A stretch of 64,000 bases of DNA from Comamonadaceae bacterium (lineage in GTDB: Bacteria; Pseudomonadota; Gammaproteobacteria; Burkholderiales; Burkholderiaceae_C). Where the stretch lies: the NCBI GenBank assembly GCA_947456305.1, contig CANGPN010000008.1, positions 1-64,000 of the forward strand, read 5' to 3'. A program made the translations under genes and the position numbers. Below, in pieces: positions 1 to 64,000 of the stretch (positions are counted from its first letter, which is position 1; each line of letters starts with the position of its first letter). The notes beneath the pieces are model-generated. The model did no database searches. It had not been told where the DNA came from and worked only from the letters and a program-made list of their open reading frames with translations.

Positions 1-64
1 CTGCACGATGCTGCTGGTTCGTCCCGCACGGGTAACAGGACGGCGCGTCGTCGCAGACACTTGA

Positions 65-258
65 AATCAGAGGGGATAAGCAAACCGCAACCGGTCAACA
101 AGTCCCCATGTCTAATCAGAGGGGACAGAACAAACCGCAAGCGGTCAACAAGTCCCCATGCCCAATCAGAGGGGACAGAGCAAACCGCAAGCGGTCAACA
201 AGTCCCCATGTCTAATCAGAGGGGACAGAACAAACCGCAAGCGGTTTGGTCTGTCCCC
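65..258. repeat. 50-bp tandem repeat array of hairpins behind fusA
   Basis: Three tandem units (65-113, 114-163, 164-213) and a partial fourth (214-258) repeat with a period of 49-50 bp. Each unit starts AATCAGAGGGG, has the core ACCGCAAGCGGT and ends in AGTCCCCATG. In each of units 2 and 3, GGGGAC and GTCCCC can pair around an inner ACCGC/GCGGT stem. The fourth copy diverges after the core and becomes a nearly perfect long hairpin. The array lies directly after the fusA stop. It resembles REP/BIME-type intergenic repeats, but no REP-associated transposase gene is present. Reading frames through it are not credible genes. Confidence 0.85.
221..258. other. Long hairpin just after the fusA stop codon
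   Basis: Two 18-nt arms (221-238 and 241-258) pair with one mismatch around a 2-nt AA loop. The arms start GGGGACAGA and end TCTGTCCCC. The hairpin starts 6 nt past the fusA stop. It could act as a strong RNA stem that ends or protects the str mRNA, but there is no T tract on the minus strand after it, so it is not called an intrinsic terminator. Confidence 0.6.
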
Positions 259-264
259 ATGAAA

Positions 265-2367
265 TTACTTTGCCCTTGCGGCAACAATCGCTTCGGCGAC
301 GTTGCGGGGGGCTTCGGTGTAGTGCTTGAATTCCATGGTGTAGGTGGCGCGGCCTTGCGACATAGAGCGCAATGTGGTCGAGTAACCGAACATCTCTGAC
401 AAGGGCACTTCCGCCTTGATGGCTTTGCCTCCGCCGACCATGTCGTCCATACCCTGGACCATGCCGCGACGTGAGGACAAATCGCCCATCACGTTACCAG
501 CGTAGTCTTCAGGCGTTTCCACTTCAACGGCCATCATCGGCTCGAGAATGACGGGGCTTGCTTTTTTACAGCCTTCTTTGAAGCCGAAGATCGCAGCCAT
601 TTTGAACGCCATTTCAGACGAGTCCACGTCGTGGTAAGAACCGAAATGCAATGTCACTTTGACATCGACCACCGGATAACCGGCCAACACGCCTGAAGTC
701 AAGGCTTCAACCACGCCTTTTTCAACCGCAGGAATGTATTCACGCGGAACAACACCGCCTTTGATGGCGTCTACAAACTCAAAGCCTTTACCGGCTTCGT
801 TGGGCTCAATCTTGAACACCACGTGACCGTACTGACCTTTACCACCGGACTGGCGAACAAACTTGCCTTCGCTGTCTTCGATGGTTTTGCGGATGGTTTC
901 GCGGTAGGCCACTTGCGGCTTGCCGACGTTGGCTTCCACGCCGAACTCGCGCTTCATGCGGTCCACAATAATTTCCAAGTGCAACTCGCCCATGCCGGCG
1001 ATCAAGGTTTGACCTGATTCTTCGTCTGTCTTCACACGGAACGAAGGATCTTCTGCCGCCAAACGCTGTAAAGCAATACCCATTTTTTCCTGATCGGCCT
1101 TGGTTTTAGGCTCGACCGCTTGGGTGATCACAGGCTCGGGGAACACCATGCGCTCAAGCATCACTATGTTGTCCGGGTCACACAATGTCTCACCGGTGGT
1201 CACGTCTTTCAAACCCACGCAGGCGGCAATGTCGCCGGCGCAAATTTCGTCCACTTCTTCACGGTTGTTGGCGTGCATTTGCACGATGCGGCCGATACGC
1301 TCTTTTTTGCCCTTGATAGGGTTGTAGACCGTGTCGCCTTTTTTCAGCACGCCTGAATACACGCGCACGAAAGTGAGCTGGCCCACAAACGGATCGGTCA
1401 TCAACTTGAATGCCAATGATGAGAATTTTTCTTTGTCATCGGCTTCGCGGTGCACTTCTTTTTCGTCTTCGTCCATGCCAGCCACAGGCGGAATGTCGAT
1501 AGGAGAAGGCATCAATTCGATGACTGCATCCAACATACGCTGAACGCCTTTGTTCTTGAACGCTGTGCCGCACAACATAGGCTGGATTTCAGTCGCGATG
1601 GTGCGAATACGCAGACCGTGCGTGATTTCTTCTTCTGTCAAATCACCTTCTTCAAGGTATTTGTTCATCAGGTCTTCTGATGCTTCAGCAGCAGCTTCAA
1701 CCATGTTTTCACGCCATTTTTTGGCTTCTTCCACGAGGTTGGCCGGGATGTCTTCGAAGCGGAATTTCATGCCTTGTGAAGCCTCATCCCAAATGATGGC
1801 TTTCATCTTGCGCAAATCGACCACACCGGTAAAGTTTTCTTCAGCGCCGATAGGGATGACGATAGGCACAGGGTTGGCTTTGAGGCGCAATTTCATCTGG
1901 TCGTAGACCTTGAAAAAGTTCGCGCCGGTGCGGTCCATTTTGTTCACAAAGGCCAGACGCGGCACTTTGTACTTGTTGGCTTGACGCCAAACGGTTTCAG
2001 ACTGGGGCTGTACGCCGCCGACTGCGCAATAGACCATGCATGCACCGTCAAGCACGCGCATAGAACGCTCAACTTCAATGGTGAAGTCGACGTGTCCGGG
2101 CGTGTCAATGATGTTGATGCGGTGCTCCGGGAAAGAGGCGTCCATGCCCTTCCAGAAACAGGTGGTGGCCGCAGAGGTGATGGTGATGCCGCGCTCTTGC
2201 TCTTGCTCCATCCAATCCATGGTGGCCGCACCGTCATGCACCTCACCGATTTTGTGGTTCACACCAGTGTAAAAAAGAATACGCTCGGTAGTGGTGGTCT
2301 TGCCCGCATCGATGTGCGCAGAAATACCGATATTGCGATAGCGCTCGATAGGAGTCTTGCGTGCCAT
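265..2367 (-). CDS. fusA: Elongation factor G
   Basis: EF-G is the GTPase that moves tRNA and mRNA through the ribosome during elongation and acts with RRF in recycling. The 700-aa product has the G1 loop AHIDAGKT at residues 17-24, the G3 motif DTPGHVDF and the G4 motif NKMD, followed by the usual domains II-V. The ATG at 2367 is preferred over an in-frame TTG 6 nt upstream because AAGAGG sits at good spacing before the ATG and the family starts [10 protein letters not shown]. It is the third gene of the str operon after rpsL and rpsG. A hairpin repeat array follows directly, so a tuf gene, if present, is not immediately adjacent. Confidence 0.98.
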
Positions 2368-2509
2368 GGTCAACCTCTTGGGGAATCAGATTAAAAACAG
2401 GGAATTGTCTGCGTCATTTGTGACAACAGATGGGGCTGCTGCAGCCCGGGTATTCAAAAACGCACGCCTGAATGCATGCGAACCCGGCAACTGCGAGCAG
2501 CAGCTTCGA

Positions 2510-2980
2510 TCAGAAGCGGAAGTGTGAGAACGCCTTGTTGGCTTCGGCCATGCGGTGAACTTCGTCACGCTTTTTCATGGCGCCGCCACGGCCTTCGGCC
2601 GCTTCAAGCAATTCGTTGGCCAAGCGCAATGCCATGGATTTTTCACCACGCTTGCGGGCAGCTTCTTTGATCCAGCGCATAGACAAAGCCAGACGACGAA
2701 CCGGACGCACCTCGACAGGCACTTGGTAGTTGGCACCACCGACACGGCGGGATTTCACCTCGACCATGGGCTTGACGTTATTAATGGCATTGCTGAAGAG
2801 TTCCAGCGGATCTTTGCCGGATTTAGACTGGATTTGCTCCAGTGCGCCGTAGATGATGCGCTCGGCGACAGCTTTTTTGCCGCTTTCCATCACCACGTTC
2901 ATGAATTTAGAGAGTTCGATGTTGCCGTATTTAGGATCAGGCAGTATTTCCCGTTTCGGGACTTCGCGACGACGTGGCAT
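2510..2980 (-). CDS. rpsG: 30S ribosomal protein S7
   Basis: S7 starts assembly of the 3' domain of 16S rRNA and lies near the E site. The 156-aa product has the standard length and typical N-terminus [16 protein letters not shown], the central basic core and the C-terminal helix ending FSHFRF. It lies between rpsL and fusA on the same strand, with about 150 nt before it and about 140 nt after. In many bacteria S7 regulates translation of this operon; no regulatory site was identified here. Confidence 0.98.
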
Positions 2981-3133
2981 GTTGCTTCCTTTGTTGCTTC
3001 AGTTGTTTGTGCTTGACACAAACCGAGAGCCATAACGACTCTCACTTACTTGACCCGTGCAGACACCGCGTCCGCACTGAAAGGTCTTGGTCCGGCTTGC
3101 CCTTGCCGGGGCAAACCACACCACCTGAAAAAA

Positions 3134-3511
3134 TCAGGCTTTCTTGGGGCGCTTAGCGCCATATTTGGAACGTGACTGCTTGCGGTCTTTCACGCCTTGC
3201 AAATCGAGTGATCCGCGCACGATGTGGTAACGCACACCAGGCAAATCTTTAACGCGACCACCGCGCACCAGCACCACTGAGTGCTCTTGCAGATTGTGGC
3301 CTTCACCGCCGATGTATGAAATCACCTCAAAGCCATTGGTCAAACGGACCTTGGCCACCTTACGCAAAGCAGAGTTTGGCTTTTTAGGTGTGGTGGTGTA
3401 GACACGTGTGCAAACGCCACGGCGCTGAGGCGAATTTTGCATCGCAGGGCTCTTGGACTTGGTCTTTTCGACCTCGCGTCCGTGACGCACCAGTTGGTTA
3501 ATGGTTGGCAT
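3134..3511 (-). CDS. rpsL: 30S ribosomal protein S12
   Basis: S12 sits at the decoding centre and controls accuracy. The 125-aa product carries the two conserved loops [21 protein letters not shown]-like at about 40-60 and [14 protein letters not shown] at about 85-98. The lysines where streptomycin-resistance changes occur are both wild type, so no resistance allele is indicated. The start is set by the family N-terminus MPTINQLVR with AAGGA upstream. It is the first gene of the str operon; its leader (3512-3600) contains the 12-nt palindrome CGGAAATTTCCG at 3555-3566, whose role is unknown. Confidence 0.98.
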
Positions 3512-3644
3512 TGAAAACGTCCTTCAACGTTTGAACTTTAAAAAGAAGTTGTTCCGGAAATTTCCGAAAAGCCTGACAGTATAGCAGTATGGCAATGGAT
3601 TCAGCCGATTTTCAGGGTCATTGCTTTAAATGACCCATAAAGTA

Positions 3645-4796
3645 TTACTTCAGCCACAGGGTCAGGGTATCCCAGGCTCGGCCGATAAACCCCGCCTCCT
3701 CTACTGCCGACAAAGCCAGCAAGGGAATGTCTACCAGGGGCGCTTGATCGAGCAACACCTTAAGCGTGGCAACCTGCTGGTTTTTTTGCAATGGCGCAAG
3801 CAGGGGGTCAGGACGTGTCACCAGGGTTTTGATTTTGCCGGCCTGGCCCTGTGGTACAGCCACCACAATGGACTGGTTGCGGCCCAAGCCCACCTGAGCT
3901 TGCTGCCCTTTGAACACTTGCGGTGTCACCACCGCTTGGCCGGCCTCAAACAATTTAATGCCGTCGAAAGCGGTATAGCCCCAGTTCAATAGTTTCTGCG
4001 CTTCCTCAGCACGGGCGTTTTCGCTGGCGGCGCCCAGCACAATGGCCAGCAAGCGACGGCCTTGCAAATTCGGGAAATCGCGTTTGGCTGTGGCCACCAG
4101 ACAAAAACCGGCGGCATCGGTATGCCCAGTTTTAAGACCGTCAACTGTAGGATCCCTGAACAACAACAAATTGCGGTTGCTGTCATTGGCGGCAGGTGTA
4201 CCGGGATAGCGGTATTTTTTGATGGCATAAAAACCGACATATGCTGGGAAATCCTGCATCAATCTGGTGGCGAGTATTGACAGGTCGCGCGCCGTGGTGG
4301 TGTGACCGGGTTCGGTCAAACCTTCAGGGTTTTTGTAACCGGTGTTGTTCATGCCCAGCGCTTTGGCCTGCGCATTCATCATTTCAACAAAATGCTCGCT
4401 CGTGCCGCCGACACCTTCGGCCAGCGCCATGGTGGCATCGTTGCCGGATTGCACGATCATGCCTTTGAGCAAGTCCTCGACTGGCACTTGCATTTTGGGG
4501 TCAATGAACATGCGCGAGCCTTCCATCTTCCAAGCCTTGGGACTGACAGAGAAGGTTTGCTGCAAGCTGATTTTTTTCTGGCGCAAGGCGTCAAACACCA
4601 GGTATGCGGTCATCAATTTGGTGAGCGACGCAGGCTCCACCGGCGTGTCAGCCTCTTTTTGCGCCAACACTTGAGACGCTGTGACATCCAGCAACAAATA
4701 GGCACGAGCGGCAATCTCAGGAGGCTGAGGCGATTGCGCATGAGAGAAAGCAGTCAACAGCAAACTGAGGGCGGCTATTAAAAATGTATTTTTCAT
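3645..4796 (-). CDS. dacA: D-alanyl-D-alanine carboxypeptidase (PBP5/6 family)
   Basis: A low-molecular-mass penicillin-binding protein that removes the terminal D-Ala from peptidoglycan pentapeptides in the periplasm. The 383-aa product starts with a signal peptide ending near AFSHA. It has all three active-site motifs: SLTK (57-60, nucleophile Ser57), SGN (117-119) and KTG (222-224). The C-terminal third fits the beta-rich PBP5 C-terminal domain and a terminal amphipathic membrane-anchoring helix. The ATG at 4796 is preferred to an in-frame TTG at 4805 because it places Lys next to the start of the signal peptide; no strong Shine-Dalgarno was seen for either. It could equally be named dacC. 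Confidence 0.92.
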   Translation of the reverse strand: MKNTFLIAALSLLLTAFSHAQSPQPPEIAARAYLLLDVTASQVLAQKEADTPVEPASLTKLMTAYLVFDALRQKKISLQQTFSVSPKAWKMEGSRMFIDPKMQVPVEDLLKGMIVQSGNDATMALAEGVGGTSEHFVEMMNAQAKALGMNNTGYKNPEGLTEPGHTTTARDLSILATRLMQDFPAYVGFYAIKKYRYPGTPAANDSNRNLLLFRDPTVDGLKTGHTDAAGFCLVATAKRDFPNLQGRRLLAIVLGAASENARAEEAQKLLNWGYTAFDGIKLFEAGQAVVTPQVFKGQQAQVGLGRNQSIVVAVPQGQAGKIKTLVTRPDPLLAPLQKNQQVATLKVLLDQAPLVDIPLLALSAVEEAGFIGRAWDTLTLWLK

Positions 4797-4823
4797 GGGT
4801 AGCAAGTAGCAGTGAAAGGGGGT

Positions 4824-5447
4824 TCAAGCCCTCAGGTGGCGCATGGCCGAAGATTTCAACAAAGGCAATTGTCCATGAAAGAAATGGCCGGTGCCGGGAA
4901 AGACAGTAACGGGCAGTTGTTGGGGCCTCGCCCAGTCCATCACAGCAGCCAGTGCAACTGTGTCATCACTCTCACCGTGTATGACCAGACTGTGCTCATG
5001 TGCATCGACAGGCAAATGACTGGCGGGGAAATGGCTGACCGCCGTACCCACCAGCATGATTTTTTTCAACCTGCCGGTCGGCCACAAAGCCTGCACCGCC
5101 TGACAAGTCACAAAGGCACCGAACGAAAAACCGGCCAGCACCAAAGGCGCCTGAGGTGCGAGTTGCTCCACCAAAGCCAACAAATCCTGCGTTTCACCAC
5201 GCCCTTCGTCATACACACCTTCAGAACTGCCGACGCCACGGAAATTGAAACGTAAACAGTCCCATCCGGCAGACACACAAGCACGCGCCAAGGTCTGCAC
5301 CACTTTGTTATCCATGGTGCCGCCAAAGAGCGGATGCGGGTGCGCCACCACCGCCAAGCCATGCGCACTGCCAGCAGGTTTGTCCAGCACCGCCTGAACC
5401 AACCGGCCGTCAATTGTCAGATTCAAAGAAGTATTAAGCGCCGACAC
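4824..5447 (-). CDS. Alpha/beta hydrolase (COG2945 type)
   Basis: The 207-aa product is a compact alpha/beta hydrolase. It has an HPHPLFGGTMDN stretch at about 36-47 that is typical of the COG2945 group, an RGVGSSEG segment at about 70-77, and the nucleophile elbow GFSFGAF with Ser108. The C-terminal segment carries a GTGHFFHG region with the probable catalytic His. There is no signal peptide, so it is probably cytoplasmic. The substrate is unknown. It lies 4 nt after a ferredoxin gene and before dacA on the same strand. Confidence 0.85.
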   Translation of the reverse strand: MSALNTSLNLTIDGRLVQAVLDKPAGSAHGLAVVAHPHPLFGGTMDNKVVQTLARACVSAGWDCLRFNFRGVGSSEGVYDEGRGETQDLLALVEQLAPQAPLVLAGFSFGAFVTCQAVQALWPTGRLKKIMLVGTAVSHFPASHLPVDAHEHSLVIHGESDDTVALAAVMDWARPQQLPVTVFPGTGHFFHGQLPLLKSSAMRHLRA

Positions 5448-5451
5448 GTTG

Positions 5452-5787
5452 TCAGCGGCCGATGTGGTCGGGCAATCTCAAGCGCTCAACCACTTTGCCG
5501 TTTTGCAAATGCGATTCGATGATTTCATCGATGTCATGGTTGTCGACATAGGTGTACCAAACCGCCTCCGGGTAAACCACCAACACCGGCCCGCCGGCAC
5601 AGCGGTCCAGACAACCCGCTTGGTTGACCCGCACGCCATCAACTCCGTTGATACCGAGTTGTTTGACGCGTGTTTTGCAATGCTTCCAGGCGGTTTGCGC
5701 CTGGTGGTCTGAGCAACAGGCTTCACCGGCATCGCGCTGGTTGAGGCAAAAGAACACATGGTGTTGGAAATAACTTGGAGATGTCAT
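5452..5787 (-). CDS. Thioredoxin-like [2Fe-2S] ferredoxin
   Basis: A 111-aa protein of the family of small thioredoxin-fold [2Fe-2S] ferredoxins. It begins with FFCLNQRDAGEACC and has a second cysteine cluster AGCLDRCAGGPVLVVYPE, giving the four ligands expected for one cluster. The VVYPEAVWY segment is characteristic of this group. The electron partner is unknown. It is co-directional with a VanZ-like gene upstream (9 nt) and the alpha/beta hydrolase downstream (4 nt). Confidence 0.85.
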   Translation of the reverse strand: MTSPSYFQHHVFFCLNQRDAGEACCSDHQAQTAWKHCKTRVKQLGINGVDGVRVNQAGCLDRCAGGPVLVVYPEAVWYTYVDNHDIDEIIESHLQNGKVVERLRLPDHIGR

Positions 5788-5796
5788 CAGTGAATT

Positions 5797-6903
5797 TTAG
5801 TTCCGGTGCCTATGCAAGCGGCGCAAGCGCCAGCCTGCCCAGATCAACAAAGCCCAAGGCCATAGCCAGTTCAGCCAAGGTGTCAGGCCATGAAAACGGA
5901 TGAAACGACCCTGCTCCCAGGTTTGCATGGTTTGCTCGTAATACACACTTACAGGTGAAAGGTTAAGCATCACCAACAACAGCAGTTGAAGCACTAACAG
6001 CACTTGCGTCAGTCGATGCTCAGACACTTTTAGTACCAACACCATGGCACACAAGCCCACAGCCAGGCCACTGCCGGATGGCGGCGTGAGCCAGTACCAA
6101 GCGTGCTCAGGCCCGTATGTCAAGGTGGCTGACAAGGCGTTACCGGTAATAGCCAGAGCTGTGACGGCCAGGATGGCAGCGATACGTTGCCCTAAGCGTC
6201 GGCACAAAGCCATTGCCAACAAGCCGGGCACAAGTAGCCCCAAAGCCACGCAGACCATTTCAAACACCGGCGTGACAGGCTGTGACCAACCGTCAAGCGC
6301 ACTGGCAAACCGGGCTTCGGCATCAGGCATCCATTCAAGCAAGAATCGTTGAATCGGATCCATGACATGCCCTAACCCCAAGGGCACAGTCACTGGAAAC
6401 AACAAGGCCACCGGCCAAAGCGCCAGCAGCACCAGACTGCCTTTGGCATCGTGTGTCAACCAATCGCGGCGGAACTGCGACCAGCGGTACAGCCAGCCGC
6501 GTTTTTCCAAACCCACAGCCACGACCGCACCCGCCATGCCGCCCAAGGTATTGAGCAATAAATCCAGTTGCGAAGGCACCCGCATCGGTAAAAAAGTCTG
6601 CATGCTCTCCATGCTGAAAGACAAGATAACACTTCCAACTGCAGCCAGCAGCCAGGCACGGGTGCGTGAAAAACCGCTGCGCATACCGGACAGACACAGC
6701 CAAAAACCCAGCGGCGCATAACCCAGCAAGTTACTGTTAATGTCAAACCAGATGTTGTACTTGGGCCAGGGTGCGGTGACAAACGACCAGGGGGCGATGT
6801 CCTGGTTGCGCCAGTCCTCAAAGGGGTATAGGCTGGCGTACACAATCACCAGCACACAAAGCCAGGACAGCGTCCAGGCCGTGGTGCGACGCTTAACCGA
6901 CAT
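5797..6903 (-). CDS. VanZ-like integral membrane protein
   Basis: The 368-aa product is strongly hydrophobic with roughly eight to ten predicted membrane helices. The N-terminal half has the VanZ-like signature: YASLYPFEDWR, then a NLLGYAPLGFWL helix, and a pair of acidic/asparagine motifs around SMESMQTFLPMRVPSQLDLLLNTLGG. VanZ-family proteins are linked to envelope or teicoplanin resistance in Gram-positives; the role in Proteobacteria is not established. It is the middle gene of hemJ - vanZ-like - ferredoxin - hydrolase on the minus strand, with 6 nt to hemJ. Confidence 0.8.
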   Translation of the reverse strand: MSVKRRTTAWTLSWLCVLVIVYASLYPFEDWRNQDIAPWSFVTAPWPKYNIWFDINSNLLGYAPLGFWLCLSGMRSGFSRTRAWLLAAVGSVILSFSMESMQTFLPMRVPSQLDLLLNTLGGMAGAVVAVGLEKRGWLYRWSQFRRDWLTHDAKGSLVLLALWPVALLFPVTVPLGLGHVMDPIQRFLLEWMPDAEARFASALDGWSQPVTPVFEMVCVALGLLVPGLLAMALCRRLGQRIAAILAVTALAITGNALSATLTYGPEHAWYWLTPPSGSGLAVGLCAMVLVLKVSEHRLTQVLLVLQLLLLVMLNLSPVSVYYEQTMQTWEQGRFIRFHGLTPWLNWLWPWALLIWAGWRLRRLHRHRN

Positions 6904-6909
6904 AAGGCA

Positions 6910-8453
<1,544 letters not shown>

Positions 8454-8454
<1 letters not shown>

Positions 8455-8469
8455 AGCTGAATTCAGCTT
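8454..8469. other. 16-bp perfect palindrome at the hemB stop
   Basis: AAGCTGAATTCAGCTT reads the same on both strands and begins at the last base of the hemB stop codon. It has no loop and no T tract follows, so it is not a standard terminator. A role in RNA ending or protein binding is only possible. Confidence 0.4.
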
Positions 8470-8505
8470 GCCACTACTTAGACAGAATCAGTCCAGCTGA
8501 TAAAC

Positions 8506-8525
8506 GCAGGCCGTGCATGGCCTGC
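8506..8525. terminator. Hairpin between convergent hemB and dienelactone hydrolase genes
   Basis: GCAGGCC (8506-8512) and GGCCTGC (8519-8525) form a 7-bp G/C-rich stem around a 6-nt loop. It lies 2 nt past the stop of the minus-strand hydrolase gene and about 50 nt past hemB. It could stop transcription from both sides, but neither strand has a strong T tract. Confidence 0.4.
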
Positions 8526-8527
8526 GG

Positions 8528-9220
8528 CTACAACTGCAAATGGTCGATGAAAAATCCCAGCGTATGTTCCAGCGCCAACTCGGCAGCCGCTGCGTTGTAA
8601 CTGCCCCGGTGGTCGCAGTTAAAACCGTGGTCAGCCTCATACACCTGCACATTCACCTGCGGTTGCGCTTGACGAAAAGCCTCTACGGTATCAATAGGTA
8701 TCAGCGGATCGTGAACGCCGAAATGCGCTAGCACCGGGCACACAGGTTTGGCATTCAACTCAGGCACCAACGTCATACCGCCACCGTAATAACAAACCGC
8801 GGCTTTCACGCCGCTCAGTTGCGTGGCAGCCCGCCAGCTCAACAAACCGCCCCAGCAATAACCCACCACGCCGACTTTGCCTTTGCTGGCCATGGATGCA
8901 TGGGTAATCGCCGCTTGCACATCAGCCATCACGCCGGGGGCGGGCAAGGCCTCGGCGCGGCCTTTGAGTTCGCGACCCATGGCCACATCGTCAGAGCTGT
9001 AGCCCAAGTTGACATGGGGTTGCACGCGAGAAAACGTAGCCGGTGCAATAGCCAGAAAACCCGCTAACGCAAACCCGTCAGCAACAGCCCTGATATGTGC
9101 GTTCACGCCAAAAATTTCGGGTAACACCACAATGGCGGCACGCGGCGTTTTTTTCGGCAGCGCCACATAAGCATCCAAAGTAAAACCGTCAGCGGCTTTC
9201 AGTTCAATCGAATGTCCCAT
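8528..9220 (-). CDS. Dienelactone hydrolase family protein
   Basis: The 230-aa product matches carboxymethylenebutenolidase-like hydrolases in length and layout. The nucleophile elbow is GYCWGG with Cys122, which is the hallmark of this family (cysteine in place of serine). An HDPLIPIDT segment probably carries the catalytic Asp, and YEADHGFNCD carries the His. The N-terminus contains VVLPEIFGVNAHIR, also typical. It may hydrolyse dienelactones from aromatic degradation or an unrelated small ester. It follows a 2-hydroxychromene isomerase-like gene by 15 nt on the same strand. Confidence 0.88.
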   Translation of the reverse strand: MGHSIELKAADGFTLDAYVALPKKTPRAAIVVLPEIFGVNAHIRAVADGFALAGFLAIAPATFSRVQPHVNLGYSSDDVAMGRELKGRAEALPAPGVMADVQAAITHASMASKGKVGVVGYCWGGLLSWRAATQLSGVKAAVCYYGGGMTLVPELNAKPVCPVLAHFGVHDPLIPIDTVEAFRQAQPQVNVQVYEADHGFNCDHRGSYNAAAAELALEHTLGFFIDHLQL

Positions 9221-9235
9221 CTGTCACTCCGATAT

Positions 9236-9838
9236 TTAAGCGGCCTGCAAACGGCGTTGTAAAAATTCCAACCGGTCCTGGCCCCAGAACAATTCGCCAT
9301 CGACCACATAGGTCGGCGCACCAAACACCCCGATGTTCAAAGCCTCATCTGTATACGTTTGGTAAGTCGTTTGTGCGCCTGCTTCTTTGCTTTGCGCCAA
9401 ACGCGCGGCATCCAAGTGCTGCTCGTGCAGCAATTCAGCCAACACCGCTGCGTCTGCGATATTGCGTTCTTGCGCCCAGACCGCAGTCAACACCGCGCCG
9501 CACAAACGCATGGCAGCATCCGCGCCGTCGTGTTGGTCCACCGTGATGATCAATCGGGCCGCGTCGTCGCCTGCAACCGGAAAAAATTGGGGATGCAAAT
9601 TCAGCGGCAATTGCAAATGGTCAGCAAAACGGCGCAGTTCGACCAAGCGGTAAGCCTGTCGCTGCGCTGAACGCTGACCGACTGGCAAACCGCCGGTCTT
9701 GGGGAAGATCTGACCCAGATCCATGGGCTTGATGCGCACCGTGGCACCGGCTTGCGCCGCCAATGCAGTGAATCGGACATGACCGAAATACGTCCACGGG
9801 CTTTGCGGTACGAGGTAGTAATCAATGGTGAGAGACAT
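9236..9838 (-). CDS. 2-hydroxychromene-2-carboxylate isomerase family (DsbA fold)
   Basis: The 200-aa product is a kappa-class GST/DsbA-fold protein. The N-terminus YYLVPQSPWTYFGH contains the Ser-Pro motif at the glutathione-binding active site, the middle region is helical, and the end has FGAPTYVVDGELFWGQDRL, the conserved cis-Pro loop and terminal strand. Enzymes of this family isomerise 2-hydroxychromene-2-carboxylate in naphthalene breakdown, but many homologues act on other substrates. The ATG at 9838 is chosen because upstream in-frame sequence overlaps the divergent SDR gene and has no resemblance to the family. It is co-directional with the dienelactone hydrolase. Confidence 0.85.
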   Translation of the reverse strand: MSLTIDYYLVPQSPWTYFGHVRFTALAAQAGATVRIKPMDLGQIFPKTGGLPVGQRSAQRQAYRLVELRRFADHLQLPLNLHPQFFPVAGDDAARLIITVDQHDGADAAMRLCGAVLTAVWAQERNIADAAVLAELLHEQHLDAARLAQSKEAGAQTTYQTYTDEALNIGVFGAPTYVVDGELFWGQDRLEFLQRRLQAA

Positions 9839-9940
9839 AGGTGCTTTCAATCGTGTTATCTTTTTAGACAAGCCATGCGGCTGTGTCCGCCAGCCGCATC
9901 CTACTATTTCGCCTACCCCCAGACATCGAACGGAGCTCAA

Positions 9941-10705
9941 GTGAACGCATCTACCACTCCCCCTTTGGTTTTGATCACCGGCGGCAGCCGGGGCATAGGC
10001 GCTGCCTGCGCCTTGCTGGCCGCAAAGCAAGGCTGGGCCGTCGCCGTCAACTACACACAAGATGCCAAAGCTGCCGCTGATGTGGTGACGCACATCCACG
10101 CCATGGGCGGCAAAGCGCAAGCGTTTCAGGCAGATGTCGGCATTGAAGCTGACATTGCACGCTTGTTCAATGAAGTCGATGCGGCCATGGGCCGCATCAC
10201 CGGGTTGATCAATAACGCAGGTGTGGTTGATGTGGCGGCGCGTGTCGAGGACATGTCGTGGGCGCGGATAGAGCGCATGATGCGCATCAATGTGTTGGGC
10301 AGTTTTGCGTGTGCGGCACATGCGGTGAAACGCATGAGCACACGCCACGGCGGCGCTGGCGGCAGTATCGTTAACCTGAGCAGTGCAGCCGCTTTATTGG
10401 GCTCGCCTAACCAGTACGTGGATTACGCGGCCAGCAAGGCTGCCATCGACACCTTCACCATGGGTCTGGCCAAAGAAGTGGCCACCGAAGGCATACGCGT
10501 GAACGGCGTGCGCCCTGGACTGATATTGACCGATATCCATGCCAGCGGCGGCCAACCGGACCGTGCCCACCAGCTTGCTCACCAAGTGCCGATGCAACGG
10601 CCGGGCACTGCCGATGAAGTAGCGCAAGGTGTGGTTTGGTTGCTGAGCGATGCGGCCTCCTATGTGACCGGCACTACCTTGAACGTGGCGGGCGGTCGGG
10701 CATGA
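9941..10705 (+). CDS. Short-chain dehydrogenase/reductase
   Basis: A 254-aa classical SDR. It has the cofactor motif TGGSRGIG at 13-20, the LINNAGVVD stretch, the catalytic Ser in VNLSSAAALLG, and YAASK with the catalytic Tyr and Lys. The C-terminus SYVTGTTLNVAGGRA is typical of FabG-like reductases. The start is the GTG at 9941 with GGAG 6 nt upstream; the longer in-frame extension covers the divergent promoter region. The stop overlaps the start of the MaoC-like gene (ATGA), so the two are translationally coupled. A 3-oxoacyl reductase or hydroxyacyl dehydrogenase role would fit the neighbour. Confidence 0.9.
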   Translation: MNASTTPPLVLITGGSRGIGAACALLAAKQGWAVAVNYTQDAKAAADVVTHIHAMGGKAQAFQADVGIEADIARLFNEVDAAMGRITGLINNAGVVDVAARVEDMSWARIERMMRINVLGSFACAAHAVKRMSTRHGGAGGSIVNLSSAAALLGSPNQYVDYAASKAAIDTFTMGLAKEVATEGIRVNGVRPGLILTDIHASGGQPDRAHQLAHQVPMQRPGTADEVAQGVVWLLSDAASYVTGTTLNVAGGRA

Positions 10706-11154
10706 GCAAAATCAGTATTTACTGGGAGGACATGCACGTCGGTGAGATGCGGGAATTGGGCAGCATCACGCCGACGCGCGAAGAAATCATTGCGTTTGCC
10801 ACGCAGTTCGATCCGCAACCGTTTCATCTGGACGAGGAAGCGGCCAAAGCCTCGGTGTTCGGCGGCTTGTGCGCCAGCGGCTGGCACACCTGCGCCATGG
10901 CGATGCGCTTGATGGTGACAAACTATCTGTGCCATACCTCGAGCATGGGGTCGCCGGGGCTGGAAGGCATTAAATGGACAAAGCCGGTGTTTCCAGGAGA
11001 TACCCTGAGCTTGCGCACGACGGTGTTGGAAACCAAGCCCATGGGCAAACGCCCGGACATAGGCATGACGCGCAATCAGTGGGAAATGTTCAACCAGCAT
11101 GGGGACAAGGTGTTGCACATGGAGGGATGGGGAATGTTCAGAAGGCGCAGTTAA
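10702..11154 (+). CDS. MaoC-like (hot-dog fold) enoyl-CoA hydratase/dehydratase
   Basis: The 150-aa product fits the single-domain MaoC/R-specific enoyl-CoA hydratase family. It has the hydratase signature FATQFDPQPFHLDEEAAKASVFGGLCASGWHT, in which Asp and His of the DPQPFH motif form the catalytic pair. The family hydrates trans-2-enoyl-CoA to (R)-3-hydroxyacyl-CoA. The start ATG overlaps the SDR stop, and the two enzymes would perform successive hydration and oxidation or reduction steps on acyl-CoA or acyl-thioester substrates. The substrate cannot be read from sequence. Confidence 0.88.
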   Translation: MSKISIYWEDMHVGEMRELGSITPTREEIIAFATQFDPQPFHLDEEAAKASVFGGLCASGWHTCAMAMRLMVTNYLCHTSSMGSPGLEGIKWTKPVFPGDTLSLRTTVLETKPMGKRPDIGMTRNQWEMFNQHGDKVLHMEGWGMFRRRS

Positions 11155-11512
11155 GACACGCTTTGGCCGGACCATCCGGACTTGGTTAGCATTTCTGCTT
11201 TTGTAGTTAGAAGGCACGCTTTGGCCGAACCATCCGGTGCGATTTTTTTCTGCGCTTACGCTCGAAAAAAACGCCCCCTCCGATTCGGCCTGAAGTGATG
11301 GTTTTGGCTTGAAAAATATTTCGTTGCTCTGTCAGCTTTGTAACTTGAACTGCAGAAATGCTGTCGGAGAAATACGTCGAGTGGACAAACGACATGGAGA
11401 GCGGCGACCGTCCCGCCGTGACGTGAACACCTCAATTAATTGGAACCTGACCCCAATTCTTGCCAATGACTTGCTGCACAGATAATGGCCGTTTACAGAA
11501 CGAGACAACGCC
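11155..11512. other. Gene-free interval with duplicated motif and REP-like sequence
   Basis: About 358 bp without a credible gene between the MaoC-like gene and mmsA. A 24-bp motif with core CGCTTTGGCC occurs twice (11156-11179 and 11214-11237, two mismatches); in the first copy CCGGACCATCCGG is self-complementary. A T7/A7 inverted repeat lies around 11242-11273. At 11434-11458 there is GGAACCTGACCCC flanked by AATT sequences, which resembles REP-like repeats seen near RAYT transposases in Burkholderiales (inference). Short open frames here show no family features. Confidence 0.6.
11156..11237. repeat. 24-bp direct repeat, two copies
   Basis: Copies at 11156-11179 and 11214-11237 share CGCTTTGGCC and ACCATCCGG and differ at two positions. 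They start directly after the MaoC-like stop codon. Function unknown; they could be a REP-type element or part of a transcription end. Confidence 0.7.
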
Positions 11513-13024
11513 ATGAGCAGCACACACATTGGGCATTACATCAACGGCGCCACCGTTGCCGGTCAATCTGAACGCACACAACCCGTCACCAACCCGTCCA
11601 CCGGTGCAGTGACCGGCCAAGTGGCATTGGCCGGTGCGCAAGATGTGAACGCCGCTGTTGCATCCGCCCTTGCCGCGTTTCCCGCCTGGGCAGACGCGCC
11701 GCCTTTGCGCCGCGCCCGCGTCATGTTCAAATTTTTAGAACTGCTGCACCAACACAAAGACGCATTGGCCCACGCCATCACAGCCGAGCACGGCAAGGTG
11801 TTCACCGATGCACAAGGTGAAGTCGCACGCGGCATTGATATCGTCGAATTCGCCACCGGCATACCGCAATTGCTCAAAGGCGATTACACCGAACAAGTCG
11901 CGACCGGTATAGACAACTGGACGCTGCGCCAGCCGCTGGGTGTGGTGGCCGGCATCACGCCGTTCAACTTCCCTGTCATGGTGCCCATGTGGATGTTTCC
12001 GGTGGCCATTGCAGCGGGCAACACCTTCATCCTCAAACCCAGCCCGACCGACCCGACACCGTCATTGATGATGGCCGGTTTGCTAAAGCAAGCCGGTTTG
12101 CCCGACGGCGTGTTCAACGTGGTGCAAGGCGACAAAGTGGCCGTCGATGCATTGCTGGAACACCCGGATGTCAAAGCCATCAGCTTCGTCGGCTCGACAC
12201 CGATTGCCAATTACATCTATGAAACTGGCGCGCACCACGGCAAGCGTGTGCAAGCGCTGGGCGGCGCGAAAAACCACATGGTGGTCATGCCGGATGCCGA
12301 CCTCGAACAAGCCGTCGATGCGTTGATCGGCGCGGCCTACGGCTCGGCGGGTGAACGTTGCATGGCCATCAGCGTGGCGGTGCTGGTCGGCGATGTGGCC
12401 GACAAAATCATGCCCAAACTTGTTGAGCGCACCAAGGCGCTGAAGGTGCTCAACGGCGAAAACCTCGCCGCCGAAATGGGCCCCATCGTCACCCAACAAG
12501 CGCATGAGCGCATCAGTGGCTACATCGCTTTGGGTGTGGACGAAGGCGCGAAGTTGCTCGTTGATGGTCGTGGCTTCAACAGCGCACAAGCCGGTGCCGG
12601 TTGCGAACAAGGTTTTTGGATGGGCGGCTCGCTGTTTGACCACGTCACCACCGGCATGCGCATTTACAAAGAAGAAATTTTCGGCCCGGTGTTGGCCTGT
12701 GTGCGCGTGCCCGACTTTGCGACAGCCGTGCAAATCATCAATGACCATGAGTTTGGCAACGGCGTGTCTTGCTTCACCCGCGACGGCAACGTGGCGCGCG
12801 AGTTTTCACGCCGCATACAAGTGGGCATGGTCGGCATCAATGTGCCGATTCCCGTGCCCATGGCCTGGCACGGCTTCGGCGGCTGGAAGCGTTCGCTGTT
12901 CGGCGATATGCACGCCTACGGCGAAGAAGGCGTGCGTTTTTACACCAAGCAAAAATCCATCATGCAGCGCTGGCCGGAGAGCACGCCCAAGGGCGCGGAG
13001 TTCGTCATGCCGACCAGCAAGTGA
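11513..13024 (+). CDS. mmsA: CoA-acylating methylmalonate-semialdehyde dehydrogenase
   Basis: The 503-aa product is an aldehyde dehydrogenase of the MmsA branch, which converts methylmalonate or malonate semialdehyde with CoA and NAD+ to propionyl-CoA or acetyl-CoA in valine, inositol or beta-alanine breakdown. Seen in the sequence are [28 protein letters not shown] (cofactor region), [15 protein letters not shown], and [17 protein letters not shown] with the catalytic Cys, all characteristic of MmsA. It is followed 1 nt later by a GMC dehydrogenase gene, suggesting an alcohol to aldehyde to acyl-CoA route. Confidence 0.93.
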
Positions 13025-13025
13025 C

Positions 13026-14756
13026 ATGAACGACACCACATTCGACTACATCATCATCGGCGCGGGCACGGCCGGTTGCCTGCTGGCCAACCGCTTGAGC
13101 GCGGATGCGTCCAAGCGGGTGTTGCTGATCGAAGCCGGGCGCAAAGACGATTACCACTGGGTGCATATCCCGGTCGGCTATTTGTATTGCATAGGCAATC
13201 CGCGCACCGACTGGATGTACCAGACCGAGCCTGCTGACGGTTTGAATGGCCGCCGTTTGCGTTACCCGCGCGGCAAAGTCTTGGGCGGCTGCTCCAGCAT
13301 CAACGGCATGATTTATATGCGCGGCCAATCGCGTGATTACGACCAGTGGGCAGACATCACCGGAGACGCCCGTTGGAATTGGGAACACAGCCTGCCCTAC
13401 TTCAAAATGCACGAAGACCATTACCTCGGTGCGAACGAATTACACGGTGCCAAAGGCACGCCCAGTGAAGTGGTGAAACAAGGCCAAAGCACTTACCACC
13501 AGACTTTGCGGCACCGCAACGCAGGCGGCGAATGGCGGATCGAAAAACAGCGTTTGCGTTGGGACGTGCTGGACGCGTTTGCCCAAGCCGCTGTGCAAAC
13601 CGGCATTCCCGCTACCGACGACTTCAATCGCGGCACCAACGAAGGCGTGAGCTACTTTGAAGTCAACCAAAAAAGCGGTTGGCGCTGGAACACAGCCAAA
13701 GCGTTTTTACGGCCCGCGTGTTATGCGCGGCCCAACTTTGAAATGTGGACCGCTGCACAGGTGGCCAAACTACAGATTGACACTCAAGCCGACGGCAGCC
13801 TCGCCTGCACCGGTGTGGATGTGTGGAACGGCCAAGAGCGTGTGCAAGCGGTGGCGCGTCAATCGGTGGTGCTGTGCGCCGGTGCGATTGGCACGCCCCA
13901 GTTGCTGCAACTCTCGGGCATTGGCCCGGCCGCGCTGCTGCAACAACACGGCATCACACCAGTGGTTGATTTGCCCGGTGTGGGTGCGAATTTGCAAGAC
14001 CATTTGCAAATCCGCGCAGTGTTCAAAGTCAAAGGTGTGAAAACCTTGAACACCATGGCCAACAGTTGGTGGGGCAAGGCCGCCATCGGTTTGGAGTATT
14101 TGTTGCACCGCAGCGGCCCGATGAGCATGGCACCTTCACAGCTTGGCGCGTTCACCCGCAGCGACCCGTCGCAGCCTTGGCCGAACATCGAATACCACGT
14201 ACAGCCCTTGAGCCTGGATGCCTTCGGCGAGCCGCTGCACAGTTTTCCCGCGTTCACCGCCAGTGTGTGCAACCTCAACCCCAGCAGTCGCGGCACGGTG
14301 AACATACAAAGCGCGGATTTTGCGCAAGCGCCTTTGATAGCGCCTAACTATTTGTCCACCGACGAAGACCGCCGCGTCGCCGCAGATTCTTTGCGCCTGA
14401 CACGCCGCATCGCCGCGCAACCGGCGTTGGCCAAATACCAGCCCGAGGAATGGAAGCCGGGCACGCAGTTCCAAACCGACGATGAACTCGCACGTTTGGC
14501 CGGTGACATTGGCACGACCATTTTTCACCCGGTAGGCACCGCCCGCATGGGGCGCTTGGACGACCCGCTGGCGGTGGTCGACAGCGAATTGCGGGTGCGC
14601 GACGGGCGCGGCGGCCTGGTGCGCGGGCTGCGCATCGCTGACGCGTCAGTAATGCCCAGCATCACCAGTGGCAATACCAACAGCCCGGTGCTGATGATTG
14701 CCGAACGTGCCGCCGAATTGCTGGCAATGGACGCGCTTGCCGCGGGTAACTCCTAG
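13026..14756 (+). CDS. GMC-family FAD alcohol dehydrogenase (choline dehydrogenase-like)
   Basis: The 576-aa product begins with the FAD-binding Rossmann motif IIIGAGTAGCLLANRLS and the ADP-contacting LLIEAG. It has both GMC signatures: RGKVLGGCSSINGMIYMRG at about 80-98 and GAIGTPQLLQLSGIG at about 285-300. The C-terminal FHPVGTARMG and DASVMPSITSGNTNSPVLMIAE hold the catalytic His region. Homologues oxidise choline or other primary alcohols to aldehydes. The start at 13026 comes directly after the mmsA stop; the frame is open 174 codons upstream only because it shadows mmsA. A rho-independent terminator follows. Confidence 0.92.
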   Translation: MNDTTFDYIIIGAGTAGCLLANRLSADASKRVLLIEAGRKDDYHWVHIPVGYLYCIGNPRTDWMYQTEPADGLNGRRLRYPRGKVLGGCSSINGMIYMRGQSRDYDQWADITGDARWNWEHSLPYFKMHEDHYLGANELHGAKGTPSEVVKQGQSTYHQTLRHRNAGGEWRIEKQRLRWDVLDAFAQAAVQTGIPATDDFNRGTNEGVSYFEVNQKSGWRWNTAKAFLRPACYARPNFEMWTAAQVAKLQIDTQADGSLACTGVDVWNGQERVQAVARQSVVLCAGAIGTPQLLQLSGIGPAALLQQHGITPVVDLPGVGANLQDHLQIRAVFKVKGVKTLNTMANSWWGKAAIGLEYLLHRSGPMSMAPSQLGAFTRSDPSQPWPNIEYHVQPLSLDAFGEPLHSFPAFTASVCNLNPSSRGTVNIQSADFAQAPLIAPNYLSTDEDRRVAADSLRLTRRIAAQPALAKYQPEEWKPGTQFQTDDELARLAGDIGTTIFHPVGTARMGRLDDPLAVVDSELRVRDGRGGLVRGLRIADASVMPSITSGNTNSPVLMIAERAAELLAMDALAAGNS

Positions 14757-14880
14757 GCCTGCGCGCCCTCACTTTGAACTAAAGTCCGGTTACTCGCAGC
14801 AAAACCTTTAGGGGCGCTGTTTGCAGAGGGTCAGAGGAGACAAAAAACGCATCCTCCACAAGGTGGATAGCGTTCACGGA

Positions 14881-14909
14881 AAAGCACCGCACAACGGTGC
14901 TTTTTTTTC
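14881..14909 (+). terminator. Intrinsic terminator after mmsA-GMC
   Basis: A 10-bp stem, AAAAGCACCG (14881-14890) with its complement CGGTGCTTTT (14896-14905), surrounds a 5-nt loop and runs into a T tract. This is a classical rho-independent terminator. It lies between the GMC dehydrogenase and the TSUP gene, so the latter should have its own promoter. Confidence 0.85.
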
Positions 14910-14927
14910 GACTGCGAGAATGCGTTG

Positions 14928-15683
14928 ATGGACATAGTGCTGGTCAGCCTGATGTCGGCACTGGCCGGCTTTGTAGACGCCGTGGTCGGCGGCGGAGGAT
15001 TGATTCTGGTGCCTTCCTTGTTCACTGCCTACCCTTCGCTGCACCCTGCCACATTGCTAGGCACCAACAAATCGGCATCTGTCTGGGGCACGCTGTTCGC
15101 GGCCTGGCAATACAACCGCCGGGTGCAACTTGCTTGGCGCGCTTTGCTTATCGCGAGTCTGATGGCATTTGGTGGCTCTTGGGGCGGTGCTTATGTACTG
15201 ACGCTGTTATCGCCCCAGTATTTGCGCATGGCATTACCCGGTTTGTTGCTCGCGCTGCTAGCCTACACCTTGTGGAACAAGCAACTCGGCCAGGCCCATA
15301 CGCCCCGATATGCGCCGCGCAGACAGGCCTTATATATGGCCTTGATCGGTGGTGTGATTGGTTTTTATGATGGATTTTTCGGGCCCGGCACCGGCAGTTT
15401 TTTGGTGTTTCTGCTGGTGCGTGTGCTGGGTTTTGATTTTTTGCAGGCCTCGGCGCATAGCAAGGTCATGAACCTGAGCAGTAACCTCGCGGCAGTCCTG
15501 CTGCTGGCGTCTCAAGGCCATGTCTGGTGGCAGGTCGGTATTCCGCTGGCAGTGGCGAATGTCGCCGGTAGCTTGTGGGGCACGCGCATGGCCATGCGCC
15601 ACGGCAGCGGCTTTGTGCGGTATCTGTTCATTCTGGTAGTCACCGCACTGGCGTTAAAAACGGCTAAAGACGCCTGGTTTTAG
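14928..15683 (+). CDS. TSUP/TauE-SafE family permease
   Basis: A 251-aa membrane protein with about eight helices. Two internally similar halves carry the TauE/SafE features: GFVDAVVGGGGLILVPSLF near the N-terminus and GVIGFYDGFFGPGTGSFLVFLLVR in the middle. Members export sulfite, sulfoacetate or other organosulfur anions, or take up small organic acids; the substrate is not deducible. The ATG at 14928 is preferred to the adjacent in-frame TTG. The gene is convergent with mrdA and their stop codons overlap by 4 bp (15680-15683). Confidence 0.9.
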   Translation: MDIVLVSLMSALAGFVDAVVGGGGLILVPSLFTAYPSLHPATLLGTNKSASVWGTLFAAWQYNRRVQLAWRALLIASLMAFGGSWGGAYVLTLLSPQYLRMALPGLLLALLAYTLWNKQLGQAHTPRYAPRRQALYMALIGGVIGFYDGFFGPGTGSFLVFLLVRVLGFDFLQASAHSKVMNLSSNLAAVLLLASQGHVWWQVGIPLAVANVAGSLWGTRMAMRHGSGFVRYLFILVVTALALKTAKDAWF

Positions 15684-17674
15684 CGCTCGTTCTCATCGTC
15701 CAACCCGGGTTCAGGCGGCACACTCGTAGGTTTGGGCGGCCATGGGACACTGGCCACCGGTCTGCGTTTACCCACCGGGCGGGTGGCTTGACCGATGCGC
15801 ACCGCATCCAAATCCTCTTGCGAGGGGTATAACCCCAGCAATAAATAGTCAAACACCCGGCGCGCGATAGGCGCCGCGCTTTGCGCCCCGAAACCTGCGT
15901 TTTCCACCACCATGGCCAAGGCCACTTTGGGGTCTTCAGCAGGTGCAAATGCAATAAACAAGGCGTGATCACGTAAGCGCTCATCGATTTTGCCGGCCAC
16001 GTATTTTTCGTTTTGCTTGATGGTGTAAACCTGTGCCGTACCGGTTTTACCGGCGCTGGTGTATTCGGCTGATACAAAACTGCCGGCCGAGGTGCCTTCC
16101 AGGTTGACGCCGACCATGGCTTTGCGTATCACGTCCAGATCCTCAGGCTTGAATCCCAAGGACTGCGGCGGATCTTTGACCACCACCTGTTTTTCTTTGG
16201 TTTCTATGTCCACCACCTCGCGTACCAAGTGGGGGCGGTTGCGAACGCCGTTGTTGGCCAAGATAGACACTGCCTGGGCGAGTTGCAACATGGTGAAACT
16301 GTTGTAGCCCTGACCGATGCCCAGCGAAATGGTTTCACCGGAGTACCAACGCTGTTGCTCGGCACGCTTGTAGGTGTTTTGCTTCCAATCAGTAGACGGC
16401 AAGATACCGCGAGATTCGCCTTGAATATCGATGCCGGTTAATTGCCCGAAGCCCAACGGCTTCATCTGCTCGTAAATCAAATCGACACCCATGTCGCGCG
16501 CCAGCATGTAATAGTAGGTGTCACACGACTGCACAATCGATTTGTACATGTCTACCGAACCGTGTCCGCCTTCTTTGTCGTCGCGGAAGCGGTGGTTACC
16601 GAACATGAAAAAGCCCGGGTCATAAATGATTTGCGACGCATTGCGTTTACCGGTGTTGAGCGCGGCCAGCGACATGAATGGTTTGTAGGTTGACCCCGGG
16701 GGATAAGTGCCGCGCAAAGCCCGGTTGAGCAATGGTTTGTCCGGCGACTCATTCAGCTTTTGCCAGTTGTCTACATCAATGCCTTCAACAAACAAGTTCG
16801 GGTCAAACGTCGGTTTACTGACAAAAGCCAGTACCTCGCCGTTGCTAGGGTCAATCGCCACCAGCGCGCCGCGTCTGGCACCGTACATGTCTTCAACGAG
16901 TTGCTGCAGTTTGATGTCTATGGACAGCACCACCGTGTTGCCGGGCGTGGCCGGACTGCTGCGCAAGCGCCGCACCGCGTGTCCGCCGGCCGAGGTTTCC
17001 ATCTCATGCACACCGGTCTGGCCGTGCAATTGCCGCTCATAGCTTTGTTCGACGCCGAGTTTGCCTATGTAATCCGTGCCGCGGTAATTGCCGACGTTTT
17101 CCTGCTCTTCAAGCTTTTCTTTTTCGGACTGGTTGATACGCCCGATATAGCCGATGACGTGGCTGGCGAGTTCGCTGTACGGGTAATTGCGAAACAAACG
17201 AGCACGGATTTCCACACCGGGAAAACGGTAGCGCTGCGCTGCAAAACGCGCCACCTCTTCATCGCTCAAGCGGGTGCGGATAGGCACGGACTCAAAGCTT
17301 TTGGATTCTTCGCGCAACTTGCGAAACCGCCGTTTGTCACGCCCTTGTATGTCTATGAGTTCGGCGAGTTTTTCAATCACTTCATCCAGTGGCTCGACCA
17401 CTTTGGACGGTGTGATCTCCAAGGTGTATGCAGAGTAATTGGTGGCGAGCACAATGCCGTTGCGGTCCATGATGACGCCACGATTGGGCACAATCGGCAC
17501 GATGGCGGTTCGGTTGCTTTCGGCCTGGGCGCTGAACTCCTGGTAGCGCCACAGTTGCAAATACACCAGCCGCGTACATAGCAAACCAAAGGCCACCAGC
17601 ACCATCAGAGATGCCACCATAACGCGCGCGCGAAAGCGTCGAAGATCGTATTCGACGTTGCGCAGCAAACTCAT
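15680..17674 (-). CDS. mrdA: Penicillin-binding protein 2 (elongasome transpeptidase)
   Basis: PBP2 crosslinks peptidoglycan during rod elongation together with RodA and MreBCD. The 664-aa product has one N-terminal membrane helix (about 15-38), a pedestal domain with the RGVIMDRNG motif at 65-73, and a transpeptidase domain with STYK at 328-331 (nucleophile Ser328), SCD in IVQSCDTYYYM and KTG in SAGKTGTAQVY. The tail after about residue 620 is basic and proline-rich. It overlaps mreD by ATGA, so it is part of mreBCD-mrdA. A rodA gene, often next in this operon, is not in the window. Confidence 0.96.
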   Translation of the reverse strand: MSLLRNVEYDLRRFRARVMVASLMVLVAFGLLCTRLVYLQLWRYQEFSAQAESNRTAIVPIVPNRGVIMDRNGIVLATNYSAYTLEITPSKVVEPLDEVIEKLAELIDIQGRDKRRFRKLREESKSFESVPIRTRLSDEEVARFAAQRYRFPGVEIRARLFRNYPYSELASHVIGYIGRINQSEKEKLEEQENVGNYRGTDYIGKLGVEQSYERQLHGQTGVHEMETSAGGHAVRRLRSSPATPGNTVVLSIDIKLQQLVEDMYGARRGALVAIDPSNGEVLAFVSKPTFDPNLFVEGIDVDNWQKLNESPDKPLLNRALRGTYPPGSTYKPFMSLAALNTGKRNASQIIYDPGFFMFGNHRFRDDKEGGHGSVDMYKSIVQSCDTYYYMLARDMGVDLIYEQMKPLGFGQLTGIDIQGESRGILPSTDWKQNTYKRAEQQRWYSGETISLGIGQGYNSFTMLQLAQAVSILANNGVRNRPHLVREVVDIETKEKQVVVKDPPQSLGFKPEDLDVIRKAMVGVNLEGTSAGSFVSAEYTSAGKTGTAQVYTIKQNEKYVAGKIDERLRDHALFIAFAPAEDPKVALAMVVENAGFGAQSAAPIARRVFDYLLLGLYPSQEDLDAVRIGQATRPVGKRRPVASVPWPPKPTSVPPEPGLDDENER

Positions 17675-18201
17675 AAGGGGCGGTGCTTATCAGGGTCCGG
17701 GGCGCGGCGTTGCGGTGCCAGCAGCATGACGGTGACCAACGGCCACATTGCCGCTTGCAACAAAGGCGGCAGCATGAATGTCCAGCCCGGAAATAAACCG
17801 CCGGCGGCGATACGCACGCTCAACTCCAGCAATTGCGCGGCCATGAACACCGGCAATACCTGCAAGGCCTGAGAAGGCACGTCAAACCACAGAATACGAC
17901 GGTGAATCATGGTGGCCAGATAGCCTTGCACCGTATAAGTCAGCGCGTGCTGGCCTAGGAGCGAAGTCTGGTGCACATCGGTCAGCAAACCCAGCAAAAA
18001 AGCCACACCAACACCGACACGCAGCGGCTGATGTATGGCCCAAAACACCAGCACCAGCGCCAGCCAGTCGGGCGCCCAGGCCGCGTTGCCGATCCAGGCC
18101 ATGCTTTGCAACATATCGAGCAGCAAGGCAAACGCCATGGTGAACAACATGAACAGCGGGCTCACCGGCAACAGCAGTTGCTGACCACGCGGCATGATCA
18201 T
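17671..18201 (-). CDS. mreD: Rod-shape determining protein MreD
   Basis: The 176-aa product is a small membrane protein with about five helices, a conserved WAPDWLALVLVFWAI segment and GFLLGLLTDV-like GVAFLLGLLTDVHQTSLLGQHAL, typical of MreD. It links MreC and the cell-wall synthases at the membrane. The start is ATG at 18201, which overlaps the mreC TGA stop; its own stop overlaps the mrdA ATG. The longer upstream frame runs through mreC and is rejected. Confidence 0.93.
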   Translation of the reverse strand: MIMPRGQQLLLPVSPLFMLFTMAFALLLDMLQSMAWIGNAAWAPDWLALVLVFWAIHQPLRVGVGVAFLLGLLTDVHQTSLLGQHALTYTVQGYLATMIHRRILWFDVPSQALQVLPVFMAAQLLELSVRIAAGGLFPGWTFMLPPLLQAAMWPLVTVMLLAPQRRAPDPDKHRPL

Positions 18202-19115
18202 CCCCGACCTCCCTTGAGCGGGGGTTGCGGAGGCGGCGGCAACTCCTTGAAACCGGGTTGCGTCAGTTTCACCGGCTCGAGCACCATCACATGGCGCGCG
18301 CCTTGGACCCGGGCGAGCGACTCGCACAAAATCCGCGCGAACACCGAATCAGCACGTCGCTCAATTTTCACCACCCTGGCCACCGGAATGCCGGGCGGGT
18401 ATACGCCGTCGACACCGCTGGTGGTCAACATATCGCCTTCTTCAATATCCGCGTTGGTAGCCATGTAACGCAGTTCCAACAAAGGCGCGCCGCCGGACTC
18501 GCCGAAAGCCACGCCACGCGCCCCGGTGCGCGTATTGAGCACGGGTATCGAATGCTCGCGGTCAGTGACCAGCGTGATTTCGCTGACCAGCGGATGCACC
18601 CGGGTGACTTGCCCCAGAATGCCCAGTTCGTCCATCACCGGCGAACTGGTTTGCACGCCTTGCAAAGCGCCTTTGTCCAAAATCATTTTGCGGGTAAAGG
18701 GGTCGGCTGCGTCGTACAACACCTCAGCCGCCATGGCCGGACTGCCCAGACGTTCGCGCAATTGAAGCAGTTGGCGAAGGTCCCGGTTTTCCAAAGCGAG
18801 TTGCTCAACCTGACTGGCACGCACCGACTGCTTCAGTAATTGAGAGCGGGCCTGGTCAACAGCGCTCAAGGCATCCTGTTTGCTCTCAAGCACATCATCC
18901 AGGTGGTCCCACAGCACTTGCGGACGCAGTGCTACCCATTGCACAGGGTAAACAATCAAAGACAAGACCCAGCGCGCCGGTTGCACGATGTTGTAGTGCT
19001 GATCGGCAAACATTAAACCGAAAGACAAGGCGCTGAACAGCAACAGCTTGGTCAGTGCCGACGTGCCTTGTTTGAAAAAAGGCGGCGGCGAACGTTCCAG
19101 CGAGCCGAGCGGCAT
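18198..19115 (-). CDS. mreC: Rod-shape determining protein MreC
   Basis: A 305-aa bitopic periplasmic scaffold of the elongasome. It has a short cytoplasmic head, one membrane helix at about 22-40, a predicted coiled coil around SAVDQARSQLLKQSVRASQVEQLALENRDLRQLLQLRERL, and the beta domain with VMDELGILGQVTRVHPLVSEITLVTDREHSIPV, typical of MreC. The C-terminus ends in a proline-rich stretch. It follows mreB with no gap and overlaps mreD by 4 nt. Confidence 0.95.
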   Translation of the reverse strand: MPLGSLERSPPPFFKQGTSALTKLLLFSALSFGLMFADQHYNIVQPARWVLSLIVYPVQWVALRPQVLWDHLDDVLESKQDALSAVDQARSQLLKQSVRASQVEQLALENRDLRQLLQLRERLGSPAMAAEVLYDAADPFTRKMILDKGALQGVQTSSPVMDELGILGQVTRVHPLVSEITLVTDREHSIPVLNTRTGARGVAFGESGGAPLLELRYMATNADIEEGDMLTTSGVDGVYPPGIPVARVVKIERRADSVFARILCESLARVQGARHVMVLEPVKLTQPGFKELPPPPQPPLKGGRG

Positions 19116-20219
<1,104 letters not shown>

Positions 20220-20254
20220 TTACACGGCAACAGCCGTTTTTTCAGTTTCAGCCT

Positions 20255-20590
20255 ATGTCCCTGTCACCCCAAGATATTCAAAGATTGGCGCAGTTGTCCC
20301 GCTTGCAATTTGATGACGCATCGGCAGATCGCCTGCTTGGTCAGCTCAACGGTTTTTTTGACATCGTCGAGCAAATGCGCGCAGTTAACACCGACGGCGT
20401 GGTGCCCATGGCGCATCCGGTCGATGCCATGCAAGGCTTGCATCAAGCCATTGCCGACACCGACGAACTGGGCATGACGCTGCGCTTGCGTGAAGATGTG
20501 GTCAGCGAGCCCAACCAACGTGAAGCCAACCAACGCAGTGCACCTGCTGTTGAGCGCGGTTTGTTTTTGGTGCCGAAAGTGATCGAGTAA
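20255..20590 (+). CDS. gatC: Aspartyl/glutamyl-tRNA amidotransferase subunit C
   Basis: GatC is the small subunit that holds GatA and GatB together in the complex converting Glu-tRNA(Gln) and Asp-tRNA(Asn) to the amidated forms. The 111-aa product has the family pattern: [15 protein letters not shown], an FFDIVEQM helix, the DGVVPMAHP motif and [13 protein letters not shown]. It ends with FLVPKVIE, the usual C-terminus. The ATG at 20255 fits the family; the upstream in-frame extension lies in the mreB promoter region. It is first in gatCAB. Confidence 0.95.
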
Positions 20591-20593
20591 ACC

Positions 20594-22174
20594 ATGGCTG
20601 AACTACACAATATGACGGTTGCCGAATTGGCAGCCGGTTTACAAAAGAAAGATTTCAGCGCTTTTGATGTTGCTGATCATTTTTTAAAACGCGTCGAGCA
20701 TGACCAGCAACGCGGCAGCAATTCTCTTAACGCATTTCTTGACATCAACCGCGAAGTCACGTTAGCGCAAGCCAAAGCCTCTGACGAAAAAATCGCCGCA
20801 GGCACCGCAGGGCCTTTGGAAGGCGTGCCCATCGCGCACAAAGACATTTTTGTCACCCGAGATTTCGCCACCACGGCGGGGTCGAAGATGTTGAAAGACT
20901 ACCGTTCGCCGTTTGATGCCACGGTGGTCACGCGTTTGCGCGACGCAGGTATGGTGAGCTTGGGCAAACTCAATTGCGACGAATTCGCCATGGGCTCGGC
21001 GAATGAAAACTCGGCCTATGGTGCGGTGACCAACCCTTGGGACACATCATGCATTCCTGGCGGCTCGTCCGGCGGCAGCGCCGCCGCTGTGGCAGCACGC
21101 TTGACACCCGCGGCCACCGGCACCGACACCGGTGGCTCTATTCGCCAGCCCGCCGCGTTTTGCGGCATCACCGGCATCAAACCCACCTATGGACGCGCCT
21201 CTCGCTATGGCATGGTGGCGTTTGCCTCCAGCCTGGACCAAGCCGGACCGATGGCCCGCAACGCCGAAGACTGTGCGTTATTGCTGTCGGCCATGTGCGG
21301 GCCGGATTTGGACAGGGATTCGACTTCGTTGAATGTGGCTCAAACGGAGGATGAGAAAAAATACGGTTTCTCCCATTTGCTTCGTATTGATCATGGCGAT
21401 AAGCCATTCGCAAAAGCGGGGAAAGATGGCAAAGCCTTAAAAATAGGAATGCCTACGCAATGGATGCATCTTGGTCAAACCAGCCCACGGCATCATTCAT
21501 CAGGCGCTCAACCTCAATCTGAGCCTGACGTACAAATCAATTCACGAATTGACCAATCTTTGGAGAGATTTGTAGATCTAGGCGCGGAGATTGTTCCAGT
21601 ACACCTGCCACTGACGAAGCTATCCATCCCCGTCTACTACATCGTGTGCGCCGCAGAAGCTTCCAGTAACTTAAGCCGATTTGACGGCGTGAAATTCGGG
21701 CATCGCGCCAAAGAGTTCTCTGACCTGGCCGACATGTACCAGCGCACCCGCTCCGAAGGTTTTGGCGACGAGGTGAAACGCCGCATCATGATCGGCAGCT
21801 ATGTGTTGTCACACGGTTATTACGACGCTTACTATTTGCAAGCGCAAAAAATCCGCCGCATGATTGCCCACGATTTTCAACAAGCCTTCGCGCAATGCGA
21901 TCTGATTGCCGGGCCTGTGGCACCGACCACGGCTTGGAAGTTGGGCGACAAAGCAGACGACCCAGTCGCCAATTATTTGGCCGATATCTTCACCTTGCCT
22001 GCATCGCTGGCGGGCTTGCCTTGTATGAGTATTCCTGTGGGCTTGGGCGACATGGGGATGCCAGTAGGTATGCAACTCATTGGCAATTATTTGCAGGAAG
22101 CGCAACTGCTGAATGTGGCGCACCGCTTTCAGCAAGTCACTAACTTCCATGACGCAACACCGGAGGGCGTGTAA
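20594..22174 (+). CDS. gatA: Aspartyl/glutamyl-tRNA amidotransferase subunit A
   Basis: The amidase subunit that hydrolyses glutamine and supplies ammonia for tRNA amidation. The 526-aa product has the Ser-cisSer-Lys triad: Lys83 in [10 protein letters not shown], Ser158 in [11 protein letters not shown] and Ser182 in [11 protein letters not shown]. It is about 35 residues longer than usual. The extra length lies around residues 250-330, where the DNA (about 21,340-21,600) is visibly A/T-rich: a hand count of three 60-base stretches gave about 44% G+C, against 65% in one stretch just upstream. Reading frame and flanking family sequence are intact, so the gene is probably functional but mosaic. 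Confidence 0.95.
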
Positions 22175-23671
22175 ATGAGCAGCTCTCTTTTAGTCCACGG
22201 CTACGAAGTCGTCATCGGCTTTGAAACCCACGCCCAACTCTCCACGCAAAGCAAAATTTTCAGCCGCGCGTCTACCGCGTTTGGTGCCGAAGCCAACACC
22301 CAAGCTTGCGCGGTGGATTTGGCTTTGCCCGGCACGTTGCCGGTGATGAACAAAGGCGCAGTCGAACGCGCCATTGAACTCGGCTTGGCGTTGGGTTCGC
22401 ACATCGCCGAGCGCAGCGTGTTTGCGCGCAAAAATTATTTTTACCCCGACCTGCCCAAGGGCTACCAGATCAGCCAGTTTGAAATACCGGTGGTGCAAGG
22501 CGGCGCGGTGTCGTTCTTTTTGGGCGATGAGAAAAAAACCGTGCGCTTGGTGCGTGCGCATTTGGAAGAGGATGCGGGCAAGTCTTTGCATGAAGATTTC
22601 ATTGGTCAATCAGGCATAGACCTGAATCGCGCTGGTACGCCGCTCTTGGAAATCGTCACCGAGCCGGATATGCGCTCCAGCGCTGAGGCCGTGGCCTATG
22701 CCAAAGAGCTGCACAAAATCGTCACCTGGATTGGCATTTGCGACGGCAATATGCAAGAAGGCAGTTTCCGTTGCGATGCCAACGTGTCGGTGCGCAAACC
22801 CGGTGCGCCGCTGGGCACGCGGCGTGAAATCAAAAACCTGAACAGCTTCAAGTTCATGCAGCAAGCCATTGACTACGAAGTGCGCTGGCAGATTGAGCAA
22901 ATTGAAGACGGTCACGCGATCCAACAAGCCACGGTGTTGTTCAACCCGGACACCGGCGAAACACGCGCCATGCGCACCAAAGAAGATGCGGCCGATTACC
23001 GCTACTTCCCCGACCCGGATTTGCCACCGCTGGTGATTTCACGCGAATGGGTGGAACGGGTGCGCAGCGAGATGGCCGAGTTGCCGCGTGTGATGGCCGA
23101 GCGTTTTGTCACGAAATACGGATTGCCTGAGTACGACGCGACCACGCTGACGCAAAGCAAAGCCATGGCGGCTTATTTTGAAGAGACGGCCAAGGCCAGC
23201 GGGCAAGCGAAGTTGGCGAGTAACTGGATCATGGGTGAGTTGTCGCGGCGCATGAACACAGATGACTTGGACTTTGCGCAAGCAGAGGAACGCATCAGTG
23301 CATTGCAATTGGCCGCATTGATCATGCGTATCAACGACAACACCATCAACAACAATTCTGCAAAAGCAGTGTTTGATGCGCTGTGGAATGAAAGCAGAGT
23401 TGCTGTCGGTGACAACTTACATGATGTGACTCAAGCCGCCTCGGTGATAGACAGCATCATCGAAGCCAAAGGCCTCAAGCAAATGAACGACACCGGCGCC
23501 TTGGAAGCCATCATCGACGAAGTGCTGACTGCCAACCCGAAAAACGTCGAAGAGTTCAAAGCCGGAAACACCAAGGCCTTGAACGGTTTGGTCGGCCCCA
23601 TCATGAAAGCCAGCAAGGGCAAGGCGAATCCGGCGCAGGTCAATGAGTTATTGCTTAAAAAGTTGAGCTGA
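22175..23671 (+). CDS. gatB: Aspartyl/glutamyl-tRNA amidotransferase subunit B
   Basis: GatB binds tRNA and activates the terminal carboxylate with ATP in the GatCAB complex. The 498-aa product starts with [23 protein letters not shown] and has the signature [19 protein letters not shown], the [18 protein letters not shown] motif and a C-terminal tail ending [13 protein letters not shown]. The gene begins the base after the gatA stop, so the two are probably translationally coupled. Confidence 0.97.
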
Positions 23672-23708
23672 TCACTCGTGGCCGGGCGCCAATGTGAGAC
23701 TCCAGCCA

Positions 23709-23745
23709 CCATGAAAATCGGTGATGCCATGGCCGATTTTCATGG
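23709..23745. terminator. Perfect 13-bp inverted repeat after gatB
   Basis: CCATGAAAATCGG (23709-23721) is followed after an 11-nt loop by its exact complement (23733-23745). It lies 38 nt past the gatB stop. It probably marks the end of the gatCAB transcript, but there is no T tract, so simple intrinsic termination is not shown. Confidence 0.5.
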
Positions 23746-23775
23746 TCAGCGAGGCTAAGAGCTAAAGTCCTCCCC

Positions 23776-24486
23776 ATGCCCATCCCGCTCATTCTCATCC
23801 CCGGCCTGATGTGCGACCACAGCGTCTGGACACCGCTGTTGCCGCTGCTTCCCGATGAATTGCAGACGCACATTGCCGACCACGGCGACAGCAACTCACT
23901 CGTCGACATGGCGCAACGCTTATTGAAAAACGCACCACCACTGTTCGATATGGCCGGGCATTCCATGGGCGGACGTGTGGCTTTAGAGGTCTACCGCTTG
24001 GCACCTGAGCGGGTGCGCCGCATCGCGCTGATGAACACCGGCTATCTGCCATTGGCTGCCGGGGAAGCTGGCGGGAAAGAACGTGCCGGGCGCATGCAGT
24101 TGCTGGCCATCGCTCAAGCCCAAGGTGTGCGGGCCATGGCTGAGCAATGGGTGCGCAATATGGTGGCACCTGCGCGCTTGCAAGACACGGCATTGATTCA
24201 ACAAATCATCGACATGTTCGAGCGCAAAACCGCTGCTGTGTTTGAACGCCAACAACACGCTTTGCTCAACCGCCTTGATGCCAGTGACGTGCTGCAACGC
24301 ATACACATTCCCTGCATGGTCATGACCGGCGAGCACGACGGCTGGGCTGACGTGGCTCAGCACCGCGCCATGGCGGATTTGCTGCCTTCGAAAACCGATG
24401 TGTGTGTGGTTGCAAACGCAGGTCATATGCTGACCATGGAAGAACCGGCAGCGGTAGCTCAGGTGTTGCTGAACTGGCTGCGCTGA
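23776..24486 (+). CDS. Alpha/beta fold hydrolase
   Basis: The 236-aa product is a small alpha/beta hydrolase. It begins with the oxyanion strand LILIPGLMCDHSVW, has the nucleophile elbow GHSMGGRVAL, an acid in MTGEHDGWADV and the catalytic His in NAGHMLTMEEP. There is no signal peptide. This arrangement resembles small esterases and the MenH/BioH type; the substrate is unknown. It stands alone, convergent with mltA and with 1 nt between the stop codons. Confidence 0.85.
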   Translation: MPIPLILIPGLMCDHSVWTPLLPLLPDELQTHIADHGDSNSLVDMAQRLLKNAPPLFDMAGHSMGGRVALEVYRLAPERVRRIALMNTGYLPLAAGEAGGKERAGRMQLLAIAQAQGVRAMAEQWVRNMVAPARLQDTALIQQIIDMFERKTAAVFERQQHALLNRLDASDVLQRIHIPCMVMTGEHDGWADVAQHRAMADLLPSKTDVCVVANAGHMLTMEEPAAVAQVLLNWLR

Positions 24487-24487
24487 A

Positions 24488-25669
24488 TCACTGCGTTTTA
24501 GGCAGCAAAGCCCACAACCGCAAAGGTTGTTTCATGCGCCCGGCCAACTCACCGGCCGCAGCACCCGTGCCCATGTACAAATCCGCTCGCACTGCTCCGG
24601 TGATGGCACTGCCTGTGTCTTGCGCCGCCACCAATCTTTGTAAGGCTTGCGTAGGCCCGGGTGACACCAGCCACAAGGGCGTGCCGTACTCCAGGCTTTG
24701 CGGATCCACTGCAATCGATCGGCCAGGCGTCAGCGGCAACCCCTGCGCACCGCGCGGTCCCAAAGCAGCATCTGTGATGGCTTCTTCCTTGAAGAACACA
24801 TAGCGTGGATTGACCCATAACAGCGATTGTGTTTTGCCGGGGTTGCGCTGCATCCAAGCCTTGATACCGGGCCAGGAGGCGTCCTTGGTTTCGTTTTTGT
24901 CAAGCAGCCAACGGCCTATGCTTTGGTAGGGGTGTTCATTGGAGGCGGCAAAACCAACTCGCACCACGTGTACCCGGCCATCGCCTTCAGTGATGCGCAA
25001 ACGCCCCGAACCTTGTATGTGCAACACCATGGCGTCCACGGGATCTGCAAGCCAAGCGATTTCTCTGCCATGCAAAGCCGCTTGTGCGGTTTGCAGGGTA
25101 TCTATTTCCTGCCTTGTGAACCAGGCTTGGCCTGTTTGCAAACCGGCTGGCGGCCGGTACAAAGGAACAGAAAAACCTTTGCCCGGTAAGCGACGGGCTT
25201 CGAACACCGGTTCGTAGTATGCGGTCAGCAAGCCGTTGGCCTCGCCTTCCGGGGTCTGCACACGGTGCGCTTGCAAGTTTTGCATCAACCACTGGCGTTG
25301 CTCGGTGTCACCGGCCAGCGCCAGTCGGCGGATATGCGGGCAAGCTGCAGCCATTGCCGGTCCCGGCCGTTCGCAATTACTGATCAACAAGGCCCAGACC
25401 TCCGCCATGGACTCGTTCTCCCAACCGGGTAAATCGCTCCAGGGCACGGGCATCAACTGGCTGCGCCTGGCTTCCGGCGGGGTACCTGGCGGCAACACCC
25501 GGCCGGACGCGCCCACAGGCGAGCGGGTGACGGGTACCGATTCGCCCGAGGGCACAACCGGCTTGACCGGCTCTTTGACCGCACAAGCAACCAGCCACAG
25601 AAGCAGGCCCGCACGCCATAAGAACTGCCAACACAAGCGCCCACTCACAGCGCCAGCGATTACAGTCAT
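24488..25669 (-). CDS. mltA: Membrane-bound lytic murein transglycosylase A
   Basis: An outer-membrane lipoprotein that cleaves peptidoglycan to 1,6-anhydromuropeptides. The 393-aa product has an N-terminal signal ending in the lipobox LVAC (Cys29), a proline/valine-rich linker, the MltA domain with TAYYEPVFEARR and MVLHIQGSGRL, and the C-terminal 3D domain with AQDTGSAITGAVRADLYMGTG that holds the catalytic Asp. The ATG at 25669 is chosen to give a compact signal peptide; an in-frame ATG at 25693 is an alternative but would overlap the small divergent gene. Longer upstream extension has no family features. Confidence 0.9.
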   Translation of the reverse strand: MTVIAGAVSGRLCWQFLWRAGLLLWLVACAVKEPVKPVVPSGESVPVTRSPVGASGRVLPPGTPPEARRSQLMPVPWSDLPGWENESMAEVWALLISNCERPGPAMAAACPHIRRLALAGDTEQRQWLMQNLQAHRVQTPEGEANGLLTAYYEPVFEARRLPGKGFSVPLYRPPAGLQTGQAWFTRQEIDTLQTAQAALHGREIAWLADPVDAMVLHIQGSGRLRITEGDGRVHVVRVGFAASNEHPYQSIGRWLLDKNETKDASWPGIKAWMQRNPGKTQSLLWVNPRYVFFKEEAITDAALGPRGAQGLPLTPGRSIAVDPQSLEYGTPLWLVSPGPTQALQRLVAAQDTGSAITGAVRADLYMGTGAAAGELAGRMKQPLRLWALLPKTQ

Positions 25670-25691
25670 GCTTGAATGGAGAAACTTAAAC

Positions 25692-25802
25692 ATGCTGCTG
25701 ATTTTGCTGGAAGCGCTGAGCGCCGGGGCCGTACTGGTATTGATCGTCTGGTGGACCATGTTCTCCGGACGCCGAGACGGCGAACGCCAAGAGGAAGACT
25801 GA
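25692..25802 (+). CDS. Small single-helix membrane protein
   Basis: A 36-aa open frame with ATG at 25692 and GGAGA about 9 nt upstream. It encodes a hydrophobic helix of about 20 residues, from LLILLEALSAGAVLVLIVWW to TMFSGR, followed by a charged tail. The layout is that of a small inner-membrane protein with the tail in the cytoplasm. It lies between two oppositely transcribed genes: 22 bp from mltA and ending 1 nt before the stop of the nitrilase gene. Function unknown. The strong ribosome-binding site and clean helix argue against chance. Confidence 0.6.
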   Translation: MLLILLEALSAGAVLVLIVWWTMFSGRRDGERQEED

Positions 25803-25803
25803 G

Positions 25804-26622
25804 TCAAGTGCTGAGCGGGTTCAAGCCCGGCAATTGACGGCGACGTTCGTGTAACAACTGCATGTCTAACTCGGCCATGACACATGCCGCTTGCTGTGCC
25901 TGACAAGCCAACACCTGACCCCAAGGATCGACCCACATGGAATGCCCCCAGGTGCGCCTGCCGTTCTCGTGCGTGCCCCCTTGTGCGGCTGCGCCCACCC
26001 ACACCAGGTTGTCCAAGGCGCGCGCACGTAACAAAACTTCCCAATGCGCCGCACCGGTGGTGTGGGTGAATGCGCTGGGCACCAGCATCAGGTGCGCGCC
26101 CATGCCTGCCAGTTGTTGGTAAAGCGCCGGAAAGCGCACATCAAAACATATGCTTAAACCGATGCGCCAGGTGTGGCCGTCGCGCGAAGGTAAATCGAAA
26201 CACACCGGTGTGTCACCGGCTTGCAAGACGCGCGCTTCGTCGTAACTCTCGGCGCCATTGTCGAAATGAAACAAATGGATTTTGTCGTAGCGTGCCGTGC
26301 ATTCGCCTGACGGATTGAACACCAGGCAGGCGTTGCGCACGCGGTTGCTGTCCCCCGGTACAGCGATCGGCAAACTACCAGCGACCAGCCAGATGCCGTG
26401 TTGTGCGGCCATGCGAGACAAGCGGTTTTGCATATAGCCGTCGCCAAAAGTTTCGGCGATTTGTAGCTTGTCGGTATCGCGCTGTCCGAGCAAACAAAAA
26501 TATTCGGGCAAGACGGCGAGTTCAGCGCCTTGTGACGCAGCCTGCGCCAGCAAATCACCCGCGCTGTCCAGGTTGTGCGGCATAGACACCCCGGAGACCA
26601 TTTGCAATAAACCGGCTTTCAT
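25804..26622 (-). CDS. Carbon-nitrogen hydrolase (nitrilase superfamily)
   Basis: A 272-aa cytoplasmic amidase of the Nit1/deaminated-glutathione amidase branch. The Glu-Lys-Cys triad is visible in AVLPEYF, YDKIHLFHFD and SICFDVRFPALY. The YDKIHLF and CFDVRFP forms are typical of enzymes that hydrolyse deaminated glutathione and similar omega-amides, though other substrates are possible. The ATG at 26622 lies 7 nt after the yhdP stop on the same strand, so the two are co-transcribed. Confidence 0.88.
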   Translation of the reverse strand: MKAGLLQMVSGVSMPHNLDSAGDLLAQAASQGAELAVLPEYFCLLGQRDTDKLQIAETFGDGYMQNRLSRMAAQHGIWLVAGSLPIAVPGDSNRVRNACLVFNPSGECTARYDKIHLFHFDNGAESYDEARVLQAGDTPVCFDLPSRDGHTWRIGLSICFDVRFPALYQQLAGMGAHLMLVPSAFTHTTGAAHWEVLLRARALDNLVWVGAAAQGGTHENGRRTWGHSMWVDPWGQVLACQAQQAACVMAELDMQLLHERRRQLPGLNPLST

Positions 26623-26629
26623 GGCGTGC

Positions 26630-29600
26630 TCAGGGTTTGGCTGCGGCCGGCTTGGCCTCACCGGTGCTGCTGTCGACTTTGCTGACCTTGGGATCTTTCC
26701 AAGTGCCTTGCACGTGCAATTCCTGGGTGCTGGATTTCATCAAGGGTTTGCGCAACACAAATTGCGCCAGAAAGGTGCTAAGGCCGACCAGCGGGTTGAT
26801 GGCCGAATACACTAGCGAGGCGGTGCCTGCATTCAACTCGGGCACGATCACCACTTTGATGTCCTGGGTCTCGTTCTTGATATCGGCTTTGCCTTCCATC
26901 AAAACGGCGGCGCTCACGCCTTTCATTTGCAAATTGTTGGTACTGGCTATGCCTTGTTGAATCTGTACATCACCGCGCACGAAATCAAACAAAAAGCCTT
27001 CGCTGAATACATCGCTGAAGTCCAGGGTCAGGCGTCTGGGCAGCGACTGCAAACTCAACACACCCAGCAATCTGGCAACGCCCGGCTCGGATTTCAAAAA
27101 CTGGCCGCGTTCCATGTTGACATTGAACTGGCCGGACATGGATTTGTAATCGGGCGAAAACGGCGAGCCTTGCCAGCCGATTTGCCCGGTCATACGCCCT
27201 TTGCCGTTGCGGATAACGCCCTTGAAACCCAGTCTGTCAAGCAAGTCGCCGGAATCCTGGATATTCAATTCAAACTCCAGTTGTGAGCGCTTGGCCGTTG
27301 CTTTGCCGGGTCCGCCCCATTGGCCTTTGCTTTTCAAACTGGCTTCCGGCAGGGTCAGATTGAGCTTGCCCAGCACCCATTCGCGCGATCCGTTGGTGCT
27401 GGTGCGGGCAAAGCCTTCTATTTCAGCCTTGCCCAAAGCAATGCCGCGCAACTCCAGGTTGTCAATCACGATATCAAGCGCCGGCATGTCCTTGGGTGAA
27501 TCCGACATCGCGGACTCGACGTCCTCCAGCACGGCCGGTGGAATGGTCAGGTAATTCAAGTGCGCGCTGACACGCGCGCCATTGCCATCAGCCGCAGGCC
27601 GGTAATCTGCAGAGCCTTGAAACTCATTGGCACGGGCTTGTATCCGCCACTGTTTGCCTTGTCTGTCGGCACTCGCCTGAAACTGGTTATAGGTACGGGC
27701 CGACCAGAGCAGTTCCTGACTGCTGAGTTCAATTTTGTTGGGTATGTATGCACCCCAACCGCTGCGCGGATTACCCACCTTCAAACTGTTGTCCTCTTCT
27801 GTCAGAGGCGACAACACCGCTTGCCATTCGTCAGCATTCAGACTGGTTTGCTTGACCTGCAACACCACCGTGTTGTCCGGCGCGTCCTTCCAAGCGGCAG
27901 ACTGTCCGACTTGAATCTGCCCGCGCAGCACGGCAGGCGTGGCGGTGCTGACATCGCGCACGTAGCTGACTGACAGCACCTGCGCGAGCTTGAGTTGTAT
28001 TTGCTCCAACACGGCCGCACCTTTGCCTGAACCGCTTGGTAACAACACGCTGTCAAACCGCATTGGCCAGGATGCATCGGCCGGTTTGCGCAAAGGCGCC
28101 GGCAACTCCAAGGCCATGCCTTGCAGGTTGCTGATCACAGTGATTTCCGGCACGCCTTGACGCAGCCCCAATGTGGCCGAATAAGCGGCGCTGCCTTGCA
28201 GTTTGGCGGCCAGGCCGCTGAGCGAAGGCAATTCAGTGCTTTGTCGCATGGCCTCGGCGCTGATATTGCCTTGCAAACTCAAACGTGAAGGGCCTTCAGT
28301 CACGCTGTCGGCAAAATGCAAGCCACCGTCCAGACGCGCGTCACCGCCAAACACCCGCAGACGCAAATTGCTGGTGCTCAGGCCTGACTGGGTGTAATTG
28401 ACGACGCCGTGTATCTTGCCCATGCGCGGCAGACCTGCTTGCAACTGAATATCGTTACCGGGCAAAGTCAGCGCGCCCTGTACTTTGACTGCCGATAAAT
28501 TGGCCAACGGCACATTGACATGCAATTGATGCTCGGCAATGCCGTTAACCAGTCCCGGGTTCATCCAAGGCCCCAGCTTATCGTTCACCGGTGAGTTCAG
28601 TACTACTTGCATGGCATCGCTCAGATTGCCTTTGATTTGCGCATTCACATCGACAACGATGTCGTTCAAGTCATTGATCACGACATCGAGCCGGCTCAAT
28701 TGCAATTGCGAGCCCAGCCGTGCATTGCTGGACTTAACCTGCAAATGGTTTTGGTTAATAAATAATTCACCGGCGGCCTGTTGCAGAGCGGGCCAAGCGG
28801 GCGGCTCGCGGCGTGACGAACCTGCATTAGCCGCCACCGGTGCGTACTGCACGGTGGCTTGCTGGAACGGGGCCTGGACCGTGAAAACACCGTCGTTGGT
28901 TTTGCTAAACGGGAAATGGTCCAGCGGTCCTTTGAGATGCATGGTGGCCTTGTCAAACCATCCGGCCGTCAGCGCATCGCGCACATAGCGTCTGGCCTGC
29001 GCGTCCATGGCTTGCGGCAGATAGCGATACAGGCGGGATGCCTGCAAGCGCTGGACTTGCACTTGTAAATCCAGATGACCGAACGGCAATTGTTCCCCGC
29101 CCTCGCGCCACTGCAATTCAAAGCTGCCTTGACCGTCGGCGGCGATGACTTCGGCGTCATGCATCTGCAATTGCCATATTTGATGGTTTTTCTGCCAGGC
29201 CAGCTGGGTTTGAAATTTTTTCAGCGGGATCAAAGGATCTTCCAGCCAATCGACCAATGAAACGCTGCCATCCTGTATGTGTACCTGGGCCGAACCGCCT
29301 TGTTCGTTGAGCTCGAAATCGACCTGCGCCTCCTGCATCCCGGGCCACCACCAGGTGTGCGACGGCCGGGTTTTTTGCGGGGCGGATGACGTCAGACGCA
29401 AACCGTTGACTCGTCCGCTGGCCTTGTAATGCATGGAGGGCGAGCCGGCATCAAACCATTGCAAATCCAGCGAATGCACCATGCCTGTAGGCTTGGCTTG
29501 ACTCAAATGCTCGCGCAGTGTGGCATCCATGGGCATGCGCGCCGCCACACGAGCCATGACCTCCAGCGGCATACCGTCAATATGCAGCTCTGCGGTGGCG

Positions 29601-30691
29601 GCCCAGGATTCGTTGGGCTGACTTTGGTGGCGCCAGGCGAACCGGGTTTTGCCGCTGCTCCAGGGTGCGCCCTCCAGCGGTGTAACCTGCAATTGTTCAG
29701 TACGCACCTCCTGACCCAGACCGCCCATCCAAGACTGCATGTGCAAGCGCCCGGCGAACTTTTGCAAGGCGATCTCCTCCAAATGGCTGGCCAGACGCAG
29801 ACGGACATCTTCCAGACCCACATCCAAGGTCTGGTTATTCCACACGCCTTGATCAATATCGACCCAGGCACGCAACCAGCCCCGGCCCGAGAGTAACTCG
29901 GCCGACGTGGCATGCTTGAGGTAGACCGACATGCGGCTGATATCGATTTGCGGCAACTGAGCATAAAAATGCCCTTTCCAACTGGCGATATCGCTGGCGC
30001 TGCTATTGAGCAATGCCTGGTTGAATTGCCCTTGGATACTGATGGTCTGCCCCCAGCCGGCGGGCGGCTGCACATCCAGGCGCCAGGCATGGCTGCGCAA
30101 ACCATTGTTCATCTGCAATGACACACCGTAGAGATCTACCTCGGGCTGCTGCAAGAAATCATCCGCCCAGCGCAAACGGCCCTGGCGCACATAAATTGTC
30201 GGCTGGCGCAGCAACCAATCCATCATGGCTGTGTTGTCACCACCGCCCAGCCACATGCCTGCGACTTGCCAGCGGCCTTGCGGGTCGCGCCTGACTTCAA
30301 GCTCAGGTCCGAGCAACTCTATGCGGTCCAGAGTCAAACTCAATAAAGAAGCAGGCGACAAACTGACACGCACTTGGGGCAAACGCAAGACTTCATCGTC
30401 CTGCGCATCCCGCAGCACAAAGTCAGTCAACACAAAAGACGGCACCCAGCCATCTGAATCGGCTTGCAGCCGGCCGATGCTGACTTTCACGCCCCAGGCC
30501 TTGGACGCCATGGCCTCGATTTCAGGCTGCCAATCAAGGATGCGCGGCACGATCAACCAATGCAATGCCGCCGTGGCCAGCAGCATCAAGGACCAAAATC
30601 CCAGCGCCAGCCACCATAACCAACGGCTCAAGCTGACATACCAAGGCCTGCCGTGACCGGCAGCGTCAGAAGCAATGGCTTGCTCAGTCAT
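26630..30691 (-). CDS. yhdP: YhdP-family AsmA-like protein (TIGR02099)
   Basis: A 1,353-aa envelope protein. After a short cytoplasmic head it has one membrane helix at about 25-48, then a very long periplasmic region of beta-rich repeats. The start PRILDWQPEIEAMASKAWGVKVSIGRLQADSDGWVPSFVLTDFVLRD-like and the C-terminal MSGQFNVNMERGQFLKSEPGVARLLGVLSLQSLPRRL are typical of this family. AsmA-like proteins, including YhdP, form bridges thought to carry phospholipids from the inner to the outer membrane. It is slightly longer than the E. coli protein (1,266 aa). It is divergent from glnE. Confidence 0.93.
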   Translation of the reverse strand: MTEQAIASDAAGHGRPWYVSLSRWLWWLALGFWSLMLLATAALHWLIVPRILDWQPEIEAMASKAWGVKVSIGRLQADSDGWVPSFVLTDFVLRDAQDDEVLRLPQVRVSLSPASLLSLTLDRIELLGPELEVRRDPQGRWQVAGMWLGGGDNTAMMDWLLRQPTIYVRQGRLRWADDFLQQPEVDLYGVSLQMNNGLRSHAWRLDVQPPAGWGQTISIQGQFNQALLNSSASDIASWKGHFYAQLPQIDISRMSVYLKHATSAELLSGRGWLRAWVDIDQGVWNNQTLDVGLEDVRLRLASHLEEIALQKFAGRLHMQSWMGGLGQEVRTEQLQVTPLEGAPWSSGKTRFAWRHQSQPNESWAATAELHIDGMPLEVMARVAARMPMDATLREHLSQAKPTGMVHSLDLQWFDAGSPSMHYKASGRVNGLRLTSSAPQKTRPSHTWWWPGMQEAQVDFELNEQGGSAQVHIQDGSVSLVDWLEDPLIPLKKFQTQLAWQKNHQIWQLQMHDAEVIAADGQGSFELQWREGGEQLPFGHLDLQVQVQRLQASRLYRYLPQAMDAQARRYVRDALTAGWFDKATMHLKGPLDHFPFSKTNDGVFTVQAPFQQATVQYAPVAANAGSSRREPPAWPALQQAAGELFINQNHLQVKSSNARLGSQLQLSRLDVVINDLNDIVVDVNAQIKGNLSDAMQVVLNSPVNDKLGPWMNPGLVNGIAEHQLHVNVPLANLSAVKVQGALTLPGNDIQLQAGLPRMGKIHGVVNYTQSGLSTSNLRLRVFGGDARLDGGLHFADSVTEGPSRLSLQGNISAEAMRQSTELPSLSGLAAKLQGSAAYSATLGLRQGVPEITVISNLQGMALELPAPLRKPADASWPMRFDSVLLPSGSGKGAAVLEQIQLKLAQVLSVSYVRDVSTATPAVLRGQIQVGQSAAWKDAPDNTVVLQVKQTSLNADEWQAVLSPLTEEDNSLKVGNPRSGWGAYIPNKIELSSQELLWSARTYNQFQASADRQGKQWRIQARANEFQGSADYRPAADGNGARVSAHLNYLTIPPAVLEDVESAMSDSPKDMPALDIVIDNLELRGIALGKAEIEGFARTSTNGSREWVLGKLNLTLPEASLKSKGQWGGPGKATAKRSQLEFELNIQDSGDLLDRLGFKGVIRNGKGRMTGQIGWQGSPFSPDYKSMSGQFNVNMERGQFLKSEPGVARLLGVLSLQSLPRRLTLDFSDVFSEGFLFDFVRGDVQIQQGIASTNNLQMKGVSAAVLMEGKADIKNETQDIKVVIVPELNAGTASLVYSAINPLVGLSTFLAQFVLRKPLMKSSTQELHVQGTWKDPKVSKVDSSTGEAKPAAAKP

Positions 30692-30759
30692 GCAGAATAG
30701 GGCTTGGTCGAGGTGATGTTCACATTGAAATTATCACCCGCAAGTCACATCGCCGGAAA

Positions 30760-33462
30760 ATGCCACCAATGAACAGCCCCAGGTTTCAAGGCGCCGCCGG
30801 TTCGCGATTGGTGCAAAGACTGCGCCGCCGCTACGGGGATCATCTGCGCCTGTTGCCTGACGGTGCGCCCACAGTCCAAACCCTACACACCTGTTACAGC
30901 CGGTTGCTGTCGCTTTATCCGCAAACTGCAGATGCGTTGCGGGTGTTGCGCCAGCTGGTCATGGAGCGGCTGGTGGTACTTGATTGCGAGCAACAAACGC
31001 CTTTGTCTGCGGTCATCGGCGGCATGACCTGGCTGGCCGAATTCACGCTGGATGTCGCGCTCAAAGAAGCGGTGACACGGGTGGCACAACGCCATGGCCT
31101 GCCGCGCCGCGCCGATGGTTCGGTGGCGCAGTTATGGGTGGTGGGCATGGGCAAACTCGGTGCCGCCGAGTTGAATGTGTCCAGCGACATTGATTTGATT
31201 TATGTGTATGACGAAGACGGCGAGACCAGCGGCGACAACGAGGGGCGAGGCAGCATCGACAACCATGCGTTTTTTGACAAAGTGGTCAAGCAGTTGTTTC
31301 AGCTGATCGGCGACACCACCGAACACGGTCAGGTGTTTCGCATGGACCTGGCGCTCAGACCGAATGGCGAGTCCGGCCCCAGCGTGGTGTCACTGGCCGC
31401 ACTGGAAACCTATTTTCAAGTGCAAGGCCGCGAATGGGAGCGACTGGCCTGGCTGAAAGCACGGGTGGTGGCACCGGCTTCTTGCATGGACCAGGTTGCG
31501 GCTTTGCGCGACATCGTCACGCCGTTTGTGTTCCGCCGTTACCTGGACTACAACGTGATCGAGGCCTTGCGCGCATTGCATGCACACATACGCGCGCATG
31601 CTTTGCGGCAAAGCGCCGGGCGGCCCGAACGCGCCAACGATGTAAAGCTTGGGTGCGGCGGTATACGCGAGATCGAATTCACGGTGCAATTGCTGCAAGT
31701 GGTGCGCGGCGGGCAGTTTCCTGAACTGCGCATGCGGCCCACTTTGGAGGCATTGCCAGCGCTGGTACAAGCCAGACTGATGCCTGCCGAAGCAGCAGAC
31801 GCATTGGCCAAGGCCTATGCATTTTTACGCCGCGTGGAACACCGGATTCAATACCTGGACGACAAACAAACCCATGTGCTGCCCACCGACCCGCACGACT
31901 TGCTGTGGATGGCGCACAGCATGGGGCTGACTGACGCGGCAGCCTTGCTCGCCCAACTGCAGCACTGGCGCGAACTGGTGTCACAAGAGTTTGAACGGCT
32001 GCTGCGACCCGCGCAAGACAGTGCCGCTGTGACTGTGCCGGTGCAGCAGGCTCAACAGCTGGACAGCCTGCTTGAGAACTTAAACCCGGCGCTGCGCGAG
32101 AGGGTGGCCGGCTGGTCAGACATGCCCAGGGTACGTTCTTTGCGGGAAGACGCCAGGCAGCGCTTGCTGCGCTTATTGCAACGCACGCAAAGCTGGCTGG
32201 ACGAGGGTCGTATCAGCGAGACTTCCGCGCTGCACTGGTGTGACTGGATGGAGCCTTTGTTACGTCGCGAAACCTATCTGGCCTTGTTGCTGGAACGCCC
32301 GCTGGTACACGCGCAATTGCTGAGATTGCTGGACGCCGGTCGCTGGACAACCAGGTATTTAATGAAACACCCGGGCGTGATCGACGAGTTGGCCGACCCC
32401 GGCATGTTGAACGAGCGATTTGACGCAGCGCAATTTCAGCGCAATCTTCACGCCAGATATGAAGCCTTGCAAGCACATGCGGGTGACGATGATGAAAGCC
32501 TGCTCAATTTGCTGCGCCGCGCCCACCATGCCGAATTGTTTTTGACGTTGGCGCGGGATATTGAAGGCCGCTTGAGCGTGGAACAAGTCGCCGATGATTT
32601 GAGCGCACTGGCCGACACCGTGGTGGGCGTGACTGCGCAATGGGTGTGGCAACGCCTGAAAAACCGCCACTGTGACACCCCGTGCTTTGGCATCATTGGT
32701 TATGGCAAATGGGGTGGCAAAGAGCTGGGCTACGGCAGCGACTTAGATATCGTTTTCATTTACCAAGACGAGCATCCGCAAGCCGGTGAGGTGTATGCAC
32801 AGTTCGCACGCAAATTGATTCAATGGCTGACCACCCAAACCGGCGAAGGCGACATGTACGAGATAGACACAGCGTTGCGCCCCAATGGCAACTCAGGCCT
32901 GTTGGTCAGCAGCATAGAGGCATTTGCCGACTACCAGACCCTGCGCGGCAGCAACACCGCTTGGCTGTGGGAACACCAGGCCATGACGCGGGCGCGGTTT
33001 TGCGTCGGAGACCCTGCATTACGCACAGCCTTTGAAGAAGTACGTAGGCAAGTCTTGTGCGCACCGCGTAAACCCGGCGAGCTGCGCGCCGAAATTCTGG
33101 CCATGCGCGATAAATTGCGCGCCGCCCACCCTGTGCCCGCTGGTCTGTTTGATTTCAAGCACAGCCCGGGCGGCATGATTGACACGGAGTTTGCGGTGCA
33201 ATACCTGGTGCTGGCCAACTCGGCCAACCATTCCGGTTTGCAAGACAACATCGGCAATATCGCGTTGTTACAGCATGCACAAAGTGTGGGCTTGCTTACC
33301 GACGGCGTAGGTCAGGCTGCGGCATCGGCTTACCGCAGTCTCAGACACTGGCAACACCAGGCCAGGTTGGACGAACAAGCGCAGCGAGCACCGCTGAAAG
33401 ACTGTCTGCAGGTACGCGAGGCCGTGCTCACCCTTTGGCGCAGTGTGTTTCAGTCGGGCTAA
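30760..33462 (+). CDS. glnE: Glutamine synthetase adenylyltransferase/deadenylyltransferase
   Basis: GlnE adds and removes AMP on glutamine synthetase in response to PII, tuning nitrogen assimilation. The 900-aa product has both nucleotidyltransferase domains. The N-terminal deadenylylase motif is GMGKLGAAELNVSSDIDLIYVYD at about 129-151; the C-terminal adenylylase motif is GYGKWGGKELGYGSDLDIVFIYQD at about 647-670. Length is a little below E. coli GlnE (946). Starts at 30760 or 30769 are both possible. It is divergent from yhdP. Confidence 0.96.
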   Translation: MPPMNSPRFQGAAGSRLVQRLRRRYGDHLRLLPDGAPTVQTLHTCYSRLLSLYPQTADALRVLRQLVMERLVVLDCEQQTPLSAVIGGMTWLAEFTLDVALKEAVTRVAQRHGLPRRADGSVAQLWVVGMGKLGAAELNVSSDIDLIYVYDEDGETSGDNEGRGSIDNHAFFDKVVKQLFQLIGDTTEHGQVFRMDLALRPNGESGPSVVSLAALETYFQVQGREWERLAWLKARVVAPASCMDQVAALRDIVTPFVFRRYLDYNVIEALRALHAHIRAHALRQSAGRPERANDVKLGCGGIREIEFTVQLLQVVRGGQFPELRMRPTLEALPALVQARLMPAEAADALAKAYAFLRRVEHRIQYLDDKQTHVLPTDPHDLLWMAHSMGLTDAAALLAQLQHWRELVSQEFERLLRPAQDSAAVTVPVQQAQQLDSLLENLNPALRERVAGWSDMPRVRSLREDARQRLLRLLQRTQSWLDEGRISETSALHWCDWMEPLLRRETYLALLLERPLVHAQLLRLLDAGRWTTRYLMKHPGVIDELADPGMLNERFDAAQFQRNLHARYEALQAHAGDDDESLLNLLRRAHHAELFLTLARDIEGRLSVEQVADDLSALADTVVGVTAQWVWQRLKNRHCDTPCFGIIGYGKWGGKELGYGSDLDIVFIYQDEHPQAGEVYAQFARKLIQWLTTQTGEGDMYEIDTALRPNGNSGLLVSSIEAFADYQTLRGSNTAWLWEHQAMTRARFCVGDPALRTAFEEVRRQVLCAPRKPGELRAEILAMRDKLRAAHPVPAGLFDFKHSPGGMIDTEFAVQYLVLANSANHSGLQDNIGNIALLQHAQSVGLLTDGVGQAAASAYRSLRHWQHQARLDEQAQRAPLKDCLQVREAVLTLWRSVFQSG

Positions 33463-33517
33463 AGGGCTTTTCAACCCTTCGTGGACAATAGTTCAATTCT
33501 CACGCATGATCACTGAC

Positions 33518-34123
33518 ATGATGAAAACTTTCACACTCCGCTACTTTTTGACGCTTTCCGCCACTTTGCTGGGCTTATCTTTGTTCGCAGCCTCACCTGC
33601 CGCCGCGCAAAACAACAAAGCACCCGCTGACGCCAAATGCCCGGCGGTGTTGCAATACACCGTTGAGCGCTTACAAGACGAGAAACCGCAAAACCTGTGT
33701 CAATACGCCGGTCAAGTGGTGCTTGTTGTGAACACCGCCAGCTTTTGCGGCTTTACCCCGCAATACAAAAGCTTAGAAGAACTGTACGCACGCTACAAAG
33801 ACAAAGGCCTGGTGGTGTTGGGCTTCCCCTCCAACGATTTTTCACAAGAACCCGGCAACAACCAAAAAATCGCCGACTTTTGCGAGAACACCTACGGCGT
33901 GAAATTCCCCATGTTCAGCAAGACCACGGTGCGCGGCGCTGATGCCTCTCCGCTGTTCAAACAACTCACGCAGTTGACCGACACCGCGCCTAAGTGGAAC
34001 TTTTACAAATACCTGATCAGCCGCGACGGCAAACAGGTGAAAAGCTACAACAGCAGCACCGATCCGCTGGACCCCAAGTTCTTGGCCGAGGTCGACAAAC
34101 AACTCAGCGCCAAAACACCTTGA
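33518..34123 (+). CDS. Exported glutathione peroxidase-like protein
   Basis: The 201-aa product has a cleavable signal peptide ending near ASPAAA, then a thiol peroxidase domain. The peroxidatic residue is cysteine (Cys77 in NTASFCGFTPQY), not selenocysteine; FPSNDFSQEPG and PKWNFYKYL hold the other tetrad residues (Gln, Trp, Asn). It should reduce hydrogen peroxide or lipid peroxides in the periplasm. Starts at 33518 and 33521 are adjacent; 33506 is possible. It ends 1 nt before the FAD oxidoreductase, so it is probably the first gene of the long operon that follows. Confidence 0.9.
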   Translation: MMKTFTLRYFLTLSATLLGLSLFAASPAAAQNNKAPADAKCPAVLQYTVERLQDEKPQNLCQYAGQVVLVVNTASFCGFTPQYKSLEELYARYKDKGLVVLGFPSNDFSQEPGNNQKIADFCENTYGVKFPMFSKTTVRGADASPLFKQLTQLTDTAPKWNFYKYLISRDGKQVKSYNSSTDPLDPKFLAEVDKQLSAKTP

Positions 34124-34124
34124 C

Positions 34125-35426
34125 ATGAGCTTGCGTGTGGCCATCGTCGGCTCTGGCATTGCCGGTTTGTCGGCGGCCCACCACTTGCACGGCCATGCCG
34201 ACATCAGCCTGTTTGAAGCAGGCGACTATTTCGGCGGTCACACCCACACGGTAGACATCACGCTGCCGGGCGCGAACGGCGATGTCAGCTTTGGTGTGGA
34301 CACTGGCTTTTTGGTTTACAACGAACGCACCTACCCCGGTCTGATCGATTTGTTTCAACAACTCGGCATACAGACTGCGCATTCCGACATGTCGTTTTCG
34401 GTGCAAGCGCCATGGGGCCGCAGCGGCCACACGCTGGAATGGAACGGGGCAGACCTGAACAGCGTGTTTGCCCAGCGCAGCAATTTGTTGCGCCCCGGCT
34501 TCTGGTGGTTGTTGCGTGAAATCATCCGCTTCAACCGTTTATGTACGCAACTGGCCCGGTCTTATGACGACGGCGCTTTGATGCAACCGCTGCAAGCCTT
34601 TTTAGACCAACACGGTTTCGGCACCACTTTCAAAAACAATTATTTGCTGCCCATGCTGGGTTGCATTTGGAGTTGCCCGACTTCGCAAATGTTGCAATTT
34701 CCAGCGGCCACCATGGTGAGGTTTTGCGACAACCACGGCCTGCTGCAAGTGAATAACCGGCCACAGTGGTTCACCGTGCAAGGCGGGGCCAAACACTATG
34801 TGCAAGCCATCACCTCGCGCATTGCTGACAAGCGCTTGAACACGCCGGTGCTGTCTGTGCAGCGCGACGCAGATGGCGTGACTTTGCAAACCTCACATGC
34901 CAGCGAGCGTTTTGACCATGTGGTGATTGCCACGCATTCAGACCAGGCTTTGAAACTGCTTGCGCAACCGAGCGCAGATGAGCAGTCGCTGCTGTCAAAC
35001 ATCGGCTTTCAAAACAACCTCGCGGTGTTGCACACCGATGCCTCGGTCATGCCGCACAAACGACTGGCCTGGGCCGCATGGAATTACCAGCGCAGCACCG
35101 AGCACCAGGACAACGCCCATGTGTGTTTGCATTACTGGTTGAACAAATTGCAACCCCTGCCTTTCACGCAAGATGTGTTTGTGTCGCTCAATCCGCTGCA
35201 AACGATTTCTGCCAAACATGTGCTGGGTCAGTTTGAATACGCGCATCCGGTGTTTGATCTGGCCGCCATCCAAGCCCAACGCCATCTCAGCCATTTGCAA
35301 GGCCAACAACACACCTGGTTCGCCGGTGCATGGATGGGCTACGGTTTTCACGAAGACGGCTTCAAGGCCGGACGCAGTGCGGCCAATGGCATCTTGCAAC
35401 TGCTGATGCAGGAAGAAGCCGCGTGA
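34125..35426 (+). CDS. FAD-dependent amine oxidase-like oxidoreductase (COG2907)
   Basis: The 433-aa product begins with the FAD Rossmann motif VAIVGSGIAGLSAAHHL and the following GGHTHTVDI, which is characteristic of the COG2907 branch of NAD(P)/FAD proteins. The middle holds SCPTSQMLQFPAATMVRFCDNHGLLQVNNRPQW, and the end has WFAGAWMGYGFHEDGF, the C-terminal FAD-contact region. Homologues sit next to DUF1365 and cyclopropane synthase-like genes in many proteobacteria, as here. A desaturase or dehydrogenase acting on membrane acyl chains is an inference from that linkage. Confidence 0.88.
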   Translation: MSLRVAIVGSGIAGLSAAHHLHGHADISLFEAGDYFGGHTHTVDITLPGANGDVSFGVDTGFLVYNERTYPGLIDLFQQLGIQTAHSDMSFSVQAPWGRSGHTLEWNGADLNSVFAQRSNLLRPGFWWLLREIIRFNRLCTQLARSYDDGALMQPLQAFLDQHGFGTTFKNNYLLPMLGCIWSCPTSQMLQFPAATMVRFCDNHGLLQVNNRPQWFTVQGGAKHYVQAITSRIADKRLNTPVLSVQRDADGVTLQTSHASERFDHVVIATHSDQALKLLAQPSADEQSLLSNIGFQNNLAVLHTDASVMPHKRLAWAAWNYQRSTEHQDNAHVCLHYWLNKLQPLPFTQDVFVSLNPLQTISAKHVLGQFEYAHPVFDLAAIQAQRHLSHLQGQQHTWFAGAWMGYGFHEDGFKAGRSAANGILQLLMQEEAA

Positions 35427-36214
35427 GCCAAGCATTGGGTCATACGCCGCTCATAGGCATTGGCGAAGTGCGGCATACGCGCCAGCGGCCCAGCCTGCAT
35501 GCGTTTGCTTACCGCACCTGGTTTTTGCTGTTGCCCATGCGCAGCATGGCGGCTCACGGTGGCGGTGCACTGGCAGTCAACCGCCGTGCCCTGATTGCAT
35601 TTCATGATGCCGACCACGGTGACGGCCGCAGCCCGGCGCAAGGCGGCGCACTCGCCTGGCTGGATGAATTGCTGCAAGCCCAAGGCATACATGATGCGCA
35701 AGGCGAAGTCTGGTTGCACACCTATGCGCGTGTGTTGGGCTATGTGTTCAAACCGGTGAGCTTTTGGTATTGCCACCGGGCCGACAACTCGCTGGCCGCC
35801 ATCGTTGCTGAAGTCAACAACACCTTTGGCGAGCGTCATTGCTATGTGCTGCCTGCTCCGCGCTATGGTGTGAGCATCACTGCTGACAAAGTGTTTTACG
35901 TGTCACCGTTTTGTGAAGTGCTTGGCAACTATACCTTCCGTTTCATGCGCACACTCACGCAGCTTGGTGAGCGCACCGTGGTTCGCATTGACCACAGTGA
36001 CGAACAAGGCCTTTTAATCAGCACCAGCGTCAGCGGCCGCTTGCAAGCCCTCACAGCCACTTCATTGCGCCGAGCACTGTGGTCGCATCCCATGCACAGC
36101 CTGGGCGTGATCGCGCGCATCCATTGGCAGGCATTGCAGCTCTGGTTCAAGCGGGTGCCGCTGGTGACCAAACCGACTCCCCCCGAACAATTCGCCACAC
36201 GCGGCGGACATTAA
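35423..36214 (+). CDS. DUF1365 family protein
   Basis: A 263-aa protein beginning with GTG that overlaps the stop of the FAD oxidoreductase (GTGA). The conserved DUF1365 features are visible: the N-terminal RHTRQRPSLHAFAYRTWFLLL, the LGYVFKPVSFWYCH motif, and KVFYVSPFCEVLGNYTFRF. No enzyme activity is established for this family. It is almost always found between a COG2907 oxidoreductase and a cyclopropane synthase-like methyltransferase, and the same order is seen here. Confidence 0.9.
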   Translation: MSQALGHTPLIGIGEVRHTRQRPSLHAFAYRTWFLLLPMRSMAAHGGGALAVNRRALIAFHDADHGDGRSPAQGGALAWLDELLQAQGIHDAQGEVWLHTYARVLGYVFKPVSFWYCHRADNSLAAIVAEVNNTFGERHCYVLPAPRYGVSITADKVFYVSPFCEVLGNYTFRFMRTLTQLGERTVVRIDHSDEQGLLISTSVSGRLQALTATSLRRALWSHPMHSLGVIARIHWQALQLWFKRVPLVTKPTPPEQFATRGGH

Positions 36215-36231
36215 CCCCTAGACACCGGACC

Positions 36232-37455
36232 ATGACGACGCTTCATTCACCCGAATTTTCTTTGCCCGATTTGGGCAAAGCCGCTCCCGCCGCCGCCAAG
36301 CGTGCGTTGCGCATGTTGCAATCCATCAGCAATGGCCGCTTACATATGCAATTGCCTGATGGACGCACACTCACTTTCGGCAATGACAACGGGCCGCAAG
36401 CCGCGATTGAATTGCACAACTGGAATGTGTTTGGTGCGGCGCTGCGCTCGGGCGATATCGGCTTTGCAGAAAGCTTTATCGCCGGCGACTGGCACACACC
36501 GGATTTGACCGCCTTGATGCAATTGCTGGTGGTCAACCGCCGCCCCATGGACGACATGATCTTCGGCACCTGGTGGGGCCGCTTGGCCTACCAATTGCGC
36601 CACTGGATGCGTCGCAACACCAAAAAGAACAGCAGCAAAAACATACACGCCCATTACGACCTGGGCAATGCGTTTTACGGTTTGTGGCTGGACCCGAGCA
36701 TGGCTTATTCTTCGGCCTGGTTTGACGGTGACCGCCAACAAGATTTGCAAACCGCGCAACTGGCCAAAGTGCGTCGCGCCTTGCGCATGACCGGGGCACA
36801 ACCTGGCTCTCGCGTGCTGGAAATCGGCTGCGGCTGGGGCGGCTTGGCTGAAATCGGGGCGCGTGAATTCGGCGTGCAAATGACGGGCATCACCCTGAGC
36901 CCGTCGCAACTGGCTTACGCCACCGAGCGCCTGCATGCGCAAGCCATACATGCAGATTTGCGTTTGCAAGATTACCGCGACACCAATGACGGCCCTTACG
37001 ACGCGGTGTGTTCAATTGAAATGATTGAAGCAGTGGGTCGTGAATACTGGCCCACTTATTTTCAAACCATCGCCCGCTTGCTCAAGCCCGGTGGCCGCGC
37101 CTGCATACAAAGCATAGTCATTGACGACGCCTTGTTTGAGCGTTACGCATTGGGCACCGATTTCATTCAGCAATACATCTTCCCCGGCGGCTTTTTGCCC
37201 AGCACGCAAACCTTCATCGAACAAGCCCGTGCCGCAGGTCTGCAAGTCGTCGATCAATTGGCTTTCGGGCTGGATTACGCCGAAACGCTGAAGCGTTGGC
37301 GCGAATCGTTTATGCAAGTCCAAGACCGTATGCCGACATTGGGCTTTGACCAGCGCTTTGAGCGCACCTGGTTGTTTTACCTGAGCTATTGCGAAGCCGC
37401 TTTTCTGGAACACAACACCGACGTGGTGCAGTTCACTTTGCACAAACCCGCATGA
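36232..37455 (+). CDS. Cyclopropane-fatty-acyl-phospholipid synthase-like methyltransferase
   Basis: The 407-aa product is an SAM-dependent methyltransferase of the Cfa family, which methylates unsaturated acyl chains of membrane phospholipids. The SAM motif VLEIGCGWGG is at 195-204, preceded by HAHYDLGNAFYGLWLDPSMAYSSAWF, and followed by SIEMIEAVGREYWPTYF, which holds the bicarbonate-site Glu region. The ATG at 36232 fits the family; upstream frame lies in DUF1365. Within this operon it may make cyclopropane acyl chains or a methylated precursor of furan fatty acids. Confidence 0.9.
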   Translation: MTTLHSPEFSLPDLGKAAPAAAKRALRMLQSISNGRLHMQLPDGRTLTFGNDNGPQAAIELHNWNVFGAALRSGDIGFAESFIAGDWHTPDLTALMQLLVVNRRPMDDMIFGTWWGRLAYQLRHWMRRNTKKNSSKNIHAHYDLGNAFYGLWLDPSMAYSSAWFDGDRQQDLQTAQLAKVRRALRMTGAQPGSRVLEIGCGWGGLAEIGAREFGVQMTGITLSPSQLAYATERLHAQAIHADLRLQDYRDTNDGPYDAVCSIEMIEAVGREYWPTYFQTIARLLKPGGRACIQSIVIDDALFERYALGTDFIQQYIFPGGFLPSTQTFIEQARAAGLQVVDQLAFGLDYAETLKRWRESFMQVQDRMPTLGFDQRFERTWLFYLSYCEAAFLEHNTDVVQFTLHKPA

Positions 37456-38738
37456 GCAACTACGCCAGACGCGATTTGGCGTTGCTGGGTTTTCCCGCTT
37501 TGCCCTTAGCGTTTGTGGCACTGCCCTTGTATGTCATGTGGCCGCATTATTTCGCCAACCGCTTCGGCGTATCGCTGGGCCTGATAGGCGGACTGCTGTT
37601 GCTCTCGCGTGTGCTGGATGCGTTGCTTGACCCCGTACTGGGTCACTGGACAGACAAACTCATGCAGCGCAGCAGTTTGACCTTGCTGCGGCGAACTTGG
37701 TTGGCTGCATTGTTGTTGTCCATCGGTTTTTTATTGCTGTTTTTTCCGCACTGGGTGACGGGTCCCAGCGTGACCATCGATCTGTTGTTGGGATGTGTGT
37801 TGCTTGCGCTGGTGCTCAGCTATCTTTGTTACAGCTTTTTAAATATTGCGCTACAGGCTTGGGGGGCTCAACTGAGCGGGGATATGTCAACTCGCAGCCG
37901 CCTGGTCAGTTGGCGCGAAGGGCTGGGGTTGTGCGGCGTGATACTGGCTTCTTTGGTGCCGGGACTGTGGGGCATGGAAGCGCTGGTCGCCGGGTTTGTG
38001 GTCTTGCTTGGTCTGTCCATGCTGGCTTGGTGGTTTGCGCCCAGACCGCAGTTGCCAGCGGTTGACACCACTGTTCGCCTGAGCTTGGGCAGCAGTTTGC
38101 GCATGCCGTGGATGGATGCCCATTTTCGACGGCTGTTGCTGGTCTTCATGGTCAACGGCATCGCCTCTGCCATTCCCGCCACCTTGATGCTGTTTTTTGT
38201 TGAAGACCGTTTGCAGTTACCGCAAACCATGCAAAGCCAGTTTCTAGGCGCATATTTTTTAGCTGCCGCCATCTCATTGCCCTTGTGGTTGACATGCATC
38301 TCACGTTTCGGTTTGCGCATCAGTTGGCTGGCAGGCATGTTGCTGACAGTGGGGGTGTTCATCTGGGCGCTGGGTCTGGGCGCGGGTGACGAGATCGCAT
38401 ACACCGTGGTGTGTTTGTTGTCTGGTTTGGCCTTGGGTGCAGATTTGATCGCGCCCGGCGCATTGCTCAATGGTTGGTTGCAATCGCCGCATCCACACAA
38501 TGCTCACAGCGGTGCTTATTTCGGTTGGTGGCAAGTGGCCACCAAACTCAATCTGGCACTGGCAGCAGGCATCAGTTTGCCGTTGCTGCAATGGCTGGGC
38601 TATAGCAGCGGCGCGCGCGATGCACCGGCTTTGTTGGCGCTGAGCTGGGCTTATGCTCTGGTGCCTTGCCTGTTGAAATTATTGGCCGGTCTGTTGTTGT
38701 ACACATCGACCGCATTGCTACAACCCATGGAGAAATGA
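37452..38738 (+). CDS. MFS transporter (GPH cation symporter type)
   Basis: A 428-aa membrane carrier with about 12 helices. The RVLDALLDPVLGHWTDK motif between helices 2 and 3 is typical of the glycoside-pentoside-hexuronide cation symporter group (MFS_2). The gene starts with ATGA overlap on the methyltransferase stop and its own stop overlaps the next start, so it belongs to the operon. The substrate is unknown; in this context lipid-related cargo is possible, but this is only inferred. Confidence 0.88.
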   Translation: MSNYARRDLALLGFPALPLAFVALPLYVMWPHYFANRFGVSLGLIGGLLLLSRVLDALLDPVLGHWTDKLMQRSSLTLLRRTWLAALLLSIGFLLLFFPHWVTGPSVTIDLLLGCVLLALVLSYLCYSFLNIALQAWGAQLSGDMSTRSRLVSWREGLGLCGVILASLVPGLWGMEALVAGFVVLLGLSMLAWWFAPRPQLPAVDTTVRLSLGSSLRMPWMDAHFRRLLLVFMVNGIASAIPATLMLFFVEDRLQLPQTMQSQFLGAYFLAAAISLPLWLTCISRFGLRISWLAGMLLTVGVFIWALGLGAGDEIAYTVVCLLSGLALGADLIAPGALLNGWLQSPHPHNAHSGAYFGWWQVATKLNLALAAGISLPLLQWLGYSSGARDAPALLALSWAYALVPCLLKLLAGLLLYTSTALLQPMEK

Positions 38739-39274
38739 TGCAAAGACGCACCATGCTTACTGCGGCAGCGGCCGCTGCCCTCGCCGCCAGCGGCTGTGCC
38801 GGCCCGTCTGTCAATGATTACGCCAGCGAACAACCCGCACTTGATTTGCGTCATTACTTCAACGGCATCGTCGATGCCTGGGGCCTATTCACCGACCGCT
38901 CGGGCAAAGTGGTGAAACGTTTCACCGTCGTGATGAACTGCCAATGGAACGGCGACAACGGCATACTCGACGAAGACTTTGTCTACAGCGATGGCACCCG
39001 ACAAAAACGCATATGGAAATTGCAGCACTTGGGCGATGGACGCTTCAGCGGCTCAGCCGATGACGTGATCGGCACCGCCGAAGGCAACACACGCGGCAAT
39101 GCCTTCAACTGGCGCTATACGTTGGCCTTACCGGTTAACGATCAGGTGTGGCATGTGCAGTTTGATGACTGGATGTATTTGATGAACGAGCAAGTGATGC
39201 TGAACAAAGCCTCTATGTCCAAGCTCGGTATTTTTTTGGGTGAAGTCACTTTGTCTTTCACCAAACGCGCTTAA
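38735..39274 (+). CDS. DUF3833 family lipoprotein
   Basis: The 179-aa product has a signal peptide with the lipobox LAASGC near residue 20, so it is a predicted lipoprotein. The rest matches DUF3833 in length and motifs such as FTVVMNCQWNGDNGILDEDFVYSDGTRQKRIWKL and DWMYLMNEQVMLNKASMSKLGIFLGEVTLSF. Function unknown. It overlaps the MFS stop by 4 nt and precedes an SDR gene by 5 nt. Confidence 0.88.
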   Translation: MMQRRTMLTAAAAAALAASGCAGPSVNDYASEQPALDLRHYFNGIVDAWGLFTDRSGKVVKRFTVVMNCQWNGDNGILDEDFVYSDGTRQKRIWKLQHLGDGRFSGSADDVIGTAEGNTRGNAFNWRYTLALPVNDQVWHVQFDDWMYLMNEQVMLNKASMSKLGIFLGEVTLSFTKRA

Positions 39275-39279
39275 CAGCC

Positions 39280-40062
39280 ATGGCATTTTTCACCCCGTTC
39301 AACCCGCCCATCACCGACTGGCGCGGACGCAGTGTGTGGTTGGTCGGCGCCTCCAGCGGCATAGGCTTGGCCTGCGCCGAAGCACTGCATGCCGCCGGTG
39401 CACGGGTGTGTGTGTCGGCGCGTCAGGCCGCATTGCTGCAAGACTTTGCAGACCGCCACCCCGGCGCACTGGCCTTGCCTCTGGATGTGACTGACGCCAG
39501 CGCGGTTAAACAAGCCGCTGCTCAAGTACAAACGCATCACGGCTTGGATGTGGTGATTTATTGCGCTGGCTACTACAAAGCAGAAACCGCCACGGCGTTT
39601 GATCTGAACAGCATGCACACCCACTTGCATGTGAATTACACCGGCGCGCTGCTGTTGCTGGATGCTGTCTTGCCGATGTTGCTGGCACAAGCACGCGGCC
39701 ATCTCTGCATGGTGTCTAGCGTGGCCGGGTACAGAGGTTTGCCCAACAGTCTGGCCTATGGACCGACCAAAGCCGCACTCACGCATTTGGCCGAAGTGCT
39801 GTACATAGATTTGAAAGACCGGGGCATAGGCGTGAGCGTGGTGCACCCGGGCTTTGTGGCCACGCCCTTGACCGCGCAAAACAATTTCCATATGCCCGCA
39901 CTCATCACGCCGGCGCAAGCCGCGCAATCCATGCTGCAAGGCTGGCGCGATGGCTTGTTCAACATCCACTTCCCCAAGCGCTTCACCCGGGTGATGGGCC
40001 TGCTGCGCATCCTTCCTTACCGCTGGTATTTCCCGCTGGTACGCAAATTCACTGGTTTGTAA
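39280..40062 (+). CDS. Short-chain dehydrogenase/reductase in the lipid-modification operon
   Basis: A 260-aa classical SDR with the cofactor motif VGASSGIG at about 24-31, the catalytic Ser in MVSSVAGYRG, and the YGPTK motif holding Tyr and Lys. A C-terminal extension, MGLLRILPYRWYFPLVRKFTGL, is basic and hydrophobic, as in SDRs that sit on the membrane. It could reduce or oxidise an acyl or sterol-like substrate produced by neighbouring enzymes. It lies 5 nt after the DUF3833 gene and 2 nt before the NTF2-like gene. Confidence 0.88.
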   Translation: MAFFTPFNPPITDWRGRSVWLVGASSGIGLACAEALHAAGARVCVSARQAALLQDFADRHPGALALPLDVTDASAVKQAAAQVQTHHGLDVVIYCAGYYKAETATAFDLNSMHTHLHVNYTGALLLLDAVLPMLLAQARGHLCMVSSVAGYRGLPNSLAYGPTKAALTHLAEVLYIDLKDRGIGVSVVHPGFVATPLTAQNNFHMPALITPAQAAQSMLQGWRDGLFNIHFPKRFTRVMGLLRILPYRWYFPLVRKFTGL

Positions 40063-40064
40063 AC

Positions 40065-40526
40065 ATGGACAACACACACGAAGTGCCTGAGGCTTTGGTG
40101 GATGAACTGGTGCAGGCGTTTGAGCAACTGCAAGCGACAGACATTGCGCGCATGGGCGACTGGTATGCCGACGATGCGCGTTTCAAAGACCCGTTCAAAG
40201 ACGTGCAAGGCTTGTCAGAGATTCAAGCGATTTTTCAGCACATGTTTGTCAGCTTGCAGCAACCCCGGTTTGTTGTGACCGCGCGCATCGTGCAAGGCAA
40301 CCAGTGTTTTTTGGTCTGGGATTTTTTGTTCCGCTTTAAAAGCATGCGGCGCGATGTGGAGCAATGCATACACGGCGGCTCGCACCTGGTGTTCGCGCTC
40401 AACCCTCAAGGTGAATGGCGGGTACAGTCTCACCGGGATTATTGGGACGCAGCCGAAGAACTGTATGAAAAACTGCCTTGGGTCGGCAGTTTGATGCGTT
40501 GGTTGAAAAAACGGGTCAACAGCTGA
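40065..40526 (+). CDS. NTF2-like (SnoaL) domain protein
   Basis: The 153-aa product fits the cone-shaped NTF2-like fold: an N-terminal helix pair EALVDELVQAFEQLQATDIARMGDWYADDARFKDPF, then a curved sheet with VQGLSEIQAIFQHMF and a C-terminal SHRDYWDAAEELYEKLPWVGSLMRWLKKR. Proteins of this type act as small isomerases, hydrolases or binding domains. It is the last gene of the operon; homologues occur beside Cfa/DUF1365 genes elsewhere. Specific role unknown. Confidence 0.82.
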   Translation: MDNTHEVPEALVDELVQAFEQLQATDIARMGDWYADDARFKDPFKDVQGLSEIQAIFQHMFVSLQQPRFVVTARIVQGNQCFLVWDFLFRFKSMRRDVEQCIHGGSHLVFALNPQGEWRVQSHRDYWDAAEELYEKLPWVGSLMRWLKKRVNS

Positions 40527-40579
40527 GGCTGATGGACTGCCTCAAATTTTGAGTGGCTGTTGATGAACGATGAAGCGGC

Positions 40580-41194
40580 TTAAACCGGTACGGTTTCCAT
40601 GAAGCTGCTGCGCTGCATCAGCTTGTCTTGTAGACGCTCTAAGTTGGGATAGTCGCTGCGCCAGGCGATGTGCGGATAACGGAAGTCCAGGTAGCCTAAA
40701 GCGCAACCGGTTGCAATATCGGCCAACGATAAATGAATGCCGTTGCACATGCTGTTGTCCCCCAGCGTGCGGGACATGACGGCCAGACTGTCGTACACCT
40801 TGCCGAGTTGACGATCTATCCATGCCTGGCTGCGCTGCGCTTCGCTGCGCCCGGCCCAATGGGCTTCCATTCTGGCGGAGATGGCTGCGTCGAGCAAACC
40901 GTCGGCCAGGGCTTCCCACACTTTTACCTCGGTGCGCTCGCGCCCGCCCTGGGGTATCAACTTACCCACCGGCGACAAGGTGTCCAGGTATTCAACGATG
41001 ACCCGCGAGTCGTATAAAGCTTCGCCGGTTTCGGTCAGCAGACACGGGACTTTGCCTAAGGGGTTGGATTGAGAGATGGTGGTGTCAGGTGCCCACACGT
41101 CTTCAAGCACGAACTGGTATTCCAGTTTTTTTTCGGCCATCACAATGCGCACCTTGCGCACATACGGGCTGGTTACAGCACCTAGCAATTTCAT
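40580..41194 (-). CDS. Glutathione S-transferase
   Basis: A 204-aa cytosolic GST. The thioredoxin-fold N-domain starts MKLLGAVTSPYVRKVRIVMAEK, with the Ser/Tyr active-site region in TSPYVRK, then NPLGKVPCLLTETGEALYDSRVIVEYL, the glutathione-binding loop. The C-domain is all helical with LSLADIATGCALGYLDFR. The start at 41194 fits the family; the frame extends upstream into the purB promoter. It is convergent with the lipid operon and divergent from purB. Confidence 0.92.
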   Translation of the reverse strand: MKLLGAVTSPYVRKVRIVMAEKKLEYQFVLEDVWAPDTTISQSNPLGKVPCLLTETGEALYDSRVIVEYLDTLSPVGKLIPQGGRERTEVKVWEALADGLLDAAISARMEAHWAGRSEAQRSQAWIDRQLGKVYDSLAVMSRTLGDNSMCNGIHLSLADIATGCALGYLDFRYPHIAWRSDYPNLERLQDKLMQRSSFMETVPV

Positions 41195-41272
41195 GGGGAC
41201 TCTGGTTTGTGGTTTTGTATCGATTTTATAGACAACGGCTGAACCTGCTGTCACCTTTCTCTTCCACCCTAA

Positions 41273-42703
<1,431 letters not shown>

Positions 42704-42712
42704 GCCATCAGG

Positions 42713-42730
42713 CCAGCTCTTGCAAGCTGG
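42713..42730 (+). terminator. Short hairpin after purB
   Basis: CCAGCT (42713-42718) and AGCTGG (42725-42730) can pair around a 6-nt loop, 9 nt past the purB stop. No T tract follows. It lies between convergent genes and may contribute to ending transcription. Confidence 0.3.
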
Positions 42731-42760
42731 GAAAAGCTTACTGAATGCATGTGTTGGTAT

Positions 42761-43198
42761 TTACTGACCGGTTATTGCTGAAGTGATGCCTTCAGCGGCT
42801 CGCTCTGAATAACGGTTAAAACGCCAGGACGAGCGCGACAAAGTGATGCGCCGCCACACATGGCGCTTGGCGCCTGGACTCATTTCGGTCCAATACTGCA
42901 CTTCTTCAAAGCTGCGGCCGCAGCCCTTGCAAATCGGGTCACCCTGGCTGGTCGAGCAAATCGCAATGCACGGTGTGTCCGGAGTGGTGTCGTACCAAGC
43001 ACGCCAGGCGGCGTAGGCCTTGGGCGGAAAACCTTGTTCCGCCGCTTCGTCCTGCTGGTGGTAAATCATCAAGGCATAAACCTCTGCCAATGCACGCAAC
43101 TCTGGCGCCAGCGTCACCCCGTCAGGGGAAGGCTTTAAAGCGCGCCAGTGGTTGATGGCCGCCTCAATGTCGGTGATATGAATGCTTTGCAAAGCCAT
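42761..43198 (-). CDS. DUF3717-DUF1289 fusion protein
   Basis: The 145-aa product joins two small domains. The N-terminal part, IHITDIEAAINHWRALKPS and the following helices, fits DUF3717; the C-terminal part TPDTPCIAICSTSQGDPICKGCGRSFEEVQYW is a DUF1289 domain with four cysteines in a probable metal-binding pattern. Function unknown. The gene lies just after the M48 protease on the same strand, 6 nt downstream. Confidence 0.8.
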   Translation of the reverse strand: MALQSIHITDIEAAINHWRALKPSPDGVTLAPELRALAEVYALMIYHQQDEAAEQGFPPKAYAAWRAWYDTTPDTPCIAICSTSQGDPICKGCGRSFEEVQYWTEMSPGAKRHVWRRITLSRSSWRFNRYSERAAEGITSAITGQ

Positions 43199-43204
43199 GG
43201 GGTG

Positions 43205-44752
43205 TCAGTGGTTGGGGTGCAATAACTCTCGGCGCCTGGCTTCCAGGCTGCGTAATCTTGCATCGATGATGGAGGCTTCCTGCTGACCGGCGAGGTCGAG
43301 CTTGCCTTTTTGGGTCAATTCACGCGCCAGTGACTGGGCGGCGCGCAAACGATCGATGGCAGCGACTTCGTCCAGACGCACGGCCTTGGCTTCGGCTTCG
43401 GCACGCAGAGCAGGCAAGGCCTGGCCGCGTTGCGCATAGGTAAAGGCCATCGCATCCCAAGCCAGCGGGTCTTTAGGATGGTCTGCCAACCACAATTGCA
43501 AGCGGTCAGCGGCCTGCTCCATCAATGCGGGTTGGCGGGTGGCAGCGCTGCAATGCATTTGCAATAGCAAGCCTGCCCGCGAAGTCTCGGCATCACTCAG
43601 GAACTTCAAACACTGGTCGTACATGCCTTGGCTGCGCGCGGTGTCTGCGGCCAGCCAGCGGACAGCACGCAAACCGTCCGGATAATTCGCCGTCAGGTTC
43701 AATAAACGGTTTAAAGCCTGTTCGGCTTTATCGTTTTGTTTTTGCTCGGAATAGGCTATGACGGCGGCATACAGCAAACCGGCTTGCTGTTCCGGCGATT
43801 TGACGTCGGTTTGTTTTTCATAGGCCAGCACCAGTTCTTGTATTTCCTCGGCGCGCTTGCTCATGAGCGCGCGCGCGCGCGCCGACATCAGCGCATGCGC
43901 CATGGACAGAGGTGGCGGTTTAACCTCAACCGCATCCAGACCCATGCGCGACTGCATATCGCCTATGCGCTCGGTGGTCAGCGGGTGGGTACGTAAATAA
44001 GGATAACCCCCGCTGTCGTTCAAGCGTGAAGCCAGCGCCAGTTTTTGAAACATACTGACCACGCCCCGCGGCTCAAAGCCGGCATTGGTCATGACGGCAT
44101 AGCCCAAGCGGTCGGCTTCTCGCTCCATGTCACGTGAAAAATTCAACTGTCCCTGGGCTGCAGAGGCAGTGCCTCCCATGATCATGGCGTTGGCGGCATC
44201 CGGGCTTTTGCTGGCGGCCAGCACCCCCAGCAAAATACTGGCCACCATGAACGGCGTCTGCCTGCCCTGGCTGTCTTGCATGCGGGCGATATGTCGCTGT
44301 GTGACATGGCTTAATTCGTGTCCCATGACGGCAGCCAACTCGTCGCGGCTGGTGACCACGGAAATCAACCCCAGATGTACGCCCATATAACCACCCGGCA
44401 GCGCAAACGCATTCACCGAGCGCTCGCGCACCAGAAACAAATTCCAGCTGAAACTTTCATCGAGTTCGGGCGTCAGGTTGCCGAGTTGCCTGGCCGAAAT
44501 TCGCAAAGGCAGCCAAATGGTCTGCAAATAATCTCCCAACACCGGGTCATCCAGGTAGTCCGGGTCGGGCATGATTTGACGCATGATGGATTCGCCCAGC
44601 TTGCGTTCCTGGGGCACGCTCATGCTGTTGCCGTCGCCGATATGCGGCAATCTCAAGGGCTGGGCGGTTGCCTGCGCCAACGCTGCGCCTACTGTCAGAG
44701 ACAGCAACAGCAGACCAGAAAGGGAACGAGGGCGACTAATCAAGTTTTTCAA
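43205..44752 (-). CDS. Periplasmic M48 metalloprotease with TPR region (BepA-like)
   Basis: The 515-aa product has a signal peptide ending near GAALAQA, an M48 peptidase domain with the zinc motif HELSH at 145-149 and a third ligand in SRDMEREADRLGYAVM, and a long helical C-terminal part with TPR-like repeats. This is the layout of BepA, which helps assemble or degrade outer-membrane proteins such as LptD. The gene is divergent from moaC, and its stop lies 6 nt before the DUF3717 gene. Confidence 0.9.
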   Translation of the reverse strand: MKNLISRPRSLSGLLLLSLTVGAALAQATAQPLRLPHIGDGNSMSVPQERKLGESIMRQIMPDPDYLDDPVLGDYLQTIWLPLRISARQLGNLTPELDESFSWNLFLVRERSVNAFALPGGYMGVHLGLISVVTSRDELAAVMGHELSHVTQRHIARMQDSQGRQTPFMVASILLGVLAASKSPDAANAMIMGGTASAAQGQLNFSRDMEREADRLGYAVMTNAGFEPRGVVSMFQKLALASRLNDSGGYPYLRTHPLTTERIGDMQSRMGLDAVEVKPPPLSMAHALMSARARALMSKRAEEIQELVLAYEKQTDVKSPEQQAGLLYAAVIAYSEQKQNDKAEQALNRLLNLTANYPDGLRAVRWLAADTARSQGMYDQCLKFLSDAETSRAGLLLQMHCSAATRQPALMEQAADRLQLWLADHPKDPLAWDAMAFTYAQRGQALPALRAEAEAKAVRLDEVAAIDRLRAAQSLARELTQKGKLDLAGQQEASIIDARLRSLEARRRELLHPNH

Positions 44753-44853
44753 AATGGCTATGCAAAACCGTATGATCGGAAAAGTATGTTACCCCTGCGG
44801 CTCTAGGCGCGATGCCGCCGCTGATTTCAAGCTTTTACCCACCAGGTTTTTAC

Positions 44854-45327
44854 ATGTCTCTTACCCATTTTGACGCCCAAGGTCAGGCCCACATGGTCGA
44901 TGTCGGTCCCAAGACCAGCACCCACAGGATCGCCATTGCCGCCGGAGAAATCACCATGCTGCCGTCCACGCTGGCCTTGATTGAAGCCGGTACGGCCAAA
45001 AAAGGCGACGTCATTGGCATTGCGCGAATCGCAGGCATACAGGCGGCGAAAAAAACATCTGATCTGATTCCCTTGTGCCATCCGCTGGCATTGACCCGCG
45101 TGGCAGTGGATTTCTCCACCCACCACGACCCTTCGCGCGTCAGTTGCACCGCCACCGTGGAAACCCACGGCCAGACCGGCGTGGAAATGGAAGCCTTAAC
45201 TGCCGTGCAAGTGGCCTTGCTGACTATTTATGACATGTGCAAAGCCGTGGACCGGGGCATGACCATCAACGGTGTGAAATTGATGGAGAAGCATGGCGGT
45301 AAGAGCGGGAGTTTTGTGGCGGAGTAA
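44854..45327 (+). CDS. moaC: Cyclic pyranopterin monophosphate synthase
   Basis: MoaC converts 3',8-cyclo-GTP to cyclic pyranopterin monophosphate, the first precursor of molybdenum cofactor. The 157-aa product has [18 protein letters not shown], the [13 protein letters not shown] motif, [14 protein letters not shown], and [26 protein letters not shown], holding the conserved Lys, His and Asp residues. The ATG at 44854 fits the usual length; a longer frame begins 14 codons upstream. No other moa genes lie nearby. Confidence 0.96.
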
Positions 45328-45345
45328 AAGCCCCGCTCTTTCTTC

Positions 45346-45858
45346 TTAACGGCACTCAGACGGCGCGTACTTGGCTTCCAGCGTTGGCGCCGCTGCCAGC
45401 GTGATACCTGTCGGTGCAGCAGCACCTTTCGCCATGCAGCGCCAAGCCACCGCAGCCTGGTCGGGCACGCTGAAATCGGCAGTGGCATCAGGCAAAGCAG
45501 CGGCAGCGGCCATGGTCCCGGTAAATGGCACCAGCAACAAGGTGCCGTTGCCTGCGTTTTTTTGCGTGGTGATGGTGATCACTCCGGTTGCCGAGCTGAT
45601 GGACATGCTTTTGATATTGGTTGTCGCAGCCGGGGAGGCATAACCGGATGCGTAACCGTTTGTCGACGATGTGCCGCTGTTAAACACGTCTTGCACTTGC
45701 GTTTTGGCCACACCAGCCAAACTCAGACCTTCGCTGACTCGGGCCCTGACGCTGTAGTCCTGGTAGGCCGGCACCGCCAGCGAAGCCAATATGCCGATGA
45801 TGGCCACCACCACCATCAGCTCTATCAATGTGAATCCGTTTTGCTTGCTTTTACGCAT
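45346..45858 (-). CDS. pilA: Type IV major pilin-like protein
   Basis: A 170-aa type IVa prepilin. It has a short 8-residue basic leader MRKSKQNG, then the processing site before [24 protein letters not shown], with the conserved Glu at position 5 of the mature protein. The C-terminal disulfide loop is represented by Cys in VAWRCMAKG and SECR. AGGAG lies 5 nt before the ATG. It stands alone, convergent with moaC, away from other pil genes. Confidence 0.92.
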
Positions 45859-46102
45859 GATTGCTCCTATCTGTAAGGGGAGCTGAGATTGTTGGAACAG
45901 GCGGGATCTGTCTGTGAAAGTCCGGCTGACTTTTTGGGTAATAGCTGCATAAGCCAATAGCTCTTCAGGGCTTGTGCGCGTTGAAAATCAATCCAACGCA
46001 TCTTGAAAACACCTGCAGCCTAAGCTCAGCTGAAAACTGCTATTCTGCTCATCGGGTCCTGGGCTGTCACCAGCCTGGCAGAACCTTAGCCATTCGTATC
46101 GG

Positions 46103-46996
46103 TTACAGCAGGGCCTTGAGCAGCTTGCCCATTTCAGATGGATTGCGTGTGACTTTGAAACCGCACTCTTCCATGACGGCGAGTTTGGCTTCTGCGGTGT
46201 CAGCGCCACCGCTGATCAAAGCACCGGCGTGGCCCATGCGCTTGCCTGCAGGCGCTGTGACACCGGCGATGAAACCGACGATGGGTTTTTTCATGTTCGC
46301 TTTGCACCAGCGTGCGGCTTCGGCTTCGTCGGGTCCGCCGATTTCACCAATCATGATGACGGCATCGGTGTCGGGATCGTCGTTGAATGCGCGCATCACA
46401 TCGATGTGTTTCAAGCCGTTGATCGGGTCGCCGCCGATACCCACAGCGCTGGATTGGCCCAGACCGATTTCGGTCAATTGCGCCACTGCTTCATAAGTGA
46501 GCGTGCCGGAGCGTGAGACCACGCCGATGCGGCCTTTGCGGTGGATGTGGCCGGGCATGATGCCGATTTTGATTTCATCGGGCGTGATCAGGCCAGGGCA
46601 ATTGGGGCCGAGCAGCAGCGTGCGTTTGCCGCCTGCGGCTTCTTTGGCTTTCATGCGGTTGCGCACCATCAGCATGTCGCGCACAGGAATGCCTTCGGTG
46701 ATGCAAATGGCCAAATCCAAATCGGCTTCCACCGCTTCCCAAATGGCATCGGCTGCACCGGCGGGTGGCACGTAAATCACGGAGACTGTCGCGCCGGTTT
46801 CATGTGCGGCTTCTTTGACGGACGCGTAAATCGGGATATTGAAAATCGATTCACCGGCTTTTTTCGGGTTCACGCCGGCCACAAAACAGTTTTTTCCGTT
46901 GGCGTATTCCTGGCATTTCTCGGTATGGAATTGACCGGTTTTGCCGGTGATACCTTGGGTAATGACCTTGGTGTCTTTGTTGATGAAGATGGACAT
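46103..46996 (-). CDS. sucD: Succinyl-CoA synthetase alpha subunit
   Basis: The alpha subunit of the TCA-cycle enzyme that interconverts succinyl-CoA and succinate with nucleotide phosphorylation. The 297-aa product has the CoA-binding GITGKTGQFHTEKCQEYANG, and the active-site His in RMGHAGALISGGADTAEAK (about residue 256), which is phosphorylated. It lies 101 nt downstream of sucC. Confidence 0.97.
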   Translation of the reverse strand: MSIFINKDTKVITQGITGKTGQFHTEKCQEYANGKNCFVAGVNPKKAGESIFNIPIYASVKEAAHETGATVSVIYVPPAGAADAIWEAVEADLDLAICITEGIPVRDMLMVRNRMKAKEAAGGKRTLLLGPNCPGLITPDEIKIGIMPGHIHRKGRIGVVSRSGTLTYEAVAQLTEIGLGQSSAVGIGGDPINGLKHIDVMRAFNDDPDTDAVIMIGEIGGPDEAEAARWCKANMKKPIVGFIAGVTAPAGKRMGHAGALISGGADTAEAKLAVMEECGFKVTRNPSEMGKLLKALL

Positions 46997-47097
46997 TTTC
47001 CGAATCCTTTTGATGTTTCAAGCAATGCGCTTGGCGACAGGTTCAATTTTTTTTCGCAACTGAAGTACATCTTCAGCAACGAGTTGGCAGATGTGGT

Positions 47098-48258
47098 TCA
47101 GTGCAACGCGGCAACCACTTTTTGTGCGGCCTCTGCCATGGTGTCGGCACTGATGATGGGCAAGCCGGATTCGGCCAGCATTTTCTTGCCCAGGTCTTCG
47201 TTGGTGCCTTTCATGCGCACCACCAATGGCACTTTCAAATTCACTGCTTTGCAAGCAGTGATCACGCCATGGGCAATGGTGTCGCATTTCATGATGCCGC
47301 CGAAGATGTTGACCAGAATGGCCTCGACCTTGGGGTTTTTCAACATGATCTTGAACGCTTCGGTGACTTTCTCAGGTGTGGCACCGCCGCCTACGTCAAG
47401 GAAGTTGGCAGGCTCTGCGCCGAACAATTTGATGGTGTCCATAGTGGCCATGGCCAAGCCTGCGCCGTTGACCAAGCAACCAATATTGCCGTCCAGACTG
47501 ATGTAGGCCAAATCAAATTTCGAGGCTTCAATTTCAGCCGGATCTTCTTCGTCCAAGTCACGGTAAGCCACGATTTCAGGGTGGCGGAACAAGGCGTTGG
47601 CATCAAAGTTGAACTTGGCGTCCAACGCCATGATGTTGCCTTTGCTGTCGCGGTTCAGCGGGTTGATTTCCACCAGCGATGCGTCGGTGTCCATGTAACA
47701 AGTGAACAGTTTTTTGAACACATCCACGGCTTGTGCGGTGGAATCAGCAGGAATGCCCACCGCATCTGCGATTTTTTTCGCTTGCGCGTCGCCAAGGCCG
47801 GTCAGTGGGTCAATCAATTCGGTGATGATTTTTTCGGGTGTGTCATGCGCGACTTGTTCGATGTCCATGCCGCCTTCGCTGGAAGCGATGAATGCAATTT
47901 TTTGTGAGGCACGGTCGGTGACGACGGACACGTAATATTCTTTTTGAATGTCTGCGCCGTCTTCTATGTATAAACGGCGGACTTTTTGGCCCATTGCGCC
48001 GGTTTGGTGGGTCACCAGTTGCATGCCCAGAATTTCTCCGGCCAAGCGTTTCACATCTTCAATGCTTTTAGCGACTTTGACGCCGCCGCCTTTGCCGCGT
48101 CCGCCTGCGTGAATCTGGGCTTTGACCACCCAGACCGGACCGCCAAGTTTTTGTGCGGCTTCCACCGCCTCTTGCACAGAAAACGCAGCAATGCCGCGCG
48201 GCACGGGTACGGCAAACTGGCGCAAGATTTCCTTGCCCTGGTATTCGTGAATTTTCAT
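47098..48258 (-). CDS. sucC: Succinyl-CoA synthetase beta subunit
   Basis: The beta, ATP-grasp subunit. The 386-aa product begins [22 protein letters not shown], has the nucleotide-binding [18 protein letters not shown] and the C-terminal [32 protein letters not shown] that contacts CoA and the alpha subunit. The ATG at 48258 matches the family; the frame extends 34 codons upstream without family similarity. It is upstream of sucD. Confidence 0.97.
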
Positions 48259-48474
48259 GAGAACTCGCTTTCTATCCGGCAGTGGCCGCCGTGGCGGACC
48301 TGTATGCAAGCCCGTAGCGGGCTGAACTGGCACGAAATGTATCATGCTGCATTGCATCATCGTGCTTGTGAGCTGTCAGTTGTTTGTCATGTAGTTGACA
48401 AGCATTTCGGGCCTTTTGACCGCTTGTGCCCGGCCCGATCCACTCATTTCTTTGTCTTTACTGAAAAGCTTTTT

Positions 48475-49401
48475 ATGCACACCATTTTTATTGACGGCGA
48501 AGCAGGCACCACCGGTTTACAGATCCGCGAACGCCTGACCTTGCTGCCAACGGTTTCCCTGCTCAGCATAGACCCTTCTGAACGCAAAAACACCGAGGCT
48601 AAACGCGCATTGATGGCGCAGGCCGAGTTGGTGGTGTTGTGTTTGCATGACGACGCGGCCCGTGAATCTTTGGCCATGATTGACAGCTTGTCCGGGCACC
48701 AACCTCGCATCGTGGATGCATCCACCGCCCACCGCACCGATCCCGCCTGGGTGTACGGTTTTGCTGAACTCTGTGCGGGTCAAGCTCAAACGATTTCGAC
48801 CGCCACACGTGTGGCGAATCCGGGTTGCTATGCCACCGGCGCGATTGCATTGATCCGGCCATTGGTTGATGCCGGTCTGATTCCCGCCGATTTCCCACTG
48901 TCGCTGCCGTCGGTCAGCGGCTATTCAGGCGGCGGTCGCGCCATGATCGAGGCCTATGAATCGGGTCAAGCCCCTTTGTTTGAGGCTTACGCGCTGGGTT
49001 TAGCGCACAAACATATTCCGGAGATCATGCATTGCACCGGTTTGACCACTCGGCCATTGTTTGTGCCCAGTGTCGGCAATTTCAAACAAGGCATGATTGT
49101 GCAAATACCTGTGCATTTGTCTTCGCTGCCCGGCAAGGTGAGCTCGCGCGATTTGCATGAGGCCTTGGCTGCGCATTACGCCAAAACCAATGATGCACAC
49201 GACCCTTGTGTGCACGTGCTGCCACCGACTGAAGACCTGAAGTTGGATGCCACTGCAATGAATGACACCAACCACATGGAGTTGCGCGTGTTTGCCAATG
49301 AGGCGCACGGGCACGCGGTGTTGATGGCGCGTCTGGATAACTTGGGCAAAGGTGCCAGCGGTGCAGCGGTGCAAAACATCCGCTTGATGCTGCAAGCCTG
49401 A
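48475..49401 (+). CDS. argC: N-acetyl-gamma-glutamyl-phosphate reductase, type 2
   Basis: Third step of arginine synthesis: reduces N-acetylglutamyl phosphate to the semialdehyde. The 308-aa product is the shorter type-2 ArgC. It starts with the cofactor motif [16 protein letters not shown] and has the catalytic Cys118 in [12 protein letters not shown] and the [15 protein letters not shown] loop. The ATG at 48475 fits; upstream frame lies in the sucC promoter region. Its 3' end is 5 nt from the recX stop (convergent). Confidence 0.95.
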
Positions 49402-49406
49402 TTTTT

Positions 49407-49925
49407 TTAAACGTCCTCTTCACCCAAACCCGACACCACCTGTCGCACCACATCACTGGAGAAACCGCGCGTTGCCAAAAACCGGGCCTGCCGGTTTCGG
49501 TTAGCAGCGTCATTGGCCACTTGACCAAATTTTTTCAGCCATATGGCTTGCGCCCGCGCCAGTTCGGTGGCTTTCAAGCCGGCCATGGTGTCCGCCACCA
49601 CTTCTGGCGACAGACCTTTGGCTTGCAATTCCTGGCGCATGCGCATGCCGCCCAATTTGCCTGCACGACGGTTGACCAGCGTTTCCGCCACCCGGGTGTC
49701 GTCCACCAATCCTCTGGCTTGTAACTGGTCCAAGGCCTGCGCCAGATCCTCGGGGCTTTGCCCCTCGGCGATGAGTTTTTCCTGCAAGGCCTGGCGCGAG
49801 TATTCACGTTGCGCCAATAAGCTGACAGCGCGGGCCTTGGGCGATGCTTGCAACGGTGTCTGCGCTTTTGGCTCAGACACTTTGCCGCTGGCACCGCCCT
49901 GGATCAGTTGAAACACTTGACTCAC
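49407..49925 (-). CDS. recX: RecA regulator RecX
   Basis: RecX binds RecA filaments and limits their activity. The 172-aa product shows three-helix repeats typical of Rec[22 protein letters not shown], the [20 protein letters not shown] motif, and [28 protein letters not shown]. The GTG start overlaps the recA TGA stop (GTGA), so it is translationally coupled to recA and induced with it. Confidence 0.93.
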
Positions 49926-50983
49926 TTGACGGCTTGCAGTTTGGTTTCTTCCACCTCAGCCGCCAGCAACGGAATATTGAGCGATTCGCGCACTTTGTTT
50001 TCAATCTCGAAAGCCAACTCGGGGTTCTCGCGCAAAAACTCGCGGGAGTTGTCCCGGCCTTGGCCGATTTTTTCGCCTTTGTAGGCATACCATGCGCCGG
50101 ACTTATCGACGATTTTGGCGATCACACCCATGTCGATGATTTCGCCGTGGCGGCTGATGCCCTCACCAAACAAGATGTCGAACTCGGCGGTTTTGAACGG
50201 CGGCGCGACTTTGTTTTTCACCACTTTGACTTTGGTTTCGTTGCCGATGGACTCTTCGCCTTTTTTGATGGTGCCGGTGCGGCGAATGTCCAAGCGAACT
50301 GAGGCGTAGAACTTGAGTGCGTTACCGCCGGTGGTGGTTTCGGGTGAGCCGAACATGACTCCGATCTTCATGCGGATTTGGTTGATGAAGATGACGGTGC
50401 AATTGGTTTTCTTGATGTGCGCAGTGAGTTTGCGCAGCGCTTGGCTCATGAGGCGGGCTTGCAAACCGGGCAATGAATCGCCCATTTCACCTTCCAGCTC
50501 GGCCTTGGGCGTGAGCGCCGCCACTGAGTCGATAACGATCAAGTCGACCGCGCCGGAGCGCACCAGACTGTCGACAATTTCCAGCGCCTGCTCGCCGGTG
50601 TCAGGCTGGCTGATGAGCAAGTCTTGCAAATTCACACCGAGTTTTTGTGCGTATTGCACGTCCAGCGCATGCTCGGCATCGACAAAGGCGCAAGTGCCGG
50701 CCATTTTTTGCATTTCGGCAATGACTTGCAATGTCAGCGTGGTTTTGCCGGAAGACTCAGGACCGTAAATTTCGATGACACGACCGCGCGGCAGACCGCC
50801 CACGCCCAAAGCCACGTCCAAACCCAGAGAACCGGTGGACACGACTTGAATGTCTTCGATGACCTCGCCTTCGCCCAAGCGCATGATGGTGCCCTTGCCG
50901 AACTGCTTTTCGATTTGCGCCAAGGCGGCTTGCAGGGCTTTGGCTTTTTCTCCGGCGGCGGCGATGCTTTTGACGTTGTCCAT
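49922..50983 (-). CDS. recA: Recombinase RecA
   Basis: The strand-exchange protein and SOS co-protease. The 353-aa product has Walker [10 protein letters not shown] at 74-82, the [14 protein letters not shown] signature, and the C-terminal acidic region. AAAGGAG lies 6 nt before the ATG at 50983. A LexA box lies 45 nt upstream, so it is SOS-controlled. It forms an operon with recX. Confidence 0.98.
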
Positions 50984-51027
50984 GGAAAACTCCTTTGATG
51001 TCAATGGTTTGGAAGATTTACACCGGA

Positions 51028-51043
51028 CTGTGTCGAAACACAG
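51028..51043. promoter_or_regulatory. LexA (SOS) box upstream of recA
   Basis: The 16-bp palindrome CTGT-GTCGAAAC-ACAG matches the betaproteobacterial and gammaproteobacterial LexA half-sites exactly. It lies 45 bp from the recA start, where it can block the recA promoter. It would be relieved after DNA damage. Confidence 0.85.
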
Positions 51044-51125
51044 ACTGGATGCATGAACAGTACTTTATCTGCGTTATTAAAACTTGTAAACAGTTTATTT
51101 AGTCAGTTTACCTTACTATATGAAC

Positions 51126-51160
51126 ATGGATTTCAACCTGCTTTCTTCCGCCATAGACTG
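51126..51160 (+). pseudogene. 5' fragment of interrupted MarR-family gene
   Basis: The first 11 codons plus two bases of a MarR-family gene. They read MDFNLLSSAID and match the N-terminus of the intact copy at 57,594 (MDFNLLPSALD). The sequence stops at GACTG, where the Tn7-like element begins. The gene continues at 63,131 after the element; joining 51,160 to 63,131 restores the frame as DWRQSHLGRLLGH. It is divergent from recA and probably shared the promoter interval 51,044-51,125. Confidence 0.88.
51156..51160. repeat. Target-site duplication, left copy (GACTG)
   Basis: GACTG directly precedes the left end of the element and recurs at 63,126-63,130 directly after the right end. Tn7-family elements make 5-bp duplications. 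Only one copy is needed to restore the marR reading frame. Confidence 0.88.
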
Positions 51161-51208
51161 TGCTGAAAGTCATTCAAGTTTGTATTTTGAGTCACTCAAA
51201 TTTGTATT
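51161..51208. repeat. Left transposon end with two TnsB-type repeats
   Basis: The terminal inverted repeat starts at 51,161 (TGCTGAAA...AAGTTTGT). Two 20-bp repeats lie in it, at 51,167-51,186 and 51,189-51,208, 22 bp apart; read on the minus strand both begin AATACAAA and contain TTGA.TGA. They match four similar sites at the right end in the opposite orientation. Confidence 0.8.
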
Positions 51209-51510
51209 TTTTGAACACCCCGTATCAGCCTGCAAGCCAATGGCTACAGGGGTTTAACAATGAATTGCATTTGATTTGAAATCTAACCAAGCTCGGCAAC
51301 GAGTTCATTTGGGGCATTTACTCGGTCACGCCATGCAACAGCAACCGATCGGTTACGGCCTTGAGTTGTCAAGGACCCTTGCCTTAAAGCCATTGTTCAA
51401 CCTTGGATCAAAGCCTGCTAAAGGTTACCTTGTACTAACTATTCGGCCCTAACCTTACCAGCCAACGTTGATCGGTGATCACAGTTTCACTCTCCGCCGA
51501 TCGTAAGGCT
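51209..51510. other. Gene-free left flank of the element with a decayed marR-like segment
   Basis: About 300 bp between the left end and the avs-like gene stop. No open frame is credible. At 51,295-51,340 the DNA resembles the marR region encoding RLLGHAMR: ACTCGG.CACGCCATGC is shared, and about 26 of 34 aligned bases match. It is a third, degenerate trace of the same gene family in this interval. A short TTGATTTGAAAT stretch upstream may be the decayed start of the same fragment. Confidence 0.5.
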
Positions 51511-54500
51511 TCAGGATTGGGATTGGTGATTATTCGATGGCAGGGCCAGTGTCGTCGCGGAAGATGCGAGGTAGTCTCTGAGCTGAAAGGCTAGCGAGGA
51601 TCCTGCGTCTACGAGCCGGTCAAGCACATCGAGCGTCGCCTTTCTCAGGGTGACGTCTCGCATTAGCGCTGGACGGTGCTCATGCACTGCCACACGGCAG
51701 ATGGTCTCCGCATTCCAAAGACAGTTCCCATCATCGAACAGGTCGGATGGGGCACTGCGAATCGCATCTCGAAGCGAAGGTACGGCAGCAGGCACTGCTT
51801 GTGTTTGCCCGATGCCAGCCATTAGGCTAAGCAAGTTTTCTAGTGCGGGCCGGCTGTCCCCTGCTCCCCTGAGGCAGTGCGCAATAAAGTTGGGTCGGCG
51901 CTGCAGAAGGGGTAGGTCGTGCCGCGTATTCAGCCAAGGTACCGAACAAAACAGCAAGGTTCGAAGAACCTTGTCGAACCTGCTATGGGACCGCCTCGAG
52001 CGAGTCCTAAGGGACGGATCGGCAAGGACGATGGCAATGGCTCCATCCCAGACTCGCCAGAATGCTTCAGCGTTCGCGTACTCCTGCTTCATGCTCGCCG
52101 TAAGGGTCGACTCGAGCACTCGTTCGCTCAATTCAGGAGCGTGCTTCAGACAGTAAGCCAGCAGCTCGAAAGCTGGCCCCTCCCTAGACGGCTGCGCCAG
52201 AAGCTCGGAAGCTAGAAGGTCCCCCGTTTCCCAGCGAGCTTCAAAGTCAACATGTTCTGGGTCATGGTGATCGACTCGGGGCTTTCCTTCCTGATCCGCG
52301 ATGAGGCGCACCAGCGGTGAGAGCGCGCTAACCCGCCATGTCCCCGGCGACTCTGTCCTGGCGGCGTCTAGTGCGATCGTCCATTCCTTGGCGGCAACAA
52401 GACTAGTTGGAACCGGCATTTCGCCAGGTTTGCCCTTTGCCAGGGCGCGAAGCAGAGCCTTGACGCTTGCGTCCCGAGCGCTGTCGACCAGATCTCGCCT
52501 TCGGCCACGTGGCTGCGAGATCATCGTCTCCAGGGACTCCGCGTAGTGAGCAAGGCCCCAGGTGAGCACGGCGGCCAGCTCTGGCTGCCGTGCTCTCAAG
52601 ACATCCGAAATGGCATTGGCCGCGGCGCGCCTTACCTTCCAGACCGGTTCGGTGACGATGTTCGCCAGTGCCGTCGGCATGTTGGGCAGCGAGGGGCTTC
52701 TACTCGCGAGTATCACCAAGGTACGAACTCTGAGCTCACCTTCCATATGTCCGCGTCGCGCCCGTGTTTCTTCGTCCGGCTTCTGTGCGGTTGTCTCGAT
52801 AAGGTAGTTCTGGGCCCATTGAAGGGCCTGCGATGAGTCTTCTGGCCAGCGCTGAATCAGCGCGCACGGGAGCTCGTCTTGCAAGCCGATGAGCATTGCG
52901 CTGTCCTCACCGGTGAACTCCTCACGGACCTTCAAGAACTCGTCGTACACCGCCGTCGGGGATGAGAAGCTGTCCGCTCGGTTGGGATCGGAGCTAATGT
53001 CTGGTCTTGTTATCGCGGTTGCCCACAGCCGAATCGCCGACAGCCGGTCCATCCACTGCAAGCGCTCTCCCTCGCGAGCGCTTGCCTGCTGCGACTCAGG
53101 CTCCAAGTTGGCAACTTCAAGGGTCACCGCTCTTCCGCCGTCTACTTGTTTGCCAACCTTCAGCTCCCGAAGATCCATGCGCTTAAGAGCTATGCGCCAG
53201 GACTGAGCGTCCTCTGGGTTCGCCGGCAGGGCTGCCTTATGCTGGTCCAGGATGGCAAAGATCGCATCACAAAGGTCCAAGCGACTCATCTGCAGTTGAA
53301 GCGCTAGGTCTTCCAAGTTGTAGCGTCTGTGCGGGAGTTTCTTGCTTGCAATTCGTTCCTTCTGCCGCTCGCCGTCCAGTCCATCGTGTCCGCCATGTAT
53401 CGCGAGCACCAGCGGTTCTTGCTGGCAGCGGGAAAAGTCGTCGACAAAGAACCACGGGCACTTGAAGATGCCCAGCATCTTCTCTGTGACCAGACTCGGA
53501 TGAGCCGTCATCAGGCTTGCCACCACACTGGTAGTGAAGCTTGAAGTGCCTCGATCGAGGATGTTTTCAAGCGCCTGCTTGAACAGCTCAGGCTGTGGCT
53601 TTGCCTCGAGGAGAAGGCGTTCTTCCAGCGACATCAGAGCACTTTCCCACCACTGAGCGTTGTGGGCAATCGCGTCTTCGGCAAGTTGGACGACCCAGCC
53701 GTGCGCGTCAGACGGCAAGCTCGGGAATGCCTTGGCGACAAGCGCAATCATTACGTCCCACGCTTTGCCTACAGGAGCGGCCATCCCAATGCGAGCCAGG
53801 ATCTCCTCGTTCGCAGGATCGTCAGCAAGCTGTGAGTAGTCGAGGGACGTGGGGCCCTTACAAGCAACCCGCAGCAAGTGGCTTAGGCGTTGAAGCAGTG
53901 CAGCGTTGTTGAAGGCGCCTCTGCTTCCAAGCTTTGCGACTAGTTCTTCCACCCTCTCTGAACGCAGGAGCCCAATGGCGACCTCGTCGCGCCACAGTTG
54001 CGGAATCGCCGGGTCTGGCCTAAGTGCCGCCTGGAGCAACGCGTAAGCGTCTTCATCCCCGACGGCAGACTTCTGGGCCGTCCAGGACCGCAGTGATCGG
54101 CGCATGCCCGCGTGCGAGCCTAGCTTTGCGAACAAGGCCCCCCAGTCCCGTTCAGCAGACCGCACTTCGCGCTCCACGCGAAAGATCAGCGACCAGTCCT
54201 CCAGCACGTCATGGGCAGGTGCTACTCTGTCGGTGCTGTCCCTGGCCAAGACCGAGTCTTGAATGAGCGCAGCCACCGCCTCGGCGTCTGAAGGCGCATC
54301 GACAAACTGCGCGAAGCGGTCAGTGCGCTGATAGCAGACCTCGTCAAAGGCGGCTTGGCGTCTAGTCGCCATCCCTGCAGGGCTCTTGCTGGGTGCAACG
54401 CGTTCCTTCCAGAGATGGCGTCGAAGGTCATTGCCGGAGGCTTGAGGCAGTGTTTCTTGCGCCGCGATGTAGGTAAAGGCCAGCGTCAGGTAGTACGGTG

Positions 54501-55965
54501 CCCTCAGCACCTCACGCACACCAGCGTCTCGGGCGACAGCGTCTTCAAGCGCGCTACCGGCGACCGCAGCGGCGACCTCGGCGTCCGTGAGCGGCGGGAT
54601 ATCGACCACCTGGTGCGCAAGGCTAGAGAGAAAGTTCAAGTAGAGGCTGTTGAGCGCATACGAGCGAGTCGTTACGCATAGCCGTGCCTGCTTGTTTTGG
54701 CGAACGAGGGCCAGCAGTTCCTCGAGTGCCCCGCGATTTCTGCCTTCGAGGATCTTCTCCATGGAGTCGATGACAACGGTGGGCCGTCCTGCGTGCAACA
54801 TCGCAGACAAACTAAGAACCGGATCGGGTAGATCTTGCAGGGACTGAATTGCACCCAAGCTAGGCGCTTCGAGCTCGTCGGCTCGAAAGAAGAAGAGCGG
54901 ACCGGACTCTCGGAGCAGGGGTGCCAGCTCCGAGATAACCGCTGACTTGCCCGCACCCGGGCCTCCGGTCACGATAGCCAGCGGGCGTTCGTCGAGGGTT
55001 GCAAGCAGACGTGCGACGCAATCGCCGCGCGGTATGTGCGCGTCATTGGGAAGCTTGGCTTCTATCATCGACAGCTGCTTAAGTGCACGCTCGCTCATGC
55101 GATCGGCAGCGCTGCCAAGGCCTCGCTGGATGCTCAGGCGGCTCACCATTTCCTGCAGGCCAGCCTTTGCCGTCGAGGGCCAAGTCTGTCGGGTTACTGT
55201 ACCTACCGAAATCCCATTTTCTTGTACATAGGCAAACAATCCGTCCCAGACGCCCTCGCCTGAGTCGCCCGGCTGCCCGGAGGTCAGCAGCGCCTGAACG
55301 AGGCTCAGTTCCTGAGATGAGTCATTTGCTAGGTCGTGAATGTCGACTCGCAGGTGCTGCAGCAGCTCGAAGACAAGCTCCTCGGTGTATTTGTCCCCAA
55401 GGGTGGCCTGAGAAACCGTTTTAAAGGCTGCCCAAGTGTCCCTGTGCTTGCGGTCAAACAGCTTCGACTCCAACTTAAGGAGGAAGTCCGCCAGGTCAAC
55501 AGAGGCTCGGGACAGCTCGCATAGCCGTTTGGCAGCTTGATTGGCTGGGGTCGCGGGCGCGATGGTGGCAATCACCAGCACGTCAAGGCCACGAACGAAG
55601 GGAGTCCCTTCAACCGTCAGGAAGTCTCGCCAGATACCTTGCAGGCTGTCGATGAAGTCAGTGTCACCAGCCGTGGCGTTTAGGCCGCGCTTGCACTGGA
55701 TGAACTGCTGCCAAGTCTTGCCGTTGCGGCTGATCTGACAGTAGATGTCGTCGGTATGGGCCCCGGTATAGCGGGCCTCAAATCGGACGGTTTCGACGCG
55801 GCAGCCATGTAAGCTGAAGGCAGTAGGTAGCCCTGTCAGCATGTTCGCAAGGTAGAGCGCTCCTACGCGGGCCTGGAAGATGCCTCCTCCGCCGCCTGTT
55901 GCGACGGTGCTAATTACTTGAGTGCCCGTAAGAGGGTCGCGCTCAGTTTCTTTCGTCTTGCTCAT
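51511..55965 (-). CDS. Avs-like nuclease-STAND ATPase, putative antiphage protein
   Basis: A 1,484-aa protein with three parts. (1) Residues about 15-240: a putative PD-(D/E)xK nuclease domain of the Cap4/DUF4297 type, with GGGIFQARVGALYLANML (26-43), Glu63, Asp72-Asp73 and the QCK motif (90-92). (2) Residues about 310-620: a P-loop ATPase with Walker A GGPGAGKS (334-341), Walker B VVIDSME (397-403) and VTTRSYAL after it, as in STAND NTPases. (3) Residues about 640-1,484: a long alpha-helical, repeat-like region suited to sensing. This order matches Avs antiphage proteins. The gene is richer in G+C than the A/T-rich DNA around it. Family membership is inferred from motifs only. Confidence 0.75.
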   Translation of the reverse strand: MSKTKETERDPLTGTQVISTVATGGGGGIFQARVGALYLANMLTGLPTAFSLHGCRVETVRFEARYTGAHTDDIYCQISRNGKTWQQFIQCKRGLNATAGDTDFIDSLQGIWRDFLTVEGTPFVRGLDVLVIATIAPATPANQAAKRLCELSRASVDLADFLLKLESKLFDRKHRDTWAAFKTVSQATLGDKYTEELVFELLQHLRVDIHDLANDSSQELSLVQALLTSGQPGDSGEGVWDGLFAYVQENGISVGTVTRQTWPSTAKAGLQEMVSRLSIQRGLGSAADRMSERALKQLSMIEAKLPNDAHIPRGDCVARLLATLDERPLAIVTGGPGAGKSAVISELAPLLRESGPLFFFRADELEAPSLGAIQSLQDLPDPVLSLSAMLHAGRPTVVIDSMEKILEGRNRGALEELLALVRQNKQARLCVTTRSYALNSLYLNFLSSLAHQVVDIPPLTDAEVAAAVAGSALEDAVARDAGVREVLRAPYYLTLAFTYIAAQETLPQASGNDLRRHLWKERVAPSKSPAGMATRRQAAFDEVCYQRTDRFAQFVDAPSDAEAVAALIQDSVLARDSTDRVAPAHDVLEDWSLIFRVEREVRSAERDWGALFAKLGSHAGMRRSLRSWTAQKSAVGDEDAYALLQAALRPDPAIPQLWRDEVAIGLLRSERVEELVAKLGSRGAFNNAALLQRLSHLLRVACKGPTSLDYSQLADDPANEEILARIGMAAPVGKAWDVMIALVAKAFPSLPSDAHGWVVQLAEDAIAHNAQWWESALMSLEERLLLEAKPQPELFKQALENILDRGTSSFTTSVVASLMTAHPSLVTEKMLGIFKCPWFFVDDFSRCQQEPLVLAIHGGHDGLDGERQKERIASKKLPHRRYNLEDLALQLQMSRLDLCDAIFAILDQHKAALPANPEDAQSWRIALKRMDLRELKVGKQVDGGRAVTLEVANLEPESQQASAREGERLQWMDRLSAIRLWATAITRPDISSDPNRADSFSSPTAVYDEFLKVREEFTGEDSAMLIGLQDELPCALIQRWPEDSSQALQWAQNYLIETTAQKPDEETRARRGHMEGELRVRTLVILASRSPSLPNMPTALANIVTEPVWKVRRAAANAISDVLRARQPELAAVLTWGLAHYAESLETMISQPRGRRRDLVDSARDASVKALLRALAKGKPGEMPVPTSLVAAKEWTIALDAARTESPGTWRVSALSPLVRLIADQEGKPRVDHHDPEHVDFEARWETGDLLASELLAQPSREGPAFELLAYCLKHAPELSERVLESTLTASMKQEYANAEAFWRVWDGAIAIVLADPSLRTRSRRSHSRFDKVLRTLLFCSVPWLNTRHDLPLLQRRPNFIAHCLRGAGDSRPALENLLSLMAGIGQTQAVPAAVPSLRDAIRSAPSDLFDDGNCLWNAETICRVAVHEHRPALMRDVTLRKATLDVLDRLVDAGSSLAFQLRDYLASSATTLALPSNNHQSQS

Positions 55966-56865
55966 ATGAAAAAATTTTCGCCACCCTGTGGCACCTCCTG
56001 ATTGACAGGATACAGGAGACAGACATGTTCTTTTGACAAGAACCTCTTAAAAAGGAGGTAAGAATCGCGCCCTATCCGGCGCAGGCCGTTGTCGTTCTGA
56101 TTTTGGATTGTTAGCTGAACTCAACAGCATCAGCATTTGGCAAAGATGCGATTAAGTAAACGACCATACAGCTGCCGATGTACAGCATCGGCTAACGGCT
56201 GATTTTATTCCGTTGGTTCGCCTTACGAGGTAACCGCAAACGCTGCAAACCGTGCGATAAAATGATTCGATTTAGGTCTTATGGGGAAATGGTTAGCTCT
56301 TATGATTAAACGATCTTTTACCTACGCACCAAAGAAATTCGATCTCTCACGATTGCTCTTTTCACTACATTTATCAATGTTTATCCGATCTCCAGCTAAT
56401 TGGGAAATTCCTTGCAACCTATTGGATTGCATTCCAAATTACAACGATTAATTTGAGTCGCCTAAATCTAGTTAGATTCAAGTGACTAACTCAGGAAACG
56501 CTATAGTTTTTTTACGTTTCTGAAACTCTCCTGACAATGTTAAACCCCATGCGAATTTTCGCGACTAAAGTTTGATTTTTTATTTGAACATCGGTGAATT
56601 GGCTAGTAACACTCCTTGACTGACAGTTCGCAAGGATCACTAAGCAGCGAATTTATGGAAGGTAAATGCGGCTAAGCCGCGTTTCAAATAAAAGCTGGTT
56701 ATTCTTGTTGTTCGTCGTGAAAAAAATGATCAATAGCGCCTATGGTGAAGATGCATAAAAATTTTAATAAGAAGCAACTGCGATTAAGGTAGCTTCCGAG
56801 CCTGCTGGTTCTTTTCGACGCAATGTGAATCTTTTAATTAGTATCACCTGGTGCTACACTTAATC
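55966..56865. other. 900-bp A/T-rich gene-free interval upstream of the avs-like gene
   Basis: No credible gene on either strand. It contains an inverted repeat GTTCTT-N5-AAGAAC at 56,027-56,043, about 62 bp before the avs-like start, that could be an operator, and AGGAGG on the minus strand about 25-30 nt upstream of the start codon. The rest is A/T-rich with short imperfect palindromes such as GCGGCTAAGCCGC near 56,668. It may hold promoters for the avs-like gene and the toxin gene. Confidence 0.5.
56027..56043. promoter_or_regulatory. Inverted repeat upstream of the avs-like gene
   Basis: GTTCTT and AAGAAC, exact complements, are separated by TTGAC. The position 62-78 bp upstream of the start codon suits an operator for a dimeric repressor. 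No regulator can be assigned. Confidence 0.35.
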
Positions 56866-57256
56866 ATGCCAATCAATTTGAATCTCCGTGCCTTCAAGAC
56901 CGCCCGGTTCTCTAAGGATGCAAAAAAGACCAAGATCAAGGACGATGAGCTTTGTCTGGCGATTGAGCAAGTTTTGCTGGGTCAGGTTGATGATTTGGGT
57001 GGCGGTGTTTTTAAAAAAACGACTCAATAACAACTTACACCGGTCCATCATTTTGGCCAAAGGCGGCAAGTATTGGGTTTTCGAATACCTGTTTGCCAAA
57101 CAGGATCGTTCAAACATTGAAAACGACGAACTACTTGCGTTTCGCCTTTTGGCCAACAGTTATGCGGGTTTGACTGTGCTGCAGGTTAACCAGTTGCTTC
57201 TTAACAAAGACTTTGTGGAGATTTGTCATGACAACAAAAAAGAAATTCAAAAGTGA
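56866..57256 (+). pseudogene. RelE/HigB-family toxin gene with a frameshift
   Basis: The first frame reads MPINLNLRAFKTARFSKDAKK... to GGGVFKKTTQ and stops after 54 codons. The next frame continues NNNLHRSIILAKGGKYWVFEYLFAKQDRSNIENDELLAFRLL to 57,256, the expected rest of this COG4737-type RelE toxin. The break falls in a run of seven A at 57,013-57,019; removing one A joins the halves as GGGVFKKRLNNNLHRSI. The gene is therefore either inactivated, switched by slippage, or misread in sequencing. It overlaps the antitoxin gene by 29 nt. Confidence 0.8.
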
Positions 57257-57551
57257 TGCCTTCGCGGCCATCCATGCCTCTGCTGCTGCCTTGCAAAAGG
57301 TAGGTGCAATTGACCAAACCACGATGCGCCAGTTTGATGAATCTTGTCTGACCGTGCCATCTACACTGGCTCCTAGCGAGATCAAACATATCCGTGAGCA
57401 AGCACATGTCAGCCAACCGGTGTTTGCCAGATACCTCAACACCAGCGAATCCACTGTACAAAAGTGGGAGTCCGGCAGCAAACAACCCAGTGGAATGGCC
57501 CTCAAACTCTTGGCCGTAGTCCAGAAGCATGGCCTGAGTGTGTTGTCCTGA
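57228..57551 (+). CDS. XRE-family antitoxin (HigA-like)
   Basis: A 107-aa protein with a lysine-rich N-terminus and a C-terminal helix-turn-helix: LAPSEIKHIREQAHVSQPVFARYLNTSESTVQKWESGSKQPSGMALKLL, typical of HigA-type antitoxins that follow RelE-like toxins. The ATG at 57228 lies inside the end of the toxin gene, so both are one operon. It would bind the toxin and repress the shared promoter. It is intact although the toxin frame is broken. Confidence 0.87.
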   Translation: MTTKKKFKSDAFAAIHASAAALQKVGAIDQTTMRQFDESCLTVPSTLAPSEIKHIREQAHVSQPVFARYLNTSESTVQKWESGSKQPSGMALKLLAVVQKHGLSVLS

Positions 57552-57593
57552 ATGTTTAAGCCGACTGGCTTTCGCCCTCATCCCAATTAAGTG

Positions 57594-58100
57594 ATGGATT
57601 TCAACCTGCTTCCTTCAGCCCTAGACTGGCGCCAATCGCACCTGGGTCGGCTGCTCGGCCACGCCATGCGCCGCTTTGACGAGCGGGTGCTTTACCTCAT
57701 GGCACACAACGTGGATGTTCCATTAGCGCTGTCCAATCTCGCATCCCGTGCACAAATAAGCGCGGCACATATCCACATCACGCGTCACTTGAGTCTTGAA
57801 GGCTCGCGTTTGATAGACCTTGCTGAAGCTGCAGGTATGACCAAGCAATCGATGGGGGACTTGGTCACCCAATGCGAAGCATGGGGATTGGTACAACGAA
57901 CGCCTGACCCAAGTGATGCTCGGGCACTACGCATTGTGTTTACCGAAACAGGGTTGGCATGGCTTCACGCCTTTGAGCAAGCTGTGGCTCAAACTGAGGC
58001 GGAATTTCGTCTCGAAGTTGGCGACGACGTAGCCACCGTCATTTTCCTAGGACTTGAGGCCTATGCCGGCGCATACACAGGGCAAATCTCTGGCAACTAA
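57594..58100 (+). CDS. MarR-family regulator, homologue of the interrupted gene
   Basis: A 168-aa winged-helix MarR protein starting MDFNLLPSALDWRQSHLGRLLGHAMRRFDER. The recognition region is VSAAHIHITRHL-like, followed by LAEAAGMTKQSMGDLVTQCEAWGLVQR and the wing. By eye it is about three-quarters identical to the product of the split gene at 51,126/63,131. The element thus carries an intact but diverged copy of the gene it destroyed. The upstream DNA is not similar to the native promoter region, so expression may differ. The ATG at 57594 is chosen over an adjacent GTG. Confidence 0.88.
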   Translation: MDFNLLPSALDWRQSHLGRLLGHAMRRFDERVLYLMAHNVDVPLALSNLASRAQISAAHIHITRHLSLEGSRLIDLAEAAGMTKQSMGDLVTQCEAWGLVQRTPDPSDARALRIVFTETGLAWLHAFEQAVAQTEAEFRLEVGDDVATVIFLGLEAYAGAYTGQISGN

Positions 58101-58346
58101 ACAGCGTATGTGGAACGTAGACCACTCAAAAAAATTTATACCAAATTCCCATTTCTATTCGAAAAATATTCGATTGAAAAATTTCTGTTTTTTCGTCGTA
58201 AGTCATTGATAAATAACAATATATGGTGTTGCAATATCGCAACTTTATGCCCTCAATATATATATTTAAGACAAAGTTTAATCAAATATCAATTGATTTG
58301 AAATTATTTAGTTTTAATTTCTTTAAATTTTTTTTAACATTGTGTG
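58101..58346. other. A/T-rich gene-free interval
   Basis: About 245 bp, very A/T-rich (ATATATATTTAAG, repeated TTTAAATTTTTTTT). It separates marR from the gp16-like regulator. Short open frames here have no recognisable features. It could hold the regulator promoter. Confidence 0.45.
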
Positions 58347-58643
58347 ATGCAAAGTCCACACATAGACATAGAACAAATTGCCCGCATCAAAAAATTGTTC
58401 CTATTGAACGGGACAAGCTATAGCGATTGGGCCAAAGAACACCAAGTTAACAGAGCCATTTTGTATGCCGTGCTAAGCGGTAAATGTCGTTGTCATAGAG
58501 GGGAAGCTCACAAGATTGCGGTCTTGCTGGGCTTAAAGCCCCAAAGCACAGCTTTGCTAGAGGAAGGGCTGGGTTCTCCCCCGAAAGCCTTAGGTAACGA
58601 TCTAGCCGGCGTAATGCTTAAACGGGGCACTCAACAAGCCTGA
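58347..58643 (+). CDS. Small DNA-binding protein, BcepMu gp16-like
   Basis: The 98-aa product resembles the phage-associated BcepMu gp16 group: IARIKKLFLLNGTSYSDWAKEHQVNRAILYAVLSGKCRCHRGEAHKIAVLLGLKP is a lambda-repressor-like HTH in which the N-terminal half is the conserved family segment. It lies upstream of the TnsA-like gene, where it could repress transposition genes as early repressors do in Mu-like phages (inference). The ATG at 58347 follows an in-frame GTG. Confidence 0.75.
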   Translation: MQSPHIDIEQIARIKKLFLLNGTSYSDWAKEHQVNRAILYAVLSGKCRCHRGEAHKIAVLLGLKPQSTALLEEGLGSPPKALGNDLAGVMLKRGTQQA

Positions 58644-58860
58644 AGGGCTAGATGGCCCAAATATTTAGCGTTCAGCTTTCAAACAAATAAATAAAGGAAA
58701 AACCCATGTAAAAAAACAAACGCCAACCACCCTTTCGAATGATCGGCGTTGCCAGCAACGAGTAAACATTGCCTAGGATTAGTGTCCCATAGGTAAATTT
58801 TTACTCTAGTTGGTAGCGGTGTCAAGTCTCGCCCTTACGTTTCTGCAACACAGAAACGAA

Positions 58861-59547
58861 ATGGACTTATCCTCCCAATTGGATTTAAAAATGAATCGTA
58901 AAGTAATAACAGGATCCCCGCACCGCGAGGTGGGGCTGATAAATCCTCGGTGGTTGATTGACCACCCAATCCATCACGAATCCCACCTTGAACGTCGCTT
59001 TGTCATGGCAGCACTTGCTTGCCCTGTAGTCACGGACATCGTTCATCAACCCATCAAAGTTGCACTAGAAGCTGGCAAAACTTACACGCCTGATTTCTAC
59101 ATTGAATTTGTAGATGGCGATGGCGTTTACATCGAAGTCAAGCCTACAAAGTTTTTGCCCAAGCACAAACAAACGATTGAAGCGGCAAAAAACGCTCTGG
59201 CCAAGCAAGGCAAAAAGTACTTGGTCATCACCGACGCAGAGATTGACCGTGACGGGTTGGGAAAGCGAGCAATCTTGCTCATGCGATACGCCCGCATGCA
59301 ATTGGATTCAGAAACCGTCAACCACTGCATCAGTTTGGTTGAAACGATGGCAACCCAAGACCCAACCCTCAGGGAGCTTTTAGCGGAAGGTCTGAGTGAA
59401 GCCGAGATCTGGAACCTTGTCGCGCGGCACGAACTGCGCATCCCGCCAGGCATTCACCTTGAAGCGAATACGCCTGTGTCAATTAACAATCAAAAGGAGA
59501 ACTGCTATGATCAGCTACGCGCGTGGTTTGGTATTGAAGCACGGTGA
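58861..59547 (+). CDS. tnsA: TnsA-like transposon endonuclease
   Basis: TnsA cuts the 5' ends of a Tn7-type element so that it leaves by cut-and-paste. The 228-aa product has the nuclease core: ESHLERRF (Glu44), TPDFYIEF (Asp78) and YIEVKPTK (Glu92, Lys94), matching the E-D-K set of the TnsA PD-(D/E)xK fold. A C-terminal helical domain follows. The ATG at 58861 fits the family N-terminus; an ATG at 58891 is possible. The gene overlaps tnsB by 41 nt, as in many tnsAB pairs. Confidence 0.83.
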   Translation: MDLSSQLDLKMNRKVITGSPHREVGLINPRWLIDHPIHHESHLERRFVMAALACPVVTDIVHQPIKVALEAGKTYTPDFYIEFVDGDGVYIEVKPTKFLPKHKQTIEAAKNALAKQGKKYLVITDAEIDRDGLGKRAILLMRYARMQLDSETVNHCISLVETMATQDPTLRELLAEGLSEAEIWNLVARHELRIPPGIHLEANTPVSINNQKENCYDQLRAWFGIEAR

Positions 59548-60763
59548 CCGCCTGATGGTATTCAAAAACAAATTGGACGAACATCGTATCCAGTTTGAGT
59601 ACACAGACAATGGCCAGTACGTCACCGAGACCATTGGTGAGAACTACCGAGCGATTAAAAGCGGCAAATACACCCTGTCGCAGTCCCCTCTTGTTCCGAT
59701 AGGCAAGAAAGATGATGAAAAGTTTGTCACCTTGCCATCCCACATACCGCCAAAAAAAGAGGCCGGTGTTGCGTACAAAAACAAATTCATCAGAGCCGCT
59801 ATCAGAGAAAAGATTCCTGCCTGCTCGCTGCCCAAGCTGCGAGTAATGATTGAGCGTGTCTACGCAGAAATTCAGGCAAGCGAAAGTCGTGAGTTTCAAC
59901 ATTTCCCAAAACGATCGCCTTCAGCAGTTCGTGAATGGGTCCGCACCTACAAGAAAAATGGGTCAATGGCCTATTCGGTCGTGGATAAGCGAGGCATCAG
60001 AAAAGCTCAAAGACGAATAGCCTCCAAAGTCAATGACTTACTCGACGAGCTGCTTCAAAAGCACTATCTCAAGCCAAGGGGTGAAACGGTACGCTCAACG
60101 CACCGGCTGTTAGAGCGTGAAATTCGTGCAATCAATATGAACGAGGGAGAGGATTTGAAATGTCCATCACTCAGCACGCTAAATCGTCGTGTTCAAGAAC
60201 TCCCGAAGATGCTTGTTGATCGCCATCGATATGGTTCGGCCTACGCAAAAAACAAGTGGCGCTACAGTATGCATGGTGACCAGAGTACCCGGATCATGGA
60301 GCGCGTCGAGGTTGATCACACCATGCTCGATATTTGGATCCTTGATCCAATTACTGGGCTTCCTCTGGGTAGGCCATGGGTCACGATCCTGATTGACCGG
60401 TATTCGGGCTACATATTGGGATTGCATGTGAGCTTTTACGGCCCCTCAGCATCCACGATCGCCAGCGCATTGCGGATGTCCATTGAGCCTAAAGATCTGT
60501 TGTGCCAAGCAATTCCTGGACTTCAAAATTCATGGACTGTTTACGGTGTTGCAGAGCTTTATGTGATGGACAACGGCAAGGAAATGCACTCGCATCGATT
60601 CCGCCGAATTGGCTGGGAGTTGCAAACAGACTTCGTCTACAACCCAGTTCGTCAACCTTGGCTTAAGGCCTCGATTGAGCGAACGATGATGGAGGTCTGC
60701 AGAATCCCCTTTCTGCACACGACGTCCAACGATGACTTCGACATTGGGCTCGATCAGCAATGA
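59507..60763 (+). pseudogene. tnsB: TnsB-like DDE transposase, 3' truncated
   Basis: TnsB binds element ends and joins 3' ends to target DNA. Only 418 residues remain, against roughly 600-700 for full TnsB. AAGGAG lies upstream of ATG 59507. The N-terminal DNA-binding helices and the RNase-H core are present, with Asp270 in VEVDHTMLDI, Asp355 in VMDNGKEM and Glu391 in KASIERTM. After about residue 395 similarity stops: the frame runs into the 3' end of an opposing gene and halts at 60,763. The whole C-terminal domain that contacts TnsC and TnsA is missing. All catalytic residues are present, but the protein is probably inactive. Confidence 0.85.
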
Positions 60764-60922
60764 CTCGTTGGCCAAATCGCAGTCGTGGCTGATGACAACC
60801 ACACACGTTGAGTCAGGCGATTCTGGATGCGAAAACCCAAATGCTATAGCGGCTTCAGGCGTGAGGAGATGGCCCTGACGCCAAGGCGTTTCTCTGGTCC
60901 AAGTTGCTTCCGCGCCTCCCAT
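60700..60922 (-). pseudogene. Gene encoding HDCDL-motif protein, 3' truncated by the tnsB junction
   Basis: The minus-strand frame begins at 60922 and reads WRQGHLLTPEAAIAFGF... then VVVISHDCDLANESLLIEPNVEVIVGRRV. The VISHDCDLA motif with EP.VEVI.GR is a pattern I associate with small uncharacterised proteins in accessory regions. Around 60,700-60,730 the sequence turns into the reverse complement of tnsB, so the real 3' end is lost; the frame is open to 60,530 only because it shadows tnsB. It lies 5 nt downstream of the HTH gene stop, so it was the third gene of that operon. Confidence 0.6.
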
Positions 60923-60927
60923 CTCGC

Positions 60928-61575
60928 TCAGACATTCTCATTGAGGGCAGGATGGCCCATCTCTGCAACATCAGGGCGTGAGGAGGATCTGTCGCCTAGT
61001 AAAGCATCAAGTTTTGCCCGTGCGGATTCCCCACGCTTCTCTAACCGAATGAGCTTTTCAGCGCTTTCCTTACCATCGGCACCTTGCCCAATGAGTTCAA
61101 TGAATGACTTTCCACGGGCGACGGTTCGATCAAGCGACAGAGCGGTTGGCTTGAACCCGGCTTCAATAAAAACTCGTGCTGCTGCAGCAAGATGTACAAG
61201 TTTCCCTTGATGCGCCTCTTTGGGGATCTCACCGTTCAGCCAGTTGTAGAGCGTTTGACGTGATACACCGAACACTGCTGGCAAGTAGGACATGGTCCGA
61301 CCAAAACCAGCTTTGACTTCCTTCATCAGTTGCGTGTACGGGGCGTACATTTCCCGCACAGTCGTTGACTCCATCTTCAAAATCACGAAGGGGCTGTAAC
61401 CTTGACGCGACATTGCGAATTGCACGCCTTCGATCCCACCGGTGCCGCTGCCTCCAAAATAGGGAAGAGGTCGACCTTCAGCCATGGGCGCACGACTGTG
61501 AATGGCCGGTACTGACCGATAGTGAGGGTAAGCGTTGAAATCAGCAACGAGAACTGCAAGTCCGAGCATGATCAC
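60928..61575 (-). CDS. HTH protein of the TIGR04255 cassette
   Basis: A 215-aa product starting with GTG, overlapping the upstream stop by GTGA. The N-terminal 70 residues have no recognisable domain. Residues about 94-118 form a helix-turn-helix, FGVSRQTLYNWLNGEIPK, followed by helices with AAARVFIEAGFKPTALSLDRTVARGKSFIELIGQG and a coiled-coil-like end. The second half resembles DNA-binding antitoxin-like proteins in layout. It is coupled to the TIGR04255 gene. No function is assigned. An ATG at 61569 is an alternative start. Confidence 0.7.
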   Translation of the reverse strand: MIMLGLAVLVADFNAYPHYRSVPAIHSRAPMAEGRPLPYFGGSGTGGIEGVQFAMSRQGYSPFVILKMESTTVREMYAPYTQLMKEVKAGFGRTMSYLPAVFGVSRQTLYNWLNGEIPKEAHQGKLVHLAAAARVFIEAGFKPTALSLDRTVARGKSFIELIGQGADGKESAEKLIRLEKRGESARAKLDALLGDRSSSRPDVAEMGHPALNENV

Positions 61576-62357
61576 TTGTCCCAGGTGGTAAAAGCATGAG
61601 GCGTGGCCGTGGCCCTAAATGCAGCGCCGATGACCTTATGGATAGTATCAAGGTGTTCGGTAACGACCTTCGTCGAAAACACTTCTCGACCGTCCACGAA
61701 GCCATCGTTGTCGAGGATCGCGCTGTTTCCAATGTAAGACGTAAATCTTTCCGAAATCCGCATGTCCCCAGGCTGGATGTCTGGAGGGAATGCGAGAGAG
61801 CCTTCCTGAATGGCGACTCGGCTTAACAGCTTAATGTTTCCGATCTCGTTCATTGCCTCGGTAAAAGCATAAAGGGGCCGTCCGGCGAGCCGTGCATTCA
61901 TCCCCTTGGCTTGATCGACGAGGTACTGCTCTATCGTTTCGCCAGCTTGCGGCATTACTCGATCTAGGTAGCGGAGGCCAACGCGTTCAGTGAATGCGAG
62001 CTTCACTGCGTCATTAACGATGCTCAGTGCCTCCAAGAAGCAGGCAGAAAAGGCTTCGAAATGACCGTAATTGGTCGACTGAAGAGTGAGGCTCTGCTCA
62101 TCAAGGATGAATGTGTGCGTCTTTTCAACATTGCCGAGCAGGAATCTTTCCTGCTGAACAGGCGTTGGAGTTGGAGGTTGTCCGTCTTGGGCAGTGATCT
62201 GGATCGAGATGAAGTTCTGACGTTCGAAGTCGGGATAGCCCGCCTGACGAAGACTCTCTTGGATGCCGGGCAAGAAATCGCCAAGCTTCAAAATAGGGTT
62301 GAACCGCACCTGGGCCAGGGTTAGATACACAGGCGGATTCTTGAGTGGGGTTCCCAT
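61572..62357 (-). CDS. TIGR04255 family protein
   Basis: The 261-aa product matches the sporadically distributed TIGR04255 family. It begins with PLKNPPVYLTLAQVRFNPILKLGDFLPGIQESLRQAGYPDFE, has FILDEQSLTLQSTNYGHFEAF, and VGLRYLDRVMPQ in the middle. No enzymatic motif is visible and the function is unknown. It is the first gene of a minus-strand operon with the HTH gene and the truncated HDCDL gene, and is divergent from the 82-aa gene at 62,468. The patchy distribution and location in a transposon suggest a defence or stress role, which is unproven. Confidence 0.78.
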   Translation of the reverse strand: MGTPLKNPPVYLTLAQVRFNPILKLGDFLPGIQESLRQAGYPDFERQNFISIQITAQDGQPPTPTPVQQERFLLGNVEKTHTFILDEQSLTLQSTNYGHFEAFSACFLEALSIVNDAVKLAFTERVGLRYLDRVMPQAGETIEQYLVDQAKGMNARLAGRPLYAFTEAMNEIGNIKLLSRVAIQEGSLAFPPDIQPGDMRISERFTSYIGNSAILDNDGFVDGREVFSTKVVTEHLDTIHKVIGAAFRATATPHAFTTWDK

Positions 62358-62389
62358 CGTTTGACTACCTTCAATTTTTAGCTTCGTTA

Positions 62390-62409
62390 GTTTACACTAC
62401 GGTTTACAC
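62390..62409. promoter_or_regulatory. Direct repeat of GTTTACAC in a divergent promoter interval
   Basis: GTTTACAC occurs at 62,390-62,397 and 62,402-62,409, 12 bp apart, roughly one helical turn. It lies in the 110-bp interval between the divergent TIGR04255 and 82-aa genes. It may be an operator for the HTH protein of the cassette. Confidence 0.4.
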
Positions 62410-62467
62410 TTGAACAATGCCCCCTCAGTCAAAGTCTTATCGGTCACCATTAAATCAAGGAGTCGCG

Positions 62468-62716
62468 ATGTCCAAGAACACCAAGCAGACGTCTACACGG
62501 ATCGGCCAACTGGCGTCGGAAACATTACAAAGGAGCAGTGCTTCACAAGTAGCCAAGAGCTTGGCTGCTTCGGCTTTGTCTCAGCGAAATGGGGACAGGC
62601 AGACGGGAGCCAAAATGGAAGATACAGCAGCACGAGTTCTTGCCAGCGACTACTACGCTAAGGCCACGAAGGTACTTGCCGCATCGGTCCTGTCTCAAGC
62701 AAACAAGCAGCGCTGA
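62468..62716 (+). CDS. 82-aa protein with internal duplication
   Basis: A small basic protein with AAGGAG 5 nt before the ATG at 62468. It is built from two similar 27-residue blocks, 15-41 and 53-79, that share the pattern KxLAASxLSQxN at their ends. It is helical and soluble by composition, with no membrane segment and no known motif. It is divergent from the TIGR04255 gene and could be a regulator, antitoxin or structural partner of that cassette. Function unknown. Confidence 0.7.
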   Translation: MSKNTKQTSTRIGQLASETLQRSSASQVAKSLAASALSQRNGDRQTGAKMEDTAARVLASDYYAKATKVLAASVLSQANKQR

Positions 62717-63125
62717 GTCATTCGTCACAAGAGCCTGATGTCGCTGACTTGAACAAATCGCGGCATCTCTGCCCCCTTGGAGTCGAAATTCAAATGAACT
62801 TGGCTTTGATTGTTGGCTAACTTCTGATATTTGGGCAGTTATGGTTTGGCGCCATTGGCCGAGAGCGGCCTTGCTGCGCCCATTGATGATCAGATGCTCA
62901 TGTTACATAGCTTACTTCTAAATAATTACTGGAACAGACTGCTTTATATGAATTGATGATGTAGGTGCAAGCTTCTTAAAAATACAAACTTGAATGAAGT
63001 AAAACTGAGAAAATACAAAGATCAATGACTCTTTGACACAAGCTCTAATGAGCAAGAACGACATAAATATATATAAATCAATAACTTATCAAAGTCTCAG
63101 ACACAAACTTAAGTGAATTTCAGCA
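62717..63125. other. Gene-free right flank of the element
   Basis: About 410 bp between the 82-aa gene and the end of the element. It contains the four right-end repeats and the terminal inverted repeat (listed separately). The first 250 bp hold no open frame of note. Confidence 0.6.
62981..63125. repeat. Right transposon end with four TnsB-type repeats
   Basis: Four 20-bp sites start at 62,981, 63,012, 63,035 and 63,100; the best read AATACAAACTTGAATGAAGT and GACACAAACTTAAGTGAATT. All point the same way, and oppose the two left-end sites. The element ends with TTTCAGCA at 63,125, the complement of the left TGCTGAAA. Two sites at one end and four at the other recall the unequal ends of Tn7. 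Confidence 0.8.
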
Positions 63126-63130
63126 GACTG
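63126..63130. repeat. Target-site duplication, right copy (GACTG)
   Basis: Identical to 51,156-51,160 and directly next to the right end of the element. In the uninterrupted gene only one GACTG exists, as shown by the intact copy at 57,594, which reads TAGACTGGCGCCAATC. Confidence 0.88.
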
Positions 63131-63584
63131 GCGCCAATCCCACTTAGGCCGTTTGCTCGGCCACGCCATGCGTCGCTTCGATGAGCGTGTGTTGGAGTTG
63201 ATGGCCCAGCATATTGATGTGCCATTGGCGCTGGCCAATCTGGCAGCGCGCGACAAGGTCAGCGCAGCGCACATTCACATCACCCGGCATTTGCCGTTGA
63301 ACGGCGCACGCTTGAGTGAATTGGCCGACATGGCGGGCATGAGCAAGCAAGCCATGGGAGATCTGGTGACGCAATGCGAAGCCTGGGGTTTGGTTAAGCG
63401 CGAAGCCGACACGCTGGATGCGCGCGCTAAACGCATTGTGTTTACCGCTGACGGACTGGATTGGCTACGCGGTTTTGAACAAGCGGTGGCTCAGGCCGAA
63501 GAAGAGTTCCGGCAAGAAGTGGGTAATGACGTTGCTACCGTGGTCAGCCTCGGTCTGGAAGCCTATGGCAATGCCTATCGTTAA
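63131..63584 (+). pseudogene. 3' part of interrupted MarR-family gene
   Basis: Joined to the 5' fragment it encodes a MarR protein of about 161 residues, with GHAMRRFDERVLELMAQHIDVPLALANLAARDKVSAAHIHITRHLPL and the HTH LADMAGMSKQAMGDLVTQCEAWGLVKR. No stop or frameshift is present in this part, so the break by the element is the only visible lesion. An in-frame ATG at 63,168 could still give a shortened protein lacking the dimerisation helix start. It lies upstream of a response regulator gene. Confidence 0.87.
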
Positions 63585-63673
63585 CCCGAAGGACATGGCC
63601 TTGAATGCCCCGCGCAGACTTATCGCACCTAGAATGAATTCAGCAGACATGCATACCACCGGGGAGACGGCTC

Positions 63674-64000
63674 ATGCGCATATTGATAGCAGAGGATGAC
63701 CAAGTCCTGGCCGACGGCTTGCTGCGTACCTTGCGCGCATCCGGTGCTGCGGTAGACCATGTGGCCAACGGCAGCGAGGCGGATGCCGCCCTCATGACTT
63801 CCAGCGAATTCGATTTGTTTATTCTGGATTTGGGCTTGCCCAAAATGCACGGCCTCGAAGTATTGAAACGCTTGCGCGCGCGTGGCAACAGCATGCCGGT
63901 GCTCATACTCACTGCTGCTGACAGTGTGGAGGAACGGGTCAAAGGCTTGGACTACGGTGCCGATGACTACATGGCCAAACCATTTTCTTTGCAAGAGCTT
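63674..64000 (+). CDS. Response regulator, partial (window ends inside)
   Basis: The first 109 codons of a two-component response regulator, receiver domain only. It begins MRILIAEDDQVLADGLLRTLRASG with the acidic pair Glu7-Asp8-Asp9, has the phosphoacceptor Asp in LFILDLGLPKMHG, the Thr of LILTAAD and Lys in DDYMAKPFS. GGGGAGA lies about 7 nt before the ATG. The style and position fit an OmpR-type regulator (TctD or QseB group), but the output domain is outside the window. The order recA, marR, response regulator is the native locus split by the transposon. Confidence 0.9.
   Translation, partial: MRILIAEDDQVLADGLLRTLRASGAAVDHVANGSEADAALMTSSEFDLFILDLGLPKMHGLEVLKRLRARGNSMPVLILTAADSVEERVKGLDYGADDYMAKPFSLQEL

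Follow-up and report, generated by a model that had tools for sequence, protein, structure and literature searches.

The choice of target by Tn7-like transposons is usually explained as a way of avoiding the inactivation of host genes (PMC11406308, accessible part). Tn7 itself, whose site attTn7 lies at glmS, inserts downstream of this gene and leaves it intact, and the conserved coding DNA to which its selector binds is about 25 bp away from where it inserts (PMC2918618, accessible part). Insertion inside a conserved coding gene has also been described, for Tn6022/Tsy in comM; comM is disrupted in that case, which is discussed as a loss of function, and the accessible part of the source does not mention a carried comM copy (PMC10293859). 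The cargo of Tn7-like transposons usually includes defense and toxin-antitoxin genes (PMC8649781, accessible part).

We analyzed a stretch of 64,000 nucleotides (hereafter the window), which belongs to contig 8 (127,890 bp) in the draft assembly (2.59 Mb, completeness 86.9%) of a freshwater bacterium with a Limnohabitans-type genome, G000. It contains a Tn7-like element that shares with Tn7 a 5-bp target duplication, several end repeats, TnsA together with the catalytic part of a DDE TnsB, and a family found on both chromosome and plasmid; unlike Tn7, it interrupts its target gene and carries a copy of that gene. Some phage and island integrases rebuild the 3′ portion of the gene that they target; there too, the element supplies what the insertion cuts off, but these enzymes are site-specific recombinases that act through att-site homology and not DDE transposases. 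In the literature that we searched, most of it freely accessible, we found no Tn7-like element that carries a replacement for the gene it targets, and none inserted in marR.

A Transposed Element Inside the recA-Adjacent marR

Besides sucC, recX, and recA (minus strand), the window holds a response regulator gene and a MarR frame split between 51160 and 63131 by a transposed element of 11,965 bp (Table 1). The preliminary description had delimited this element to the base, and its borders are confirmed: GACTG occurs at 51156–51160 and again at the other border, and is single in relatives; the outer inverted repeats match at 20 of 23 positions; 51126–51160 joined to 63131–63584 reads as one MarR frame. 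It had also proposed a search for the empty site, which we carried out by aligning the joined flanks (100 + 100 nt) to seven relatives. The flanks align across the junction in all seven, without gaps for G008 (168/200) and G099 (163/200), with gaps for G094 (171/201), G072 (161/201), G016 (158/201), and also G007 (153/200); for G090, the alignment starts only at base 72 (104/130). With up to 3 mismatches, the end motif occurs twice in the G000 genome, in both cases at the element borders, and the inverted ends, each with a terminal repeat and with three inner motif copies between them, appear to carry the several repeats resembling transposase sites that are typical of Tn7-like elements. By the direction of the tns genes, we take the left end in the window to correspond to the right end of Tn7.

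Table 1. Features of the interrupted marR and of the element within it (window positions).
Feature	Coordinates	Strand	Remarks
Native marR1, first codons left of the insertion, ending in GACTG	51120–51160	+	
Transposed element	51161–63125	.	
Left end: terminal repeat 51161–51183 and second motif copy 51187–51207	51161–51207	+	
Left-end leader and decayed marR scrap (51306–51336)	51190–51336	+	Homology to G041 plasmid element
STAND NTPase, 1484 aa	51511–55965	−	Partial Avs4 match
HigBA-like toxin-antitoxin pair	56867–57551	+	Antitoxin 57213–57551 intact; toxin frame in two frames
marR2, complete second marR, proposed replacement gene	57591–58100	+	
Small HTH protein, BcepMu gp16 family	58344–58643	+	Homologue also before tnsA in G176 and G735
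tnsA	58810–59547	+	PF08722
tnsB, truncated	59507–60763	+	Homology to full-length TnsB stops at 60706, past the catalytic domain
Segment joined to the cut tnsB	60707–62716	.	ORFs 60530–60922 (−), 60928–61575 (−), 61572–62357 (−, TIGR04255 family), 62417–62716 (+)
Right end: motif copies 62979–62997 and 63010–63028, terminal repeat 63103–63125	62979–63125	−	
Second GACTG (63126–63130) and remainder of native marR1, without start	63126–63584	+	

The transposition module is incomplete. TnsA (PF08722 at 5.3e-9) looks whole and aligns with the TnsA proteins of two genomes of the same family, G176 and G735; the catalytic part of TnsB matches solved TnsB chains (1.1e-35) and relatives, with homology to full-length TnsB (659–662 aa) ending near residue 400, so that about 250 C-terminal residues are missing and the sequence continues into an ORF of the opposite direction. 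Using TnsC and both TniQ proteins of G176 and G735 as queries, we obtained no tblastn match at E ≤ 0.01 in the 64-kb window. Since TnsC and a TniQ/TnsD selector are without match there, in contrast to Tn7, the element reads as a decayed, defective Tn7-like derivative and not as a complete member; the label “Tn7-like” given beforehand is borne out by tnsA, the ends, and the duplication, with the qualification, absent from that first account, that the element is defective. Without tnsC and tniQ, and with tnsB cut short of its C-terminal part, it could be expected to move only with help in trans, and we found no autonomous member of the family.

No tnsB relative was found in the other 83 genomes of the genus, nor a close one in a scan of genome contigs. 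The nearest came from a sample of 399 genomes of the order and one of 399 genomes of the family (G176, 42%; G735, 44%), and the 4604 plasmid records that match are each below 60% identity. The Tn7-like elements of G176 and G735 resemble ours in tnsB (42–44%), in tnsA (42–50%), and in the gp16-like HTH gene before tnsA, but they differ in having a complete tnsC and two TniQ proteins, with no marR within the 60 kb and 40 kb examined. The G176 element (C1:597354–617001) is a complete Tn7-like element near groES that carries tnsABC and two TniQ proteins, with a CTAAT target duplication (5/5) and 19/20 inverted ends. As a side observation, the distance from the recA start codon to the tnsA-upstream end is 178 bp in the window (50983–51161), and that from the groES start, as read, is also 178 bp in G176 (C1:597176–597354), which, with n = 2, may be a coincidence.

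The STAND NTPase is possibly anti-phage cargo, judging from its Avs4 match (NCBIfam 4.5e-89, scoring 299 bits where the cut-off is 1500; PADLOC 5.8e-82). The toxin frame of the HigBA-like pair (56867–57256) is split in the window and whole in its G091 homologue (L109 3529–3900), and the antitoxin is 95% identical to one found elsewhere in G072. As a marker of the element, the antitoxin was rejected: 22 of the 84 genus genomes match it at E ≤ 1e-15, off the recA/marR contig except in G000 and G091.

marR Copies and Element Ends Across the Genus

Our survey of the genus covered 84 genomes, G000 included. A strong marR match was found in G000 and in 72 others; the recA start lies on the marR stretch in 66 of these 72, divergent from marR in all 66, and is absent from it in the remaining 6. 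The recA–marR spacing is 140–225 nt in 60 of the 66 and longer in six (G004, G010, G045, G070, G003, and G098). For G010, G070, and G045, the long gap is a repeat-like spacer with no element end seen, and the gap of G004 (306 nt) equals theirs. The other 11 genomes, 9 of which are less than 90% complete, gave no marR match (nine) or a weak one only (G051 and G013). Across the family, marR is kept in 231 of 399 genomes at E ≤ 1e-30.

Second marR copies of at least 60% identity, contig-edge pieces aside, occur only in G000, G041, and G058 among the 84 genomes, and all three sit within elements bounded by these ends; G073 and G045 have contig-edge marR pieces only. Outside this set, the second copies of the two-marR genomes G621 and G635 are 46% and 44% identical, and the second match of G771 is a 74% piece at a contig edge.

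The end motif itself, with at most 1 mismatch, is present in 5 of the 84 genomes: G000, G041, and G058 have it as an inverted pair, G091 and G098 as a single copy. The G041 (3.2 kb) and G058 (5.6 kb) elements occupy the same plasmid place and represent one shared insertion, outside marR; plasmid NZ_AP027057.1 of Limnohabitans sp. TEGF004 matches the G058 element region at the same place. Their border 5-mers match at 4 of 5 positions (ACTGG/GCTGG and GCGGG/GCTGG). Both elements hold marR without tnsA or tnsB; the G058 element also has a fragment resembling TniQ (35% over 65 aa, E 4e-8), of the kind found in G176 and G735, which would tie it to Tn7-like machinery. In both, the marR copy starts with GACTGG, about 107 bp in from one end, and reads inward, with AAGGA and a possible start codon just before. 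These copies are about 79% identical in DNA to their hosts' own marR and therefore probably arrived with the element; both are frameshifted, and the chromosomal marR of both hosts is intact. We also observed that the right end of the G041 element (L105 6662–6750) aligns with the inner repeat 62979–62997 of the window, 128 bp from the true border, as if the window end had been extended or the G041 end shortened.

A second kind of trace was found beside recA. In G098, recA is followed by a first-codon stub of marR and then by the left end and its leader; next come a toxin-antitoxin pair, a complete marR, and the response regulator. The pair is, as read from its sequence, of another kind than in the window, and the 45 nt before the complete marR match those before marR2 at 35 of 45 positions. 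We infer that G098 is a scar, the rest of the element having been lost by recombination between the carried and the native marR. G024 repeats the leader, toxin-antitoxin pair, and marR of G098 at the end of a contig; its recA is at the end of a different one. In G091, an element end is found close to recA with a run of several toxin-antitoxin-like genes behind it (2548–7338 of contig 94, L109), and marR is on another contig beside unrelated genes; a TniQ match in this genome (E 0.006) is too weak for use. G003, where a toxin-antitoxin pair and a sequence matching the end motif at 17 of 23 positions lie between recA and marR, is suggestive of a further scar of the family. A toxin-antitoxin pair stands directly upstream of marR, in the same direction, in three lineages (window 57213–57590; L107 of G098; L220 of G003), the pairs being of different kinds; in this position, it might supply a promoter or addiction.

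Weaker end matches were set aside. Those with 3 mismatches (G041 C1, G061, G063, G072, and G077) show no similarity around them to element ends or marR, and we attribute these five to chance because a reversed control pattern gave 2 matches in the 84 genomes. One in an Enterobacteriaceae-labelled contig (L118) falls at the start of an unrelated regulator-like gene, and none was found in viral contigs.

Origin and Role of the Carried marR

The most telling feature of the element, absent from the preliminary description, is that it carries a copy of the gene it interrupts, marR2, together with a marR scrap near its left end. The marR2 protein is 75.0% identical to marR1 and at most 85.4% identical to the MarR of other genus branches, whereas marR1 is 95.4% identical to its G008 counterpart; on these identities, marR2 is no duplicate of marR1 and comes from another genus branch. 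A DNA tree of 32 rows groups it with the G041 and G058 plasmid copies, with weak support (95/64). The scrap belongs to a stretch that matches the left end and the beginning of marR in the plasmid element of G041 (74.8% over 147 nt, E 4e-22). In G099 (L092), where recA is 99% identical to that of the window, marR is closer to marR2 (81.6% in amino acids) than that of near relatives (about 74–76%), as if part of marR had been exchanged.

A second marR is thus present in each of the three two-ended elements, which represent two independent insertions, and a family end stands at the same marR place in G098 as in G000. The carried copy is intact where the native marR is cut (G000) and broken where the native gene is whole (G041 and G058), and a complete marR is present wherever the element cut marR (G000 and the scar in G098). 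The reading that we favor, with a probability of roughly 0.6, is that members of a Tn7-like lineage insert into the marR beside recA and bring along a marR of their own, by which the host retains a MarR protein; the carried gene would then replace the lost function. Few independent cases stand behind the replacement reading; the weak tree grouping, the lack of marR in the stretches covered around the tns modules of G176 and G735, and the lack of a tnsB relative in the other 83 genus genomes also weigh against it.

The most serious alternative, which we nonetheless consider unlikely, is that marR is mere cargo, captured by recombination around the recA–marR locus and without selected role, marR2 being a neutral xenolog. 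The broken plasmid copies and the scrap at the left end agree with this, as does the recombination of toxin-antitoxin genes and marR at this locus in G098 and G003. Against it, marR2 is intact with low pairwise dN/dS (0.044–0.110 in 14 of 19 pairs, with dS high, near saturation, and five pairs not computable), and chance capture does not account for the finding that, within the genus, extra marR copies are confined to one end family and are present in both of its independent insertions. Against the replacement reading, the beheaded marR1, with a dN/dS of 0.026 to G008, has not decayed, so the insertion may be recent and its cost uncertain, or the remnant may still act.

Still less probable is an untargeted insertion into marR, with marR2 gained later because the loss of marR was costly, and no strategy on the part of the element. 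No selector gene is left in the window and both plasmid elements lie outside marR, as one would then expect, but the scrap indicates an earlier marR in the element. The preliminary description had offered either a new target preference or a random insertion. In-gene insertion has a precedent in comM (PMC10293859, accessible part), the carried replacement being what is new with respect to the literature searched. A purely random insertion is a poor fit, given that G098 has an end of this family at the same marR place and G091 has one near recA. A target specificity for marR is what we infer from these ends. That the carried MarR serves the element instead of the host, for example as a tns repressor, is very improbable: marR2 does lie upstream of the HTH gene and tnsA in the same direction, but the tns modules of G176 and G735 have a gp16-like HTH gene and, in the stretches covered, no marR, the carried copies are close to the host regulator over their whole body, and the elements of G041 and G058 have marR but neither tnsA nor tnsB.

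If the lineage does target marR and compensates for it, the insertion would occur at the point where the conserved part of the MarR protein begins, a site presumably chosen by a TniQ-type selector that has since been lost. Mean DNA conservation in 70 marR genes is 0.33 bits in the 20 nt before GACTG versus 1.43 in the 20 nt from GACTG on; as native N-termini vary between genomes, the start of homology of the carried copies at GACTGG may just mark the start of conservation. In the older arrangement, seen in the G041 and G058 plasmid elements, transcription from the native marR promoter, which stays ahead of the insertion, would pass through the left end and reach, about 107 bp inside, a marR copy with its own putative ribosome-binding site; a promoter scan ahead of the left end recognized none and was uninformative. 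In the window, the end-proximal copy would have been reduced to a scrap, and marR2, behind the toxin-antitoxin pair, would have taken over.

Implications for Target Choice and Regulator Exchange

Put more broadly, and tentatively since we rate it slightly below an even chance, a branch of Tn7-like elements would home inside a conserved coding gene and pay with a replacement transcribed through its own end; this replacement would decay on plasmids and be kept in the chromosome, past insertions leaving exchanged marR genes and toxin-antitoxin scars beside recA. If true, a transposon that breaks a conserved regulator gene but supplies a spare would be a different solution to the problem of harm to the host, and the range of possible attachment sites would be widened. 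The case also provides a search rule for other such elements, namely to look immediately within a transposon end for a second copy of the host gene that is broken. For the hosts, these insertions would open a route by which a recA-adjacent regulator is exchanged between species.
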